From: Nocardia ninae NBRC 108245
GTDB taxonomy: Bacteria; Actinomycetota; Actinomycetes; Mycobacteriales; Mycobacteriaceae
NCBI RefSeq assembly: GCF_007990755.1
Contig: NZ_BJXA01000006.1
Span: 62,001-126,000, forward strand
Direction of reading: 5' to 3'
Length of the DNA stretch: 64,000 nucleotides
A program made the position numbers and the translations under genes. Shown in pieces: positions 1 to 64,000 of this stretch. The notes under the pieces were generated by a model, which ran no database searches, was not told the origin of the DNA, and was given only the letters and a program-made list of their open reading frames with translations. Numbering within the stretch: position 1 is the first letter of the stretch; every line of letters starts with the position of its first letter.

Positions 1-3000
1 TCGGGCACGGGAAGGGCTTTGCGGTCCAGCTTGCCGACCGGCGTCAACGGAATCGAGTCCAGCACGACGAGATAGCCGGGCACCATATACCCGGGCAGCT
101 CGGCGGCCACCTGGACGCGCAATCGCTCGGTATCCAGTTCGACCCCCTCGGCGGGCAGCACATACGACACCAGCACGGTCGCGCCCGCCGGCCCGGTCCG
201 CCCGATCGTCACCGCATACTCGACCTGCTCGTCACGCGAGAGCACCGCGTCGATCTCACCGAGCTCGATGCGCAGACCGCGAATCTTGACCTGGAAGTCG
301 CTGCGCCCCAGGTACTCCAGCTCGTAACCGCCATCGCGGCCGACCACCCAGCTCACCATGTCGCCGGTCCGGTACATCCGCTCGCCCGGCTCGCCGAACG
401 GATCGGCGACGAAGCGACTCGCGGTCATCTCGAACCGGTTGAAGTAACCGCGGGCAAGGGCAGGTCCGGCCAAGTAGAGCTCGCCGGCGACCCCCACGGG
501 CACCGGCCGCAGCCAGGTGTCCAGCACCATGTTCGCCGCGCCGCGGATCGGACCGCCGATGGTGATCGGCTCGCCCGCAACGAGTTCCGCGGGACCGGTG
601 GCCCAGATGCTGAACTCCGTCGGACCGTAAAGGTTCACCATCCGCCGCCCGGCGGACCAGCGCTCGATCAGCTCGGGCGTGGCCGCCTCTCCGGCGACCG
701 AGAGCACCCGCAGGTGGTCGAGATCGGTCGGGTCCATGGTGGCCAGCGCGGACGGCGTGATCACCGCGTGGGTGACCCGCTCGATACGCAGCAGTTGTTC
801 GAGTTCGCTACCGCCGTAGACATCCGGCGGGGATACGACCAACCTGGCACCCGAGCCATGCGCGGTCAGCAGTTCGAACACCGAAGCATCGAAGCTCGGC
901 GACGCCACCTGCAACGCACTCGCCGTCGGATCCAACGCGAGCGAGTCCCGTTGGGTGGCGACCAGATTCGCGATACCCCGATGGCTGAGCAGCACGGCTT
1001 TGGGCTTGCCGGTGGAACCGGAGGTATAGATCAGGTAGGCGGTCTGATCGACATCGATCGGGCCGCCGCGCTCCTCGTCGGTGATCGGATCGGCAGACAC
1101 CGTCATCACCCGGCGGATGGTGTTGAGGTCGTCGAGCAGCAGCCAGTCGATGCTGCCCGGCAGCGTCTCACCGGTCGCGGTGACCGTCACGCCGATGGGC
1201 GCCTTCGAGTCGGTGAGCATGTGCTCGATCCGCTCGACCGGATAGTGCGGGTCCAGTGGCGCGAACGCCGCGCCCGACTTGGCCAGCGCCCACACCGCGA
1301 CCACCGACTCCAGCGAGCGGGTGAGCGCGAGCACGACGAACACCTCCCGCCCGACGCCCCGGCTCAGCAGCAGCCGCGCGAACCGGTTCGACCAGGCGTC
1401 GAGCTCGCCATAGGACATGGTGAGCTCGCCCGCGCTGACCGCGATGGCATCGCCGTCGATGGCCGCACCGGCGGCGAGGATGTCGGGCAGCGTGCGCACG
1501 GGCAGCGACTCCGGCCCCCGCACCGGCAGCAGCGCGGCACGTTCGGCGTCGTCGCAGTACTGCACCTGCGAGACCAAGGCGCGCGGATTGTCGGCGAGTT
1601 GGGTGAGCAACCGGACGAAGCGATCCAGCAGCGGTCGCGCGTCCGCGGCATCGAGCTGATCGGCCATGAATTTCAGGCTGACGCGCAAGGTGTCGCGACC
1701 GTCCGGGCCGCGCAGCGGAATGACCATGAGGTTCAACGGGTATGGCGTCGCGTCGGTGCCTTCGACGTCGAGCACCCGCATGCCCGCGATGTCCAGCGCC
1801 TGCGACAGCGCCTCCCGGTCGATCGGGTAGGACTCGAAAACGGTGAGGGTGTCGAACAATTCGGCGAGGCCGACGGCCTGATGGATGGCGGCCAGTCCGA
1901 CATGCTGATGATCCATCAGCCGCGCCTGCTCGGCTTGCAGGCGGGCGAGCAGGTCGACCACCTTCTCCGCCGGATCCAGGCGCACCCGCACCGGCAAAGT
2001 ATTGATGAACAGGCCGACCATCTCTTCGACACCGGCCAGCTCCGGCGGCCGACCGGAGACCGTGCCGCCGAACACCACGTCGGTGCGGCCGGTGCGCATG
2101 GCGAGCAGCATCGCCCAGCTCGCCTGCACGAGAGTGTTGACCGTGGCGCCGGATTCGCGAGCGGTCGCTTCCAAGCGGGCGACGGTGGCGGCGGACAGCT
2201 CGGTGGACAGCATGCCGGTCTCGGTCGATTCGATGCCCGCCAAGGTCGGCACCGCGCGGGTGGGCGTATCGATGCCGGCGAGCGATTCCCGCCACGCGGC
2301 AATCGATTCGGCGTCGTCCCGCTCGTCCAGCCAGGACAGGAATTCGCGATAGGAGTGCGTAGGTGGCAGGGCCGAGACGTGACCCGCGGTGACGTAGAGC
2401 GCGAGCAGCTCGCGCACCAGCAGCGGCGTCGACCAACCGTCCAGCACCAGATGGTGATTGGTGAGCACGAATCGGTAAGCGTCGGCGGCGGTGCGGATCA
2501 GCGTGAAGCGCACCAGCGGCGGCCGGGTCAGCTCGAAGCGGGTGCGGGCGTCCAGCGCGATCACCCGGTCGAGTTCGCGCTGCCGCAGCTCCGCATCGTC
2601 GATGCCGGCCAGATCTACTTCCTGCCACTGTATTTCGGCGTCGGCCAGGACGAGCTGGCGTGGACCGTCGTCGGTTTCCACGTAGGCGACCCGCAAGTTC
2701 TCGTGCCGAGCCACCAAAGCCTGTGCGGCGGTCCGCAACCGGGTCGCGTCGACGGTGCCTGCGAGGGTGAGCAGCGACTGCACCGTGTAACCGTCGGCGG
2801 TATCGGAGTCGTAGAGTGCGTGGAACAGCAGGCCGTATTGCAGCGGCGAGAGCGGCCACACGTCGGTGAGATTCGGATAGTCGCGTTCCCAGGTGTCGAT
2901 CTGCGACTGAGTCATCGGGACGAGTTCGAAGTCGGACGGTGTGCGCCCGCCCGAGCCTGCGGACTCGGCATGCGCCGCGAGTGCTCGCAGTGCTTCGGTC

Positions 3001-6000
3001 CAGAGCTCGGCGAGCTGCTCGACGTCGGCCGCGTCGAGCAGCCGAGATGCGTACGCCCAGGTCACTTCCAAGCCGGTGTCGGTGAGTACCGCGTTGATAT
3101 CGACGACGGCGGCCAGCGGCGCCCGATCGTCCTGGGTGGCCGCGAAGCGTTGCGGCAGCCAGGGTCCGGTGTCGGCGCCGGTGGTCGCCCGGCCCAGGTA
3201 GTTGAAACTGATCTGCGGCGTGCGCCCTTCGGCGAGGACGGCGGCGGTGTCGTCGGTGAGGTAGCGCAGCATGCCGAAGCCGACACCCTTGTCCGGTACC
3301 GCCCGCAGCTGTTCCTTGGTGGTCTTGATGGCGGTGCCCGCCGCGGCGCCACCGGTGAACGCGTCGGCGAGATCGATCCCGGTCAGATCGACGGCCACCG
3401 GATACACGCTGGTGAACCAGCCCACCGTGCGCGCGACATCGGCGCCGGGCAGGATCGCCTCCGTCCGTCCGTGCCCTTCCAGGGTGAACAGCGTCGCGGT
3501 CCGCTCGCGCCACCGCCCGATCGCCATGGCGAGCGCGGCGAGCAGCACATCGTCTGCGCTGCAATGGAATCGATCGGGTGCCGTGCTGAGCACGGTGTGC
3601 GCGATATCGGGCGTGACGACGGTCTGCCGGTGCGCCATGGTCGCGACGACATCGACGGCCGGGTCCAGAATATCCGAACCGAGCGCGGCATCGGGGGTCG
3701 CCAGGATGCGTTGCCAGAGCGGCAATTCGGCGGCCCGTTCGCCCGCCTGAGCCACCTGGCCGTGGGCCCAGCGCCGGAACGAGGTGCCGACCGGTGCGAG
3801 GGTGCCGCCCAGCGCGGCGGTGGCCAGATCGGGCAGCAGGATGCGCCAGGAGACCCCATCGGTCACCAGGTGGTGCAGCACCAGCCAGAGCACGGGCTCC
3901 GCAGCGCTGTGCTCGATCAGCACGAAGCGGGCGACGATCCCTGCGGCGGGATCGAGCAGATCGGCGGCGCGCTGCAACTCGCGCTCGTACGTTTCCTCGA
4001 TATCCGGTCCGGCCGCGACGACATCCACCAAAGATTCGGCAGCCACCGAACCACGCTCGGCCACCACCCATTCCCAGTTCCCCGCGGTGTGCCGCAGCGA
4101 CGAGCGCAGCAGATCGTGCTGGTCGAGCAGCGCCTGCACCGCCGTGACGAGGCGAGTCCGCTCGAACCCGGCGGGCAGTCCGACGAGCACCGCCTGAGCG
4201 AATCGTCGCCAGCTGTCGCCCTGATCCAGCATGGCGTGCACGATCGGCGTGAGCGCGACCGCGCCGACCCCGCCGCCGGGCAGCTCGTGCACCACCTGCG
4301 CCTGCACCTCGGTGGCGACGGCGGCCAGCGCGGCAACGGTCTTGCGCTCGAACACATCCCGCGCACTGAGCCCGATTCCCGCGGCTTTGGCCCGCGACAC
4401 CAGCTGGATGGACACGATGCTGTCCCCGCCGAGCGCGAAGAAGCTCTCGTCGACCCCGACCGACTCCAACCCGAGTACCTCGGCGAACAGCGCGGCCAGC
4501 GCCTCTTCGCGCGGGGTGGACGGCGCGCGGCTGACGATCTCCCGCGCCCCGAAATCCGGTGTGGGCAGGGCTTTGCGGTCCACCTTGCCGAGCGGTGTGA
4601 GCGGGATGCTGTCCAGCACCATCACCACCGCAGGCACCATGTATGCCGGAAGAGTCTCTCCGGCAGCTGCTTTCAGCGCCTCGGGATGTACCTCGGCGTC
4701 AGGCTTCGGCAGTACGTATGAAACGAGCGCGGTGGCACCGGATCCCGTCTCGGCCCCGACCGTGATCGCGAAGTCGACATCCGGATGCCGTTGCAGCGCG
4801 GCATCGATCTCCCCGAGCTCGATGCGGAAGCCGCGGACCTTGACCTGGAAGTCACTGCGTCCCTGGTACTCCAGCTCGAGGCGGCCGCCGTGACTGCGCC
4901 AGCGCACCAGGTCGCCGGTGCGGTACATGCGCGCCCCGGCTGCATAGGGGTTCGCCACGAAACGCTCCGCGGTGAGCCCATTGCGCCGGTGGTAGCCCCG
5001 CGCGAGTCCGGCACCAGCCAAATAGAGCTCACCGATGGTGCCGAGTGGTACCGGCCGCAACCACGGGTCGAGCACCACAGCCTCGACACCGGGCACCAGA
5101 CGGCCGATAGTGACCGGTGCGCCAGGGACGAGCCCTTCGCTCAACGTCGCGGTCACCGTGGCTTCGGTCGGGCCATACCCGTTCAGCAGGGTGCGACCGG
5201 ACCACTTGGCCACCAGCTCGGGCGGGCAGGCATCGCCGCCGACGATCACGGTGCGCAGCTCCGGCAGGGCCGCCGGATCGAGCGATCCCACAACTGTCGG
5301 TGTGACATTGAGATGGGTGACGCGATGGCTGCGCAGCACTTCGGCCATCTCCTCGCCCGCGTACGCGGCGGGCGGCACGACGGCCAGCGCGGCGCCGCAG
5401 GCCAAGGTCACCAGTATCTCTTCGACCGAAATGTCGAAGCTCGGCGAGACCGCATGCGCCACCACGGAATCGGCGGTCACGCCGAATCCGGCTCCGGAAC
5501 CGGTCGCGAGGTTGGCCAATCCGCGATGCGAAACCAGCACGCCTTTGGGCAATCCGGTCGATCCCGAGGTGTAGATGACGTACGCGACCTGATCGAGATG
5601 CATGGCGACGGTGACGGCCGTCGTTTCCTGCTCGCGCACGCTGCGAGTGGTCGCCTCGTCATCGAGGATCAGCCAGGTCACCCGCTCCGGCAACGACTTC
5701 CGGGCGGCCGCGACGGTCACCCCGGCGACCACGCCGCTGTCGCCGACCATGTGCTCGATCCGGTCGGCGGGATAGGTCGGATCGATCGGCACGAACGCCG
5801 CACCGGTCTTGGCCACCGCGATCATCGCCAGCACCGACTCTGCCGAGCGGGGGATCGAGATCGCCACGGCGCGTTCCGGTCCGGCGCCGTTCGTGATGAG
5901 CACCCTGGCCAGCTGGTTCGTGTACTCGTCGACCTGACGGTAGGTCAATGCGGTAGCCCCGGCTCGGATCGCCACCGCATCGGGATCGAGTGCCGCACCG

Positions 6001-7445
6001 GCCGCGAGGATTTCCGGCAGGGTGCGAGGCGTGACCCCGGCGGGCCCGCGGGCGGGCATCAGCTCGGCCCGCTCGTCGTCGGACACCACCGGCACCGTCG
6101 ACAGCGCGGCTTCCGTTCCCGCAGCGAGGAATTCGTGCAGAAACAGCAGGAACCGGCGATGGTGCGCCGCCAATTCCGCGTCGGTGTAGAGGTTTCCGTT
6201 GGCCTGGAAGTCGATGTGGGTGCTCTCGCCGCCCACGCCCGGATATACGTTGACGAACAGATCATCGATCAACCCGGACGTCAGCACGTGCAAGCGGCCG
6301 GTGACCGCACCGAGCTGAATCCTGGTGTCCACCATCATCAAATTCACCGAGGGCCCGAACGACGCGGTCTCGTCCATCGGCCAGCCCAGATCCCGGAAGA
6401 TGTCCTCTTGGCGGTAACGCTGCCGCCGCAGCGCCCCCGTCAGCTCACCCTGGGCCGCCCGGATGACATCGCCGACCGTGGTGGTCGGCGTCATGGTCAA
6501 CCGCAGCGGAACGACATTGGCGATCATCCCGCCGGACCGGCGCAGTACCGCCGTGGTGCGCGCCGAAACAGGCAGGCTCAGCACAACTTCGGGTGCACCG
6601 GTCATCGCGGCGAGATACGCCCCGAATGCGGCGACCACCGTCGGCGCGACACCGGAGGAGGCCGCCTTCGCGACGTCGTCGATCAGCGCGGTGGTCGCCG
6701 CGGGCAGCGCACCCGCGACGCGACTCGGATGCGCGTCGACAGCGGCGGTGCGACCGGCGAGACTCACCGGGTCGGCCATCCCGTGCAGATGCTCGAGCCA
6801 GTACTCGCGGTCGGTGCCGAACCGATCCGAACTGCGGTACGCCGCATCGGCCTCGACGATCCGGCGCAGATCCTCGGCCTTCGCGGCGGGCGGCTCCTTG
6901 CCCTCGATCGCCGCGTTGTAGAGCTCCCCGGTGCGCTGCACCATGGTCAGCGCGCCCATGCCGTCCAGCACGATGTGATGGATCCGGGAGTACCAGTACC
7001 AGCGGTCCTCGGCGACCCGCAGCATGACGACGCGTACCAACCGGTCGCGGGTCAGGTCGAGCGGAGCGTCGTATTCGGCCCGCATCCACGCGTGCGCGGC
7101 GGCCACCGGATCACGGTCACCGCGCAGATCCAGGGTGTCCAGGGTGTCGTCGAGGGTGGTGTCCACGAACTGGTACGGATGGCCGTCGACCTCGACGAGC
7201 CGCAGATACCCGGTGCCGAACTCGCGGCCCGCCTGGCGCGCCGCATCGGCGAGCCGGTCCAGGTCGATCGGTCCGCTCAACTCGACGTACTGGGCGATGG
7301 AGATCGGAGTGTCGCCGGCGATGTGCTGGGCGAACCAGATGCCGCGTTGCGCCGCGGACAGCTCGAAGGCGTCGATGGGCAGGGCGCGGGCGTCGATGGG
7401 CAGAGCGCTGCCGGATTCGGTGGGCGAGGGGAGAGGCTGTTGCAT
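1..7445 (-). CDS. Non-ribosomal peptide synthetase, two-module fragment (C-A-T-E-C-A...), 3' end outside window
   Basis: Assembles a peptide, probably a siderophore given fecB upstream. The ATG at 7445 opens about 2,481 visible codons; the frame is still open at base 1. Visible order: condensation domain (HHIVLDG near residue 155), adenylation domain (YTSGSTG near 625, YRTGD near 841), carrier domain (GGDS near 1009), epimerization domain ([10 protein letters not shown] near 1190, FNYLG near 1413), second condensation domain ([10 protein letters not shown] near 1663), second adenylation domain (YTSGSTG near 2140, YRTGD near 2357). Module 1 should therefore deliver a D-residue. Reading pocket positions by eye gives D-I-E-N-I-G-G-V-T for A1 and D-A-F-V-S-A-L-I-W for A2. 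The A1 acidic/Asn start resembles codes for ornithine-type substrates, a weak inference. Carrier and later domains of module 2 lie off the left edge. Confidence 0.95.
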
Positions 7446-7652
7446 GAATAGTCCTACGTTTTTACCGCCCGCAGCTGCCGCGGAGTGACCGCCGCTGAGC
7501 CACCGCGGTAGTGGTAGTACTTGCCGCACAGCTCGCGACAAGATTCATTCTGAACCGATGACGTGTGCACCGATGGCGATTGCCGACATGCGGTCCGAAC
7601 ATGCCGACAGGCGCGTCCCGAACGGACACCGTCCGGGGCGCGCGTGGGGAAA

Positions 7653-8108
7653 TCAGGCCGACTTCGGCAGTGCGAACTCGGCCGCGGTAAGCGGTGCATC
7701 GGAGCCCGCGAGGTAGCGCTGCAATGTCGAGCGGTCGTCCAGCACCAGCCAGGAGATCGCGTCGGTGAGCTCGCCGCGCTGCGACTTGGTCGTCACACCG
7801 AGGGCGGTACCCAGCGCGAACGATCCGTCGTCGGTGATCGGCGCGGGAGTGGCGCCGATCTTGACGATGGCCCGCTCGGCGACCACGGACTCGATCTCAT
7901 CGGTGATCGCGATCGCGATCCGGGTGTTGGCGGTGGCGCCGAGCCCGAGCAGCAGCCGAGCCAGCCGGTTCGACCAGCTGTCCAGTTCGGCGTAGGTGAG
8001 CGTGCAGTCGCCGGTGGACACCACAACCGCGTTCGGATCGACCTCGGCGACGGGCCGCGCGAGCGGCAGCAGGCGGATGTTGTCGAGCGATTCGGTCAGC
8101 GTATGCAT
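7653..8108 (-). CDS. Stand-alone N-terminal adenylation-domain fragment (AMP-binding-like, no catalytic core)
   Basis: A 151-residue protein resembling only the first part of an NRPS adenylation domain: LTYAELDSWSNRLARLL matches the A1/A2 core region and SWLVLDD matches the stretch just before the P-loop. It stops before the A3 motif (YTSGSTG), so it cannot bind AMP and activate an amino acid as it stands. The ATG at 8108 has a GAGGA ribosome site about 9 bases upstream. It lies between fecB and the NRPS on the same strand, about 200 bp before the NRPS start; that gap shows no gene. It could be a decayed adenylation domain or a conserved accessory protein. The clean reading frame and good ribosome site favour a translated gene. 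Confidence 0.7.
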   Translation of the reverse strand: MHTLTESLDNIRLLPLARPVAEVDPNAVVVSTGDCTLTYAELDSWSNRLARLLLGLGATANTRIAIAITDEIESVVAERAIVKIGATPAPITDDGSFALGTALGVTTKSQRGELTDAISWLVLDDRSTLQRYLAGSDAPLTAAEFALPKSA

Positions 8109-8135
8109 GGTGGTTGTTCCTCGAAGTCTCGGTGA

Positions 8136-8240
8136 AGAGGTTCTCTTGCGTACCTCTAAATCTCGTCTACGAGGCGAAACTTCGACAGCAACCCAAGCGC
8201 TGGTCGAGGTACCTCCCAGGGTGGGGAAATTTTCACCCCA
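8136..8240. promoter_or_regulatory. Cluster of dyads between fecB and the adenylation-fragment gene
   Basis: Three inverted repeats lie in the 157-bp gap. AGAGGT (8136-8141) pairs with ACCTCT (8152-8157); GAGGTACCTC (8206-8215) is a perfect palindrome sharing the same half-site; GGGTG (8219-8223) pairs with CACCC (8234-8238). The first two look like repeated operator half-sites. The third could be a weak terminator after fecB, but no T-run follows it on the minus strand. No match to the 19-bp IdeR iron box was found by eye. Confidence 0.35.
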
Positions 8241-8265
8241 GGGGGTACTGCGGAGCTGGACAGGC

Positions 8266-9363
8266 TCAGTCGGTGACGAACCCGTTGAGCGTGCCGCTCA
8301 GATCGGCGAGCAGCGCGCGGGCGGCGGTGAGACCATTGCCGTGCCAGACGGTGTCCTCGACGGCGAACACCCGCTTGTCGGTCGCGGCGCCCAGGTCTTT
8401 CCACTCCTCGGTGCGCAGCACCGTCTCGCCGCGCTTCTTGCCCTCTTCACCGGCCAGGAGCACGTAGATCAGATCGCCTTCCACCTTGGTGGCGAACTGG
8501 TCCGGAGTGACATCGAACGAGGCGCCGCGCTGCGCGGTCGGCCGCTGCACACCCGCGTCGCCGATGACCTGACCCGCGAAGCTGTTGTTGCCCTGAACTT
8601 CGTTGGTCTCGGCGGTGAATCGGATGAGCGAGGCCTGAGTTTGATTGGCGGCGATGTCGTTGCCGGTGGTGGTCGCCTGGGTGCGATAGTCGTCGAGCGC
8701 GGTGTCCGCGGCCGCGCGCCGACCCAATCCCGCTGCGAGCGCGGTGAATTCGGCCTGCCAGCTGTTGTTCGCGCCGACCAGCACAGTGGGCGCGATGGCC
8801 CGCAATGCGTCGAAACTCGCGGTGGCAGTGGGGATATCGCCGAGGATGAGGTCCGGGTGCAGGTCGGCGATGAGCTTCGGATCGGGCTGCGCGGCGGAGC
8901 CGACGCCCGGGATCTTCAGCACGCCGGTGCCGAGATAGGCGGGCTGCGGGCTCGGGCCGTCCAGAGTGACCGCGCCGACGACGCGTTCCCACAGACCGAC
9001 CGCGCAGACCGCGTCCAGCGCCGAGGTGGTGAGTACGACGATGCGCTGCGGGTCGGCGGGCACCTCCGAGACGCCCGCGGCGTGTGTGACGGTGCGCGTG
9101 CTGCCGTTGGCCGGATCGGGCGCGCTCGGCAGCGCACAGGCCTTGCTGGTGTCGCGTTCGAGCCCGACCACGCCGGCGCCGGCGATGTTCGTGGTGGTGC
9201 GCACGATGCTGCTCGCGTCGTCGGGCGTGCTGCTGCACCCCGCCACGACGACCGTCGCGCACAACGCGACGACGGCGCCGATCCGGCGCCGCGCCACGCG
9301 GGCGGTGCCGGATCGGGGAGAGGCTGTGCGGTTTCCGGTGCGAACGTAGGCGCTCAGCGGCAT
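8266..9363 (-). CDS. fecB: Iron-siderophore ABC transporter substrate-binding lipoprotein (FecB family)
   Basis: Periplasmic-type binding protein expected to capture a ferric siderophore or related iron compound outside the membrane. The 365-residue product has an Arg-rich N-terminus, a hydrophobic stretch and a lipobox VAGC with lipidated Cys43. The mature part has the helical-backbone binding-protein pattern (PQRIVVLTTSALDAVCAVGL, then LHPDLILGD). M. tuberculosis Rv3044 (fecB) also neighbours ctaD in divergent orientation; here a VOC gene sits between them. No permease or ATPase partner is adjacent, so it may work with a transporter encoded elsewhere. The downstream NRPS on the same strand suggests a shared siderophore role. 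Confidence 0.88.
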   Translation of the reverse strand: MPLSAYVRTGNRTASPRSGTARVARRRIGAVVALCATVVVAGCSSTPDDASSIVRTTTNIAGAGVVGLERDTSKACALPSAPDPANGSTRTVTHAAGVSEVPADPQRIVVLTTSALDAVCAVGLWERVVGAVTLDGPSPQPAYLGTGVLKIPGVGSAAQPDPKLIADLHPDLILGDIPTATASFDALRAIAPTVLVGANNSWQAEFTALAAGLGRRAAADTALDDYRTQATTTGNDIAANQTQASLIRFTAETNEVQGNNSFAGQVIGDAGVQRPTAQRGASFDVTPDQFATKVEGDLIYVLLAGEEGKKRGETVLRTEEWKDLGAATDKRVFAVEDTVWHGNGLTAARALLADLSGTLNGFVTD

Positions 9364-9491
9364 GCGGGTGAGGGTACATGCGTGCCGGGAGCGCGGCGGG
9401 AAGTGCCCACCGTGCCCGCGTGCCTATAGCGATGGCCGCGCCGACGGCCGCGCGGAACCCTGGATGCGCCAAAGGATTCCGTGCCGCTGCC

Positions 9492-10298
9492 TCAGGCGCT
9501 GTCCCCGCCGATGCTGAAGCGCGCGCCGGTGACGTCGGCGACCGACGCCATCCGGCCGTACGGGGTGTCCTGCGGCGCGGACAGCACCGTGCCGCCGAGC
9601 TCGACGACCTTCGCGGTCGCCTTGTCCACATCCTCGGCACCGAAATACACGGTCCAGCTCGCGGGCACACCCTCGGGCAGGAACGCGGCAGCGTCCATGA
9701 CCCCGCCGAGCATCGGGCTTTGCGAGTGGATCGTGGTGTAGCGGAACTCCGGTGCGTCGGAGATGGTGAACGGGTCCTGCCAGTCGAACACGGTGCGGTA
9801 GAAGTCGAGCGAGGCGTCGTAGGCGCGGGTGTGCAGTTCGAACCAGGACGGCGCGCCCGCGTGGTCGCGCCACTTCCCGTCGTTGACCAAGGCTCGGGTC
9901 TCGAAACTGGCGAATTGGCCTGCCTGCCAGATGCCGATGCTCGCGCTACCCACATCGCCGAGGACCGCCATCTTGCCGACATCGCCGACCGGCATCGGCG
10001 CCAAGGCCACCGAAGCGCCTTGTGCGACCGCCTTTTCCACGGTGGCCTCCACGTCGGGGCTGGCGAGGTAGATCGTCCACAGCTCCGGGCTGTCGACGTC
10101 GCCGTCCATCCGCCCCATCGCGCCCGCGACGGCGAGGCCGTCCTTGCGGAAGGTGACGTAGCCGCCGAACTCCGCGCCGGCCCGCTCGGCGGTCCAGCCG
10201 AACAGTTCGCTGTAGAAGGTGATGCTGCGGTCGAGGTCGGACGAGTAGAGATCGACCCAGCAGGGATCGCCGGGCTTGGGCTGGTTCTGGTCGGTCAT
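9492..10298 (-). CDS. Two-domain VOC (glyoxalase/bleomycin-resistance fold) family protein
   Basis: A 268-residue cytoplasmic protein with two vicinal-oxygen-chelate domains. The first begins [18 protein letters not shown], the second [18 protein letters not shown]; each carries the W-T-(I/V)-Y strand typical of these hydrolase/lyase-like proteins. The ATG at 10298 was chosen because AGGAGA precedes it; an upstream in-frame extension has no such site. It is followed on the same strand by fecB after a 128-bp gap that shows no strong signal. The substrate is unknown; actinomycete relatives are simply annotated as VOC proteins. The roughly 250 bp between its start and ctaD must hold both divergent promoters. 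Confidence 0.85.
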
Positions 10299-10547
10299 AG
10301 CTGGTCTCCTGGACAAGGGTGGAAGACTGATCACCGATATAGACGCCTGCCGCGCCCGAAACTCATCGCGGCGGCCCGGTCCACCCGGACCAACGAAATA
10401 CGACACAGAGTAGGACCCGTGCGGATTGCTGCGGCAGCACGGTTTACGATTCCAGAAGCGCAAGCGAACTGTCGTCTGTTCCGACATGGGGATGGATGCA
10501 AGCAGCGGAGCCTGCGGAGCGACCTAAAGGCACCTTCAGGAGGATCA

Positions 10548-12290
10548 GTGACTGCGGTAGAGCCCCAGCCAGTCCAGCAGTTGGAAGCGACTCGGCCGTA
10601 TCCGGCGCGGACCGGGCCGAAGGGTTCGTATCTCTACAAGATGGTCACCACCACCGACCCGAAGGTCCTGGGCACCATGTACCTGGTGACCGCGATGAGC
10701 TTCTTCCTCATCGGTGGTCTGATGGCGCTGTTGATGCGGGCCGAACTGGCGCGCCCTGGCCTGCAGTTCCTCTCGCCCGAGCAGTTCAACCAGCTGTTCA
10801 CCATGCACGGCACGATCATGCTGCTGTTCTACGCGACGGCCATCGTGTTCGGCTTCGCCAACATCGTGCTGCCGCTGCAGATCGGCGCCCCCGACGTCGC
10901 CTTCCCCCGACTGAACGCGTTCAGCTACTGGCTGTACCTGTTCGGCGGCACGATGGCGACCGCGGGCTTCATCACCCCGGGTGGTGCCGCGGACTTCGGC
11001 TGGACCGCCTACACCCCGCTCACCGACATCCTGCACTCGCCCGGCGTCGGCGCCGACCTGTGGATCCTGGGTCTGGCCGTCTCCGGTCTGGGCACCATCC
11101 TCGGTGGCGTCAACATGCTGACCACGGTCGTCTGCCTTCGTGCGCCCGGCATGACCATGTTCCGGTTGCCGATCTTCACCTGGAACATCGCCGTCACCAG
11201 CGTGCTTGTCCTGCTTGCCTTCCCGCTGCTCACCGCCGCGCTGTTCGGACTCGCCTTCGACCGACACCTCGGTGGCCACATCTACGACCCGGCGACCGGC
11301 GGCATCCTGCTCTACCAGCACCTGTTCTGGTTCTTCGGCCATCCCGAGGTGTACATCATCGCGCTGCCGTTCTTCGGCATCGTGTCCGAGATCTTCCCGG
11401 TGTTCTCGCGTAAGCCGATCTTCGGTTACACCACGCTGGTCTACGCGACGCTCGGTATCGCGGCGCTCTCGATCGCGGTGTGGGCGCACCACATGTATGC
11501 CACCGGTGCCGTGCTGCTGCCGTACTTCTCGTTCATGACGTTCCTGATCGCCGTCCCGACGGGTGTGAAGTTCTTCAACTGGATCGGCACCATGTGGCGA
11601 GGTCAGTTGACGTTCGAGACACCGATGCTGTGGTCGATCGGCTTCCTGGTCACCTTCCTCTTCGGTGGTCTGTCCGGTGTCATCCTGGCCAGCCCGCCGC
11701 TGGACTTCCACGTCACCGACTCGTACTTCGTGGTCGCGCACTTCCACTACGTGCTCTTCGGCACCATCGTGTTCGCCACCTTCGCGGGCATCTACTTCTG
11801 GTTCCCGAAGATCACCGGCCGGATGATGGACGAGCGCCTGGGCAAGTGGCACTTCTGGGCCACCTTCGTCGGCTTCCACACCACCTTCCTGGTGCAGCAC
11901 TGGCTCGGCGCCGAGGGCATGCCGCGCCGCTACGCCGACTACCTGCCCAGCGACGGCTTCACCGTGCTGAACACCATCTCCACCATCGGCGCGTTCATCC
12001 TGGGCGCCTCGATGCTGCCGTTCGTCTGGAACGTCTTCAAGAGCTTCCGGTACGGCGAGGTCGTCACCGTGGATGACCCGTGGGGCTACGGCAACTCGCT
12101 CGAATGGGCCACCACCTGCCCGCCGCCGCGGCACAACTTCTACGAGCTGCCGCGGATCCGGTCCGAGCGCCCGGCCTTCGAGCTGCACTACCCGCACATG
12201 ATCGACCGGATGCGCGCCGAGGCGCACGTCGGCTGGGGTTCGGGTAAGCACGCCACCGAAGTGCACGAAGGCGCAGTGGCAACGAAGTAG
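10548..12290 (+). CDS. ctaD: Cytochrome c oxidase subunit I (aa3 type)
   Basis: Catalytic subunit of the aa3-type terminal oxidase, carrying heme a and the heme a3-CuB site in the cytoplasmic membrane. Length is 580 residues. The CuB ligand segment HPEVYI, the HHMYATG pair and the heme-ligand helix starting [14 protein letters not shown] are all visible, with twelve-helix hydrophobicity throughout. The GTG start at 10548 was chosen because AGGAGG lies at 10538-10543; the frame is open much further upstream but without a comparable site. Transcription ends at a strong hairpin at 12307-12345. Other oxidase subunits are not adjacent, as in mycobacteria. Confidence 0.97.
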
Positions 12291-12306
12291 GAATCAGTAA
12301 CGACGA

Positions 12307-12345
12307 CGAGTGTGCACCTGCTGGTGACCAGCGGGTGCACACTCG
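12307..12345 (+). terminator. Rho-independent-type terminator after ctaD
   Basis: A perfect 12-bp stem (CGAGTGTGCACC with GGTGCACACTCG) encloses a second small hairpin (GCTGG/CCAGC) and is followed by TTTGT. It separates ctaD from serB. Confidence 0.8.
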
Positions 12346-12369
12346 TTTGTGCAGTACCGGAGCGCGTGA

Positions 12370-13638
<1,269 letters not shown>

Positions 13639-13729
13639 CCACGGCGTACCCGGTGTCGTAGACCTGGTCCGGTGGCCGCCGTCGGTAGGCTGGCGCCGAC
13701 CAGGATCGTCGGGTGAATCGGAGGGTGCG

Positions 13730-14176
13730 TTGCGGAAATCTCTGCTTGTGCTGCTGCTCGGCTTGTCTGTAGTGGGTTGCGGCAACAACGATTCGACCGA
13801 CGCGGACGCGACCTCCTCGGCCGCGCCGACGTCGGCTCCCGGGCCTGCCGCGGTGACGGCCACCGAGGCCGACAACGGTCAGGAACGCCGGCTCGCCGTC
13901 GGACAGCACCTGGTGGTGACGCTGCCCGCGAATCCGTCCACCGGATACCTGTGGCAGATCTCCGAGGTCGATGCGAATGTGCTTCAGGCGCAAGGTGACC
14001 CAGGGTTCGAGACGGACCCGAACGTGCCGGTCGCCCCCGGTGCCGGTGGCAGTTCGGTGTGGACCTTCGCCGGTAAGGCCCCGGGCAGCACCAAGCTCTC
14101 GATGCAGTATCTGCGACCGTGGGAACAGGGTGTCGAACCCGCACAGACGTATTCGTTGACGATCAAGGTGGAGTGA
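13730..14176 (+). CDS. Chagasin-family (I42) protease inhibitor lipoprotein
   Basis: Predicted surface lipoprotein inhibitor of papain-like cysteine proteases. The 148-residue product starts at TTG 13730, five bases after GGAGG, and has a short signal ending in VVGC with lipidated Cys17. The three inhibitor loops of the chagasin family are visible: NPSTGYLW, a Gly-rich loop GAGGSS, and RPWE near the C-terminus. Its stop overlaps the ATG of the next gene by one base, so the two are translationally coupled. The target may be a secreted or host protease; no cysteine protease is encoded nearby. Confidence 0.8.
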   Translation: MRKSLLVLLLGLSVVGCGNNDSTDADATSSAAPTSAPGPAAVTATEADNGQERRLAVGQHLVVTLPANPSTGYLWQISEVDANVLQAQGDPGFETDPNVPVAPGAGGSSVWTFAGKAPGSTKLSMQYLRPWEQGVEPAQTYSLTIKVE

Positions 14177-14982
14177 TGTCGAGCATCCCGGAATGTGGTG
14201 CCGGAGTCCGGGACGCCGTGGCAGACCCGATCGAGCCGGCCGAGTTCGACGAGGCTGGCTTCCGCGTCCGGCACGCGGAACTCGCGCAGGGCTACGGCGG
14301 CGCGGGCGATCCCGACGACCCGGCCATGGTGCAGGCCATGCAGATGGTGCTGCACCTGCCCAAGGTGGACCCGCCGCCGCGCAGCGCGGTGCTGGCCGCG
14401 GCGGCGACCGCGTCGGTGGCGCTGTGCCTGGACGAGCGGGTCGGGCCCGGCGGCGAGTGGGCGGAGCGTTATCTGGCGTGGAAGCGCTCACGTATTCGCA
14501 AGGTGAGCAGGCGTGCCCGCGGTGCTCAGTGGCTCGCGGCCAACGAGGTGGACGGCGTCACGGTCGAGGTCGAGGGCGCGCAGGCCAGGGCGCTGGTCCC
14601 GGGGCCGGTCGGCGAGGTGGATCCGCGGATCAAGCGGTTGCAGATCGGCGGCACCGACCTCGAGCACGACAACCCCGGCCCCGCCGACCCGGAACTGCCG
14701 GTGCTGTGGGTGAATTCGGCGCTCGGCATGACCGTGGGCAAGGCGGCCGCGCAGGTCGGTCACGCGAGCATGTTGCTCGCGGGGGCGTTGAGCGCGGCGC
14801 AGGCGCTGCGGTGGGCCGAGCGGGAATTCCGTTGCTCGGTACGGGATGCCGACGAACGACTATGGCGGACGTTGGCCGATCAAGTCGCGCGTGGCACGGC
14901 GGTGGCGGTGCGCGATGCCGGGTTCACCGAGGTTGCGCCCGGCTCGATGACCGTGATCGCGGTCCTCGCGCGATCCTGGTGA
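14176..14982 (+). CDS. Peptidyl-tRNA hydrolase Pth2-like protein with N-terminal extension
   Basis: The C-terminal part of this 268-residue protein carries the Pth2 signature (VNSALGMTVGKAAAQVGHAS, then an Ala-rich helix and ARGTAVAVRDAG), the family that releases peptides from peptidyl-tRNA. The first 150 residues are an actinobacterial extension of unknown function containing an Arg/Lys-rich stretch (WKRSRIRKVSRRARG). ATG 14176 shares its A with the stop of the inhibitor gene. Pth2 enzymes are otherwise mainly archaeal and eukaryotic; actinobacteria have these longer relatives whose activity is, to my knowledge, not established. Hydrolase function is inferred from the motif. Confidence 0.65.
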   Translation: MSSIPECGAGVRDAVADPIEPAEFDEAGFRVRHAELAQGYGGAGDPDDPAMVQAMQMVLHLPKVDPPPRSAVLAAAATASVALCLDERVGPGGEWAERYLAWKRSRIRKVSRRARGAQWLAANEVDGVTVEVEGAQARALVPGPVGEVDPRIKRLQIGGTDLEHDNPGPADPELPVLWVNSALGMTVGKAAAQVGHASMLLAGALSAAQALRWAEREFRCSVRDADERLWRTLADQVARGTAVAVRDAGFTEVAPGSMTVIAVLARSW

Positions 14983-15213
14983 GGGGAGCCCTGGTGCGTC
15001 GCGGATGCGTGCGGCCGCTGGGCGGGCTTGCCGGTCGCGACTGCCGCACACCGGAAAATCACCTGCATGGAATGCGCGTTGCGCAGGGCCGATTGGGGTA
15101 TGTCTTCGGTCTACTCCTCTGAGGACGTTGTGCCCTACCCGCGCTGAGCTCTCCAGGCGGAGGCTCGTCGTATCGAGGCATTGCGGCCTCGCCGACCGAA
15201 GGAAGGACCAGCT

Positions 15214-15381
15214 ATGACGACGTTGCTGGTGATTCTCGTCCTGTGGGTGCTCCTCTCGGTTCCACTGGCCCTTCTCGTGGCCCGACTGCTACACAAGTCC
15301 GACGGCGAGGAGCATCCGGAGCCCGATCAGGGCGACGACCAGCAGCTCCACGACGACTTCGTACTCGATCGTCGCCGCTGA
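15214..15381 (+). CDS. Small single-pass membrane protein, 55 residues
   Basis: ATG 15214 follows GAAGGA. Residues 1-27 are almost wholly hydrophobic (TTLLVILVLWVLLSVPLALL) and the rest is an acidic, His/Asp-rich tail ending in Arg. No family was recognised. The 230 bp before it (14983-15213) shows no gene or clear signal. It precedes the ABC ATPase by about 60 bp and could be co-transcribed with it. It is called on start signal, topology and codon use only. Confidence 0.55.
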   Translation: MTTLLVILVLWVLLSVPLALLVARLLHKSDGEEHPEPDQGDDQQLHDDFVLDRRR

Positions 15382-15443
15382 CCCGAGCGACACGCTGCCC
15401 GCACCCCGCCCGCGTTGGCGAGCAGCCCGTCGAGTGGGCCAAG

Positions 15444-16277
15444 ATGGACCGCGTGCCGCAACCCGATCCCGATCTGCTCATCGATTTCACCGACGTCACC
15501 GTTCGCCGCTCCGGCCACACCCTCGTTGGCCCCGTTAACTGGCAGGTAGAGCTCGACGAACGCTGGGTCGTGCTCGGCCCCAACGGCGCGGGCAAGACCT
15601 CCCTGCTCCGGATGGCCGCCGCCGAGCTGCACCCGACCTCGGGCACCGCCCATCTGCTCGGTGAGGTGCTCGGCAAGGTCGACATCAGCGAGCTGCGGCC
15701 GCGGATCGGCTTGTCCTCCGCCGCGGTGGCCGGCCGGGTGCCGCGCGACGAGAAGGTCAGCGACCTGGTGGTGTCGGCGGGCTACGCGGTGCTCGGCCGC
15801 TGGCGCGAACGCTATGACGACATCGACACCGACCGCGCCGTGGACATGCTGGAAAGCCTAGGCGCGGAACATCTTTCGGACCGCACCTACGGCACGCTGT
15901 CGGAGGGTGAGCGCAAACGGGTGATGATCGCCCGCGCGCTGATGACCGACCCCGAGCTGTTGCTGCTCGACGAACCGGCGGCCGGCTTGGACCTGGGCGG
16001 GCGCGAGGAACTCGTGGAGCGGCTCGGTGATCTGGCCGCCGACCCGGACTCACCCGCCATCGTCCTGGTCACCCACCACGTCGAGGAGATCCCGCCCGGC
16101 TTCACCCACGGCCTGCTGCTCAACGAGGGTGAAGTGGTCGCGCAAGGTCTGCTCACCGACGTGCTGACCTCGGAGAACCTCAGCGACGCCTTCCGTCAGT
16201 CGATCGCCCTCGACCGGGTGGACGGCCGCTACTTCGCCCGCCGCGCACGTCGCGCGGGCAAGCACCGCACCCGCTGA
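15444..16277 (+). CDS. ABC transporter ATP-binding protein (Rv3041c-like)
   Basis: A single 277-residue nucleotide-binding domain with Walker A GPNGAGKTS, signature LSEGE, Walker B LLLLDEP and an H-loop in VTHHVEEIP. The ModF/YlmA-like appearance and the lack of any adjacent permease suggest either a partner elsewhere or a non-transport role. The ATG at 15444 aligns with the expected N-terminus, but no strong ribosome site precedes it, so the start is less certain than the domain call. Position between serB and the Nudix gene matches M. tuberculosis Rv3041c. Confidence 0.88.
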   Translation: MDRVPQPDPDLLIDFTDVTVRRSGHTLVGPVNWQVELDERWVVLGPNGAGKTSLLRMAAAELHPTSGTAHLLGEVLGKVDISELRPRIGLSSAAVAGRVPRDEKVSDLVVSAGYAVLGRWRERYDDIDTDRAVDMLESLGAEHLSDRTYGTLSEGERKRVMIARALMTDPELLLLDEPAAGLDLGGREELVERLGDLAADPDSPAIVLVTHHVEEIPPGFTHGLLLNEGEVVAQGLLTDVLTSENLSDAFRQSIALDRVDGRYFARRARRAGKHRTR

Positions 16278-16323
16278 CCCGCCGCCGTGACGGCGCTCAC
16301 CGTGCGCGGGTTAGTGTGCAGGA

Positions 16324-17157
16324 GTGAGTGAGACAAACCCGCAGGCCGACTCTCAGCCGTCGGCGCCGAAGGACGCGTCGACGGTGATGCTGGTGCGCGA
16401 CGGCGCTGCCGGGCCGGAGATCTTCCTGCAGCGCAGGGTCGGTGCGATGGCGTTCGCGGCGGGGATGACCGTGTTCCCCGGCGGCGGCGTCGACCCCTCC
16501 GACGGGACCGCCGAGATCGAGTGGGCCGGGCCCGAACCTGCTTGGTGGGCAGCGCGTTTCGCCACCACCGAGCCGCGGGCCAAGGCGCTGGTCTGCGCCG
16601 CCGTGCGCGAGACCTTCGAGGAATGCGGTGTGCTGCTTGCCGGTCCGACCGCCGACAGCGTGGTCTCCGACACCGCCGGTTACCGCGAGTCGCGCGGCAA
16701 GCTGGAGCGGCGCGAGCTCTCGCTGGCCGATTTCCTCGCGCAGGAAAAGCTGGTGCTGCGCGCGGATCTGCTTCGGCCGTGGGCAAATTGGATCACCCCG
16801 GTGGTCGAGCCGAGGCGCTACGACACCAGGTTCTTCGTCGCCGTACTGCCCGAGGGGCAGCTGGCCGACGGTGCCACCTCCGAGGCCGCGGAAGTGCACT
16901 GGCGCACGCCCGCGGAGGCACTGGACCGATGGCGGGCCGGTACCGACATTCTGCTGCCGCCCACCTGGTCGCAGTTGTTCGCACTCGCCGAGTTCGGCTC
17001 CACCGCAGAGATTCTCGCCGCCGACGTGGTGATCGAGCCGATCATGCCGGTGCTGCGCGAAGGCGAGGGGCGGCGCGGGCTGGCCTTCCCGGGTAATGAT
17101 CAGTACTTCGCCGGTCTCCCGGATGCGAGCAGGCTCAAGGGATCCGTCCGCAAGTAA
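16324..17157 (+). CDS. Nudix hydrolase, NUDT7/NUDT19-like (Rv3040c-like)
   Basis: Hydrolyses a nucleoside diphosphate linked to another group; this subgroup includes CoA/acyl-CoA diphosphatases. The 277-residue product has TVFPGGGVD before the Nudix box and the catalytic helix RETFEECGVLL. GTG 16324 overlaps AGGAG, so the start is either leaderless or slightly misplaced. It is followed 30 bp later by an enoyl-CoA hydratase-like gene, consistent with a role in acyl-CoA turnover, and the same pair occurs in M. tuberculosis (Rv3040c-Rv3039c). The substrate is not determinable from sequence. Confidence 0.85.
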   Translation: MSETNPQADSQPSAPKDASTVMLVRDGAAGPEIFLQRRVGAMAFAAGMTVFPGGGVDPSDGTAEIEWAGPEPAWWAARFATTEPRAKALVCAAVRETFEECGVLLAGPTADSVVSDTAGYRESRGKLERRELSLADFLAQEKLVLRADLLRPWANWITPVVEPRRYDTRFFVAVLPEGQLADGATSEAAEVHWRTPAEALDRWRAGTDILLPPTWSQLFALAEFGSTAEILAADVVIEPIMPVLREGEGRRGLAFPGNDQYFAGLPDASRLKGSVRK

Positions 17158-17187
17158 GTCGCCCGGCGACCGGTAGCGTGGCGTCCC

Positions 17188-17964
17188 ATGGCCGAATTCG
17201 TGACCCTGGATCTGCTCGAGGGTGCCGGCGCGCGCCGCGTCGCCGTCCTCCGGATCGCCCGTCCGCCGATGAACCTGCTGAACGCACAGCTGGTGCGCGA
17301 GCTGGCGGCAGCGGCCGAGACGGTCGCCGCGGACCCGACGGTGGCTGCGGTCATGCTCTACGGCGACGAGCGGGTGTTCTCGGCAGGTGACGACCTGACC
17401 GAGCTGGCCGGCCTGAGCGAAGATCAGGCGCGGGCGATGGCGGCCGATGTGCAGCGCGATTTCGGCTGCCTGGCCCGGCTGCCGCAGCCGACGGTCGCGG
17501 CGATCAGCGGCTACTGCCTCGGTGGTGGGCTGGAACTCGCGCTCGGTGCGGATCGGCGCATCATCGGCGACAACGTCAAGCTGGGTCTGCCGCAGATCAA
17601 GGCCGGGCTGATCCCGCTCGCCGGAATCCGCCGCCTCGCCCTGTTGATCGGGCCGGGCCCGGCCAAGGATCTCGTCTACAGCGGCCGCTTCGTCGAAGCC
17701 GAGGAGGCCCGCACCCTCGGCCTGGTCGACGAGGTCGTCCCACCCGACGACGTCTACACCGCAGCGCTCACCTGGGCGCAACGCTTCACCGACGGCCCGG
17801 CCCGCGCCCTGGCCGCTGCGAAAGCCGTCTTCGAGGCGGGCCCACACGGCCTGGACCGCGCCCAGACCGAGTGGTCTGCTTTGTTCGCCACCGAAGATGG
17901 TCGCATCGGGACCGAGTCCTACCTGGCCGACGGCCCCGGCTCGGCGGCCTTCGTCGGCCGCTGA
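17188..17964 (+). CDS. echA17: Enoyl-CoA hydratase/isomerase family protein (EchA17-like), one catalytic Glu replaced
   Basis: A 258-residue crotonase-fold protein. The CoA-binding and oxyanion segments are visible (FSAGDDLTEL; GYCLGGGLELALGAD), and the first catalytic Glu is present in GGLELA. In the second catalytic segment the usual P-E-I is P-Q-I (LGLPQIKAGLIP), so the second Glu of classical hydratases is Gln, and the following Gly-Gly is altered (PLAGIRRL). Hydration of enoyl-CoA may therefore be impaired or replaced by another crotonase reaction. The name follows synteny with Rv3039c. Confidence 0.85.
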   Translation: MAEFVTLDLLEGAGARRVAVLRIARPPMNLLNAQLVRELAAAAETVAADPTVAAVMLYGDERVFSAGDDLTELAGLSEDQARAMAADVQRDFGCLARLPQPTVAAISGYCLGGGLELALGADRRIIGDNVKLGLPQIKAGLIPLAGIRRLALLIGPGPAKDLVYSGRFVEAEEARTLGLVDEVVPPDDVYTAALTWAQRFTDGPARALAAAKAVFEAGPHGLDRAQTEWSALFATEDGRIGTESYLADGPGSAAFVGR

Positions 17965-18231
17965 GCCTTGCTCGCGGCCGACGCGACAGCTGTGTGGTGT
18001 TGATCACGCGGGTGCGCTGAAAATGGCACGCGTTCCTGTCTCCGGCCGGAGTCCCGGATACGCGCCACGGCTGGGTTGTCGGCCGTCGATATGCGGGGGT
18101 GACCACGGGTTTCGGCAGTACATGGGTAACTCGTCGGGTCCGCCCGAACCGGACCATGTTCGGGTCCGCCGGTCCGCCGCACGACGGGCGTGGCTCTTAC
18201 TCGTATGGCCTAAATCGCGGAGCGAAGGGTC

Positions 18232-18245
18232 GGCTAGGCTTAGCC
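18232..18245 (+). promoter_or_regulatory. -10 box / GGCTA-TAGCC dyad of a probably leaderless transcript
   Basis: TAGGCT (18235-18240) fits the actinobacterial -10 pattern TAnnnT and ends eight bases before the ATG at 18249, so transcription probably starts at or next to the start codon. The box is embedded in GGCTA-GGCT-TAGCC, a dyad a repressor could use. It shares only about 11 of 19 positions with the IdeR iron box, too few to call. The rest of the 284-bp gap shows no gene. Confidence 0.5.
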
Positions 18246-18248
18246 TCC

Positions 18249-19226
18249 ATGACGGTACGTCCCGACGACCCAGCGCCTAACCCGCATGCGACCGAGGCCG
18301 AGGTCGAGGCAGCGCGCAAGGATACGAAGCTCGCCCAGGTGCTTTATCACGACTGGGAAGCCGAGACCTATGACGACAAATGGTCGATTTCCTATGACGA
18401 ACGCTGCATCGAATACGCCCGCGGCCGGTTCGACGCGGCCGTCGGCCCCGCCCCGCTGCCGTACGAGCGGGCCCTCGAACTCGGTTGTGGCACCGGCTTC
18501 TTCCTGCTGAACCTGATGCAGGGTGGCGTGGCCAAGACCGGCTCCGTCACCGACCTGTCGCCGGGCATGGTCAAGGTCGCGCTGCGCAACGCCGAGCACC
18601 TCGGCCTGGACGTCGACGGCCGGGTCGCCGACGCCGAGACCATCCCGTACGAGGACGACACCTTCGATCTCGTATGCGGCCACGCGGTGCTGCACCACAT
18701 CCCGGATGTCGAGCTCGCGCTGAAGGAATGCCTGCGCGTGCTCAAGCCCGGCGGGCGCTTCGTTTTCGCCGGCGAGCCGACCACCGCGGGCAACTTCTAC
18801 GCTCGCTGGCTCGGCCGGATCACCTGGAAGGCCACCACCACCGTCACCAAGCTGCCGCAGCTGGCCGGTTGGCGGCGGCCGCAGACCGAGCTCGACGAGT
18901 CCTCGCGGGCCGCGGCGCTCGAGGCGGTCGTCGACCTGCACACCTTCGACCCCAGCGACCTGGAGCGGATGGCGAGCTCGGCCGGTGCCGTCGACGTCAA
19001 GGCGACCACCGAAGAGTTCGCGGCCGCGCTGTGGGGCTGGCCGGTGCGCACCTTCGAGGCGGCCGTGCCCGACGAGAAGCTGACCATGGGCTACCGGCTG
19101 GCCATGTACAACGCGTGGCTGCGACTGAGCTGGCTGGACGAGAACATCATGCGCCGGGTGGTGCCGCGGCAGTTCTTCTACAACGCGATGATCACCGGCG
19201 TGAAGCCGGGCACGTCTGCCAAGTAG
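18249..19226 (+). CDS. Class I SAM-dependent methyltransferase (Rv3038c-like)
   Basis: A 325-residue cytoplasmic methyltransferase. SAM-binding motif I is LELGCGTGFFLLNL, followed by an acidic residue in VTDLSPGM, then DTFDLVCGHAVLHHIPD and LRVLKPGGRFVFAGE. ATG 18249 was chosen because the -10 box sits just upstream and no start further up has a ribosome site. The stop overlaps the GTG of the next gene by one base (TAGTG). The M. tuberculosis counterpart Rv3038c lies beside the MGLP genes, which makes sugar or lipid methylation plausible but unproven. Confidence 0.88.
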   Translation: MTVRPDDPAPNPHATEAEVEAARKDTKLAQVLYHDWEAETYDDKWSISYDERCIEYARGRFDAAVGPAPLPYERALELGCGTGFFLLNLMQGGVAKTGSVTDLSPGMVKVALRNAEHLGLDVDGRVADAETIPYEDDTFDLVCGHAVLHHIPDVELALKECLRVLKPGGRFVFAGEPTTAGNFYARWLGRITWKATTTVTKLPQLAGWRRPQTELDESSRAAALEAVVDLHTFDPSDLERMASSAGAVDVKATTEEFAAALWGWPVRTFEAAVPDEKLTMGYRLAMYNAWLRLSWLDENIMRRVVPRQFFYNAMITGVKPGTSAK

Positions 19227-20419
19227 TGGGTTACGGCTTCAGTCGCGAGGATGTCGCATACCTCGGCAGTTCGGCGGGCACAGCCGCGCTGACCGAGGTA
19301 GACCGGCTGGAGCTGACCCAGGCGACGCACCTGCGCGATCTGGCGCGGGTGCGGCGCGACCACGGGGATCGGGCGGCGGCGCTCGTCGAAACGGTGCGTT
19401 TGCGGCGCAAGGCGGGTGCCAAGCTCGTCGGCGCGGGGGAGTGGCTGTTCACCGACGATGCGTTGCAGCAGGCGACTCCGACGCTGGTCGCCCGGCACCG
19501 GGCCGCCCGATTGGCCGGTCGCGCGGTGCACGACGTGACGTGTTCGATCGGGGCGGAGCTCGCCGAGCTGGCGCGAGTCTGTCCCGCTGTGCTCGGTAGC
19601 GACCTGGACGATGCGCGGCTGTCGATGGCCGCGCACAACCTCGCCGGATCTCGAAATGTATTGCTGGCCAAGGCGGATGCGCTGGTGCCGGTGAGCAGGG
19701 ACACCGTCGTAGTCGCCGATCCGGCCCGACGAGCGGACGGCAGGCGCACGCACGATCCGGCCAAACTGCAACCGCCGCTGCCGGACCTGCTCGCCGCCTA
19801 TCCCGGTCGGGACATCGCGGTGAAGTGCGCTCCTGGACTGGATTTCGATCGACTCGACTGGTCCGGTGAGGTCGAAGTCGTCTCCCTGGACGGAGCTGTT
19901 CGCGAGGCGTGCCTGTGGTCGGCCGGCCTGAGCGGTCCGTCGGTCGCCCGTCGCGCGACCGTAACGTCCTCGGCTGGAACGTCTTTCACCCTCACCGACG
20001 CGGACTCCGACGACATTCCCGAACAGGAACCCGGCGACTGGATCGTCGATCCCGACGGTGCTGTCGTACGGGCCGGTCTGGTCCGCCACTACGCCGCGAA
20101 ACATGGCCTCTGGCAACTGGATCCGCGCATCGCGTACCTCACCGGCAATGCCGTCCCGCCCGGCACCCGAGGCTTCCGCATCGTCGACCGCCTCGACTAC
20201 CGCGAGAAAACCCTCCGCACCGAACTGCGCCGCCACGGCTGCGGGCCTTTGGAAATCCTGGTGCGCGGCGTCGACGTCGACCCCGACAAACTCCGCCGCG
20301 CCCTCAAACCCCAAGGCAGCCAACCTTTCACCCTGGTGATCACCCGGATCGGCCGCACACCGACGGCTTTCCTGTGCACCGCTGTCGCACCGGTGCCGCC
20401 TACTACTCCATCTTCTTGA
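19226..20419 (+). CDS. THUMP-like / class I SAM methyltransferase (Rv3037c-like)
   Basis: A 397-residue protein. The middle carries a SAM-binding core (VHDVTCSIGAELAELA, GSDLDDARL, then VVADPARR in the position of a DPPY-type motif); the C-terminal third resembles the THUMP-like domain of actinobacterial relatives. GTG 19226 overlaps the stop of the preceding methyltransferase gene, so the two are coupled. Rv3037c has been proposed to take part in methylglucose lipopolysaccharide synthesis, whereas the THUMP-like part suggests RNA binding, so the substrate remains open. The 3' end overlaps the convergent DUF1697 gene by 17 bases. Confidence 0.8.
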   Translation: MGYGFSREDVAYLGSSAGTAALTEVDRLELTQATHLRDLARVRRDHGDRAAALVETVRLRRKAGAKLVGAGEWLFTDDALQQATPTLVARHRAARLAGRAVHDVTCSIGAELAELARVCPAVLGSDLDDARLSMAAHNLAGSRNVLLAKADALVPVSRDTVVVADPARRADGRRTHDPAKLQPPLPDLLAAYPGRDIAVKCAPGLDFDRLDWSGEVEVVSLDGAVREACLWSAGLSGPSVARRATVTSSAGTSFTLTDADSDDIPEQEPGDWIVDPDGAVVRAGLVRHYAAKHGLWQLDPRIAYLTGNAVPPGTRGFRIVDRLDYREKTLRTELRRHGCGPLEILVRGVDVDPDKLRRALKPQGSQPFTLVITRIGRTPTAFLCTAVAPVPPTTPSS

Positions 20420-20945
20420 CCACGCGCTGCACCGTGAGCCAGGTGCGGGTGGTGATGTCCTTGCCGTAGGTCTTGTCGAGCCAGGCCATGAAGTCGGGGG
20501 TCTTACCGGGTTCGCTGTTGTCGACCACCGCGAGGAACGCGTCGCACGCCTTGTCGTAGCCGACGACCCGGGTGAGCGGGTCGGGCTGTTCGGGCAGCTT
20601 GCCGGGGGCCTTCTTGCGCTTCTTGAGGAACGTGGCCACCAGGTAGGTGCCGCGTCCATGGGTGAGGCCGGGGAACGGGTCGGTGTCGAGCAGCGCGCGC
20701 AGCTCTTCGTAGCTGCGGATGATCGTGCCGCCTGCGATGCCGAGTTGCGCATTGAGCGCCTGCTGTATCCGGGCCTCCAGCTCGCTGACGTCGGTCTCCG
20801 CGCTCTGGAACACGATGTTGCCACTGGCGAGCACCGACGCGACCTGCTCGAACCCGAGCCCCTCGAAGACGCCGCGCACCTTCTCGTTGCTCATGTTCGG
20901 ATTGCTCGGCGCGATCCCCCGCAACAGTGCGGCATAGCGATTCAT
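20403..20945 (-). CDS. DUF1697 family protein
   Basis: A 180-residue protein of the DUF1697 family, recognised from the N-terminal MNRYAALLRGIAPSNPN, the segment GFEQVASVLASGNIVFQS and a Lys-rich loop (FLKKRKKAPGKLP). The function of the family is unknown. ATG 20945 aligns with the conserved family start, eight codons inside a longer possible frame. It is convergent with the THUMP-like gene and about 50 bp downstream of the acyltransferase start region's 3' end on the same strand. It is not part of the corresponding M. tuberculosis segment. Confidence 0.85.
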   Translation of the reverse strand: MNRYAALLRGIAPSNPNMSNEKVRGVFEGLGFEQVASVLASGNIVFQSAETDVSELEARIQQALNAQLGIAGGTIIRSYEELRALLDTDPFPGLTHGRGTYLVATFLKKRKKAPGKLPEQPDPLTRVVGYDKACDAFLAVVDNSEPGKTPDFMAWLDKTYGKDITTRTWLTVQRVVKKME

Positions 20946-20993
20946 ATCGGGGAACCTACCCAACGCCACGGACAGTCGGCGCGAACCGACGCG

Positions 20994-21740
20994 CTACGCC
21001 GTTTTGGCGCCGTTCTTCTTGCGCTCGATATCTTCCAGTGCCGCAAGGTATTTCGCGCGCTCCTCGGCGCTCGCCTCCCAGGCGTCCTTGCGGTTCTTGA
21101 CCACCTTGGCCGGCGCGCCGACCGCGATGCTGTAGTCCGGGATCTCCCCCTTGACCACGGCGTGCGCGCCGAGCACACAGCCGCGGCCGACCCGGGTCTC
21201 GCGCAGCACGGTGACCTTGGCGGCGATCCAGGTGTCGGGGCCGATCCGGACGGGGCTCTTCACGATGCCCTGATCCTTGATCGGCAGCGTGATGTCGTCC
21301 ATCTTGTGGTCGAAGTCGCAGATGTAGCACCAGTCGGCGACCAGGGTGGATTCACCGATCTCGATGTCGAGGTAGGTGTTGACCACGTTGTCCTTGCCGA
21401 ACACCACCTTGTCGCCGATGCGCAGCGAACCCTCGTGGCAGCGGATGGCGTTGCCGTCGCCGATGTGCACCCAGCGGCCGATCTCCATCCGGCCCAACTC
21501 GGGGGTCGCGTGGATCTCCACCCGCTTGCCGAGGAACACCATGCCGCGCAGCACGATGTGCGGGTTGGCCAGCCGGAACTTGAGCAGCCGGTAGTAGCGC
21601 ACCAGATACCAGGGCGTGTACGCCCGGTTCGCGAGCACCCAGCGCAGCGACGCCACGGTCAGAAAGCGCGCCTGCTGCGGATCCCGGCGACGCGATCCCC
21701 GCCAGCGCGAGCGCAACGGTGCGCCCCACATGCTCGTCAC
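20994..21740 (-). CDS. Left-handed beta-helix acyltransferase (Rv3034c-like, MGLP locus)
   Basis: A 248-residue hexapeptide-repeat transferase, expected to move an acetyl or acyl group from CoA to a sugar. Repeats run from about residue 70 (MEIGRWVHIGDGNAIRCHEG) to 205 and end in the classical IAVGAPAKVVK. GTG 21740 was chosen over ATG 21731 because AGGAGA lies eight bases upstream of the GTG but seventeen from the ATG. Its M. tuberculosis counterpart Rv3034c has been proposed to acylate methylglucose lipopolysaccharide. A charged tail follows the helix. Confidence 0.85.
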   Translation of the reverse strand: MTSMWGAPLRSRWRGSRRRDPQQARFLTVASLRWVLANRAYTPWYLVRYYRLLKFRLANPHIVLRGMVFLGKRVEIHATPELGRMEIGRWVHIGDGNAIRCHEGSLRIGDKVVFGKDNVVNTYLDIEIGESTLVADWCYICDFDHKMDDITLPIKDQGIVKSPVRIGPDTWIAAKVTVLRETRVGRGCVLGAHAVVKGEIPDYSIAVGAPAKVVKNRKDAWEASAEERAKYLAALEDIERKKNGAKTA

Positions 21741-22029
21741 GAACGGCTCTCCTGTCGTGGTCCAACGGCTCGTCGCCTGCCTCGGCGGGCGACGGGTAGA
21801 GCATAACGGGCGCGCTCGAGGGCGATCCGCGCACGCGGGTGCGGGCAACCCGCGCTGCGCAACGGCGGGACTCGCACACCCGCGCGGGCCCCTACCGTAC
21901 AGTGACTGCGGCGCCGCGGGCGGCGCCCGGCGAATCCACCACGCGTACACCCGAACCGGGTCGCGCCAGCGCGGTGGTTCGGCACGCTTTAGTCTCGTGC
22001 GAGCGGAAACGACGACAGGAGTGCAGCAG

Positions 22030-23370
22030 GTGCGAAGCGGCGTACTGGCTAGTTCCATGTGGCGACCGTCCCGGCTGCGGGTAGTTGCGTCGCTGGCCGC
22101 GGTCGGTGCGCTGGCGTTGACCGGGTGCGGCACCGACGTCGACGACATCACGGTCGGCTCGGGCAAGGGCTGGCCCGCCGCGTACCACGACGGCCGCAAT
22201 GGTGGCAGCAGTCCGGTGGTCGGCGCCAAGAAAGTCGCGCTGAGCTGGTCACGCCCGATCGGTGGGCCGGTCGCCGAGCCGGTGACCATCGGCCCCGACG
22301 GGCAGATGTTCCTCACCACCCGAGCGCCCGGCTGCTCGATCTTCTCCTTCCAGATGGCCACCGGGCGCAAGCGTTTCTGCACTCCGCTCGGCGCGACCGC
22401 CGTCGCGACACCGTCGGTGGTGGACGGCATGACGAACGTCTACGTCGGCGACGACACGGACAACGTCGGCGCGGTCATGTCCTTCAACTACCTCGGGCAA
22501 CCGAGGTGGCGCACCCCGGTCGCCGGTGCCCCGGTCTCCTCGCAGTTCACCGGCGACGGAAACCTGCTGACGGTCACCCAATCCGGCCAGATCGACGTGC
22601 TCTCGCGCCAGACCGGCCAGCGCATCGTGCCCACGGTGCAACTGCTCGGTCAGCCCGACTTCCTGGACAACCCCAACCTCGATTGGCCTGCCGCCGGACA
22701 GGGCTTGGACGACTGCCACGCCGGCGAACCGCAGTGCCCGGTCGCGAACATCTCGGCCGTCGACACCGCGAGCGGACGCTTCTTCGTCACGGTATGGAAG
22801 CCGGGTAAGCCGACCGCCGCGCTCGTCGCACTTCGCTACGCGGACAACAAGATCGAGCAGGAGTGGAGCGCCGACCTGCTGTTCGGCGGTAGCGCGACCA
22901 GCCCGACCCTTTCGCCCGACGGTAAGACCGTTTACGTGGGAGACAACAGCAACCGGCTGATCGCCGTCGACGCCGCCGACGGTCGTACCAAGTGGGTGCA
23001 GCCGCTGGAATGGACGCCGCGCGGCGGTATTTCGGTGTCCGGCGACGGCCTGATCATCCCGTCCGGCGACGACGGCTATCTGCTCGCGCTGCGCGACAAG
23101 GGCGATGTCGCCGAACTCGCTTGGGAGCGTAAGGATTTGGGACTGCGCGGTGTCCCGGTGCAGACCGCGGGCGGTACCGGCTATACCCCCGCCGCGATCG
23201 GCGAGGGCCTGAACCTGATCACCTTCGACACCAAGACCGGTGCCACCATCGATTCCGATGTGCTGCCCGGGGCGCAGGGCAGCACGACCGGCACCTCCGT
23301 CGGCGCGCAGGGTGAGGTCGTCGTCGCCACCCGCATCGGTGAGCTCTTCGTTTTCGAGCCCGAACGCTGA
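22030..23370 (+). CDS. PQQ-like beta-propeller lipoprotein (Rv3035-like)
   Basis: A 446-residue exported lipoprotein, starting at GTG 22030 eight bases after AGGAG (22017-22021). A signal sequence ends with lipobox LTGC (Cys33). The mature part shows recurring propeller blades (YVGDDTDNVGAVMSFN, VYVGDNSNRLIAVDAADG), typical of quinoprotein-like domains, but no PQQ-binding assignment is possible. The gene is divergent from the acyltransferase and convergent with the glycosyltransferase, as Rv3035 is in M. tuberculosis. It may act as a surface scaffold for glycan or lipid processing; this is inference from location. Confidence 0.88.
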   Translation: MRSGVLASSMWRPSRLRVVASLAAVGALALTGCGTDVDDITVGSGKGWPAAYHDGRNGGSSPVVGAKKVALSWSRPIGGPVAEPVTIGPDGQMFLTTRAPGCSIFSFQMATGRKRFCTPLGATAVATPSVVDGMTNVYVGDDTDNVGAVMSFNYLGQPRWRTPVAGAPVSSQFTGDGNLLTVTQSGQIDVLSRQTGQRIVPTVQLLGQPDFLDNPNLDWPAAGQGLDDCHAGEPQCPVANISAVDTASGRFFVTVWKPGKPTAALVALRYADNKIEQEWSADLLFGGSATSPTLSPDGKTVYVGDNSNRLIAVDAADGRTKWVQPLEWTPRGGISVSGDGLIIPSGDDGYLLALRDKGDVAELAWERKDLGLRGVPVQTAGGTGYTPAAIGEGLNLITFDTKTGATIDSDVLPGAQGSTTGTSVGAQGEVVVATRIGELFVFEPER

Positions 23371-23560
23371 CCCCGGCGCGAGATCGGCTCGGCGACGACC
23401 TGATTCAGGCGGTGACTCCGGCGCGGGACGGCGCGAGTTACTTCGGGACGCAGACTCCCGCACGCCCGCAGCTCGGCGCGATCTACTTCGAAACGTTGAC
23501 TGTCGCGCGGCGTCAGTTCCGCGCGACTTAGCTCAGACGCTGACTCCCGCGCGGTGCGAC
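23345..23560. repeat. Degenerate ~44-bp tandem repeat array between convergent genes
   Basis: Five diverged units, recognisable by a (C/T)TTCG-RRACGC-GACTCC-GCGCG pattern, place the GAC of each unit at 23369, 23414, 23453, 23498 and 23542, spacings of 45, 39, 45 and 44. The first unit runs into the last codons of the beta-propeller gene and the last abuts the glycosyltransferase stop. Confidence 0.6.
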
Positions 23561-24813
23561 TACTTAGGGTCGCGCTCCGGGAGCGGGCGTTCGATGATGG
23601 TCGGGCGGCCCAGCGGATTGCGGACTCGGCGCTTGGCGGAGTGGTAGACCTGCGCGGTCTCGGCCGCAACCACGTCCCACGAGAAGTCCGCGGTGAGGCG
23701 CTCGCGCGCGGCGTACGCGCGGTCCTGAGCAGCGACGGGATCATCGAGGGTGGCACGCGCGGCCTCGACCAGGCCGTCGACGTCCGCGGGTGCGAAGGAC
23801 GCGCCAGTGACGCCGTCGATGACCGCTTCACCGAGCCCACCCGCCGAGGACGTGATCAGCGGGGTACCCGCGGCGGCCGCCTCCAGCGCGACGATGCCGA
23901 AGGGTTCGTACCGGCTCGGCAGCACGATCGCGTCGGCGCCGTGCAGCCAACCGAGTAGTTCGGCGTGGTCGAGCTGGCCGGCGAAGTTCACCGCACGGGC
24001 CACCCGGTGCACCCGCGCCCGTTCCCGCAACCATTCGAACTGGGTGCCGACACCGGCGATGGTGAGCGTCGTGCCGGGGTGCGCGCGTCGGATGCGCGGG
24101 AGCGCGGCGATCGCGTCCTGCACGCCCTTCTCGTATTCGAGCCTGCCGACATACAGCAGCCGCGGCGGCCCGGTGCGCGGCGCGCGCGGCCGAAATGTCC
24201 AGGCGCCCACGTCGATTCCGTTGCGGATCACCGTCATCGGCACCCGCTCCGGGCCGTACAGCCGCTCCACCTCGTCCTGCATCGAGGCCGAGCAGGTGAT
24301 CAGCGCGTCGGATTCGTTGGCGAGCCACCACTCGACCGAGTGCACCTGCCGGTTGACCTTGCCCGCGACCCAGCCGCTGTGCCTGCCTGCCTCGGTGGCG
24401 TGGATGGTCGACACCAGCGGCACGTCGTAGTACTCGGCCAGCGCGATACCCGGGTGGGCGACCAGCCAGTCGTGCGCGTGCACCACGTCGGGCGCCCAGC
24501 CGTCACCGATGCCCGGCTTGCCGAGCGCGATGCCCGCCCGCACCATCGCGTGGCCCATGGCCAGCGTCCAGGCCAGCATGTCCTCGCCGAAGTCGAAGAC
24601 CGGCGGATCCTCCGCGACCGCGACCACCAGCACGCCCTCGGCGATGAAGGAGTGGGTGGGATGGGTCGAGGAGTCGGTGCCGGAGGGGCGCCGGGCCAGC
24701 ACGACCACCTCGTGGCCGGCCACCGCCAGCTCGGTCGCCAGGTGGTGCACATGCCTGCCCAACCCGCCGACCACGACCGGCGGGTACTCCCACGACACCA
24801 TCAAAATCTTCAT
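23560..24813 (-). CDS. Alpha-(1,4)-glucosyltransferase of MGLP/glycogen synthesis (Rv3032-like)
   Basis: A 417-residue GT-B glycosyltransferase. The N-terminus (MVSWEYPPVVVGGLGRHV) is the starch-synthase-like ADP/UDP-glucose fold, and the C-terminal domain contains VLPSRYEPFGIVALEA, where the acidic EPFG motif contacts the donor. Length agrees with Rv3032 (414 residues), reported to elongate alpha-1,4-glucan for methylglucose lipopolysaccharide and glycogen. Its ATG overlaps the stop of the GH57 gene (ATGA), and that gene overlaps the methyltransferase, giving a coupled three-gene operon: methyltransferase, GH57 enzyme, glucosyltransferase. Confidence 0.92.
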   Translation of the reverse strand: MKILMVSWEYPPVVVGGLGRHVHHLATELAVAGHEVVVLARRPSGTDSSTHPTHSFIAEGVLVVAVAEDPPVFDFGEDMLAWTLAMGHAMVRAGIALGKPGIGDGWAPDVVHAHDWLVAHPGIALAEYYDVPLVSTIHATEAGRHSGWVAGKVNRQVHSVEWWLANESDALITCSASMQDEVERLYGPERVPMTVIRNGIDVGAWTFRPRAPRTGPPRLLYVGRLEYEKGVQDAIAALPRIRRAHPGTTLTIAGVGTQFEWLRERARVHRVARAVNFAGQLDHAELLGWLHGADAIVLPSRYEPFGIVALEAAAAGTPLITSSAGGLGEAVIDGVTGASFAPADVDGLVEAARATLDDPVAAQDRAYAARERLTADFSWDVVAAETAQVYHSAKRRVRNPLGRPTIIERPLPERDPK

Positions 24814-26387
24814 GCATGTCCTTCTGCGCTGGACGCGGCGTGCTGAGCAGCCACGGCGAAGCTTCCTCCGGACCCGGCGCCGCCGAGCCGTCGCGCATCC
24901 ACACCGGGGAAGAGTCCGTCAGCCGCCCCCCATCCTGCCGCCAACTGCTGTGCTTTCGCGAGTTGGCCCGCTCCGACGGCGGCCGCGATCTCCCGCACGG
25001 CGTGCGCGTGCCGGTGTGCGCGGTCGCGCGCGTAACCCGCGGCGGAGTCCTTGCTGACCATGAAGGCCCAGTCGCTGGACACGGTGAGGATGGCTTCGCG
25101 CAGCAACTGGTCGGCGACGTTGTCGCGCAGGCCGGGCCCGCCGTCGGCGGCGCGCATCTTGTCGATCGTGTCGAGGGTGAGCCGCACGATGTCGGCATTG
25201 AGTTCCACCAGGTCGCTCACCTGGTCGCCGGCCCAGACCCGCCAGTCCTTGCCCGAGCCCCAGGACGAATCGGCCAATGGCACCGGCGCACCGACGAATC
25301 CGCGTTCGCGCGCGTCGGCCAGCGTGCCGATCGTGACGCCCGCTTCGGGCAGCGCCCGCAACACCTGGGCCAACCACTGCGGCCCCTCGTGCCACCAGTG
25401 ACCGAACAATTCGGTATCGAAAGCGGCCACCACGAGCGCGGGTCGACCGATGCGCTCGGATTCGCTGAGCAGTCGCTGGCGCACCGTCTGCACGAAGTCG
25501 TCGACATCGCGGCCGATCGCCGCGGCCGCGAGTTCCGGGTCGTAGGGTGCCTTGTCCGGACCGTCGACGGTCTTGCCGGTGACCCGGGACGGCTTGAGTC
25601 CGGTCGCGTGATCGTAGTGATGAAAGTCACGGTAGGCGCTCTGGCCCGGGTAGCCCGATTTCGGCGACCACACCCGGTAGCTCACCTGGAGATCGCGCCC
25701 GAACGCGACCACATCGGACTCGCGCACCGGTCGCCCGAGGGTGGTGTCGCCGCGCAGCGCGGGACCGTCGACCATGAAATGGGTCACACCGGCGGCGGCG
25801 TAGCCGAGCTCCATGCCCGGGGTGTAGCCGCACTCCGGAGCCCAGATGCCGGTGGGTGTGTGGCCCCAGCGATGTTGCGCGTCGTCCAGGCCTTCGACCA
25901 GCTGGAACTGCCGCAGTCGCGGATCGAGCAGCGGCTGGAACGGATGGGCGAGCGGGCCGCCGAGCAGTTCGATGGTGTCGGCGTCGATGAGCTCGCGCCA
26001 GACCGGGGCGGCGCCGTGCCGCCAGCGCTGCTCGAAGTCCGCCAAAGCCGCTGTGGCCAAACGATGTTCGTGTCTGCCGAGGGCGATGTTGCCCGCCATC
26101 GCGGCCTCGTCGGCGCGCAGCTGCCAGTTGCCCAGCCAGTGGTGCATCCCGGCCAGGCAGTGCGGGTCGTCCAGCTGGGCCGCGAGCACCGGCGTGATGC
26201 CGAGGCTGAGCAGATGTGAACGTCCTTCGGCGGCAAGGGTTCTCAGCACCTGGACCAGCGGAAGGTATGAGGCGGCCCAGGATTGGTAGAGCCACTCCTC
26301 GCCGACCGGCCAGCGGCCGTGGTGCGCCAGCCAGGGCAGGTGGGAGTGCAGGACCAGGGTGAACTGGCCGGGAACCGCCTTACTCAA
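24810..26387 (-). CDS. GH57 1,4-alpha-glucan branching enzyme (Rv3031-like)
   Basis: Transfers alpha-1,4 chains to make alpha-1,6 branches. The 525-residue product matches Rv3031 (526). GH57 signatures are visible: the N-terminal HSHLPW, GIWAPECGYTPGMELGY around the catalytic Glu, and FDTELFGHWWHEGPQWL containing the catalytic Asp. Translation starts at TTG 26387, which overlaps the stop of the upstream methyltransferase gene; no ATG or GTG fits the conserved start (SKAVPGQFTLVLHSHLPW). Together with the neighbouring glucosyltransferase it would build the branched glucan backbone. Confidence 0.92.
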   Translation of the reverse strand: MSKAVPGQFTLVLHSHLPWLAHHGRWPVGEEWLYQSWAASYLPLVQVLRTLAAEGRSHLLSLGITPVLAAQLDDPHCLAGMHHWLGNWQLRADEAAMAGNIALGRHEHRLATAALADFEQRWRHGAAPVWRELIDADTIELLGGPLAHPFQPLLDPRLRQFQLVEGLDDAQHRWGHTPTGIWAPECGYTPGMELGYAAAGVTHFMVDGPALRGDTTLGRPVRESDVVAFGRDLQVSYRVWSPKSGYPGQSAYRDFHHYDHATGLKPSRVTGKTVDGPDKAPYDPELAAAAIGRDVDDFVQTVRQRLLSESERIGRPALVVAAFDTELFGHWWHEGPQWLAQVLRALPEAGVTIGTLADARERGFVGAPVPLADSSWGSGKDWRVWAGDQVSDLVELNADIVRLTLDTIDKMRAADGGPGLRDNVADQLLREAILTVSSDWAFMVSKDSAAGYARDRAHRHAHAVREIAAAVGAGQLAKAQQLAAGWGAADGLFPGVDARRLGGAGSGGSFAVAAQHAASSAEGHA

Positions 26388-27202
26388 GGCTTCACCGCGA
26401 TGGCGACCAGATCGAGGCTCGCGTCGATGTCCTCGGCGATCAGCACGAAGTCGTCGATGGTGACGGCCGCGACGTCGGCGGTGAGGTCGGCGGGCCACGG
26501 CTCGCCGGCCAGGGCCCGCTCGATCTGCGCATCGATGAACGAGCCACCGTGCTTGGCGTCCAACGCTTTCAGGCTCGGGCCGTGGTGCACGCCGGTCATC
26601 TGCGCGACCTCGAACCCGGCCTCGACCAGCAGCTCGGTGAGCTCGGCGGCGTTCAGCTCGCGGGTGTGGAACGGGTTGAGCGGGGTATCGCGGCCGGGGG
26701 AGAAGGTGATCCGGTTCGGCGTGCTGATCAGCAGCTCGCCGCCAGGGCGCAGCACCCGCAGGCACTCCCGGAGGAACTGACCTTGGTCCCAAAGATGTTC
26801 GATCACTTGGAAATTCACCACGACGTCGACCGAGGCGTCGGGCAGCGGCAGCGCGGCGAGGTTGCCCTGGATCATCTCCACGCGTGGGTACCTCGCGCGC
26901 ACGTGCTCGACGGCGCCGGTGTCGTAGTCCACGCCGGTGACCTTGGTGGCCACCGTGGCGATCATGTCGGCGCCGTAGCCTTCGCCGGATCCCGCCTCCA
27001 GCACGGTTTTTCCGGCGCAGCGGTCGAGCAGCCGGGCATAGGCGATCTCGTGCCTGCGGAACCAGTAGTTCTCCTCGGCGATGCCGGGGACGGTGCGCTC
27101 GCCGGTCAACGGCAGCGGTTCGACGGCACCGCCGGTCGTCGCCGGGGCGTCGGTCATGCCCGTCAAGTCGTGCAATGCGGCAGGGATCACAGCCTCGCTC
27201 AT
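26384..27202 (-). CDS. SAM-dependent methyltransferase of the MGLP locus (Rv3030-like)
   Basis: A 272-residue class I methyltransferase: motif I VLEAGSGEGYGADM, acidic residue in GVDYDTGA, then VVNFQVIEHLWDQ and LRVLRPGGELLISTP. Length equals Rv3030 within two residues, and the product is proposed to methylate glucose units of methylglucose lipopolysaccharide. ATG 27202 is the first gene of a three-gene overlapping operon. It is divergent from etfBA across a 280-bp region that must carry both promoters. Confidence 0.9.
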   Translation of the reverse strand: MSEAVIPAALHDLTGMTDAPATTGGAVEPLPLTGERTVPGIAEENYWFRRHEIAYARLLDRCAGKTVLEAGSGEGYGADMIATVATKVTGVDYDTGAVEHVRARYPRVEMIQGNLAALPLPDASVDVVVNFQVIEHLWDQGQFLRECLRVLRPGGELLISTPNRITFSPGRDTPLNPFHTRELNAAELTELLVEAGFEVAQMTGVHHGPSLKALDAKHGGSFIDAQIERALAGEPWPADLTADVAAVTIDDFVLIAEDIDASLDLVAIAVKP

Positions 27203-27360
27203 CGTTCCGACGTTACTGGTACCGGAGGTTCGCGGGATACCCGCACCCGGTCACCGGGACACCCCTACCCAGTACCGATGCGCCGTCATGCGGGGGTCGC
27301 GAGGCTGGGCTCCAGCCCGGCACGATATCGCCGGGACTGGCGTTGTGAGAGAGAAGCGAC

Positions 27361-27391
27361 TAAGTTACCCATGAGTAACTTAACGTAGGGT
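27361..27391 (+). promoter_or_regulatory. Operator and promoter of etfBA
   Basis: TAAGTTAC (27361-27368) and GTAACTTA (27375-27382) form a perfect 8-bp inverted repeat with a 6-bp spacer, immediately followed by a -10 box TAGGGT (27386-27391). The dyad covers the -35 position, so a bound dimeric regulator (TetR-like size) would repress. The remaining 90 bases to the etfB ATG form a leader with AGGAGG at 27464-27469. Confidence 0.6.
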
Positions 27392-27482
27392 AGTGTCACG
27401 CCCTGAGCTACTCACACGGACGTACGGCCCGCTCGTGCGACCGCCCATACGTGTAACCAGAACAGGAGGTCGACGAAGACCG

Positions 27483-28268
27483 ATGCCGAACATCGTCGTA
27501 CTCATCAAGCAGGTTCCCGACACCTGGTCCGAGCGCAAGCTGACCGATGGTGACTACACCCTCGATCGCGAAGCCGCCGACGCCGTCCTCGACGAGATCA
27601 ACGAGCGCGCCGTCGAAGAAGCGCTGCTGATCAAGGAGGCGCAGGGCGGCGAGGTCACCGTGCTGGCCGCCGGTCCGGACCGGGCCACCGAGGCCATCCG
27701 CAAGGCGCTGTCCATGGGCGCCGACAAGGCCATCCACATCAACGACCCGGCGATCCACGGCTCCGACGCCGTGCAGACCGCCTGGGTGCTGGCGAGCGCG
27801 CTCGGCCAGGTCGAGGGCGTGGAGCTGGTCATCGCGGGCAACGAGGCGACCGACGGTCGCGCCGGTGCGGTGCCCGCCATCATCGCCGAGTACCTCGGCC
27901 TGCCGCAGCTGACCCACCTGCGCAAGCTCACCGTCGACGGTGACAAGGTCACCGGCGAGCGCGAGACCGACGATGGCGTCTTCAAGCTGGAGGCCACCCT
28001 CCCGGCCATCGTCAGCGTGACCGAGAAGATCAACGAACCCCGCTTCCCCTCCTTCAAGGGCATCATGGCCGCGAAGAAGAAGGAAGTGCAGACCTTCACG
28101 CTGGCCGATCTGGGCGTCGACCCGTCGACCGTCGGTGTCGCGAACGCGGGCACCACCGTCACCGGCGCCACCCCGAAGCCGCCGCGGACCGCGGGCGAGA
28201 AGATCGCGGACGAAGGCGACGGCGGCACCAAGATCGCTCAGTACCTCGTCGGTCAGAAGATCATCTGA
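27483..28268 (+). CDS. etfB: Electron transfer flavoprotein, beta subunit
   Basis: With EtfA it accepts electrons from acyl-CoA dehydrogenases and passes them to the respiratory chain. The 261-residue product has the N-terminal IVVLIKQVPDTW and the AMP-binding beta-subunit signature region (VIAGNEATDGRAGAVPAIIA). ATG 27483 follows AGGAGG after a rather long 13-base gap. It is 36 bp upstream of etfA in one operon. Position matches Rv3029c (fixA). Confidence 0.96.
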   Translation: MPNIVVLIKQVPDTWSERKLTDGDYTLDREAADAVLDEINERAVEEALLIKEAQGGEVTVLAAGPDRATEAIRKALSMGADKAIHINDPAIHGSDAVQTAWVLASALGQVEGVELVIAGNEATDGRAGAVPAIIAEYLGLPQLTHLRKLTVDGDKVTGERETDDGVFKLEATLPAIVSVTEKINEPRFPSFKGIMAAKKKEVQTFTLADLGVDPSTVGVANAGTTVTGATPKPPRTAGEKIADEGDGGTKIAQYLVGQKII

Positions 28269-28304
28269 GTTCGCCGGTCCGAGACTGCTTAGGAGAGAAC
28301 ACAA

Positions 28305-29261
28305 ATGGCTGAAGTACTTGTGCTCGTTGAGCACGCAGACGGTGCGCTCAAGAAGGTCAGCACCGAGCTCCTGACCGCCGCCCGCAACCTGGGTGAGCCC
28401 GCCGCCGTTGTGCTCGGCACCGCGGGCACCGGCGAGAAGCTGGCCGACGCGCTCGCCGCGGCCGGTGCGGAGAAGATCTACATCGCCGAATCCGACGACG
28501 TGGAGAACTACCTGCTGACCCCGAAGATCGACGTGCTCGCCGCGCTGACCGAGCAGGTCTCCCCGGCCGCCGTCATCGTCGCCGCCTCGGCCGACGGCAA
28601 GGAGGTGTCGGGCCGCCTCGCCGCGCGCATCGGCTCCGGTCTGCTGGTCGACGTCATCGACGTCAAGTCCGACGGCACCGCCGTGCACTCCATCTTCGGT
28701 GGCGCGTTCACCGTCGACGCCAAGGCCACCGGCGACGTGCCGGTGATCTCGGTGCGCCCGGGTGCCATCGAGGCGTCCGCGCAGGCCGGTGCCGGCGAGA
28801 AGGTCACCGTCGAGGTGCCCGCGCAGGAAGACGGCGTGGTCAAGGTGACCGCGCGCGAGCCGATCGTCGCCGGTGACCGCCCGGAGCTCACCGAGGCGAA
28901 CATCGTCGTCTCCGGTGGTCGTGGTGTCGGTTCCGCCGAGAAGTTCTCGGTCGTCGAGGAACTGGCCGACTCGCTCGGTGCCGCCGTCGGCGCCTCGCGT
29001 GCCGCGGTCGACTCGGGCTACTACCCGGGCCAGTTCCAGGTCGGCCAGACCGGCAAGACCGTCTCGCCGCAGCTCTACATCGCCCTCGGCATCTCCGGCG
29101 CCATCCAGCACCGGGCAGGCATGCAGACCTCGAAGACCATCGTCGCGGTCAACAAGGACGAAGAGGCCCCGATCTTCGAGATCGCGGACTACGGCATCGT
29201 CGGCGACCTGTTCAACGTCGCCCCGCAACTGACCGAAGCGGTCAAGTCGCACAAGGGCTGA
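28305..29261 (+). CDS. etfA: Electron transfer flavoprotein, alpha subunit
   Basis: FAD-carrying subunit of ETF. The 318-residue protein begins [19 protein letters not shown] and contains the alpha-subunit FAD-binding signature ([18 protein letters not shown] ... [19 protein letters not shown]). ATG 28305 is preceded by AGGAGA. The operon ends 25 bp later at a strong hairpin. Position matches Rv3028c (fixB). Confidence 0.97.
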
Positions 29262-29285
29262 GATAACCTCAGCTCGCTCGAACAT

Positions 29286-29318
29286 GGTGGCCCCGACTGA
29301 AATTCAGTCGGGGCCACC
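29286..29318 (+). terminator. Strong hairpin terminator after etfA
   Basis: A 16-bp near-perfect stem (GGTGGCCCCGACTGAA with its complement) with a tiny loop, followed by TTGTCGTT. Confidence 0.85.
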
Positions 29319-29410
29319 TTGTCGTTGCTGGGTGATCCGATGACGAGAGCAGCTAGTGTTTTCGGGGGGCACGCGCTGCGCGGGTTCTGCGGACATCGGG
29401 GGAGGGCTGC

Positions 29411-29980
29411 ATGGTTGATGTCGATGGCGGGGGAAGTCTGCAAACGGAGTCGGCGGCACCGACACTGGACGGTGGCCTGCCGATGTCTGCTCGACAGGAA
29501 CAATTCAGTCTGGCCTTTATTCGTATGGTTGCCGCCGCTGCGGGCTGTTCGATCAAGGGCCATGAGACCGACTACGACGGAGTCGACATCACGATCGTCG
29601 CGTCCGCAGAATATGCGAGATACTACTGTCCAGAATTCGAGATGCAGCTCAAGTGCACCACGCAGAGTCGGCTGCTCCAGGCCGACCATCTGGCATGGTC
29701 GATGAAGCGCGACCACTTCCTCAAACTGGGGAGCCCCAAGCGCTTCACGCCGGCGATACTCGGCGTCCTGCTCATACCGGAGGATCCTGATCAACTACTC
29801 GACCTTTCCGAGGCAGGCCTGACCACTTCGAGCCGCATGTACTGGGAACATGCGAAGAAGCTCGGCGGGATCGAGGATGGGAAGGCCAGCAAAACGGTCC
29901 ACCTGCCCCGAAGCAATCTGTTCGACGTGGGCAGTCTTCGGGGCATCATGCAGGTAATCGGCGAAGGAGGTCAGTGGTGA
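29411..29980 (+). CDS. DUF4365 nuclease-like protein, first gene of a two-gene cassette
   Basis: A 189-residue protein of the DUF4365 type. After an N-terminal helix (QEQFSLAFIRMVAAAAGC) come D-Y-D-G-V-D-I and then E-M-Q-L-K-C, matching the D...(D/E)xK core of PD-(D/E)XK nucleases as they appear in DUF4365. ATG 29411 is five bases after GGAGG. The last four bases overlap the GTG of the next gene. Base composition is visibly lower in G+C than the flanking etf and ndh genes, suggesting transfer. DUF4365 proteins occur in mobile and defence-associated settings; nuclease activity here is inferred from the motif only. Confidence 0.7.
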   Translation: MVDVDGGGSLQTESAAPTLDGGLPMSARQEQFSLAFIRMVAAAAGCSIKGHETDYDGVDITIVASAEYARYYCPEFEMQLKCTTQSRLLQADHLAWSMKRDHFLKLGSPKRFTPAILGVLLIPEDPDQLLDLSEAGLTTSSRMYWEHAKKLGGIEDGKASKTVHLPRSNLFDVGSLRGIMQVIGEGGQW

Positions 29981-31131
29981 GGAAGATCCCGCTCGATGCT
30001 CTCCAGGAGATCGCGTCCTCTTTGTCGCCTCCGGCCGTGTCCCAATACCTTGCGAGCCACGATTGGCAGCTGGAAGCTCGCGACCACAATGTCAAGGAGA
30101 TCTGGCGGTTGCCGGGAGAGGACGGCCTCCTCGGTCGGGTGATGCTGCCGTTGGCTACCGATTACGTCGACTTTCCAACGCGTTTTCGGGACACCCTCCA
30201 AGCTCTGGCCGCGATCTACGATTGGGATCCCGCGCATCTGGCGGAACGCATCACCGCAGCGCGTGCCGATCTCTTCTTCGTGCGGCTCGACCAGGAAATG
30301 ACCGACGGGACGATCCCGTTTCGGCAGGGAGAAGCGACGCTGGAAGCATTACTAATCATGATGCGGGCCGCCGCGACAACTGCTGACGACCCGACTCATT
30401 CGCACCGCGGTAGAAGGTCGGCTAAGGTCACCGAATTCCTGGAAGAGGATGTCCGTCTCGGGCACACGAAACCCGGCAGCTTCGTATTCACAGTCGTAAC
30501 CCGTCTCGGTGATGTCCTGCCGCCACACGAAGACGGGTCGCCGACCGTACCTTTCCCGCGCAAGGTGATGACAACGTTGGCCACGGGTCTGCAGTCCACC
30601 AAGCAGCTGGCGCTCGATTGGGACGAGAGCGCGCTCGACCGGTCCGGGCAGCTGGGGCTCAGCGCCGGCTTGGTGGAGTCGGTGCTGGAGTTGACTCAGC
30701 CGGAAACGCTACGCGCACTTGACCTATCGTTCGATTGGGCGGCCGCGGAGCCGCCACCGGAGGTCAGCACGTCGCGAATCATCGTCGATCGCAATGCAAT
30801 GGCCGGCTTGCCTCGCGTCCGGGAACGGCTGGTCCGACGCGAGGAGCCGCCGCGCTACACGACGCTGCTCGGCACTGTGCGCACACTCAACCGGGATGAC
30901 CTCGGTGACGAGGATCAGGAAGCCACCAGCATTGTGCTGTCGACACATGTGGACGGCCGCCCGCGGAAGGTCCATGTCCCACTGGCGGGCCAGGAATACG
31001 GCTGGGCGATTCGTGCGCACCAGAGCAGGCAACCGATCGTTGTGTCGGGTGATTTGATCTTCGAACGTGGTGTTTGGCGGCTTACCGGAGACATCAGCGT
31101 GGACCCGAGTTTCATAGACCGCCAGCCCTGA
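29977..31131 (+). CDS. Unrecognised 384-residue protein, second gene of the DUF4365 cassette
   Basis: No family was recognised. GTG 29977 is chosen over GTG 29974 because it sits six bases from GGAGG and gives a GTGA overlap with the upstream stop, so the two proteins are made together. Visible features: N-terminal SLSPPAVSQYLASHDW, a central region rich in charged residues (RLDQEMTDGTIPFRQGE; GRRSAKVTEFLEED), and a C-terminal segment of alternating strands (LLGTVRTLNRDD, STHVDGRPRKVHVPLAG, PIVVSGDLIFERGVWRL) that could be an OB-like fold. No transmembrane or signal segment. Base composition is low like its partner. The function is unknown; a nucleic-acid-binding partner of the DUF4365 nuclease is a reasonable hypothesis. 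Confidence 0.75.
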   Translation: MRKIPLDALQEIASSLSPPAVSQYLASHDWQLEARDHNVKEIWRLPGEDGLLGRVMLPLATDYVDFPTRFRDTLQALAAIYDWDPAHLAERITAARADLFFVRLDQEMTDGTIPFRQGEATLEALLIMMRAAATTADDPTHSHRGRRSAKVTEFLEEDVRLGHTKPGSFVFTVVTRLGDVLPPHEDGSPTVPFPRKVMTTLATGLQSTKQLALDWDESALDRSGQLGLSAGLVESVLELTQPETLRALDLSFDWAAAEPPPEVSTSRIIVDRNAMAGLPRVRERLVRREEPPRYTTLLGTVRTLNRDDLGDEDQEATSIVLSTHVDGRPRKVHVPLAGQEYGWAIRAHQSRQPIVVSGDLIFERGVWRLTGDISVDPSFIDRQP

Positions 31132-31153
31132 CACTCACGCCCGCACCGGTGGG

Positions 31154-32011
31154 TCAGGTGCGGTGTAGGGCGGCGAGCAGGGTGGTGAGGATGGGGGAGC
31201 GGCGGGCGTCGCTGCGGAGGACGGCGGAGACGGGGATGCGGAGTTTGTGTTCGGCCAGTTTCAGGACGACGAGGCCCTCGGTGGGGCTTTCGGCGTAGAG
31301 GACCGTCCAGGCGTCGGGGCGGTTGATGAGTTCCATGGTTGCGGTGTGGTCGGGTGGGATCGGGGGGCCGAAGGTGGGGCCGGTGGGGAGCTCGGCGAAC
31401 GCGGACCGAATCACGGTGTGTAGCAAGACTTGTTCCTGCTCCGGCGGCAGCAGTAGGGGATACCGGCTGAGGTCGGACAGGGTGACGGTTTCTCTGGTGG
31501 CGAGCGGGTGGGCGCTCGAGGTGGCGATGACCAGATCCTCGACCCACAGTTGCTCGACCTCGAGGCCGGGCTGATCGACGCTGCCGCGGATCAGTGCGAG
31601 ATCGCAGTCGCCGTCGGCGACCGCGGTGATCCGCTGCCGGAACGGTTTGATCACGAACTCGATCTCCGCCTCGGGATGCGTGGCGCGGGCGCCCGCGATC
31701 GCCGAGAGCGACCTCGTCGCGAAGGACATGTTCGCGGCGAGCCGGATGCGCGGCCCGACGGTGCGTACCGCGGCCCGGATGGCCGACTCGAGGCTCAGCA
31801 TCTGTTTCGCAAGGGGAAGTAGCCGTGCAGTGGCGTCGGTGGGTACGACTGATCTTGTGGAGCGCTCGAACAACGAGACGCCCAGATCGCGCTCGAGCCG
31901 GGAGATTTGATGGCTGATCGCCGACTGTGAGATAAAGCACCGTGCGGCGGCACCGCTGAAGCTGAGCTCCTCGCAGACGGCGACGAAGTAGGTGAGCTGC
32001 CGAAGTTCCAC
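31154..32011 (-). CDS. LysR-family transcriptional regulator
   Basis: A 285-residue LTTR. The N-terminal winged helix-turn-helix is clear (LRQLTYFVAVCEELSFSGAA, SQSAISHQISRLERDLGV), followed by an effector-binding domain. GTG 32011 is four bases after GGAGG. It is divergent from ndh across 111 bp, the usual LTTR arrangement, so it probably controls ndh and itself. The effector is unknown. It is convergent with the DUF4365 cassette; CCGCACC (31141-31147) and GGTGCGG (31157-31163) could form a short hairpin at that junction. Confidence 0.92.
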   Translation of the reverse strand: MELRQLTYFVAVCEELSFSGAAARCFISQSAISHQISRLERDLGVSLFERSTRSVVPTDATARLLPLAKQMLSLESAIRAAVRTVGPRIRLAANMSFATRSLSAIAGARATHPEAEIEFVIKPFRQRITAVADGDCDLALIRGSVDQPGLEVEQLWVEDLVIATSSAHPLATRETVTLSDLSRYPLLLPPEQEQVLLHTVIRSAFAELPTGPTFGPPIPPDHTATMELINRPDAWTVLYAESPTEGLVVLKLAEHKLRIPVSAVLRSDARRSPILTTLLAALHRT

Positions 32012-32038
32012 AGCGCCTCCGATTAATGACGGATCGAG

Positions 32039-32058
32039 ATAAGAGTCATCTGCATTAT
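32039..32058. promoter_or_regulatory. Possible LysR-binding dyad in the lysR-ndh intergenic region
   Basis: ATAA (32039-32042) and TTAT (32055-32058) form a short dyad in an A/T-richer stretch midway between the divergent genes, where a LysR dimer would be expected to bind. Spacing is slightly off the classical T-N11-A pattern. Confidence 0.3.
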
Positions 32059-32122
32059 GCGCCCTAACACCTGAAATATCTCGCTTCCCGATGACGGTTG
32101 GTAATGAGAGAAGGAGGCTGTC

Positions 32123-33415
32123 ATGCAGTACGTGGATGCGGGAATCGAAACCGCGGGTGTCGTCATCGTCGGATCGGGGTTCGGCGGACTCTCCGCCGCC
32201 AAGCAACTTGCCAAGTCGGGTATCGATTACGTGCTGATCTCCAGCACGCCGGAGCACCTGTTCCAACCGTTGTTGTACCAGGTAGCGACCGGTGTGCTGG
32301 CATCGGAGGAGATCGCGCCGCCGATCGCCTCCATTCTGCGCCGTCACCGTGAGGCCGATGTGCGTCTCGGCAAGGTCGTGGCGATCGACCCGGACAAGGC
32401 GATCGTCACTTATGAGCACGACGGCGAGCAGCGCCGCATCCGGTACGGCTCGCTGATCGCCGCCACCGGCGCCAGCCAGTCCTACTTCGGCCGTGACGAT
32501 TTCGCCGAGAAGACCTTCTCGCTCAAGACCATCGACGACGCGAAACTGCTGCGCGCGCAGATCCAGCGGGTCTTCGCCGAGGCCGCGGGCGCCGACGAGG
32601 AGACCAGGCGCAGGCTGCTGAGCTTCGTGGTCGTCGGAGCGGGCGCGACCGGCGTCGAGGTGGCCGGGCAGCTGAAGGAACTGGCGAAAAGGTACTACCA
32701 CCAAGAAGTTTCGGTCACCCTGGTCGAGGGTGCCGGTGAGGTGCTGCCACCGTTCGGCGGCGGGCTGTCGGAGTACGCGAAGAAGTCGTTGACCCGCACC
32801 GGCGTCGACGTGCTGCTCGGCACCTTCGTCACCGACATCGAGCACGGCAAGGTCACCGTCAAGGACAAGAGCGGCGTCAAACGCGACATCGCGGCCGAGA
32901 CCATCGTCTGGTCGGCCGGTGTGCAGGTGGGCGGGTTCGCCAAGGTGCTGGCCGAGGCCACCGGCGTCGAAACCGACCGGGCCGGACGGCTGTTGATCAA
33001 CCCCGACCTGACCGTCGGCGGCTACGCCGACATCTACGCGATCGGCGACATGACCTCGCTGAACGGCTACCCGGGCCAGTCGCCGGTGGCCATGCAGGAG
33101 GGCAGGCACGCCGCCGACATCATTCGCCGAAAGAAGCAGGCGGGCACCGCGTTCAAGTACTGGGACAAGGGCAGCATGGCGGTGATCAGCCGGTTCAGCG
33201 CGGTGACCAAGCTGAACGACAAGATCACCTTCCGCGGGCTGATCGCCTGGTTCATGTGGCTCGCGGTGCACCTGTTCTACCTGGTCGGTTTCCGTAACCG
33301 CTTCGCCGCTGTGGCGTCGTGGCTGGTCGCCTTCATCGGCACCGGGCGGCCCGGGTTCGCCGAGGTGGAGAAGACAGCCAAGCTGTCGCCGGTGTCCGAA
33401 CGTACGGCCGCTTAG
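32123..33415 (+). CDS. ndh: Type II NADH:quinone dehydrogenase (NDH-2)
   Basis: Non-proton-pumping oxidation of NADH with reduction of menaquinone at the membrane surface. The 430-residue flavoprotein has the FAD motif VVIVGSGFGGLSAAK, the NADH motif FVVVGAGATGVEVAGQL, the second FAD contact YAIGDM and the quinone-site motif around PVAMQEGRHAA. C-terminal amphipathic and hydrophobic helices (LIAWFMWLAVHLFYLVG) anchor it. ATG 32123 follows AGGAGG. The gene is divergent from lysR and terminates at a perfect hairpin. In M. tuberculosis ndh is elsewhere, so this copy belongs to the inserted segment. Confidence 0.93.
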   Translation: MQYVDAGIETAGVVIVGSGFGGLSAAKQLAKSGIDYVLISSTPEHLFQPLLYQVATGVLASEEIAPPIASILRRHREADVRLGKVVAIDPDKAIVTYEHDGEQRRIRYGSLIAATGASQSYFGRDDFAEKTFSLKTIDDAKLLRAQIQRVFAEAAGADEETRRRLLSFVVVGAGATGVEVAGQLKELAKRYYHQEVSVTLVEGAGEVLPPFGGGLSEYAKKSLTRTGVDVLLGTFVTDIEHGKVTVKDKSGVKRDIAAETIVWSAGVQVGGFAKVLAEATGVETDRAGRLLINPDLTVGGYADIYAIGDMTSLNGYPGQSPVAMQEGRHAADIIRRKKQAGTAFKYWDKGSMAVISRFSAVTKLNDKITFRGLIAWFMWLAVHLFYLVGFRNRFAAVASWLVAFIGTGRPGFAEVEKTAKLSPVSERTAA

Positions 33416-33429
33416 CGCCGTTCGCTCAT

Positions 33430-33468
33430 CGAAAGCCGCGTCGCGATAACCGTGCGACGCGGCTTTCG
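33430..33468 (+). terminator. Hairpin terminator after ndh
   Basis: A perfect 15-bp stem (CGAAAGCCGCGTCGC and its complement at 33454-33468) with a 9-base loop. Confidence 0.8.
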
Positions 33469-33480
33469 CGCTGTCCGGGC

Positions 33481-33700
33481 GCTCGAAATACGCCGCTGAG
33501 AGGAGTGATCGGCGCCAGGACACGCTCGAAATGCGTTCGCCGACAAGGTTGATCGGCAGCACGACACATGTGGAGTACGCTCGCCGCGAAGGTTGGTCAG
33601 CGGCAACTCGCGCTCGGAATGCATTCGACGTGAAGCCATTGATCAACCGGAGAACGCGATTTCGGCGCTACCGCGCGAACACATCGCGACGGTCGGATGA
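33481..33700. repeat. Degenerate ~44-bp tandem repeat array, no gene
   Basis: The 328-bp gap between the ndh terminator and the acyltransferase gene holds about five diverged units beginning GCTCGAAAT or similar at 33481, 33524, 33570, 33612 and about 33658 (spacings 43, 46, 42, 46). The common pattern is GCTCGRAATGCRTTCG, then AAGG-TTGATC-GGC. Short frames across it have no ribosome sites and are not called. Confidence 0.6.
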
Positions 33701-33796
33701 ACGCACGGTGTGATCCCTACCTCGTTCACCGAGTCGGCATCATCGAGACACTTCGAGGTTGCTCCAGCGCAGTCTCGGACTGGCTTCATCAGCAAT

Positions 33797-34624
33797 ATGA
33801 CTATTACGTCCGTGTTGACAGCCCCGGCGCGCTCGACGGACTCCGGGGTGGAACGGTCACGGTACTCGCTGGTCGTCTCGTCCGACGCAGAGCATCGCGC
33901 GGCGGCGCAGCGACTGCGCTACGGCGTGTTCGCCGGCGAGCCCGGGTTCCATATCCCCGACAACGGCACCGGCCTCGATGCCGACCGATTCGACGACCAC
34001 TGCGACCACCTGCTGGTCCGCGACGACCTGACCGAAGACTTCGTCGGCTGCTACCGGATGCTGCCGCCGGACAAGGTCGCCGCGGCGGGCGGCTACTACA
34101 CGGCCACGGAATTCGATCTGACCCAACTGGATCCGGCAGGCCGCCGGATCGTCGAGATGGGTCGCGCCTGCGTGGTGCCCGATCACCGCAACGGTTCGGT
34201 GCTGACGCTCATGTGGGCGGGCATCCTGCACTACATCCAGCTCACCGGTTACGACTGGGTGATGGGCTGCGTCTCGGTGCCGATGCAGGACAGCCCCGCC
34301 GACGAGCCCGGCGTGAACGTGCGCGGCGTCCGCGACATGCTGCTCGGCAGGCACGCCTCGGATCCCGAACAGCGGGTGCACCCGCTGCGCCCGGTGGTGG
34401 TCGACGGCAAGACCCTCGACGACATGACCCCGCCCGCACGCCCCAAGCTGCCGCCGCTGCTGCGCGGTTACCTGCGCCTCGGCGCCGAGATCTGCGGCGA
34501 ACCCGCGCACGATCCGGACTTCGGCGTCGCCGACTTCGTCGCCATCCTCGGCCTGGACACCATCAACACCCGCTACCTGAACCGATTACAAGACGCCGCC
34601 GCGACCTTCGACGGGGGACGGTGA
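33797..34624 (+). CDS. OlsB-like GNAT N-acyltransferase (Rv3027c-like)
   Basis: A 275-residue acyltransferase of the ornithine lipid/autoinducer-synthase-like GNAT subgroup. Diagnostic pieces are RLRYGVFAGEPGFH, D-x-D-x-F-D in DADRFDDHCDHLLV, YRMLPP, EFDL and EMGRACVVPDHR. OlsB attaches a 3-hydroxy-fatty acyl chain from ACP to ornithine. The following gene is PlsC-like and overlaps by four bases (GTGA), the OlsB-OlsA order for ornithine-type lipids. ATG 33797 fits the family start but lacks a strong ribosome site. The amino acceptor cannot be read from sequence. Confidence 0.82.
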   Translation: MTITSVLTAPARSTDSGVERSRYSLVVSSDAEHRAAAQRLRYGVFAGEPGFHIPDNGTGLDADRFDDHCDHLLVRDDLTEDFVGCYRMLPPDKVAAAGGYYTATEFDLTQLDPAGRRIVEMGRACVVPDHRNGSVLTLMWAGILHYIQLTGYDWVMGCVSVPMQDSPADEPGVNVRGVRDMLLGRHASDPEQRVHPLRPVVVDGKTLDDMTPPARPKLPPLLRGYLRLGAEICGEPAHDPDFGVADFVAILGLDTINTRYLNRLQDAAATFDGGR

Positions 34625-35667
34625 GGACCATGGTCTTCGACGCGCCGCCCGCAAAGGCCTCCGCACACGCGTGGATGCCGTCGAGCCCGTGTGGGGCCGG
34701 CTGCATCGAGTCGATCGATGAGGTCGGCACCGGCCGGGTGCTCGGCCGGCTACTCGGCGTCGCCGGGTTGTTGATCAGCTTTCCGATGGTGAATCTGGTG
34801 ACGCCACAAAGCAAACGGGAAAGCGTGCAGCGCGGGTACGCGCGCACATTGTTGAGTTGTCTCGGAATGGAATTGCGGATCGTCGATCGCCGGATCGACC
34901 AGAACACGCGCGGTGCTGTCGGTGAGGGCAGCACCGCGCGTTCCGTTTACGGGGAGCCCGGAAACGGTGTCATGGTCGTCGTCGGGCATATCGGCTGGAC
35001 CGATATCGTCGCGCTCGCCGCGGTGCAGCCGCTCGGCTTCGTCGCCCGTGCGGACATGGTCGACTGGCCGGTGCTCGGCAAGCTGGCAACGCTGATGCGA
35101 GTCATCCCGATCGAACGGGAGAAGTTGCGTGCGCTGCCCGGCGTGGTGGCGCAGATCGGTGCCAGGTTGACGGCGGGCGATCGGATCGCGGTGTTCCCCG
35201 AGGGGACCACCTGGTGTGGCCGCGCGTACGGCAGCATGCGGCCCGCGTTGTTCCAGGCGGCGATCGATACCGAGACTCCGGTGCAGCCGGTGCGGTTGCG
35301 CTACCTGGATCGGCATGGGGCTCAGTGCACTGTGCCGGGATTCGTCGGTGCGGACTCGTTCGGCTCGTCCGCCCGCCGGGTGCTTCGCTCGCGCGGCATG
35401 GTCGCGGAGATCGTGCTGGAAGAGGTTCAGCAGCCGGGCAGTGATCGGCGAGATCTCGCGCGCCGCTGTGAGGCCGCGGTGCGCGGTACCGAACTGTCGC
35501 GGCACGGCGTGCGCGATGCCACGGTGTGGATCGAGGCGGGCAAGACTCGAGTGCAGGACCCGACGGTGGCCTCGGACGCACCGGAGGTTCGCAGACCTTC
35601 TCGACGCCTCCGGCCCGTATTGCGTGGTCGCAGTCGCAAGGTCGAATCGGCGGATAGCAGCGCCTGA
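34621..35667 (+). CDS. PlsC/OlsA-like lysophospholipid or lyso-aminolipid acyltransferase (Rv3026c-like)
   Basis: A 348-residue membrane-associated 1-acylglycerol-phosphate-type O-acyltransferase. The catalytic HX4D motif is VGHIGWTD and the acceptor motif is FPEGTT; a hydrophobic segment (LLGVAGLLISFPMVNLV) precedes them. GTG 34621 overlaps the stop of the OlsB-like gene; ATG 34630 is an alternative start. Following the OlsB-like enzyme it would add the second acyl chain to make a diacylated aminolipid. The C-terminal 60 residues are Arg-rich. A bidirectional hairpin ends the operon. Confidence 0.82.
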   Translation: MRTMVFDAPPAKASAHAWMPSSPCGAGCIESIDEVGTGRVLGRLLGVAGLLISFPMVNLVTPQSKRESVQRGYARTLLSCLGMELRIVDRRIDQNTRGAVGEGSTARSVYGEPGNGVMVVVGHIGWTDIVALAAVQPLGFVARADMVDWPVLGKLATLMRVIPIEREKLRALPGVVAQIGARLTAGDRIAVFPEGTTWCGRAYGSMRPALFQAAIDTETPVQPVRLRYLDRHGAQCTVPGFVGADSFGSSARRVLRSRGMVAEIVLEEVQQPGSDRRDLARRCEAAVRGTELSRHGVRDATVWIEAGKTRVQDPTVASDAPEVRRPSRRLRPVLRGRSRKVESADSSA

Positions 35668-35679
35668 TCTTCGACACAC

Positions 35680-35712
35680 GAGCAGCCGCAGGTCAGTGAC
35701 CTGCGGCTGCTC
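35680..35712. terminator. Bidirectional hairpin between convergent genes
   Basis: A perfect 16-bp inverted repeat (GAGCAGCCGCAGGTCA with its complement, one-base centre) between the plsC-like gene and the convergent doxX gene. Confidence 0.85.
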
Positions 35713-35725
35713 TGTCGTTCGCTGA

Positions 35726-36073
35726 CTATCTGGCCAATTGCAGCGCGAGCGTGGCCGCCGCCGGCACCAGATACAGCACCGGGAACACCGCAGTCTGGTA
35801 CGAGCGTGCCCGAATAGCGGTCGCCGACGCGCCGACGAAGTACAGGATCAGGCCGACCGCCGCCGCAACACCGATGACGGGCACGAAGAACCCGACGACC
35901 AAGCCGAGTGCCCCAGCCGATTTCGCCATCGCCAACCAGTTCCACCACGCCCGCGGCACCCCGTACTGCTCGAGCGGTTCGACCACGAACTGCTGCTGCG
36001 AGAACAACGAGTACCCGGAGAACCCGATCCACAGGGCAGCCAGCACACCGACGATGTAGTAGGCGACGTTCAT
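35726..36073 (-). CDS. DoxX family membrane protein
   Basis: A 115-residue, four-helix integral membrane protein of the DoxX type: helix 1 YYIVGVLAALWIGFSGYSLF, then WWNWLAMAKSAGALGLVVG with the conserved K-S/A-A-G motif, and two C-terminal helices. DoxX proteins are linked to redox stress or quinone reduction, but a precise function is not assigned for this one. It is divergent from the imine-reductase-like gene over 252 bp, which carries a repeated GTGCGTA element. Confidence 0.85.
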   Translation of the reverse strand: MNVAYYIVGVLAALWIGFSGYSLFSQQQFVVEPLEQYGVPRAWWNWLAMAKSAGALGLVVGFFVPVIGVAAAVGLILYFVGASATAIRARSYQTAVFPVLYLVPAAATLALQLAR

Positions 36074-36230
36074 TGCAATCCTCTTTCCTCATCAGGCTTT
36101 CTGCCCGTTCGCCTGATGGACGACACAGCCTGCAGAGGTGTGACATGCACTTCGAGAGAAGCACGCCCGGAGTGACGCTGATCATGCGGCGCGGCAGCGG
36201 GCAGCGGGCGAGCTGGTTGCTTACCTCGAC

Positions 36231-36259
36231 GTGCGTATTCGACCGAAAAGTGCGTACTT
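36231..36259. promoter_or_regulatory. Direct repeat GTGCGTA with AAGT/ACTT dyad, possible HxlR-type operator
   Basis: GTGCGTA occurs at 36231-36237 and again at 36250-36256, 19 bases (about two helical turns) apart. The second lies inside AAGTGCGTACTT (36248-36259), a dyad with a four-base centre. Placement between divergent doxX and reductase genes suggests control of both. The HxlR idea is inference; no such regulator is encoded here. Confidence 0.3.
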
Positions 36260-36325
36260 GTCGGCTGTTCCGGCGCCGCCGAGGCTTGTCCCGCACGGGG
36301 GCAAACGATTTGGAAGGCGACCACG

Positions 36326-37213
36326 ATGACCGATGGCACGCGGGTACCGGTGACAGTTCTCGGATTGGGATCGATGGGGCGGGCGCTGGCCGAGGCGTTC
36401 CTCGCGGCCGGGCATCCGACCACCGTATGGAACCGGAGCCCGGACAAGGCGGCACCCTTGATCGCCGCGGGAGCGATCCACCGGTCCACGATCGAGGACG
36501 CGGTGCGCGAGAGCTCGCTCGTCGTCTCCTGTTTGACCACATTCACCGCTACACAGGCGGCCTTGGCCCCGGCGAGTGCGGCGTTGTCCGGCCGGACAGT
36601 GGTCACGTTGAACAGCGGAACCCCGGCAGCGGCAAGGGGATTCGCCGACTGGGTGGCCGGGCACGGTGCCCGCTACCTTGCCGGCGCGGTGAAGAACGTG
36701 CCTACGGCCGTAGGCAAGCCGGACACCCTGCTTTATTACGGCGGTGACCGGACGACCTTCGATGAGCACGTGGCGACCTTGCGCGTACTCGGCGGCGACA
36801 CCGTCCACCTCGGTCCGGAGCCCGACCTCGCGGCACTGTACGAGTCGGCGGTCGGAGCGACGCTGCTTCCGGCCTTGCTGGGCTTCTTCGAGGGTGCCGC
36901 CGTACTGACAGCGCGCGGCCTGACCGCCGGGTCGATGGTCCCCTACGCGACCAAATGGTTGCAGATGATCGAGTCGTTGCTGCCGATCATGGCCGACGAG
37001 ATCGACACCGTCGACTACACGAAGCTCGGGTCGTCGGTCGGCCTGTTCCACGAGGGCATCGGCAACGAGGCCGAACTCGGCGCGGAAGCGGGGGTCGACA
37101 TGTCCTGGCACGAACCGATGGATGACCTGCTGCGGCGCGCGGTCGCGGCGGGACACGGGGAGCACAGCATCACGGCGCTGATCGAGGTACTCCGGAAGCC
37201 GACACCCGAATAA
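36326..37213 (+). CDS. NAD(P)-binding imine reductase / beta-hydroxyacid dehydrogenase family protein
   Basis: A 295-residue oxidoreductase. The N-terminal Rossmann motif is VLGLGSMGRALAEAFL followed by TTVWNRSPDKA, and the segment EPDLAALYESAVGA plus the all-helical C-terminal half resemble bacterial imine reductases rather than 6-phosphogluconate dehydrogenases. The Arg in WNRSPDKA suggests NADPH. It would reduce a C=N or C=O substrate that cannot be predicted. ATG 36326 has a modest GGAAGG site upstream. Divergent from doxX; no operon partner follows. Confidence 0.82.
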   Translation: MTDGTRVPVTVLGLGSMGRALAEAFLAAGHPTTVWNRSPDKAAPLIAAGAIHRSTIEDAVRESSLVVSCLTTFTATQAALAPASAALSGRTVVTLNSGTPAAARGFADWVAGHGARYLAGAVKNVPTAVGKPDTLLYYGGDRTTFDEHVATLRVLGGDTVHLGPEPDLAALYESAVGATLLPALLGFFEGAAVLTARGLTAGSMVPYATKWLQMIESLLPIMADEIDTVDYTKLGSSVGLFHEGIGNEAELGAEAGVDMSWHEPMDDLLRRAVAAGHGEHSITALIEVLRKPTPE

Positions 37214-37452
37214 TGTCGCTCACCTAGCCGGTAAGCACGGTCCTGCGTCGTTTCCCCCGGCGCGCACACACAGCCGAATTCATCGGGGTGCCGCGATGTC
37301 CTGGTGGTGACCTGCACGCCGCGCCGAACCAGGCGACACCCTGCCGCGGGAATACCGCGCTGCGCTCAGCGGGTTACGACTCGTAAGCGAAGTTCTGCAG
37401 AATTCGCAGAAACCGGGGGGCTACCCCAAAGAAGCGCAGGTCAACGGTGGGA

Positions 37453-37458
37453 TAGGCT
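37453..37458 (+). promoter_or_regulatory. -10 box TAGGCT of iscS-mnmA
   Basis: TAGGCT ends nine bases before ATG 37468, so the transcript is probably leaderless or nearly so. About 50 bases further upstream TTCTGCAGAA (37393-37402) is a perfect palindrome that could be an operator. Otherwise the 254-bp gap shows nothing. Confidence 0.45.
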
Positions 37459-37467
37459 TTATCGGTC

Positions 37468-38697
37468 ATGAAGGCGGCTTTTGCGGGTCCGGTCCACGGT
37501 GCGGCGGCCCATACGGTCTACCTCGATCATGCGGCTACCACCCCGATGTTCCCGGCCGCCATCGAGGCGATGACGGCTGCGCTGGGCATCGTGGGGAACG
37601 CGTCGTCGCTGCACGGGTCGGGTCGCGCCGCCCGGCGGACGCTGGAGGAGGCGCGGGAGTCGATCGCCGCCGATCTGGGCGCCCGGCCCTCGGAGGTCAT
37701 CTTCACCTCCGGCGGGACCGAGAGCGACAATCTGGCGATCAAGGGCATCTACTGGGCGCGCCGCGACGCCGAGCCGCGCCGGACCAGGATCATCGCCAGC
37801 TCGGTCGAGCATCACGCGGTGATCGACGCGGTCGAGTGGCTGGAGCGGCACGAGGGCGCCAGGGTGACCTGGTTGCCGGTGGACGCCGAGGGCACCGTCT
37901 CGCCGCGCACGCTGCGATCCGCGCTGTCGGCGAATCCCGACGATGTCGCCCTGGTGACCGTCATGTGGGCCAACAACGAGGTCGGCACCGTCCAGCCGAT
38001 CGGTGAATTGGCTGCCGTGGCACAGGAATTCGGCGTACCCATGCACAGCGACGCGGTCCAGGCCGCGGCGCAGCTGCCGATCGACTTCGCCGCGAGCGGG
38101 TTGTCCGCAGCAAGTTTCGCCGGGCACAAGGTCGGTGGGCCGCACGGGATCGGCGTGCTGCTACTCGGCAGGCAGGTGCCGTGTGTGCCGCTGCTGCACG
38201 GCGGCGGACACGAACGCGACCTGCGCTCGGGTACTTCGGACACCGCGGCGGCGGTCGGCCTGGCCACCGCGCTGCACCAGACGGTGACCGAATTGCCGAC
38301 GCGCACTCCGGAACTGATCGCGTTGCGGGACGCGCTGATCGACGGTGTGCTGGCCATCGAGCCGGACGCCGTACTCAACGGCGCACCCGGCGAGCGGCGG
38401 CTACCCGGCAACGTGCACTTCACTTTCCCTGGCTGCGAAGGAGATTCGCTGCTGATGCTGCTGGACGCGGCGGGGATCGAGTGTTCGACCGGGTCGGCCT
38501 GCACCGCGGGCGTCGCGTCGCCGAGTCACGTGCTGATCGCGATGGGTGTCGAGCAGTGGCAGGCCCGCGGGTCGCTGCGGTTTTCGTTGGGGCACACCTC
38601 GACTCGCGCCGATGTGGACGCGCTGTTGGGTGTCCTGCCCCAGGTGGTTGATCGGGCCAGGGCCGCGGGTCTGGCCGGTGCGAAGGGAGGTGTTTGA
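37468..38697 (+). CDS. iscS: Cysteine desulfurase
   Basis: PLP enzyme that takes sulfur from cysteine as a persulfide for Fe-S clusters and, here, for tRNA thiolation by the next gene. The 409-residue protein has YLDHAATTP near the N-terminus, [14 protein letters not shown], the PLP-lysine loop [12 protein letters not shown] and the catalytic cysteine loop [13 protein letters not shown] overlaps the mnmA ATG by one base (TGATG). Order matches Rv3025c-Rv3024c. Confidence 0.95.
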
Positions 38698-39818
38698 TGC
38701 GAGTACTTGCCGCGATGAGCGGTGGTGTTGATTCGGCGGTAGCGGCGGCACGTGCTGTCGACGCTGGTCACGAGGTGGTAGGCGTGCATCTGGCGCTGTC
38801 CGCGTCGCCGGGGACGTTGCGGACCGGGTCGCGTGGCTGTTGCTCGAAGGAGGACGCGGGCGACGCCCGGCGGGCCGCCGATGTGCTCGGCATCCCGTTC
38901 TACGTCTGGGATTTCGCCGATCGCTTCAAGGAAGACGTGATCGACGATTTCGTCGCCGCCTACGCGGCCGGTGAGACGCCGAACCCGTGCCTGCGCTGCA
39001 ACGAGAAGATCAAGTTCTCCGCCCTCGCCGACCGCGCCCGCGCACTCGGCTTCGACGCCGTGGTCACCGGTCATTACGCGCGACTCGACGACGGCGTGCT
39101 GCGCCGGGCCGTCGACGCCGACAAGGACCAGTCCTACGTGCTCGCCGTGCTGAACGCCGAGCAGCTCTCCCGCGCTATGTTCCCGGTCGGCGACACCCCG
39201 AAGCCGCGGATTCGCGAGGAGGCCGCCGAGCGCGGGCTGGCCGTCGCGAACAAGCCGGACAGCCACGACATCTGCTTCATCCCGTCCGGCGACACCCAGG
39301 CGTTCCTCGGCGCGAAGATCGGCATCCGGCCGGGTGCGGTGGTGGATGCCGATGGTCAGAAGCTCGCGGATCACGAAGGCGTGCACGGGTTCACGATCGG
39401 TCAGCGCAAGGGGCTCGGGCTGCCCGGGCCCGCCGCTGACGGCAAGCCGCGCTACGTGACCGGGATCGATCCCGACTCCGGCACCGTCCGGGTCGGCTCG
39501 GTCGAGGACCTGCAGGTGTGGACCGTTACGGCGGAGCGCGCCATCTGGACCTCCGGCGCCGCGCCGGACGGGCCGATCGAGTGTGTCGCGCAGGTGCGCG
39601 CGCACGGCGGCACCGCTCCCGCGATCGCCGAGGCGGTCGGCGACGGGCTCTCGGTTCGCCTGCGCGAACCGCTGACCGGCGTCGCCCGCGGCCAGGCGGT
39701 CGTGCTGTATCGCCCGGATCCGTTGGGGGACGAGGTGATCGGCAGCGGAACCATCTCCGGTACCGGCGGCGTCGACAGCACTCCGGTGGGCAGCGACGCG
39801 GGTTCCGCCACGCGGTGA
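38697..39818 (+). CDS. mnmA: tRNA-specific 2-thiouridylase
   Basis: Adds sulfur to U34 of Lys, Glu and Gln tRNAs using persulfide supplied by IscS. The 373-residue protein has the PP-loop [11 protein letters not shown], the first catalytic cysteine in [12 protein letters not shown], the second in SHDICFIP, and the C-terminal beta-barrel. ATG 38697 overlaps the iscS stop and is six bases from GGAGG (38686-38690). Confidence 0.95.
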
Positions 39819-39925
39819 GCCGCGCCGGTGTACCGGTGTGGGAGGGTGAGCCGGACCGATTCGGTCCGGACGCGGTGATCCGGGTCGGATTCCGCCGGCT
39901 CGGCGAATCTGCCTGGTGCGCATAG
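39815..39925 (+). CDS. Possible 36-residue small ORF coupled to mnmA
   Basis: GTG 39815 overlaps the mnmA stop in a GTGA arrangement typical of coupled genes. The product ([18 protein letters not shown]..., ending AWCA) has normal high-GC third positions (about 27 of 36) but no recognisable family. It may be a real small protein or chance. Confidence 0.3.
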
Positions 39926-39985
39926 TGGTCAGCGCGCATCCGGGCAGTTGGTGCGCACGACGATCGACCAACGGAGCGGACTACG

Positions 39986-43322
<3,337 letters not shown>

Positions 43323-43371
43323 GCGAGCCAACGGTTTTCGGTGATCGATGTGTGCGGTCGATAGTGAGGGC

Positions 43372-43421
43372 TTGACCTGAACCTCACTTCAGGTATGAGG
43401 ATTGAGCGGTAGGTAACTACC
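43372..43421 (+). promoter_or_regulatory. MerR/SoxR-type promoter-operator upstream of the SDR-QueA-like operon
   Basis: A -35 box TTGACC (43372-43377) overlaps the dyad ACCTGAA-CCTCAC-TTCAGGT (43375-43394), followed by -10 candidates TATGAG (43394) or GAGGAT (43397-43402, 19-bp spacing). A dyad lying between a TTGACC box and an over-spaced -10 is the hallmark of MerR-family activated promoters; the arms follow the CCT-N-AA...TT-N-AGG pattern of SoxR sites. A second dyad GGTAG-GTAA-CTACC (43408-43421) precedes AGGAGG. Confidence 0.6.
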
Positions 43422-43432
43422 AGGAGGTTCTC

Positions 43433-44128
43433 ATGGCTCGTTCCACCGCACTGGTCACCGGCGCGTCCGCCGGGTTCGGGCTGGCGCTCACTCGCGCACT
43501 CGTCGAACGCGGGTGGCGCGTGATCGGCACCGCCCGGCGGACCGATCGGTTGGCGCGGGTCTCCGAGGAGCTCGGCGCCGCATTCATCGCGGTCCCCGGT
43601 GACGTGACCGACCCGGCGCACCGGTCGCTGCTGGCCGAAACGGTAAGCGGCCCCGGGGAACTCGCGTTGGTCGTGAACAATGCGAGCAGACTCGGGCCGA
43701 GCCCGCTCGGCAAGCTCGCCGACTATCCGCTCGATGAGCTAGAACTGGTGTACCGGACCAACGTCCTCGCCCCGCTGGCGATTCTGCAATTCGCCTTGCC
43801 GCTGCTGACGCCGGGTGCCGGCGTGGTCAACATCAGCTCCGACGCCGCCGTCGAGCCGTACCCCGCGTGGGGCGGCTACGGTTCGTCGAAGGCCGCGCTC
43901 GATCAGCTGACCGCGATTCTGGGTGCAGAGCATCCGGAGCTGTCGGTCTATGCCTTCGACCCGGGCGATATGCGCACCGAGATGCATCAGGCGGCGTTCC
44001 CCGGTGACGACATCTCGGACCGTCCTGAACCCGGCACGGTGGTGCCCGCGCTGCTGCGGCTGCTGGCGGAGAAGCCCAAGAACGGACGGTATGCCGCCGC
44101 CGATTTCGCGGTCGGACGCCCGTCATGA
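43433..44128 (+). CDS. Short-chain dehydrogenase/reductase
   Basis: A 231-residue classical SDR: cofactor motif VTGASAGFGLAL (TGxxxGxG), TARRTDRL suggesting NADP preference, VVNNAS, catalytic Ser in NISSDA and YGSSK as the YxxxK pair. ATG 43433 follows AGGAGG. Its stop overlaps the ATG of the QueA-like gene by four bases, so they form an operon behind a MerR-type promoter. The substrate is unknown. No counterpart is known to me in the M. tuberculosis block. Confidence 0.88.
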   Translation: MARSTALVTGASAGFGLALTRALVERGWRVIGTARRTDRLARVSEELGAAFIAVPGDVTDPAHRSLLAETVSGPGELALVVNNASRLGPSPLGKLADYPLDELELVYRTNVLAPLAILQFALPLLTPGAGVVNISSDAAVEPYPAWGGYGSSKAALDQLTAILGAEHPELSVYAFDPGDMRTEMHQAAFPGDDISDRPEPGTVVPALLRLLAEKPKNGRYAAADFAVGRPS

Positions 44129-45156
44129 CGGTCACGCTGGCGCAGCCGTCCTTCGTCCTGCCACCCGAACGCAATGCGGTCGCCCCGCCGGAGGCGCGCG
44201 GGCTGGCAAGGGACGGGGTTCGGCTGCTCGTGGCGGGAGATAGCTTGACCCACGCGCGTTTTTGTGAGCTGCCGCAGCATCTGACACCAGGCGACCTCGT
44301 GGTGGTGAACAATTCGGCGACCCTCGCGGCGGCAATCGACGGGCGGATGGACAGCGGGCCGATCGCTGTGCATTTCGCGACGTGGCTGGACGACGGTGGT
44401 TGGGTGGTCGAGCTCCGCACCACTGCACGCACTCCCGTTCCCGCAGAAGAGCTTTCGGCAGGTATGCGGATTCAGCTGCCGGAGGGGGCGCACGCGACGC
44501 TGCGCGAACCGTGGCTGGCCGGTGCCCGCCGCCTGTGGATCGCCGATGTCACCACTGATCCGCGCCGCCTACTGGACGTCTACGGCTACCCGATCACCTA
44601 TTCCTATGTGCCGCAACGATGGTCCGCTTCCTACTACTCAACCGTCTTCGGCCGCATCCTAGGAAGCGCGGAAATGCCCAGCGCCGCAAGACCGTTCACT
44701 GAACACTTGGTGCTGGACCTGATTGCCGCGGGCATCGGGATCGCGCCGATCACGTTGCATACCGGGGTGTCCTCGCCCGAAGCGGGTGAACCCCCGAGCC
44801 CGGAACGTTTCGCCGTCCCGGATGCGACCGCCCGCACAGTGAACGACACCAAAGCCGCCGGCGGCCGCGTCATCGCGGTCGGCACCACGGTTACCCGAGC
44901 CCTGGAAACCGCTGCCGACCCGTCGGGCCGAGTTCATCCGGCGCACGGGTGGACCGAACTGGTCCTCGGCGAAGATCGCCCGGCCCGCGTGGTCGACGGC
45001 CTGATCACCGGCTGGCACGCACCCGGCGCCTCACATTTGGATTTGCTGGTCGCAGTGGCAGGGGAGACCACCGTCCACGCGGCTTACTCGGTGGCGTTGG
45101 ACACCGGATACCTCTGGCACGAATTCGGCGACAGTGCCTTGCTGCTGCGCGGCTGA
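44125..45156 (+). CDS. QueA-like protein (SAM:tRNA ribosyltransferase-isomerase family)
   Basis: A 343-residue member of the QueA family, which in queuosine synthesis transfers and isomerises the ribosyl group of SAM onto preQ1-tRNA. Family pieces are THARFCELPQHLTPGDLVVVNNS near the start (split here: THARFCELPQHL then TPGDLVVVNNS), YGYPITYSYVP, ITLHTGVSSP and VIAVGTTVTRALE. It differs from E. coli QueA in the middle and is coupled to an SDR rather than to Tgt. No other queuosine gene is present in the window, so its substrate may not be preQ1-tRNA. Confidence 0.82.
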   Translation: MTVTLAQPSFVLPPERNAVAPPEARGLARDGVRLLVAGDSLTHARFCELPQHLTPGDLVVVNNSATLAAAIDGRMDSGPIAVHFATWLDDGGWVVELRTTARTPVPAEELSAGMRIQLPEGAHATLREPWLAGARRLWIADVTTDPRRLLDVYGYPITYSYVPQRWSASYYSTVFGRILGSAEMPSAARPFTEHLVLDLIAAGIGIAPITLHTGVSSPEAGEPPSPERFAVPDATARTVNDTKAAGGRVIAVGTTVTRALETAADPSGRVHPAHGWTELVLGEDRPARVVDGLITGWHAPGASHLDLLVAVAGETTVHAAYSVALDTGYLWHEFGDSALLLRG

Positions 45157-45183
45157 GCTGCGCGGAAGGCTGTGCCGGCTAAC

Positions 45184-45531
45184 TCAGTTCGGGGTGACCG
45201 AGACGGTGGCGCTCTGCTGGCCGGCGATCTCGAATCGCCCGCAGCGCCCGTTGCTCAGTTCGAGCCGCTGGGTGACGGTCTTCTTCCTGGCGTTCAGGTA
45301 GGTGGCCTCGGCGACCACGTCGGCGCCCGCCATCGAGCACACCTTCGCGACCGTCTGCTCGCTATAGCTCGCGCTGCCCGTCTGGCACGAGGGCTCGCTG
45401 TTGGAGAAGAAGATGCGAGCGGAGCCGTCGGCGCACGTCTCGGCGGCGGCCTGTGGCGCGATGACCACGATCGACCCCAAGGCGATGGCGGCGGCGACGG
45501 AGCTTCGGACTGCAATACGACGAACCGTCAT
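45184..45531 (-). CDS. Small secreted four-cysteine protein
   Basis: A 115-residue protein with a twin-Arg-containing but ordinary signal peptide (TVRRIAVRSSVAAAIALGS, cleavage after AQAAA or nearby). The mature part of about 85 residues has four Cys (33, 49, 65, 97), enough for two disulfides. No family was recognised. It is convergent with the QueA-like gene and divergent from the AAA ATPase across 227 bp that shows no clear signal. Confidence 0.7.
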   Translation of the reverse strand: MTVRRIAVRSSVAAAIALGSIVVIAPQAAAETCADGSARIFFSNSEPSCQTGSASYSEQTVAKVCSMAGADVVAEATYLNARKKTVTQRLELSNGRCGRFEIAGQQSATVSVTPN

Positions 45532-45758
45532 ACCTATCGTTACCCATCAGTTTCGAACGTTTCCAGCAATAACGGCACACGAACAAGTCGTGGCGCCCAG
45601 CATGCTAACCCGTAACCAGCGTCTTTGTCGGGCGATCGGCGGGCAGCACCGGCCGACGCTCGCGCTATACGCATTCGCTATGAATTGTTTCCGACCTGTT
45701 CGGCGCGCGGATAAGCCCTGCCGTCGCGGCGTGGCGGCCGGGACGAAAGGATGGCGGG

Positions 45759-47003
45759 ATGCTGCGCAGTTTTCAGGTGACGAATCACAGATCGCTGGCC
45801 GAGGGGCAGGAACTACGGCTGACGAAGGGGAGTGGGCCGGTGGCCGTGCCGGTGACCGCGATCCACGGTGCCGCCGCGGCGGGAAAGACGAACCTGATCG
45901 ACGCGCTCGCGCAGATGCGCGACGCCGTGCTGCATTCGGTCACCGGCTGGGATCCCTACGCCGGACCGGTCCGCGCACCGCACCTCGGATTCCCGGACCG
46001 CCCTTCGGAATTCGTCGTCGGGTTCGTGGCCGAGGGCGTGCCCTACACCTACGGTTTCCGGCTCGACAACGCCGACGTCACCGCCGAGTGGCTGTACACC
46101 CAGCCGCGCTCGCGTAAGCGAATCGTGTTCGAGCGCAACGGCGAACAGATAAAGATCGGTCCGATGTTCGAAGCTGCGCGTTACGGGATCGCCGCGTTGG
46201 TGCCGCTCGTACGCCCGAATGCCTTGCTGCTCAGCCTCGCAGGGCAGATGTACGCCGACGCGTTGGTGCCCGCCTACCGCTGGTTCGAATCGATGCTGGA
46301 AGTGCAGCTCGGCCCGGCCGATCCGGCCGCCATCGCGCACCGGCTCGGCAGTCATCTCTCGCGGTCGCCGGAGAACGCGGGGCGGCTGCTCCTGCTGCTG
46401 CGCACCGCGGGCCTCGGCATCACCGATCTGCTTCTCGCCGAGAACGATCCGATGTACGCCGACTATCTGCGCGAGCTGGACGCCGACATCGCCGCACTCG
46501 GCAAGCAGATCGAACTGTGCGCCACCTCGCCCGATTTCGCCGATCGGCTGTTGCAGGAGAACGGCTTCACCCCGATGCTGCTGGAACGCGAATTGACCAA
46601 TCTGAAAGCTGCCAGGGACGCGCTGTACGCACGGATGGTGGCCCGGCGCGGCGTCGGGCTCGGCCTGGTCCACGACGGCATTGCCAACCCGTTCGACATC
46701 ACCGATGAATCCACCGCGACACAGTCGCTGCTGCGTGTCCTGCCGACCATGCTCGACGCCCTCGACTCCGGCCGTGTCCTGGCCGTCGACGACATCGGCG
46801 CGCACCTGCCCGCCGAGGAGACCGACCGGCTCATCCAGCTGTTCCAGAACCCGGAAACCAATTCCCGTGGCGCCCAATTGATCTACACCACGAACAATCG
46901 TGCCCTGATCGATCGCGGCAACGGGCGGTCGTCGCGCACCCGCAGCGCGGTCTGGCAGATCCGCCGGACCGAGCACGGCACCAGCGAGCTCGCCACGGTG
47001 TAG
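45759..47003 (+). CDS. AAA-type ATPase (AAA_15/AAA_21, OLD-like)
   Basis: A 414-residue SMC/OLD-like ATPase. The N-terminus LRSFQVTNHRSLAEGQEL is typical of this group, Walker A is IHGAAAAGKTN, and the C-terminal Walker B-like segment is RVLAVDDIGAHLPAEET with Asp in place of the usual catalytic Glu, followed by the LIYTTNN sensor-like strand. The middle is helical. Relatives occur in abortive-infection and RloB-linked systems, but no nuclease partner is adjacent; the next gene encodes a small membrane protein 43 bp downstream. Function unknown. Confidence 0.8.
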   Translation: MLRSFQVTNHRSLAEGQELRLTKGSGPVAVPVTAIHGAAAAGKTNLIDALAQMRDAVLHSVTGWDPYAGPVRAPHLGFPDRPSEFVVGFVAEGVPYTYGFRLDNADVTAEWLYTQPRSRKRIVFERNGEQIKIGPMFEAARYGIAALVPLVRPNALLLSLAGQMYADALVPAYRWFESMLEVQLGPADPAAIAHRLGSHLSRSPENAGRLLLLLRTAGLGITDLLLAENDPMYADYLRELDADIAALGKQIELCATSPDFADRLLQENGFTPMLLERELTNLKAARDALYARMVARRGVGLGLVHDGIANPFDITDESTATQSLLRVLPTMLDALDSGRVLAVDDIGAHLPAEETDRLIQLFQNPETNSRGAQLIYTTNNRALIDRGNGRSSRTRSAVWQIRRTEHGTSELATV

Positions 47004-47046
47004 GCGGTGTGCCGGGTTTGCCCGCCCGGCGCAATAGCATGGGGCC

Positions 47047-47394
47047 ATGCTGGAGTTCGGAATGCTGCTGATCATGATCGTCGCCGCCGTCGGCATCGCC
47101 ATGATCTATCTGCGCGGGCGCGGCAAGATGCGCCCCGCACAGGGCGAGACGGGCACCCTCTACGTCACCGGCGTGAGCCCGCCACCCGACGGCGCCGTCG
47201 GCGAGCAATACGTGACGATCACCGGCAACCTGACCGGCCCGACAGAACCCGGCACCGTCGTCTACGGCCGGTTCGCCTGGGACGTCAACGCATGGCCGTC
47301 CATCGGCGATCTGCTCACCGTCGTCTACCCGTCGGGCAAGCCCGAACGCTGGCAGATCGCGCACCCCGGCGCCCGCCCAGGTCTCGGTTCCTGA
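47047..47394 (+). CDS. Small membrane-anchored protein of unknown function
   Basis: A 115-residue protein with one N-terminal transmembrane segment (MLEFGMLLIMIVAAVGIAMI), a basic stop-transfer (RGRGKMRP) and a soluble beta-rich domain (QYVTITGNLTGPTEPGT; GDLLTVVYPSGKPERW). No family was recognised. It follows the ATPase gene by 43 bp and may be co-transcribed. ATG 47047 was taken from the coding pattern; the ribosome site is weak. Confidence 0.65.
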   Translation: MLEFGMLLIMIVAAVGIAMIYLRGRGKMRPAQGETGTLYVTGVSPPPDGAVGEQYVTITGNLTGPTEPGTVVYGRFAWDVNAWPSIGDLLTVVYPSGKPERWQIAHPGARPGLGS

Positions 47395-47586
47395 CGCTGC
47401 GTGTCGGCGGATCGCGAGTGTCGGTCCTCAGTGTCGCGAACCCCTGCTCGAACCGGGTTCCAGCCATCGGTGCTGGTGCTGCGCGCCCATGCCGGGCAAG
47501 TCCCGAGTCTCGGTTCCCGGCTCCTCACCCGCGCCAACGGCATGTGTGACGTAGACCGTTCTACGGCGAATGGCACGATGCCGGGT

Positions 47587-48096
47587 ATGGATGCGAAGGA
47601 CACGGGATTGGTCATCCGGACGGCCGAGCCGGACGAGTACGCGGCGGTGGGCGCGCTGACCGTGGACGTCTACGTCGGCGAAGGCTTTGTGCAAGAAGGG
47701 AGTCCGTACGCGGCGGCCCTTGCGGACACCGCGCATCGCGGCGCCTCGGCGCAGATTCTGGTTGCGATTCACGCCGACCGCATCGTCGGATCGCTGACCG
47801 TCGCCCGCCCCGGCACGCCGTACGCGGAGATCGCCCGCCCCGGCGAACTCGAATTCCGGATGCTCGCGGTGTCGAAGTCGGCCCGTGGTCTCGGCGCCGG
47901 AACCGCCTTGGTACGCACCGTGATCGACATGGCCGAGGCCGAAGGCTTCCGCGCCGTCGCCCTCACCACCATGGCCGCCATGTCCGACGCCCGCCGCATC
48001 TACGACCGCTTCGGCTTCGTCCCCACCCCCGACCGTGACTGGCGCACCGAAGCAGGCGAACTCCTCAACGTCCTCCGCCTAAACCTGCAACCCTGA
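47587..48096 (+). CDS. GNAT family N-acetyltransferase
   Basis: A 169-residue acetyltransferase. Acetyl-CoA loop: SARGLGAGTAL (R-G-x-G-x-G/A); the following helix RTVIDMAEAEGF and the C-terminal strand VALTTMAAMSDARRIYDRFGF complete the GNAT fold. The acceptor is unknown. ATG 47587 fits the conserved fold start; ATG 47578 and a longer upstream frame are possible but less likely. The 190 bp before it shows no gene. Confidence 0.85.
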   Translation: MDAKDTGLVIRTAEPDEYAAVGALTVDVYVGEGFVQEGSPYAAALADTAHRGASAQILVAIHADRIVGSLTVARPGTPYAEIARPGELEFRMLAVSKSARGLGAGTALVRTVIDMAEAEGFRAVALTTMAAMSDARRIYDRFGFVPTPDRDWRTEAGELLNVLRLNLQP

Positions 48097-48097
48097 C

Positions 48098-48223
48098 GCC
48101 GAACGGGACATCACATCGTCGCTACCCACACGTCCGCGCCCCCATGTCCCGAGGTGCGCGCGCTGTGGTGCCGAACGGGACATGACGTCATCGTCACTCG
48201 CACTTCCGCGCCCTGATGTCCCG
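48098..48223. repeat. Two 72-bp tandem dyad repeats
   Basis: Two units start with GCCGAACGGGACAT at 48098 and 48170 (period exactly 72) and each contains the inverted copy ATGTCCCG at 48144 and 48216. Each unit can thus fold as a hairpin with CGGGACAT/ATGTCCCG arms. Confidence 0.65.
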
Positions 48224-48268
48224 TACGGCGCAGCATTTCCTGCGCCGGGTCGCCGCTACTCGTACTGT

Positions 48269-48470
48269 GCCGCAGCTACGTCCCATTCGCGCGTGGATTG
48301 CGTACAGGCTGAACCGATGAGTGGCGCACCACGGTGAGTGGATCTCGCGATTTGCCGCAGCCATGTGGTACTCGCGCACGCTGTTTGCCTGTGGGCTGAA
48401 CTGGTTGGTGAGTGGCACACGATGTTGAGTGCTTCCCGCGTTTCGCCGCAGCCATGTGCCACTCGCGGGA
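48269..48470. repeat. Three ~85-91-bp dyad repeats, different family
   Basis: GCCGCAGC recurs at 48269, 48354 and 48445 (periods 85 and 91), each followed by a motif ending ACTCGCG. GAGTGGCACA of the middle unit pairs with TGTGCCACTC of the last. With the preceding 72-bp pair these fill the whole 375-bp junction between the GNAT gene and the convergent ACT-domain gene; no ORF is credible there. Confidence 0.6.
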
Positions 48471-48471
48471 G

Positions 48472-49122
48472 CTACCCCAGAACGGTGGCGACGATTCCGG
48501 CGAGGTACCCGAGGCGGGCAACTTCCGAAGGGCGGAAATCCGGCCCGCCGGGGCGGCCGAGGAGCAAAACCTTGCCGGTGTTGCCGAGGGGGGCGGCGGC
48601 GAGTTTGGTGTCCATGTCGCGCCAGATCTCGGGGACCCATTCGGATTCGGGGTCGAGGATGGCGGGCTTCTCCAGCGGCATCCATGGTGCCGAACCTGCT
48701 TGTGTCTCCGGGGCACTCGGGCTGCCGACCACGCGGTAGGCGCCTTGCGGACCCATGTCGATGATGGTGCTCCAGCCGACGCGCAGCACCCGGGGCACGC
48801 CGTCGACGAGCACCTGCAGCCGGTCGTCCTTGGCGCTGGCCACCTGGTCGATGAGTTCGAGTTCGCGGTGGGTGTCGAGCACGCCGGAGTACGGACGGAT
48901 GGAGTCGACCCGCACATCGCCGATCGATTCGGCGGCGGTGATGAGGGTGTCGGGTAGCGCGCCCTGGGGCACCTCGACGACGAGGTCGTCGACGGCGAAA
49001 CCGGCGCCGCGTTCGACCACATCCAGCGAGAGAATGTCGGCGCCGACGGAGCCGAGTGCGAGCGCGAGTGCGCCGAGGCTTCCCGGTCGATCCGGAAGTT
49101 GCACGCGGAGCAGATACGACAC
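48472..49122 (-). CDS. ACT-domain protein (Rv3013-like)
   Basis: A 216-residue protein with an N-terminal ACT domain (SYLLRVQLPDRPGSLGALAL) and a second ACT-like region; the C-terminal part has the GAF-like pattern seen in Rv3013 (218 residues). ACT domains bind small ligands, usually amino acids, so a sensor or allosteric role is likely. GTG 49122 was preferred to a longer frame because GGAA precedes it and the length then matches Rv3013. Divergent from gatC, as in M. tuberculosis. Confidence 0.85.
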   Translation of the reverse strand: MSYLLRVQLPDRPGSLGALALALGSVGADILSLDVVERGAGFAVDDLVVEVPQGALPDTLITAAESIGDVRVDSIRPYSGVLDTHRELELIDQVASAKDDRLQVLVDGVPRVLRVGWSTIIDMGPQGAYRVVGSPSAPETQAGSAPWMPLEKPAILDPESEWVPEIWRDMDTKLAAAPLGNTGKVLLLGRPGGPDFRPSEVARLGYLAGIVATVLG

Positions 49123-49344
49123 GTGCGTTCCTTTCCTAAAGCGGCCGAGGCTCTGAACGAATACCCGGGTCACGCAATCCTTACACTCCCCCGCCCCAGT
49201 AATCGACTGGAAGTGCGGCCAGTGATGTACGCCACGCGGCGATTTCGTGACAATACGGCGTGTCGAGCTAGTTGGGAAACCGTGTCGTCGAATCCGGTAA
49301 TCGGATCAGCACCGTGGGAGGCCCGACCAGCCTACCGCTGGGCG

Positions 49345-49580
49345 GAGACATCGGCGGCGGGTGTCCCGCTGTCGCGATGGTCGGTCCGCCTCGATCCGAT
49401 AGGTCATATCCGATCGGATACGTCGTATCGTATTGCGTCCCTGCGACGCGATCTCGCTGGCCGAGACATGGGCGGCCGGTGTGGCCGCGCTGTCGGTGGC
49501 TAGGCTGTGGGATCGGATCAGATGTAGCCGATCGGATGCGTCGTATCCTATTGCGTCTCTGTGACGCGATCCCAACTGTT
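49345..49580. repeat. 118-bp tandem duplication upstream of gatC
   Basis: Two diverged copies run 49345-49462 and 49463-49580: GAGACAT at 49345/49463 and CCGATCGGAT at 49410/49528 are both exactly 118 bp apart. Each copy ends in a GCGTC-N5-GACGC hairpin. Copy 1 contains a perfect 14-bp palindrome TATCCGATCGGATA (49407-49420). The 485-bp gap around it (49123-49607) holds no credible gene. Confidence 0.75.
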
Positions 49581-49607
49581 GAAACCGAAGCCGAAAGGGG
49601 TCCCGCG

Positions 49608-49907
49608 GTGCCCGCCATCTCCCGTGACGAGGTAGCACACCTCGCCCGGCTGTCCCGGCTCGCGCTGTCCGAAGCCGAACTGGATCAGTTCGCCGGTCAG
49701 CTGGATTCGATCCTGAGCCACGTGCGGATCATTTCCGAGGTCGCCGCCGCCGATGTCCCGGCCACCGCGTCGCCGAACCCGACGACCAACGTGACCCGTC
49801 CCGACGTGGTCGTGCCCTGCCTGACCCCGCAGGAGGCGCTGTCCGGCGCGCCCGCGGCCGAGGAGCAGAAGTTCGTGGTTCCGCAGATCTTGGGAGAGGC
49901 CGAATGA
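49608..49907 (+). CDS. gatC: Aspartyl/glutamyl-tRNA amidotransferase subunit C
   Basis: A 99-residue subunit that clamps GatA to GatB in the tRNA-dependent amidotransferase. The N-terminus [19 protein letters not shown] and the C-terminal [11 protein letters not shown] are characteristic. GTG 49608 fits family length, preceded by GAAAGGGG. ATGA overlaps with gatA. Confidence 0.95.
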
Positions 49908-51376
49908 CCGACTTGACCAGTCTGTCGGCTGCCGAATTGGCCGACAAGATCCACGGCGGCGAGGTGTCCTCGGTCGAGGTCACCCAGGCGCACCTGGATC
50001 GGATCTCCGAGGTCGACGGCGAGTACCACGCTTTCCTGCACGTGGCGGGGGAGCAGGCTCTCGAAGCCGCCGCAGCCGTGGACTCCGCGATCGGCTCCGG
50101 CACCGCGCCCGCCTCGCCGCTGGCCGGAGTTCCGTTGGCGCTCAAGGACGTTTTCACCACCACCGACATGCCGACCACCTGCGGGTCGAAGATCCTCGAG
50201 GGCTGGGTATCGCCCTACGACGCGACGCTGACCACCCGGTTGCGCGCGGCGGGCATCCCGATCCTCGGCAAGACCAACATGGACGAGTTCGCGATGGGTT
50301 CGTCCACCGAGAACTCCGCCTACGGCCCGACCCGCAACCCGTGGGATGTCACCCGGGTTCCGGGTGGCTCGGGTGGTGGTTCGGCGGCGGCGCTGGCGTC
50401 GCATCAGGCGCCGTTGGCGATCGGCACGGACACGGGCGGGTCGATCCGGCAGCCCGCCTCGGTCACCGCCACGGTCGGTACGAAGCCGACGTACGGCACG
50501 GTGTCCCGGTACGGGCTGGTCGCGTGTGCGTCCTCGCTGGATCAAGGTGGTCCCTGCGGACGCACCGTGCTGGACACGGCCCTGCTGCACGAGGTGATCG
50601 CGGGACACGATCCACGCGATTCCACCTCGCGCAATGTGCCGGTGCCCGCGGTGGTCGCCGCCGCTCGCGAGGGCGCCAAGGGTGACCTGAGTGGCCTGAA
50701 AGTCGGTGTGGTGAAGGAACTTCACTCCGACAGCTACCAGCCGGGCGTGCTCGAATCCTTCGACGCCGCCGTAGCGGTGCTGAAGGAACTCGGCGCCGAG
50801 GTGATCGAGGTGTCGTGCCCGAACTTCGATTACGCGCTGTCGGCCTACTACCTGGTGATGCCGTCGGAGGTGTCCTCGAACCTGGCCCGGTTCGACGCGA
50901 TGCGCTACGGCATGCGCGTCGACGACGACGGGCAGCACAGCGCCGAGCAGGTCATGGCGGCCACCCGTGCCGCCGGGTTCGGCCCGGAAGTCAAGCGCCG
51001 TATCATGATCGGCACCTATGCGCTGTCCGCGGGTTACTACGACGCCTACTACGGTCAGGCGCTCAAGGTCCGCACGCTGATCGCGCGCGACTTCGACAAG
51101 GCCTACGAACAGGTCGACGTGCTGGTCTCCCCGACGAGTCCGTTCACCCCGTGGAAACTGGGTGAGAAGGTCGACGACCCGCTGGCCATGTACCTGTCCG
51201 ACCTGTGCACCCTGCCCACCAACATGGCGGGCCACCCCGCCATGTCGGTGCCGTCCGGGCTGAGCAAGGACGACGGCATGCCGGTCGGCCTGCAGATCAT
51301 GGCTCCCGCACTGGCCGACGACCGGTTGTACCGCGTCGGTGCCGCCTACGAAGCTGCCCGCGGCGCCATCGCCTGA
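49904..51376 (+). CDS. gatA: Aspartyl/glutamyl-tRNA amidotransferase subunit A
   Basis: Releases ammonia from glutamine for conversion of Glu-tRNA(Gln)/Asp-tRNA(Asn). The 490-residue amidase has the Ser-cisSer-Lys triad: Lys81 in ALKDVF, the cis-Ser region GGSSGGSAAAL and the nucleophile region [11 protein letters not shown]. It is followed by a strong bidirectional hairpin, so no gatB is co-transcribed here; gatB must be elsewhere. In M. tuberculosis pfkA and gatB follow gatA, so synteny breaks at this point. Confidence 0.97.
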
Positions 51377-51393
51377 CCTGCTTTCACCCGCCT

Positions 51394-51439
51394 AGGACTT
51401 CGCACACCGGACAGCCAGCTGCCGGGTGTGCGAAGTCCT
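51394..51439. terminator. Bidirectional hairpin after gatA
   Basis: A perfect 15-bp stem (AGGACTTCGCACACC and its complement at 51425-51439) with a 16-base loop, between gatA and the convergent SDR gene. Confidence 0.85.
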
Positions 51440-51451
51440 GGCGCTCAATAG

Positions 51452-52297
51452 TTAGACAGGCCAGGTGAATTCGGGATCCGTCAGATAGTCCTGACGGCGC
51501 TGATCCAACGCCATCGAGACCATCTGCTGCGCGCCGGGCCCGATGATCTTGCGGATCGGCGGGTTGGGCATGTTCACCAGCTCGATGAGCCCCGCCGCGC
51601 CGACTTCCGGTGCGGCCTCCTGCCATTCGGATTCATAGTCGGTGGCCGGCGGCGGCGCGCTCGGGTCCGGGTAGTCCGGCATGCCGAGGATCGCGGTGCG
51701 CACCTGCTCGTAGGCGGGTAGCGCGGTGCCGAACTTCATGCTCGTCTTCGCCCAGTCGGTGTCGAAACCGCCCATCTGCGCGAGGGTTACGGCGATGCCG
51801 AAAGGACGCAGCTCGTCGGCGAGCGACGCGCTGAATCCTTCCAGTGCCCATTTGCTCGCGTTGTACATGCCGAACAGCGGAAGGCTGCCCACCGCGCCGA
51901 CCGTCGAGATCTGCACGATGTGGCCGGAGCCCTGCGCGCGCAGGTGCGGCACGGCTGCTTGCGAAACCCACAGGGCACCATAGAAATTGGTGTCCATCTG
52001 ATCGCGGATCTGGGACTCGGTCAATTCCTCGATCGCGCCGACCAGGCCGTAGCCTGCGTTGTTCACGATCACGTCGATCGTGCCCATCAGTGCGAAAGCT
52101 TCGTCCACGGTGTCGATTACGTCTTCGCGTCCGCGAACGTCCAACGGCAGCACGGTCAGTCGATCCTGGGCCAGATCGGCCATGGACCGCGGGTCGCGAG
52201 CGGTCGCGACGACGCGGTCACCCTCGGCGAGCGCGGCCAGCGTGAAGGCCCGGCCGAGTCCGCGGTTGGCGCCGGTGATGAGCCAAGTTCTGGTCAT
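51452..52297 (-). CDS. Short-chain dehydrogenase/reductase next to a broken tetR
   Basis: A 281-residue SDR of the extended-classical type: LITGANRGLGRAF cofactor motif, ATARDP suggesting NADP, VNNAGYGL, and the active-site tyrosine in MYNASKWALEG. ATG 52297 follows AAAGGA. It is divergent from the TetR pseudogene, with two copies of a CGAGACG-N3-CGTCTCG operator between them, so it was almost certainly the regulator's target. Loss of the regulator would leave it derepressed unless another protein binds those sites. Confidence 0.88.
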   Translation of the reverse strand: MTRTWLITGANRGLGRAFTLAALAEGDRVVATARDPRSMADLAQDRLTVLPLDVRGREDVIDTVDEAFALMGTIDVIVNNAGYGLVGAIEELTESQIRDQMDTNFYGALWVSQAAVPHLRAQGSGHIVQISTVGAVGSLPLFGMYNASKWALEGFSASLADELRPFGIAVTLAQMGGFDTDWAKTSMKFGTALPAYEQVRTAILGMPDYPDPSAPPPATDYESEWQEAAPEVGAAGLIELVNMPNPPIRKIIGPGAQQMVSMALDQRRQDYLTDPEFTWPV

Positions 52298-52315
52298 GGG
52301 GAGATCCTTTCGTCG

Positions 52316-52332
52316 CGAGACGCTCCGTCTCG
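52316..52332. promoter_or_regulatory. TetR-type operator, SDR-proximal copy
   Basis: CGAGACG-CTC-CGTCTCG, a perfect 7-bp inverted repeat with three-base centre, just upstream of the SDR start. Confidence 0.65.
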
Positions 52333-52369
52333 TTTGAAGAGAATGCATCGCCGATTCGACGTTGTCAAT

Positions 52370-52388
52370 ACGAGACGTATCGTCTCGT
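52370..52388. promoter_or_regulatory. TetR-type operator, tetR-proximal copy
   Basis: ACGAGACG-TAT-CGTCTCGT, a perfect 8-bp inverted repeat sharing its half-site with the SDR-proximal copy 54 bp away. Confidence 0.65.
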
Positions 52389-52404
52389 TCGTGTTGGCCT
52401 GGTC

Positions 52405-52907
52405 GCATGCCGGACACCCAGCGCCACCCGCCGCAGCGAACGCGCTCGGGCCGCGATCATCGCCGCCGCCACCGAGCACTTTCGCGAGGTGTCCTACGCG
52501 AAGCTCACCGTCGAGGCGATCGCGGCCCGCGCGGGCGTCGGCAAACAGGCCATCTACCGCTGGTGGCCGCACAGGGCGCGGTCGTCTTCGACGCCATGCT
52601 CGAACTCGACGCGGGCCCGCACGGTCTGGCTCTCCCGAACACCGGCGACATCGCCGCCGACCTGCGCGCCCAGCTGTGCGGCTCGATCACCGCCCTCCAC
52701 TGAGCCCGGCTTCGAATCTTCCTCCGCTCGGCGTGCATCGAGATCCAGCAGGACCCGGAAATCGGTGCCGGCTACCGCGGACGCCTTGGCCACCGACCTC
52801 CTACTCGGCCCGATCCGGAGCCGCTGGTCCCTAGGCCTCGGGCGGCCTCACCGAGTCCTACGTCGACGCCGCCCTCGCCGCGGCCTTCGCCCACCTCCGC
52901 GCCTGAC
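52405..52907 (+). pseudogene. TetR-family regulator, inactivated by several frameshifts and a stop
   Basis: Pieces of a single TetR protein appear in different frames. The helix-turn-helix (RRSERARAAIIAAATEHF, then LTVEAIAARAGVGKQAIYRWW) is in one frame until about 52570. AVVFDAMLELDAGPHGLALP and GDIAADLRAQL continue in another frame, as if one base were lost after WWPH. IFLRSACIEIQQDPEIGAGY follows after a TGA at 52701-52703 in the same frame; DLLLGPIRSRW is in a third, and the C-terminus LTESYVDAALAAAFAHLRA ends at the TGA near 52907. No good start codon leads the first frame. The number of lesions makes sequencing error unlikely. A small hairpin (CAGTTCG 52944, CGAACTG 52968) follows. Confidence 0.85.
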
Positions 52908-53058
52908 TGCGCCGAGCGCCGGGGGTAATGTCTCGCGACTCCGCAGTTCGGCGGCCTGGCCGCTCCGCGAACTGGCGCGCTGAGCGTCAGGTCCGGCGAG
53001 CTCTGCGGGCCACCCAGTGCAGGGCATAGCGGGCCCCATGTGGCCGTGCTGGGCGGGT

Positions 53059-53508
53059 TCAGCTGGCGCGCAGAGACTCCGCGCGCTCCTTGACCCCCGC
53101 GGTCATCCCGGCGAAACCGCGCTGGAGGTGCTTGCCGAGCAACGCCACCACCACCGGTCGCAACCAGCCGTTCAGCTCGAAGTGGGACTCGTACCGAGTG
53201 CGGTCCCCGTCGATCGGTGTGATCGTGTGCGAGCGGAGACTGCTGAGCGTGCCCAGCGGCACCGGCTTCATCGAATAGCTCAACTCGTGCCCCGGTGTGT
53301 GCGAGCGGATCCATTCGCGCTGCCGACGCGGTCGCGGTCCGAGGTGGACGACCATGTCGATCGGCTCGCCGGGCACCAGCGAGCTGCGGCATTCGCTGAC
53401 GAAGGGGTTCCACTCGCCGTAGCGAGGAAAGTCGGTGATCACCTGCCAGACGAGCTCGGCGGGCGCGTCGATGTCCACGGTGGCGTCGATGACAAAGGCC
53501 ATGTCCAA
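53059..53508 (-). CDS. SRPBCC (START/polyketide-cyclase-like) domain protein
   Basis: A 147-149-residue lipid-binding-fold protein: IDATVDIDAPAELVWQVITD, YGEWNPFVSE, and a C-terminal helix (VALLGKHLQRGFAGMTAGVK). Such proteins bind hydrophobic ligands. The start is TTG 53508 or ATG 53502; the ATG gives the typical family N-terminus. A KstR-type box lies immediately upstream, linking it to sterol metabolism control. Confidence 0.85.
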   Translation of the reverse strand: MDMAFVIDATVDIDAPAELVWQVITDFPRYGEWNPFVSECRSSLVPGEPIDMVVHLGPRPRRQREWIRSHTPGHELSYSMKPVPLGTLSSLRSHTITPIDGDRTRYESHFELNGWLRPVVVALLGKHLQRGFAGMTAGVKERAESLRAS

Positions 53509-53509
53509 T

Positions 53510-53523
53510 TAGAACACGTTCTA
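53510..53523. promoter_or_regulatory. KstR-type operator TAGAAC-AC-GTTCTA
   Basis: A 14-bp dyad that matches the published KstR consensus TnnAACnnGTTnnA at every fixed position. It sits between the start of the SRPBCC gene and the stop of the upstream membrane-hydrolase gene, over the expected promoter core of the SRPBCC gene. Confidence 0.6.
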
Positions 53524-53525
53524 TG

Positions 53526-55010
53526 TCAGCAGCTGCCCATGGCGGTGCCCTGATCGGTGCCGTAGCGGTGACCGTGTCCCGCGGGCGCGTTCAGTGCGGC
53601 GAGCAGGTCGGCGGTCGCCTGCACGAAGCTGACCACCGGAAGCCACTGGGGCAGTGGCGCATCCGTGCGGGCGCCGGTCAGGTCGGGTGCGCGCCACAGC
53701 AAGGCGGGGGACCAGTGGACCACCGGGTCCGAGGTGTTGGCCAGCACGGTCGCGCCTGCGCGATGGACCTGCCCGGCGGGCGGTCCGGCCCAGAGCGTGG
53801 CGCAGGTGCGACGATCCTGATCGGCGTCGTCGGCGAAGACCGAGCTGCCGCCGATCGCGCCGAGGCTCTGCCCGTACAGGTAGAGCTCGGGCTTGTGCTC
53901 GAGCGTGCGGATCCGGTCCTCCACGGCGGTGAACAGCGCCCGCGCGGCATCGACGGCATCGTCGCGGCCGAAGACGAAGGTCACCCAGCTGGGTGCGTAG
54001 GAGTACTGCAAGCCGACGAGGGCGACGTCGCCACCGAAGCGTTGATCGAAGCCGCGCACCGCGTTGCTGTCGATCCAGCCCGAACCGGTCGGCACCATCA
54101 CCACCAGGTTCGACCGCTCGAAACCGCCGGAGCGTTCCAACTCCCGAACGGCCAGCGCGACACGGGAATCCAGATCCGGCGCCGACTCCACCCCGACGTA
54201 TACCCGGGGCGGCCCGGCAGGCGCACCACTGACGAATTTGCGTCCCTCGGCACCGAGCGAAGACCAGCTCACGGCCGATGCCGCACTACCGGACCTGGCG
54301 CCCGAGTCCGGCTGCACCAGAGCCGGATCCAGCGCGGCATTGGCACCGGCGTAGGCGGCCTGCCGCCAACCCACCGCCGCTGGTGCCGCGACGAGATACA
54401 GGAACCCCGCCACGACCACGGCCAGCGAAAACCCCCGCGCCCAGCCGAGTTTGCGGAGTACCCACCCGATCGAACGGGTGATTCCCAGCAGCACGCCGAC
54501 GATCAGCACCGATTCGATCAGCCACCGCAGCCAGTAACCTGCCCCGATCGGCGCCGTACTCATGGCCGCCCGCAACGAGTTCTGCCAATCCCCGGCCAGT
54601 ACTACCGCGCCGAGAACCAGCGAGACGGTCCCGATCAGCAACGGTAGCCGGGCCCGCGCCAGCTTGTGATCGACATCGAAACCGGAGCGCCGCACCACGA
54701 ACCGAGCGAGCCCGGCAATACCCAACGAAAGCACCACGAGTAATCCGGTCAATATCGCCTGCGCCCCAGGCGTCCGCGGCAGCAGTCCCGGAGCGAGGGA
54801 GACCAGCGTGCCCACGCCGATCGCCACCGTAGTACCGGCACGCGGCACCGAGAACCGTTGTGCCGCAGCCGATAGCGCGGTGCTCAACTTCCGGCGGACC
54901 GCACCGTGCCGCCTGCGTGCCCGCAGGTCATCGAAGCCCAGCACTGCCCCGTCGGCAAGCGCATCGTCCATGACTTCGGTGTCGACAGCTCTCGACAGTG
55001 TGCTGGTCAT
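53526..55010 (-). CDS. Membrane alpha/beta-hydrolase (Abhydrolase_9 type)
   Basis: A 494-residue protein with an N-terminal membrane domain of about five helices (VAIGVGTLVSLAPGLLP, ILTGLLVVLSLGIAGLARF, LLIGTVSLVLGAVVLAG, LIESVLIVGVLLGITRSI, GFSLAVVVAGFLYLVAAP) and a C-terminal alpha/beta-hydrolase domain. The nucleophile elbow is LYGQSLGAIGGSS. The pattern matches the actinobacterial Abhydrolase_9 family; the substrate is unknown, presumably lipid. Its ATG overlaps the stop of the phospholipase A2 gene by one base, making a two-gene lipolytic operon. Confidence 0.85.
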   Translation of the reverse strand: MTSTLSRAVDTEVMDDALADGAVLGFDDLRARRRHGAVRRKLSTALSAAAQRFSVPRAGTTVAIGVGTLVSLAPGLLPRTPGAQAILTGLLVVLSLGIAGLARFVVRRSGFDVDHKLARARLPLLIGTVSLVLGAVVLAGDWQNSLRAAMSTAPIGAGYWLRWLIESVLIVGVLLGITRSIGWVLRKLGWARGFSLAVVVAGFLYLVAAPAAVGWRQAAYAGANAALDPALVQPDSGARSGSAASAVSWSSLGAEGRKFVSGAPAGPPRVYVGVESAPDLDSRVALAVRELERSGGFERSNLVVMVPTGSGWIDSNAVRGFDQRFGGDVALVGLQYSYAPSWVTFVFGRDDAVDAARALFTAVEDRIRTLEHKPELYLYGQSLGAIGGSSVFADDADQDRRTCATLWAGPPAGQVHRAGATVLANTSDPVVHWSPALLWRAPDLTGARTDAPLPQWLPVVSFVQATADLLAALNAPAGHGHRYGTDQGTAMGSC

Positions 55011-55810
55011 CACTGAACCCCCTGTACCGCAGTAGCTTTCATCGACCAGGGAACACCGGCAGTCTGCGTCGCCCGCCGCATCGTGAGCACCGCACCGAGC
55101 CCGGCCACCCCGGCACCGACCACCCCGAGCAACTGCCAGTTCGTCGCCGAATCGGCGTCGGCCGCACCGAACGTCGACTCCACTACGGGCGCCCCATAGC
55201 CCTGCCGACGCGAATTCAGATCCACGAACGTGCTCGCAATCGCCGCCATGGCATTGCACCTGGTCCGCGAGAACGGATCCGCCCGGCTCTCGCACGACTC
55301 GTGCATATGCCGATCGAGCGTGCTGTCCAACGCCTGCCGCGCCCACGGCCCGAGCGGTTCACCGCGCTGCTCGGCATAGCGCAGCAGGTCATACCCCAGG
55401 TCGTGCGCCTTGCACGCCGTCTCGAACTCCACGGGCAAGGTCACCGGCGATGAGCAGTCACCCTGCGGGTTCGCCAGCAATCCGTCGACGGCGCTCGGCC
55501 GATACCCGAATTGTGCGGCGAAGTCGTCCGGCATGGCGGCGGGGGAACCGGGACCGCCCGAGGTCAGGTCGGCCACCGCCGCACCCGCCACCGCGTTCTC
55601 GACCGGTGCGGACGCGCTCGCCGCCGCGGCGTGCGGTGCGGGCGCCAGGAACACGGCGGCGGCCATGGTGGTCAGTGCCGCGGCGGTCAGTGCCGCCGCC
55701 CGCCGCGTCGCGGAAGTCACGGAACCGGTTGCGGCGGAGGAAGAACGGGGGGCGCCTGCGGCCTGTGCGGACCGCGCCGTTGCGGGTCCTGCGGTGGTCG
55801 GTGTGCTCAT
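55010..55810 (-). CDS. Secreted prokaryotic phospholipase A2-like protein
   Basis: A 266-residue exported protein. A long Ala-rich signal region (TAAALTTMAAAVFLAPAPHAA) is followed by the bacterial PLA2 domain with Cys residues and the catalytic His-Asp pair in FETACKAHDLGYDLLRYAE; GDCSSP and a further Cys pair are present. A C-terminal hydrophobic helix (LLGVVGAGVAGLGAVL) may anchor it outside the membrane. It would cut the sn-2 acyl chain of phospholipids. First gene of an operon with the membrane hydrolase; divergent from the two-component system across 167 bp. Confidence 0.85.
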   Translation of the reverse strand: MSTPTTAGPATARSAQAAGAPRSSSAATGSVTSATRRAAALTAAALTTMAAAVFLAPAPHAAAASASAPVENAVAGAAVADLTSGGPGSPAAMPDDFAAQFGYRPSAVDGLLANPQGDCSSPVTLPVEFETACKAHDLGYDLLRYAEQRGEPLGPWARQALDSTLDRHMHESCESRADPFSRTRCNAMAAIASTFVDLNSRRQGYGAPVVESTFGAADADSATNWQLLGVVGAGVAGLGAVLTMRRATQTAGVPWSMKATAVQGVQ

Positions 55811-55964
55811 GAGCTAGACGCTAGGAATCCGACCCGCTCGTGGGCCTCACGCCGGAGACCGGTTTACGGGGACATGCCCCCGGGGGAGCCCGGCCATGCC
55901 CTCCCACCTGGGTACGGGGTGCGAAATCACCCGGGGGTATGACGTGGTAGCACGCTGGACTTTC

Positions 55965-55970
55965 TAGGGT
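55965..55970 (+). promoter_or_regulatory. -10 box TAGGGT of the sensor kinase gene (leaderless)
   Basis: TAGGGT ends seven bases before ATG 55978, placing transcription initiation on the start codon. Confidence 0.55.
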
Positions 55971-55977
55971 CGTAACT

Positions 55978-57189
55978 ATGAAGCAGCAGAGCCGTGCCTG
56001 GGTCCGGCAAATGAGCGCCCAGATGTGGTTCGACTCCGCCACCGTGGTCGTCGCCCTCATCTTCTTCACGGTGGCCTGGCCGACCCTGCACATCACCCAT
56101 GCGGTGCCGCCCGCGGTGCAGCCGTTCATGGCGGCGCTCGCCGCGTTCCCGGTGCTGCTGGTCCGGATCAATCCGGCGCTGGGCTGGGCGATCTCGGCGG
56201 GCTCCGGCATGCTCATCGCCCTGGCGATCCCGCACCAGCCGAACAACGACATGCCGATGCAGGTCGTGCACATCCTGTCGCTGTTCGTGCTGCTGCTCGC
56301 GGTGGCGGTGCGGACGACGGTGCCGATCATCGGCGTCGCCTGGGTCGCGACCTCGCTGCTGCTCGGCACCACGATGTCGAACGAGGGCGGTGTGGCGAGT
56401 TCGGTGTGGGGCTGGCCGATCGCGCTCGGCGCGGTGGTGTTGTTCGGCCTGCTCGTGCGGTGGCTGGTGCAGTCACGCAAGCAGTTGGTGCGCCAGGAAG
56501 AGGAGAACGAGGTCGAGCGGGCCCGCCGGGTGATCCTCGAAGAGAAGGCGCGCATCGCCCGCGACCTGCACGACGTGGTCGCGCATCACATGTCGCTGGT
56601 GGTGGTGCAGGCGCAGACCGCGCCGTACCGGGTGGAGGGCGTAACCCCGGCCGCTCGTGCCGAATTCGAATCCATCGGCGCCACCGCCCGCGAGGCGCTC
56701 AACGAGATCCGCGGCATGCTCGGCGTGCTGCGCAGCGACGGCCAGGCGCCCGAGCACACCCCGCAGCCGAAGGCCACCGATGTGCCGAGCCTGTTCGAGG
56801 GCGCGCTGCGGGCGGGGGTGCGGATCGCCTGGACGATCGACGGCGAGCTCGAGACCGTCCCCGACGGCGCAGGCCTGGCCCTGTACCGGATCACCCAGGA
56901 GTCGCTGTCGAATGCGTCACGGCACGCACCGGAGGCGCCGGTCCAGGTGCACCTGCGCGTCGGCCCGCTCGTGGAGCTTGTCGTCGGCAACGGCCCCACC
57001 GCCACGGTCGCTCGCCCGGTCGGCAACGGCGGCCACGGCATCGCGGGCATGCAGGCCAGGGCACTCGCCGTCGGCGGCGACCTGACCGCGGGTCCGCGCC
57101 CCGACGGCGGTTTCGAGGTGCACGCCCGGATTCCGCTCAACCCGACGACGACGCTGGACCCGGTCCTGGTCGAGCAAGCCGCCAACTGA
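55978..57189 (+). CDS. Sensor histidine kinase, DesK/NarL type (HisKA_3)
   Basis: A 403-residue membrane kinase. About five transmembrane segments in residues 15-160 with only short loops suggest a membrane-embedded sensor as in DesK. A short coiled linker leads to HisKA_3 with phosphoacceptor His198 (ARIARDLHDVVAHHMSL), and the ATPase domain ends GHGIAGMQARALAVGG. Immediately upstream of its response regulator. Being divergent from the phospholipase A2/hydrolase operon, the pair may monitor membrane lipid state and control those genes; this is inference. Confidence 0.9.
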   Translation: MKQQSRAWVRQMSAQMWFDSATVVVALIFFTVAWPTLHITHAVPPAVQPFMAALAAFPVLLVRINPALGWAISAGSGMLIALAIPHQPNNDMPMQVVHILSLFVLLLAVAVRTTVPIIGVAWVATSLLLGTTMSNEGGVASSVWGWPIALGAVVLFGLLVRWLVQSRKQLVRQEEENEVERARRVILEEKARIARDLHDVVAHHMSLVVVQAQTAPYRVEGVTPAARAEFESIGATAREALNEIRGMLGVLRSDGQAPEHTPQPKATDVPSLFEGALRAGVRIAWTIDGELETVPDGAGLALYRITQESLSNASRHAPEAPVQVHLRVGPLVELVVGNGPTATVARPVGNGGHGIAGMQARALAVGGDLTAGPRPDGGFEVHARIPLNPTTTLDPVLVEQAAN

Positions 57190-57219
57190 ACCGTCTCGCT
57201 GTCGAGCACTACCTCCCCT

Positions 57220-57225
57220 TAGGGT
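57220..57225 (+). promoter_or_regulatory. -10 box TAGGGT of the response-regulator gene
   Basis: The same hexamer as the kinase promoter, ending six bases before GTG 57232, so the regulator can also be made from its own leaderless transcript. Confidence 0.5.
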
Positions 57226-57231
57226 AGGGCG

Positions 57232-57897
57232 GTGGCAATAACGGTGTTGATCGCTGATGATCAGGCAATGGTGCGGCAGGGCTTCGGTGCGCTGCTCGCG
57301 GCCCAGCCCGACATCAGCGTGGTGGGGGACGCGCAGGACGGGAAGATCGCGGTGGCCGAGGCCAAGCGCCTGCGCCCCGACGTGGTCCTGATGGACGTGC
57401 GCATGCCGGAGATGAACGGACTGGACGCGGCGCGGCTCATCCTGGCCGCCGGGTTCGAGCCGCCGGTGCGGGTGCTGATGCTCACCACCTTCGACATCGA
57501 CGACTACGTGTACGAGGCGCTGAGCATCGGTGCCAGCGGCTTCCTGCTCAAGGACGCGCCCGCCGAGGAGTTGGTGCGTGCAGTCCGGGTGGTCGCCGAC
57601 GGCCAGGCCTTGTTGGCGCCGACGGTGACCCGGCGCCTCATCGCCGACGTGACCCGCCGCCGCTCCGCCGCCCGCGCGAAGCCGGCCCCCGCGCTGACCT
57701 CGCTGACGCCCCGTGAGCGCGAGGTGCTGGAGTTGATCGCGAAGGGCATGTCCAACACCGAGATCGCGGAATCGCTGTTCGTCGCCGAGCAGACCGTGAA
57801 AACGCATGTCTCCAAGGTCTTTTCGAAGCTGAACCTGCGCGACCGGGCGCAGGCCGTGGTGCTGGCCTACGAATCCGGACTGGTCACGCCCGGCTGA
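57232..57897 (+). CDS. NarL/LuxR-family response regulator
   Basis: A 221-residue regulator: receiver domain with acidic pocket IADDQ and phosphoacceptor Asp55 (VVLMDVRMP), and C-terminal LuxR helix-turn-helix (LTPREREVLELIAKGMSN, TVKTHVSKVFSKLNLRD). Paired with the kinase 42 bp upstream. Convergent with the beta-lactamase-fold lipoprotein, whose stop is five bases away. Confidence 0.93.
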   Translation: MAITVLIADDQAMVRQGFGALLAAQPDISVVGDAQDGKIAVAEAKRLRPDVVLMDVRMPEMNGLDAARLILAAGFEPPVRVLMLTTFDIDDYVYEALSIGASGFLLKDAPAEELVRAVRVVADGQALLAPTVTRRLIADVTRRRSAARAKPAPALTSLTPREREVLELIAKGMSNTEIAESLFVAEQTVKTHVSKVFSKLNLRDRAQAVVLAYESGLVTPG

Positions 57898-57901
57898 CGG
57901 G

Positions 57902-58804
57902 TCATGGCGTGCAGCTGCCGCCGCGCAGTTCGTTCAGGTGCCGTCCGAGCAGCACGGCCAGCCGGCTCAGGATGGCGGTGGCGTCGTCGTAGGTCCCCGA
58001 ATCGGCTTGCGCCGCAAGGGCTACGGCGACCATCCCGGACTCCGTCGGCACCACTCCGAATTGCCGGACCGTGTAGATGCCGGTGTCGTCGTCGGGACCC
58101 CAGCCGCCCTTGAACGCGGCACCCGGCAAAGTGCCCAGCCCCCAGGACTGTTCGGGCGTGATCTCCGACATCAGCGCGGTCACCTCGGACGTCTGCGGCA
58201 GGCACGGCAGCCGCGAGGCGAACCGCACCTGGTTCGCCAGCGTCCACTCGGTCTGCCCGAATGCCGTGTAGTCCAACCTGGTTCGCGGCCCGGCCACGCC
58301 GGTCGTGGAGTCGCCGCCCTCGTCGATCACGTCCTGCACCGCCTGGGCGGCCTCCAGACCGTCGCCGAGCGATTGCCAGAGTTGCTCGGCCGCATCGTTG
58401 TCGGAGACGGTGATGGCCGCCTCGGCCTCCTCGAGGATGCTGCGGTCCGAGTCGTGCCGCAGCGCCGCGATGGCCAGCGGGACCTTGATGGTGGACCAGG
58501 CGATGCCGCTGGTCCAGTCGCCGAAGATGGTCATCCGGCCGCCGCCGACCGGCATGATCGCCAGGCCGACCTGCCCGCCGAGGCTCGGTTGCAGCTGGGT
58601 GAAGTCGGCGGCCAGCGAATCGGGGATGGACACCGAGAGGCCGGGCCGGAAGGATCCGGCGGTGTCGACGACGACAGCGGGCCGATCGTTGTGGTTGCGG
58701 TCGCCGGGGAGCAGTGCGCACGAGGTCAAGGCGAGCAAGGTGACCAGGGCGGTGCCGCGCAGTAATCTGCGCAGCACAGATCCGGTTCCCGTCGACTTCA
58801 CCAC
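57902..58804 (-). CDS. Beta-lactamase/PBP-fold lipoprotein
   Basis: A 300-residue exported lipoprotein (lipobox LTSC, Cys29) with the serine-transferase fold. The three active-site motifs of class A beta-lactamases are present: SxxK as STIK, SDN as VSDND and KGG in FKGGWG. The omega-loop Glu (ExxxN segment) needed for deacylation is not evident, so true beta-lactamase activity is doubtful and a peptidoglycan-binding or peptidase role is possible. GTG 58804, with GGAGG just upstream; a second GTG follows at 58801. The 271 bp upstream shows no gene. Confidence 0.8.
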   Translation of the reverse strand: MVKSTGTGSVLRRLLRGTALVTLLALTSCALLPGDRNHNDRPAVVVDTAGSFRPGLSVSIPDSLAADFTQLQPSLGGQVGLAIMPVGGGRMTIFGDWTSGIAWSTIKVPLAIAALRHDSDRSILEEAEAAITVSDNDAAEQLWQSLGDGLEAAQAVQDVIDEGGDSTTGVAGPRTRLDYTAFGQTEWTLANQVRFASRLPCLPQTSEVTALMSEITPEQSWGLGTLPGAAFKGGWGPDDDTGIYTVRQFGVVPTESGMVAVALAAQADSGTYDDATAILSRLAVLLGRHLNELRGGSCTP

Positions 58805-59075
58805 GCGTCCTCCCCACCACCCGCTCTGCGTGTCATCGCTGTCAGTCGGCGGTGCAAAATTTAGCTCATCCGGTCGACCCGATCGGTAACCGGGCGTGCG
58901 GACATTATGAACGCGTCATAGATCGTTGACGTGACCATGATGTCTCCACCATAGTTTCACCGATTTCCCGTAAGAATTCGAAACGGCGTGGCCACGGGGT
59001 TACCGGTTATGCTCCAAGCTCTGTGTGACGCGCTCGGACGTGACATCCGGGGGCCGCGGTCGACCTGAAGGGAAC

Positions 59076-61037
59076 GTGTTGCTGACCAGCGGTGAGGTTT
59101 TCGCCGGATTCACCATCGAGAAGCTGCTCGGGCAGGGCGGCATGGGCTCGGTGTATCTGGCCCGCCATCCCAGGCTGCCACGGCAGACCGCGCTGAAACT
59201 GCTCAACCGTGAGCTGTTCACCGATACCGAGGTGCGGGCGCGGTTCGAGCGGGAAGCCGATCTGGCCGCCCAGCTCGATCATCCGAATATCGTCGCGGTG
59301 TACGACCGCGGCACCGAGGACGACCAGCTGTGGATCTCCATGCAGTACGTCGACGGCATCGACGCGGCGACGGTGACGCCGCAGAAGCTGCCGCCGGAAC
59401 GGGCCGTGCAGATCATCGAAGGCGTCGCCGGGGCGCTGGATTACGCGCATGGCATGGGCGTGCTGCACCGCGACGTGAAGCCGGCCAACATCATGCTGGC
59501 CCGGTCCAGCGGCGGGCATCGCGAGCGGGTGTTCCTCACCGACTTCGGCATCGCCCGGCTGCGCGAGGATTCCACGCACCTGACGCAGACCGGCATGTTC
59601 ACCGCGACCCTGGCCTACGCCTCGCCGGAGCAGATGACCGGCGCGCACCTGGATCACCGCTCCGACCAGTACTCGCTGGCGTGCGCGCTGTACTGGTTGC
59701 TCACCGGGGTCGCGCCGTTCGACGCGCCCGCCCCGGCCGACATCATCCGCGGGCACCTGCAGTTACCGCCGCCGTCCGCGTCCGCGCTGCGGGCCGGTCT
59801 GCCGCCCGCGTTGGACGCGGTCATCGCGGTGGCGATGGCGAAACGTCCCGATCAGCGGTTCGCGTCGTGCCTCGACTTCGCCACTGCCGCAAAGCAAGCG
59901 CTCGCCGGGCAGCTGCCGCAGTTGCCCACCGCGGTGCAGTACACCGCGCCGCCTGCCCCGACGGTGCTGGCGCAGCCGCCGAGCCAGGGTTCGTACCAGG
60001 CACCACCCTCGTACGCAGGCCCGGCCCCGACCTACGCTGTGCCGCAGTACACGGCGGGTGCTGTTGCCGGGCAACAGTTCCCGTCCGCCGGAACCGGCTA
60101 TTCGACGCCGCCGCAGCAGTCCGTTGCTGGACAGTCGTTCGCGCCGGTCAGCCAGGCCGGCGTTGGCTATCCGCCGCCTAATTCCGCTGCCGGACAGACT
60201 TTCCCGCCGGTGAGTCAGGCCGGCGGCTACGCGCCCAGTTCCGGCGCTGACCAGTCGTTTCCACCGGTGGGCCAGGCCGGTGGTGGCTATCCGCCCAATT
60301 CCGGTGCCGGGCAAGCTTTCCCGCCGATGGGCTACGGCCCGTCGGGTGCCGCCCCTGGCTACCCCGGCCCGCAAGCCCGGCGCTCGAACACCGGCCTGGT
60401 CGCGGTGATCGCCCTGGCCGTCGTGGTCGTGCTGGTGGTCGCCGGGGTTGTGCTGATGAAACTGCTGGATTCGGACTCGGCGGCCCCGCTGGACGTCGGT
60501 AAGCCCCCCACGGCGGACACGTCCGCCGATCCGTCCCTCGTCGCCAAGGCCTTCCCGAAGATCCTCCCGCAGGGCGTCGACACCCAGTACGGAATCGGCA
60601 CCGGCAAGGGCTATCACGACAAGACCTGCTTCCTGGACACCGCCAAGGCGGGCGAGAAGATCTCCAGCGACGACGACGTGCCCGCCTTCCCGAAGTGGGA
60701 GACGGGCTGGAACTGCTGGGGCGTGCCGATCGCCGAGCCGGACTTCATTGTGGTCGCCTTCAAGACGCCTGAGGATGCCAAGGCTGCAGTGCGCGATCTG
60801 CCGTCCAACACCAAGGCGACCGAACGCAACGGCGGCAAGTCCTACACCACTTATCGGTGGCAGAAGGCCGACGGCGGCTTCCCCGACGGGTTCCTGCTGG
60901 TGAGCTTCGAATCCGATCCGGCGCGGTCGAACTACCTGTTCTTCGCCAAGGTGACGCTCACTGACAGCCAGCCGGAATCCGGATTCGGCATGACCCAGCA
61001 GAAGTTCAAGACCTGGTTCACCGGATTGCCGCTGTAG
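59076..61037 (+). CDS. PknF-like transmembrane serine/threonine kinase
   Basis: A 653-residue receptor-like kinase. Kinase domain residues 10-280: P-loop LGQGGMG, Lys41, [10 protein letters not shown] (Asp133), DFG 156-158. A Pro/Gly/Gln-rich linker (330-430) holds four roughly 19-residue repeats of the type [16 protein letters not shown]. One transmembrane helix (440-461) leads to an extracellular domain with Cys in KTCFLD and WNCWG. GTG 59076 was chosen over GTG 59025 because the N-terminus ([13 protein letters not shown]) then aligns with PknF-type kinases; a TATGCT box lies near 59008. Convergent with the ABC permease. Confidence 0.9.
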
Positions 61038-61047
61038 TCAACGGTAT

Positions 61048-63536
61048 TCAGTCGACCGCCAGCGCCGCCACGATCGGCAGCCGTCCCGCCCGCAGTGCGG
61101 GCGGGATCGAACCGAGCAGTGCGAGCGCGAGCGCGATGGTTCCGTAGACCAGCAGCATCGGGCTCGGCTGGTAGACGACGTCGATGGTGAGCGCTTGCGC
61201 CATGGCGAGGGTAGCCAGGTATTGCACGGCGATGCCGACGACGAGACCCAGTGCCGCGCCGGTCAATCCGATGCCCGCCGCCTCGGCGAGCACCGAACGC
61301 ATCAGGAATTGGCGGCTGGTGCCCATGGCCCGCAGCACGCCGAGTTCCCTGCGGCGTTCGAGCACCGACAGCATCAAGGTGTTCAGCAGGGCCACCGTGG
61401 CCACCAGCACCACGATCCAGAGGATGGCATTGCTCATCGCCGAGCCCTGTTCGATGCTGGCGGTGGCTGCGATGACCGCGTTGGCTCCGGTGTCCACGTG
61501 CATCTCCGGCGGTACCAGTTGCCGGATCGCCGCCTGCACGGCCGCGGGATCCGCGCCGGATGCGATGTTCACCGCGACGATAGTTTCGCCGGGTCGCTCG
61601 TACCACGTGCGCAGCAGGTCGAGATCCATCATCACGACGCCGGAGATCGCCGAGAAGTACGGAATCACTTGCAGCACAGTGACGGTGCGTGGGCCGGTGG
61701 GGGTGGGCAGGGTCAGCTGGGCGCCGGCGTCCACGCCGAGCGACTTCGCCACGTCACGCGAGATCACCACGCCCGCACCGGCGGACAGCCCTGCGGCGAC
61801 CGCGTCGTCCAGCATGCGCATTCGGGTCTGCCGGGCGCTGGGCGGGAAGCCCTGCAACATCACTCGGCCGCTGCCGAGGGTGGCGAAAGCCATTTGGGCC
61901 GGACTGACCTCGGCCACGCCGGGGACCGCCGCGATCCGGTCGGCTAGTCCGGCGGGCAGCAGCGGGCCGGTCGGAAACTGTGCCCTCGAGGCGGGGCTGA
62001 CGTACAGATCGGTTCTGGCCAGGTCGTCGAACGTGGTGGTGGCCGAATCCACCATATTGTTCGACGCCCCGCTCATCGCGACGGTCGCCGCAACCCCGAT
62101 CAGCACGGTCATCGCGGTCGCCCACACCCGGCGCGGTGCGCGTTCCAGCGTGGTCGCGCCGAGCGCACCGGGCGCACCGAACGCACGCGAGATGGTCGCT
62201 GCCGCTCGGACGAGCGGACCGGTGGCGGCGAAACAGAGCGCGATGGCCGCGACGAACGCGGTCGAGATGGCGCCGAGCGAGTAGCGGCCGAGGTCCGCCG
62301 TGGCGATCGCGACCGCCAGCGCGGCCAGCCCGAGACCCGCGACGACCGCGGCCCAGCGCAGCAGCGGGCTCGTCGTATCCGCACTGTTGACACCGACCGG
62401 GACCAACGCCTCGATGGGCTCCACCTTGTACACCTGGCGGGTGGCCAACCCGGCGGCGATCACGCTGGCGATCACGCAGGCGGCGATAGCGACCGGAATC
62501 GCGTAGCCGGGCACCAGATACTCGGTGCGCGCCTCCACCGACGACATGATGGCGACCGGCAACTGGTCGATCGCGAGGCGCCCCATGAAGATACCGAGCA
62601 CCGCGCCGACGGCGCCGCCGAGCAGGCCGAGCAGCGCGGCCTCCGCGAGCAGATCCCGCACCATCGGCCCGCGCTTGCCGCCGATGGCCCGCAGCAGCGA
62701 CAGCATGGGTCTGCGCTGGGCAATGGCCATGCTCATGGCGTTGTAGATGAGGAAGGCCGAAACGATCAGCGCCGCAGCCGAAGCCATCATGGTGGAGTAC
62801 CGCACCAGCTGCACGGCGCTGCCTGCCTGGGCGGTGCGCAGGCTCGGGTCGGCGACCACCGCGCGACCATCGACGGCCTCGGTGAGCTCGGCACGCAAGG
62901 CCTCGACCGAGATGCCCTGCGCCGGAACGACCTGAATGGAATCCAGTCGGCCGCTCCGCCCGGTGACCTGCTGGGCGAGCCCGAGCGGTGCGGCGACGAG
63001 ATGACCGCCGTTGAGCTGCTCAGACGTCTCCTCGTCGAGAACGCCTGCGACGGTGACGGTTTCGGAGCCCAGGGCGAACCGCGCACCCTCCGCATGTCCC
63101 ATGGCGGCACCGACCAGGACACCGTTGGGCACCGTGAGCAGCTTGCCGACGTGCGCGGTCATCGGCCCGGCCAGCTCGCCACCCAGCGCGCCGATATTCT
63201 GATCGGCCCCGATCAGCAGGGCCCGGTCCGCGCCCGAACCGATCTGCGCGCGCACCATCGGCACCGCCTTGTCCACCCCGGGCGTGGCCGCGACACGTTG
63301 CAGCAGTTGCTGATCGAAGCCCGCGTCGGTGACGCCGGTGACCTCGAGCGCGGCCCGGCCGCCGAGGCTGTGCGTCAATCGATCCACCGACCCGGTGACC
63401 GAGCCGGAGATGCTCAGCACCGCGACGAGCAGCCCCGCCGATACCCCCATCACCACGAGGGACAGGGCGGTGCGCCCGCGGTGGACGAGGAGTTCCCCGA
63501 TATTGAACAGCCGCAAGCGATCCCATGCGGCGCCGA

Positions 63537-63540
<4 letters not shown>
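61048..63540 (-). CDS. ABC transporter permease, two FtsX domains (LolC/MacB-like)
   Basis: An 830-residue membrane protein with the FtsX architecture: a first transmembrane helix (TALSLVVMGVSAGLLVAVLS), an extracytoplasmic domain, a block of helices (MVRDLLAEAALLGLLGGAVG, AVLGIFMGRLAIDQL), a second extracytoplasmic domain and terminal helices (GTIALALALLGSIPPALRA). Such exporters move lipids, lipoproteins or peptides. Its ATG overlaps the stop of the ATPase gene (ATGA). The substrate is unknown. Confidence 0.9.

Positions 63541-64000
<460 letters not shown>

Follow-up and report, generated by a model that had tools for sequence, protein, structure and literature searches.

A two-gene PDC-M02 candidate defence pair with a predicted DUF4365 nuclease between etfA and a LysR gene in Nocardia

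A short operon of two overlapping genes, here called A and B, lies between etfA and a LysR-family regulator gene in Nocardia ninae, within the 64-kb stretch of DNA that was analysed as a whole (the window). A sequence-only reading had described it as a nuclease-like gene coupled to a partner of no recognised family, raising the questions of what the pair does and how it came to stand at this site.

Composition and family membership of the gene pair

Both open reading frames are present with the GTGA overlap of four bases that had been read from the sequence, and each is preceded by a Shine-Dalgarno-like sequence (Table 1). An alternative GTG start of B at 29974 would add one residue, and AAGGAGG at 29964-29970 suits the start at 29977 better. 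The lower G+C content noted earlier is borne out: positions 29411-31131 stand at 0.618 versus 0.682 for the 64-kb window, and 0.2% of 623 windows of 1721 bp, taken across it in steps of 100, fall below the pair. The five windows of lowest G+C all overlap the pair, and GC3 of A (0.70) and B (0.73) is the lowest against 53 called genes of the window. The names etfA, LysR and ndh follow the sequence-only reading and our own reading of the sequence.

Table 1. Positions of the gene pair, its signals and its flanking genes in the window.
Feature	Position	Strand	Description
gene A	29411..29980	+	DUF4365, 189 aa, PADLOC PDC-M02A, predicted PD-(D/E)XK nuclease
gene B	29977..31131	+	384 aa, PADLOC PDC-M02B; proposed sensor or activator
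predicted catalytic core of A	29585..29653	+	D59 29585-29587, Q79 29645-29647, K81 29651-29653
probable C-terminal OB fold of B	30841..31128	+	residues 289-384, model and fold search
Shine-Dalgarno-like sequence of A	29398..29406	+	read in sequence
Shine-Dalgarno-like AAGGAGG of B, within 3' end of A	29964..29970	+	read in sequence
terminator-like hairpin between etfA and A	29282..29322	+	
etfA	28305..29261	+	left flank of turnover site; other genomes carry duplicates of its 3' end
LysR-family regulator	31154..32011	-	right flank
ndh-like gene	32123..33415	+	right flank

By profile comparison, A-B is a member of the PADLOC candidate defence system PDC-M02. A matches PDLC04280 (M02A) with E 1.6e-79 over profile positions 8-180 of 182, and B matches PDLC04308 (M02B) with E 1.3e-172 over positions 1-385 of 391. 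The two genes stand together, as PDC-M02 would need under an adjacency rule that we assume, and nothing found contradicts membership. PDC-M02 itself is a candidate family only. In the accessible text of PMC12988326, which refers to a preprint of 2024 from Payne and colleagues, PDCs are 'guilt-by-embedding' candidates, most of which await experiments, and M02 goes unmentioned in that text. Our literature search found the name PDC-M02 in no paper and no phage test of the A-B pair; among papers naming DUF4365, none is evidently about the pair by title and abstract.

The sequence-only reading had asked whether the two genes occur together elsewhere. They do so in Nocardia, in another genus of the class, on plasmids of four phyla and in temperate phages. 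Counting its own genome each time, 17 of 99 genomes have B and 38 of 118 genomes of the genus have A; at least eight further A matches in the genus lie outside the fetched regions, one of which (L020) has both genes. Away from the etfA site, A and B are adjacent at 19 of 20 loci, the remaining one being a contig end, and at 7 of 8 loci of the other genus. A phylum-wide search, with five candidates scored per genome, returns at least 9 of 396 genomes, again including its own. The nearest B proteins, in one scan of named genomes, are those of Nocardia suismassiliense (97%), N. brasiliensis (88%) and N. vulneris (87%).

Among 72,556 plasmid records, 15 carry B, and these belong to Actinomycetota, Pseudomonadota, Spirochaetota and Bdellovibrionota, making PDC-M02 a family that spans several phyla. 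Twelve of the 15 were examined, with H3, H11 and H14 left out as near-duplicates by organism, identity and size; together with one prophage they give 13 regions, and A and B are adjacent in 12, one of them by a weak match (E 0.002). The B of Pigmentibacter has no A detectable by HMM, and the preceding open reading frame is A-like over 17 residues only (E 0.088, probability 0.65%). Leptospira phage LE1 carries both genes 2 bases apart, and single-protein scans of viral contigs return 0 and 1 loci. In the Mycobacterium abscessus prophage record MW584173 (L193, L226), the pair occupies gene positions 1-2, with the tyrosine integrase at the other end, and WXG-motif and polymorphic-toxin genes follow it by a few genes.

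Both genes are under purifying selection. Comparing the 13 pairs that are intact at the etfA site gives a median dN/dS of 0.10 for A (74 of 78 comparisons usable) and 0.08 for B (77 of 78); the LysR gene, compared in 9 genomes, has 0.08, and ndh, in 8 genomes, has 0.16. A and B are therefore both kept by selection.

Predicted folds of the two proteins

The assignment of A to DUF4365 (PF14280) is upheld at 50.3 bits against a gathering cut-off of 24.3. Its core had been read as D...ExK-like; the D and K are present, and the actual form is D59...E77-x-Q79-x-K81. Among 32 homologues, D59 and Q79 are invariant (32/32 each), K81 is kept in 31, and position 77 is E or D in 28. In TmuRE, a DUF4365 nuclease, the accessible part of the report (PMC10810196) gives Q62 and K64 as the potential active site; the Q79-x-K81 spacing of A equals this QxK pair, a match by motif between unaligned proteins. 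The structure model of A has a PD-(D/E)XK nuclease fold, with the SPARDA nuclease domain as best match (residues 21-188 of A on 3-151 of a 390-residue chain), followed by Hjc structures, and it resembles EcoRV too. From these comparisons, A is very probably an active nuclease.

That B belongs to no recognised family is correct for Pfam, with no family above cut-off, and for NCBIfam, with no match; the description gives way to membership in PADLOC PDC-M02B and a weak match to phrog_27927, a family of unknown function. BldD-like and UBA-like Pfam matches of B were rejected as far under their cut-offs. By sequence, PDB offers only HTRA2 hits confined to a short stretch (0.019-0.042) and pol III chi (~0.9). 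The proposed OB-like C-terminus is supported by model and fold search, which give a probable OB fold resembling PriB and SSB. Residues 1-285 drew no match in the fold search, the match list being filled by the OB part. A known enzyme was sought for B and rejected on the Pfam and NCBIfam results; B likewise matches no housekeeping enzyme in the sequence and fold searches, residues 1-285 being barely probed by fold. Pfam searches with B and 31 relatives, reaching to matches at E 0.1, bring up no Piwi family, though a divergent one could escape them. On comparative grounds, we give even chances to B being a sensor or activator.

The same folds could be read as DNA repair or recombination, with A as a Hjc-like junction nuclease and B as its SSB-like helper; the Hjc structures among the next-best matches of A and the PriB- and SSB-like C-terminus of B agree with this. 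A core repair function fits poorly with the patchy presence of B, the decay at the etfA site described below, the unusual composition and the carriage by plasmids and phages, leaving this explanation highly improbable. The archaeal Hjc resolvases themselves share the PD-(D/E)XK fold with A and differ in that A has a conserved partner and accessory rather than core contexts.

The interval between etfA and the LysR gene

The site was surveyed in 61 genomes, comprising the window and 60 of its 63 best-ranked relatives. Downstream of etfA, 13 of them have both genes intact, 2 have an intact B but no intact A, 8 retain relics, and 38 show no trace of the pair. One pair (G152) was scored intact despite a divergent N-terminus of A, and for 15 of the 38 genomes the absence covers only the 4.7 kb examined (1.6 kb for G009), which ends short of LysR. 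The two genomes with intact B carry it beside a disrupted or missing A (L109 in G056, L129 in G102). Intact A without B occurs at the site in 0 of 61 genomes. The interval of G025 (L169) combines a B relic with a type I methyltransferase, DUF262/HEC-06-like and type I restriction enzyme-like proteins. Elsewhere, it carries a kinase, a Uma2 protein and a kinase-like APH gene; a PadR-ABC transporter set; or a methionine-synthase-like gene. The gap between etfA and LysR is a turnover site and, given this varied cargo, a general one rather than purely a defence island.

The sequence-only reading had taken the pair for an insertion between etfA and LysR-ndh. In 7 of the 60 Nocardia relatives the gap between etfA and LysR measures just 70-290 bp. 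A fresh, private insertion was considered and set aside, as A and B distances track those of etfA (Spearman 0.87 and 0.80, over 55 pairs among 11 of the 13 intact-pair genomes, G123 and G152 being left out). The pair is mostly a vertically inherited resident of the turnover site. The accompanying comparison with Mycobacterium tuberculosis gene order would say little, because etfBA and ndh are presumably not neighbours there. G110 and G120 are 0.054 apart in B and 0.179 apart in A, and G022 behaves alike, which suggests, from these distances, exchange of A alleles apart from the adjacent B in G120 (L101) and G022 (L099). The terminator type seen in 11 of 13 pair-bearing genomes was rejected as a marker, similar hairpins also occurring without the pair.

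In a toxin-antitoxin or addiction system, the DNase A would be toxic and B would neutralise it, the pair persisting because cells that lose B die. The small overlapping operon, its presence on some plasmids and the survival at the etfA site of intact B without intact A, never the reverse, all accord with such a system. A count of two versus zero, however, carries no weight, eight genomes retain nothing but relics, some copies adjoin chromosomal defence-type genes, and B far exceeds A in size, which is unusual for an antitoxin. We hold addiction to be quite improbable.

In 8 of the 61 genomes, the etfA 3' end recurs within the interval, the second copy scoring 51-215 bits (L088 in G051, L101 in G120, L100, L097, L089, L099, L102 and L108), compared with chance scores of at most 34.6 bits for etfA tails against the same three unrelated 5-kb pieces; a ninth genome reaches 31.9. 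The copy directly follows the A-B pair in 6 of the 8 genomes and comes before the relic in G025 and G052, two genomes with relics. Those of G051 and G120 show 119 and 114 identical bases to the stop codon and diverge soon after, and the starts of three copies, around etfA codon 280, fall no more than 8 bases apart. In the eight genomes, no match to the tyrosine-integrase family PF00589 was found up to 100 kb from the site on its contig, two of these contigs being just 33 and 44 kb long. The Nocardia ninae window has no etfA tail copy. As the simplest reading, the duplicated sequences suggest that incoming DNA arrives with an etfA tail of its own, which takes the place of the resident one.

Proposed role and comparison with known systems

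Several copies of the pair lie near known defence genes. A full-length PglW (1436 bits) stands less than 0.5 kb from the pair in G026, and a DruH of Druantia III (1672 bits) one gene away on Rhizobium p3. On Entomospira p28, DUF262 proteins adjoin the pair and AbiD lies about 4 kb off; on a Streptomyces aurantiacus plasmid, the pair has type I-E cas genes at a distance of about 2 kb. In G022 the pair has a DrmMI-like gene as its immediate upstream neighbour and a DrmA-like gene about 6 kb off on that side, and in G024 it has a DrmA-like gene directly downstream; a DISARM label is tentative because, of 14 control genomes, 6 also give a match to the DrmA model and 5 to the DrmMI model. With PADLOC run on 96 neighbour and 114 control genes, PglW, DrmA, DrmD, DrmMI, HmaA and SoFic appear near the pair only, among the families listed (25 of 69 and 25 of 44). 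Given this extent of the lists and the promiscuous kinase, ATPase and methylase models in both, we claim no neighbour-to-control ratio. On this comparative evidence, together with the PADLOC listing, the earlier remark that the operon has the shape of a defence system is supported.

Some copies lie near restriction or DUF262-type genes, and the fold of A resembles those of EcoRV and Hjc, as would suit a type IV-like two-component restriction system in which A would cut at a particular modified base or a site that B recognises. Against it, the Pfam matches of B and its 31 relatives include no base-recognition domain such as SRA, and no methylase gene adjoins the window pair. We regard restriction of this kind as unlikely.

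Defence is the likely role of the pair by comparison. It fits best because a nuclease-like effector and a probable nucleic-acid-binding partner share one operon, are carried by some plasmids and temperate phages and in several places have known defence genes as neighbours. With somewhat less assurance, we favour a two-gene anti-phage or anti-plasmid PDC-M02 module in which B senses and A cuts. A would act as a metal-dependent PD-(D/E)XK DNase. Infection would be marked by a nucleic acid, most likely replication DNA in single-stranded or branched form, to which the OB-fold C-terminus of B would bind; B, once bound, may form a complex with A that positions or activates it. A would then cut DNA, with the phage genome destroyed (clearance) or the infected cell stopped (abortive infection). 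PDC-M02 thereby gains a testable mechanism, pairing a SPARDA-type nuclease with a non-Argonaute-looking partner, and residues to mutate. The two genomes with B and no intact A, and a four-gene variant described below, add further material, and the Nocardia site lets empty, occupied and decayed states be compared.

Among known two-gene systems, the defence of Gordonia phage CarolAnn, compared because its host is related, was set aside as different: the accessible text of PMC6426606 points to a protein with a weak match to DUF4747 and a membrane protein. Closer are operons of the order in which homologues of A and B, at about 20% identity to those of the window and in the same order, are followed by C, a conserved gene product of about 190 aa, and D, an AAA/HerA-like ATPase of 1031-1166 aa. 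C and D follow the pair in 7 of 19 loci of the order, and C alone is called in an eighth, L160 (the loci being L151-L155 and L158-L160); two C proteins scanned have no Pfam family. The window pair has neither gene, being flanked by etfA and the LysR gene.

A shares its nuclease fold and a D...QxK motif with SPARDA, whose nuclease is of the DUF4365/DREN-APAZ kind. The SPARDA nuclease is fused to APAZ, whereas A is without it, there being no room for APAZ in a protein of 189 aa whose residues 21-188 correspond to the SPARDA nuclease domain. The SPARDA partner is a short Argonaute, and B is not recognisably one. A broader picture, which we put forward tentatively and consider doubtful as a whole, is that PDC-M02 may be a guide-free relative of SPARDA in which an OB-fold sensor B replaces Argonaute, and which in Nocardia would enter at the etfA 3' end with its own etfA tail, by integrase-less exchange at one site. 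Should B turn out to be a sensor, effector nucleases of an already known kind would have a second mode of control that needs no guide.
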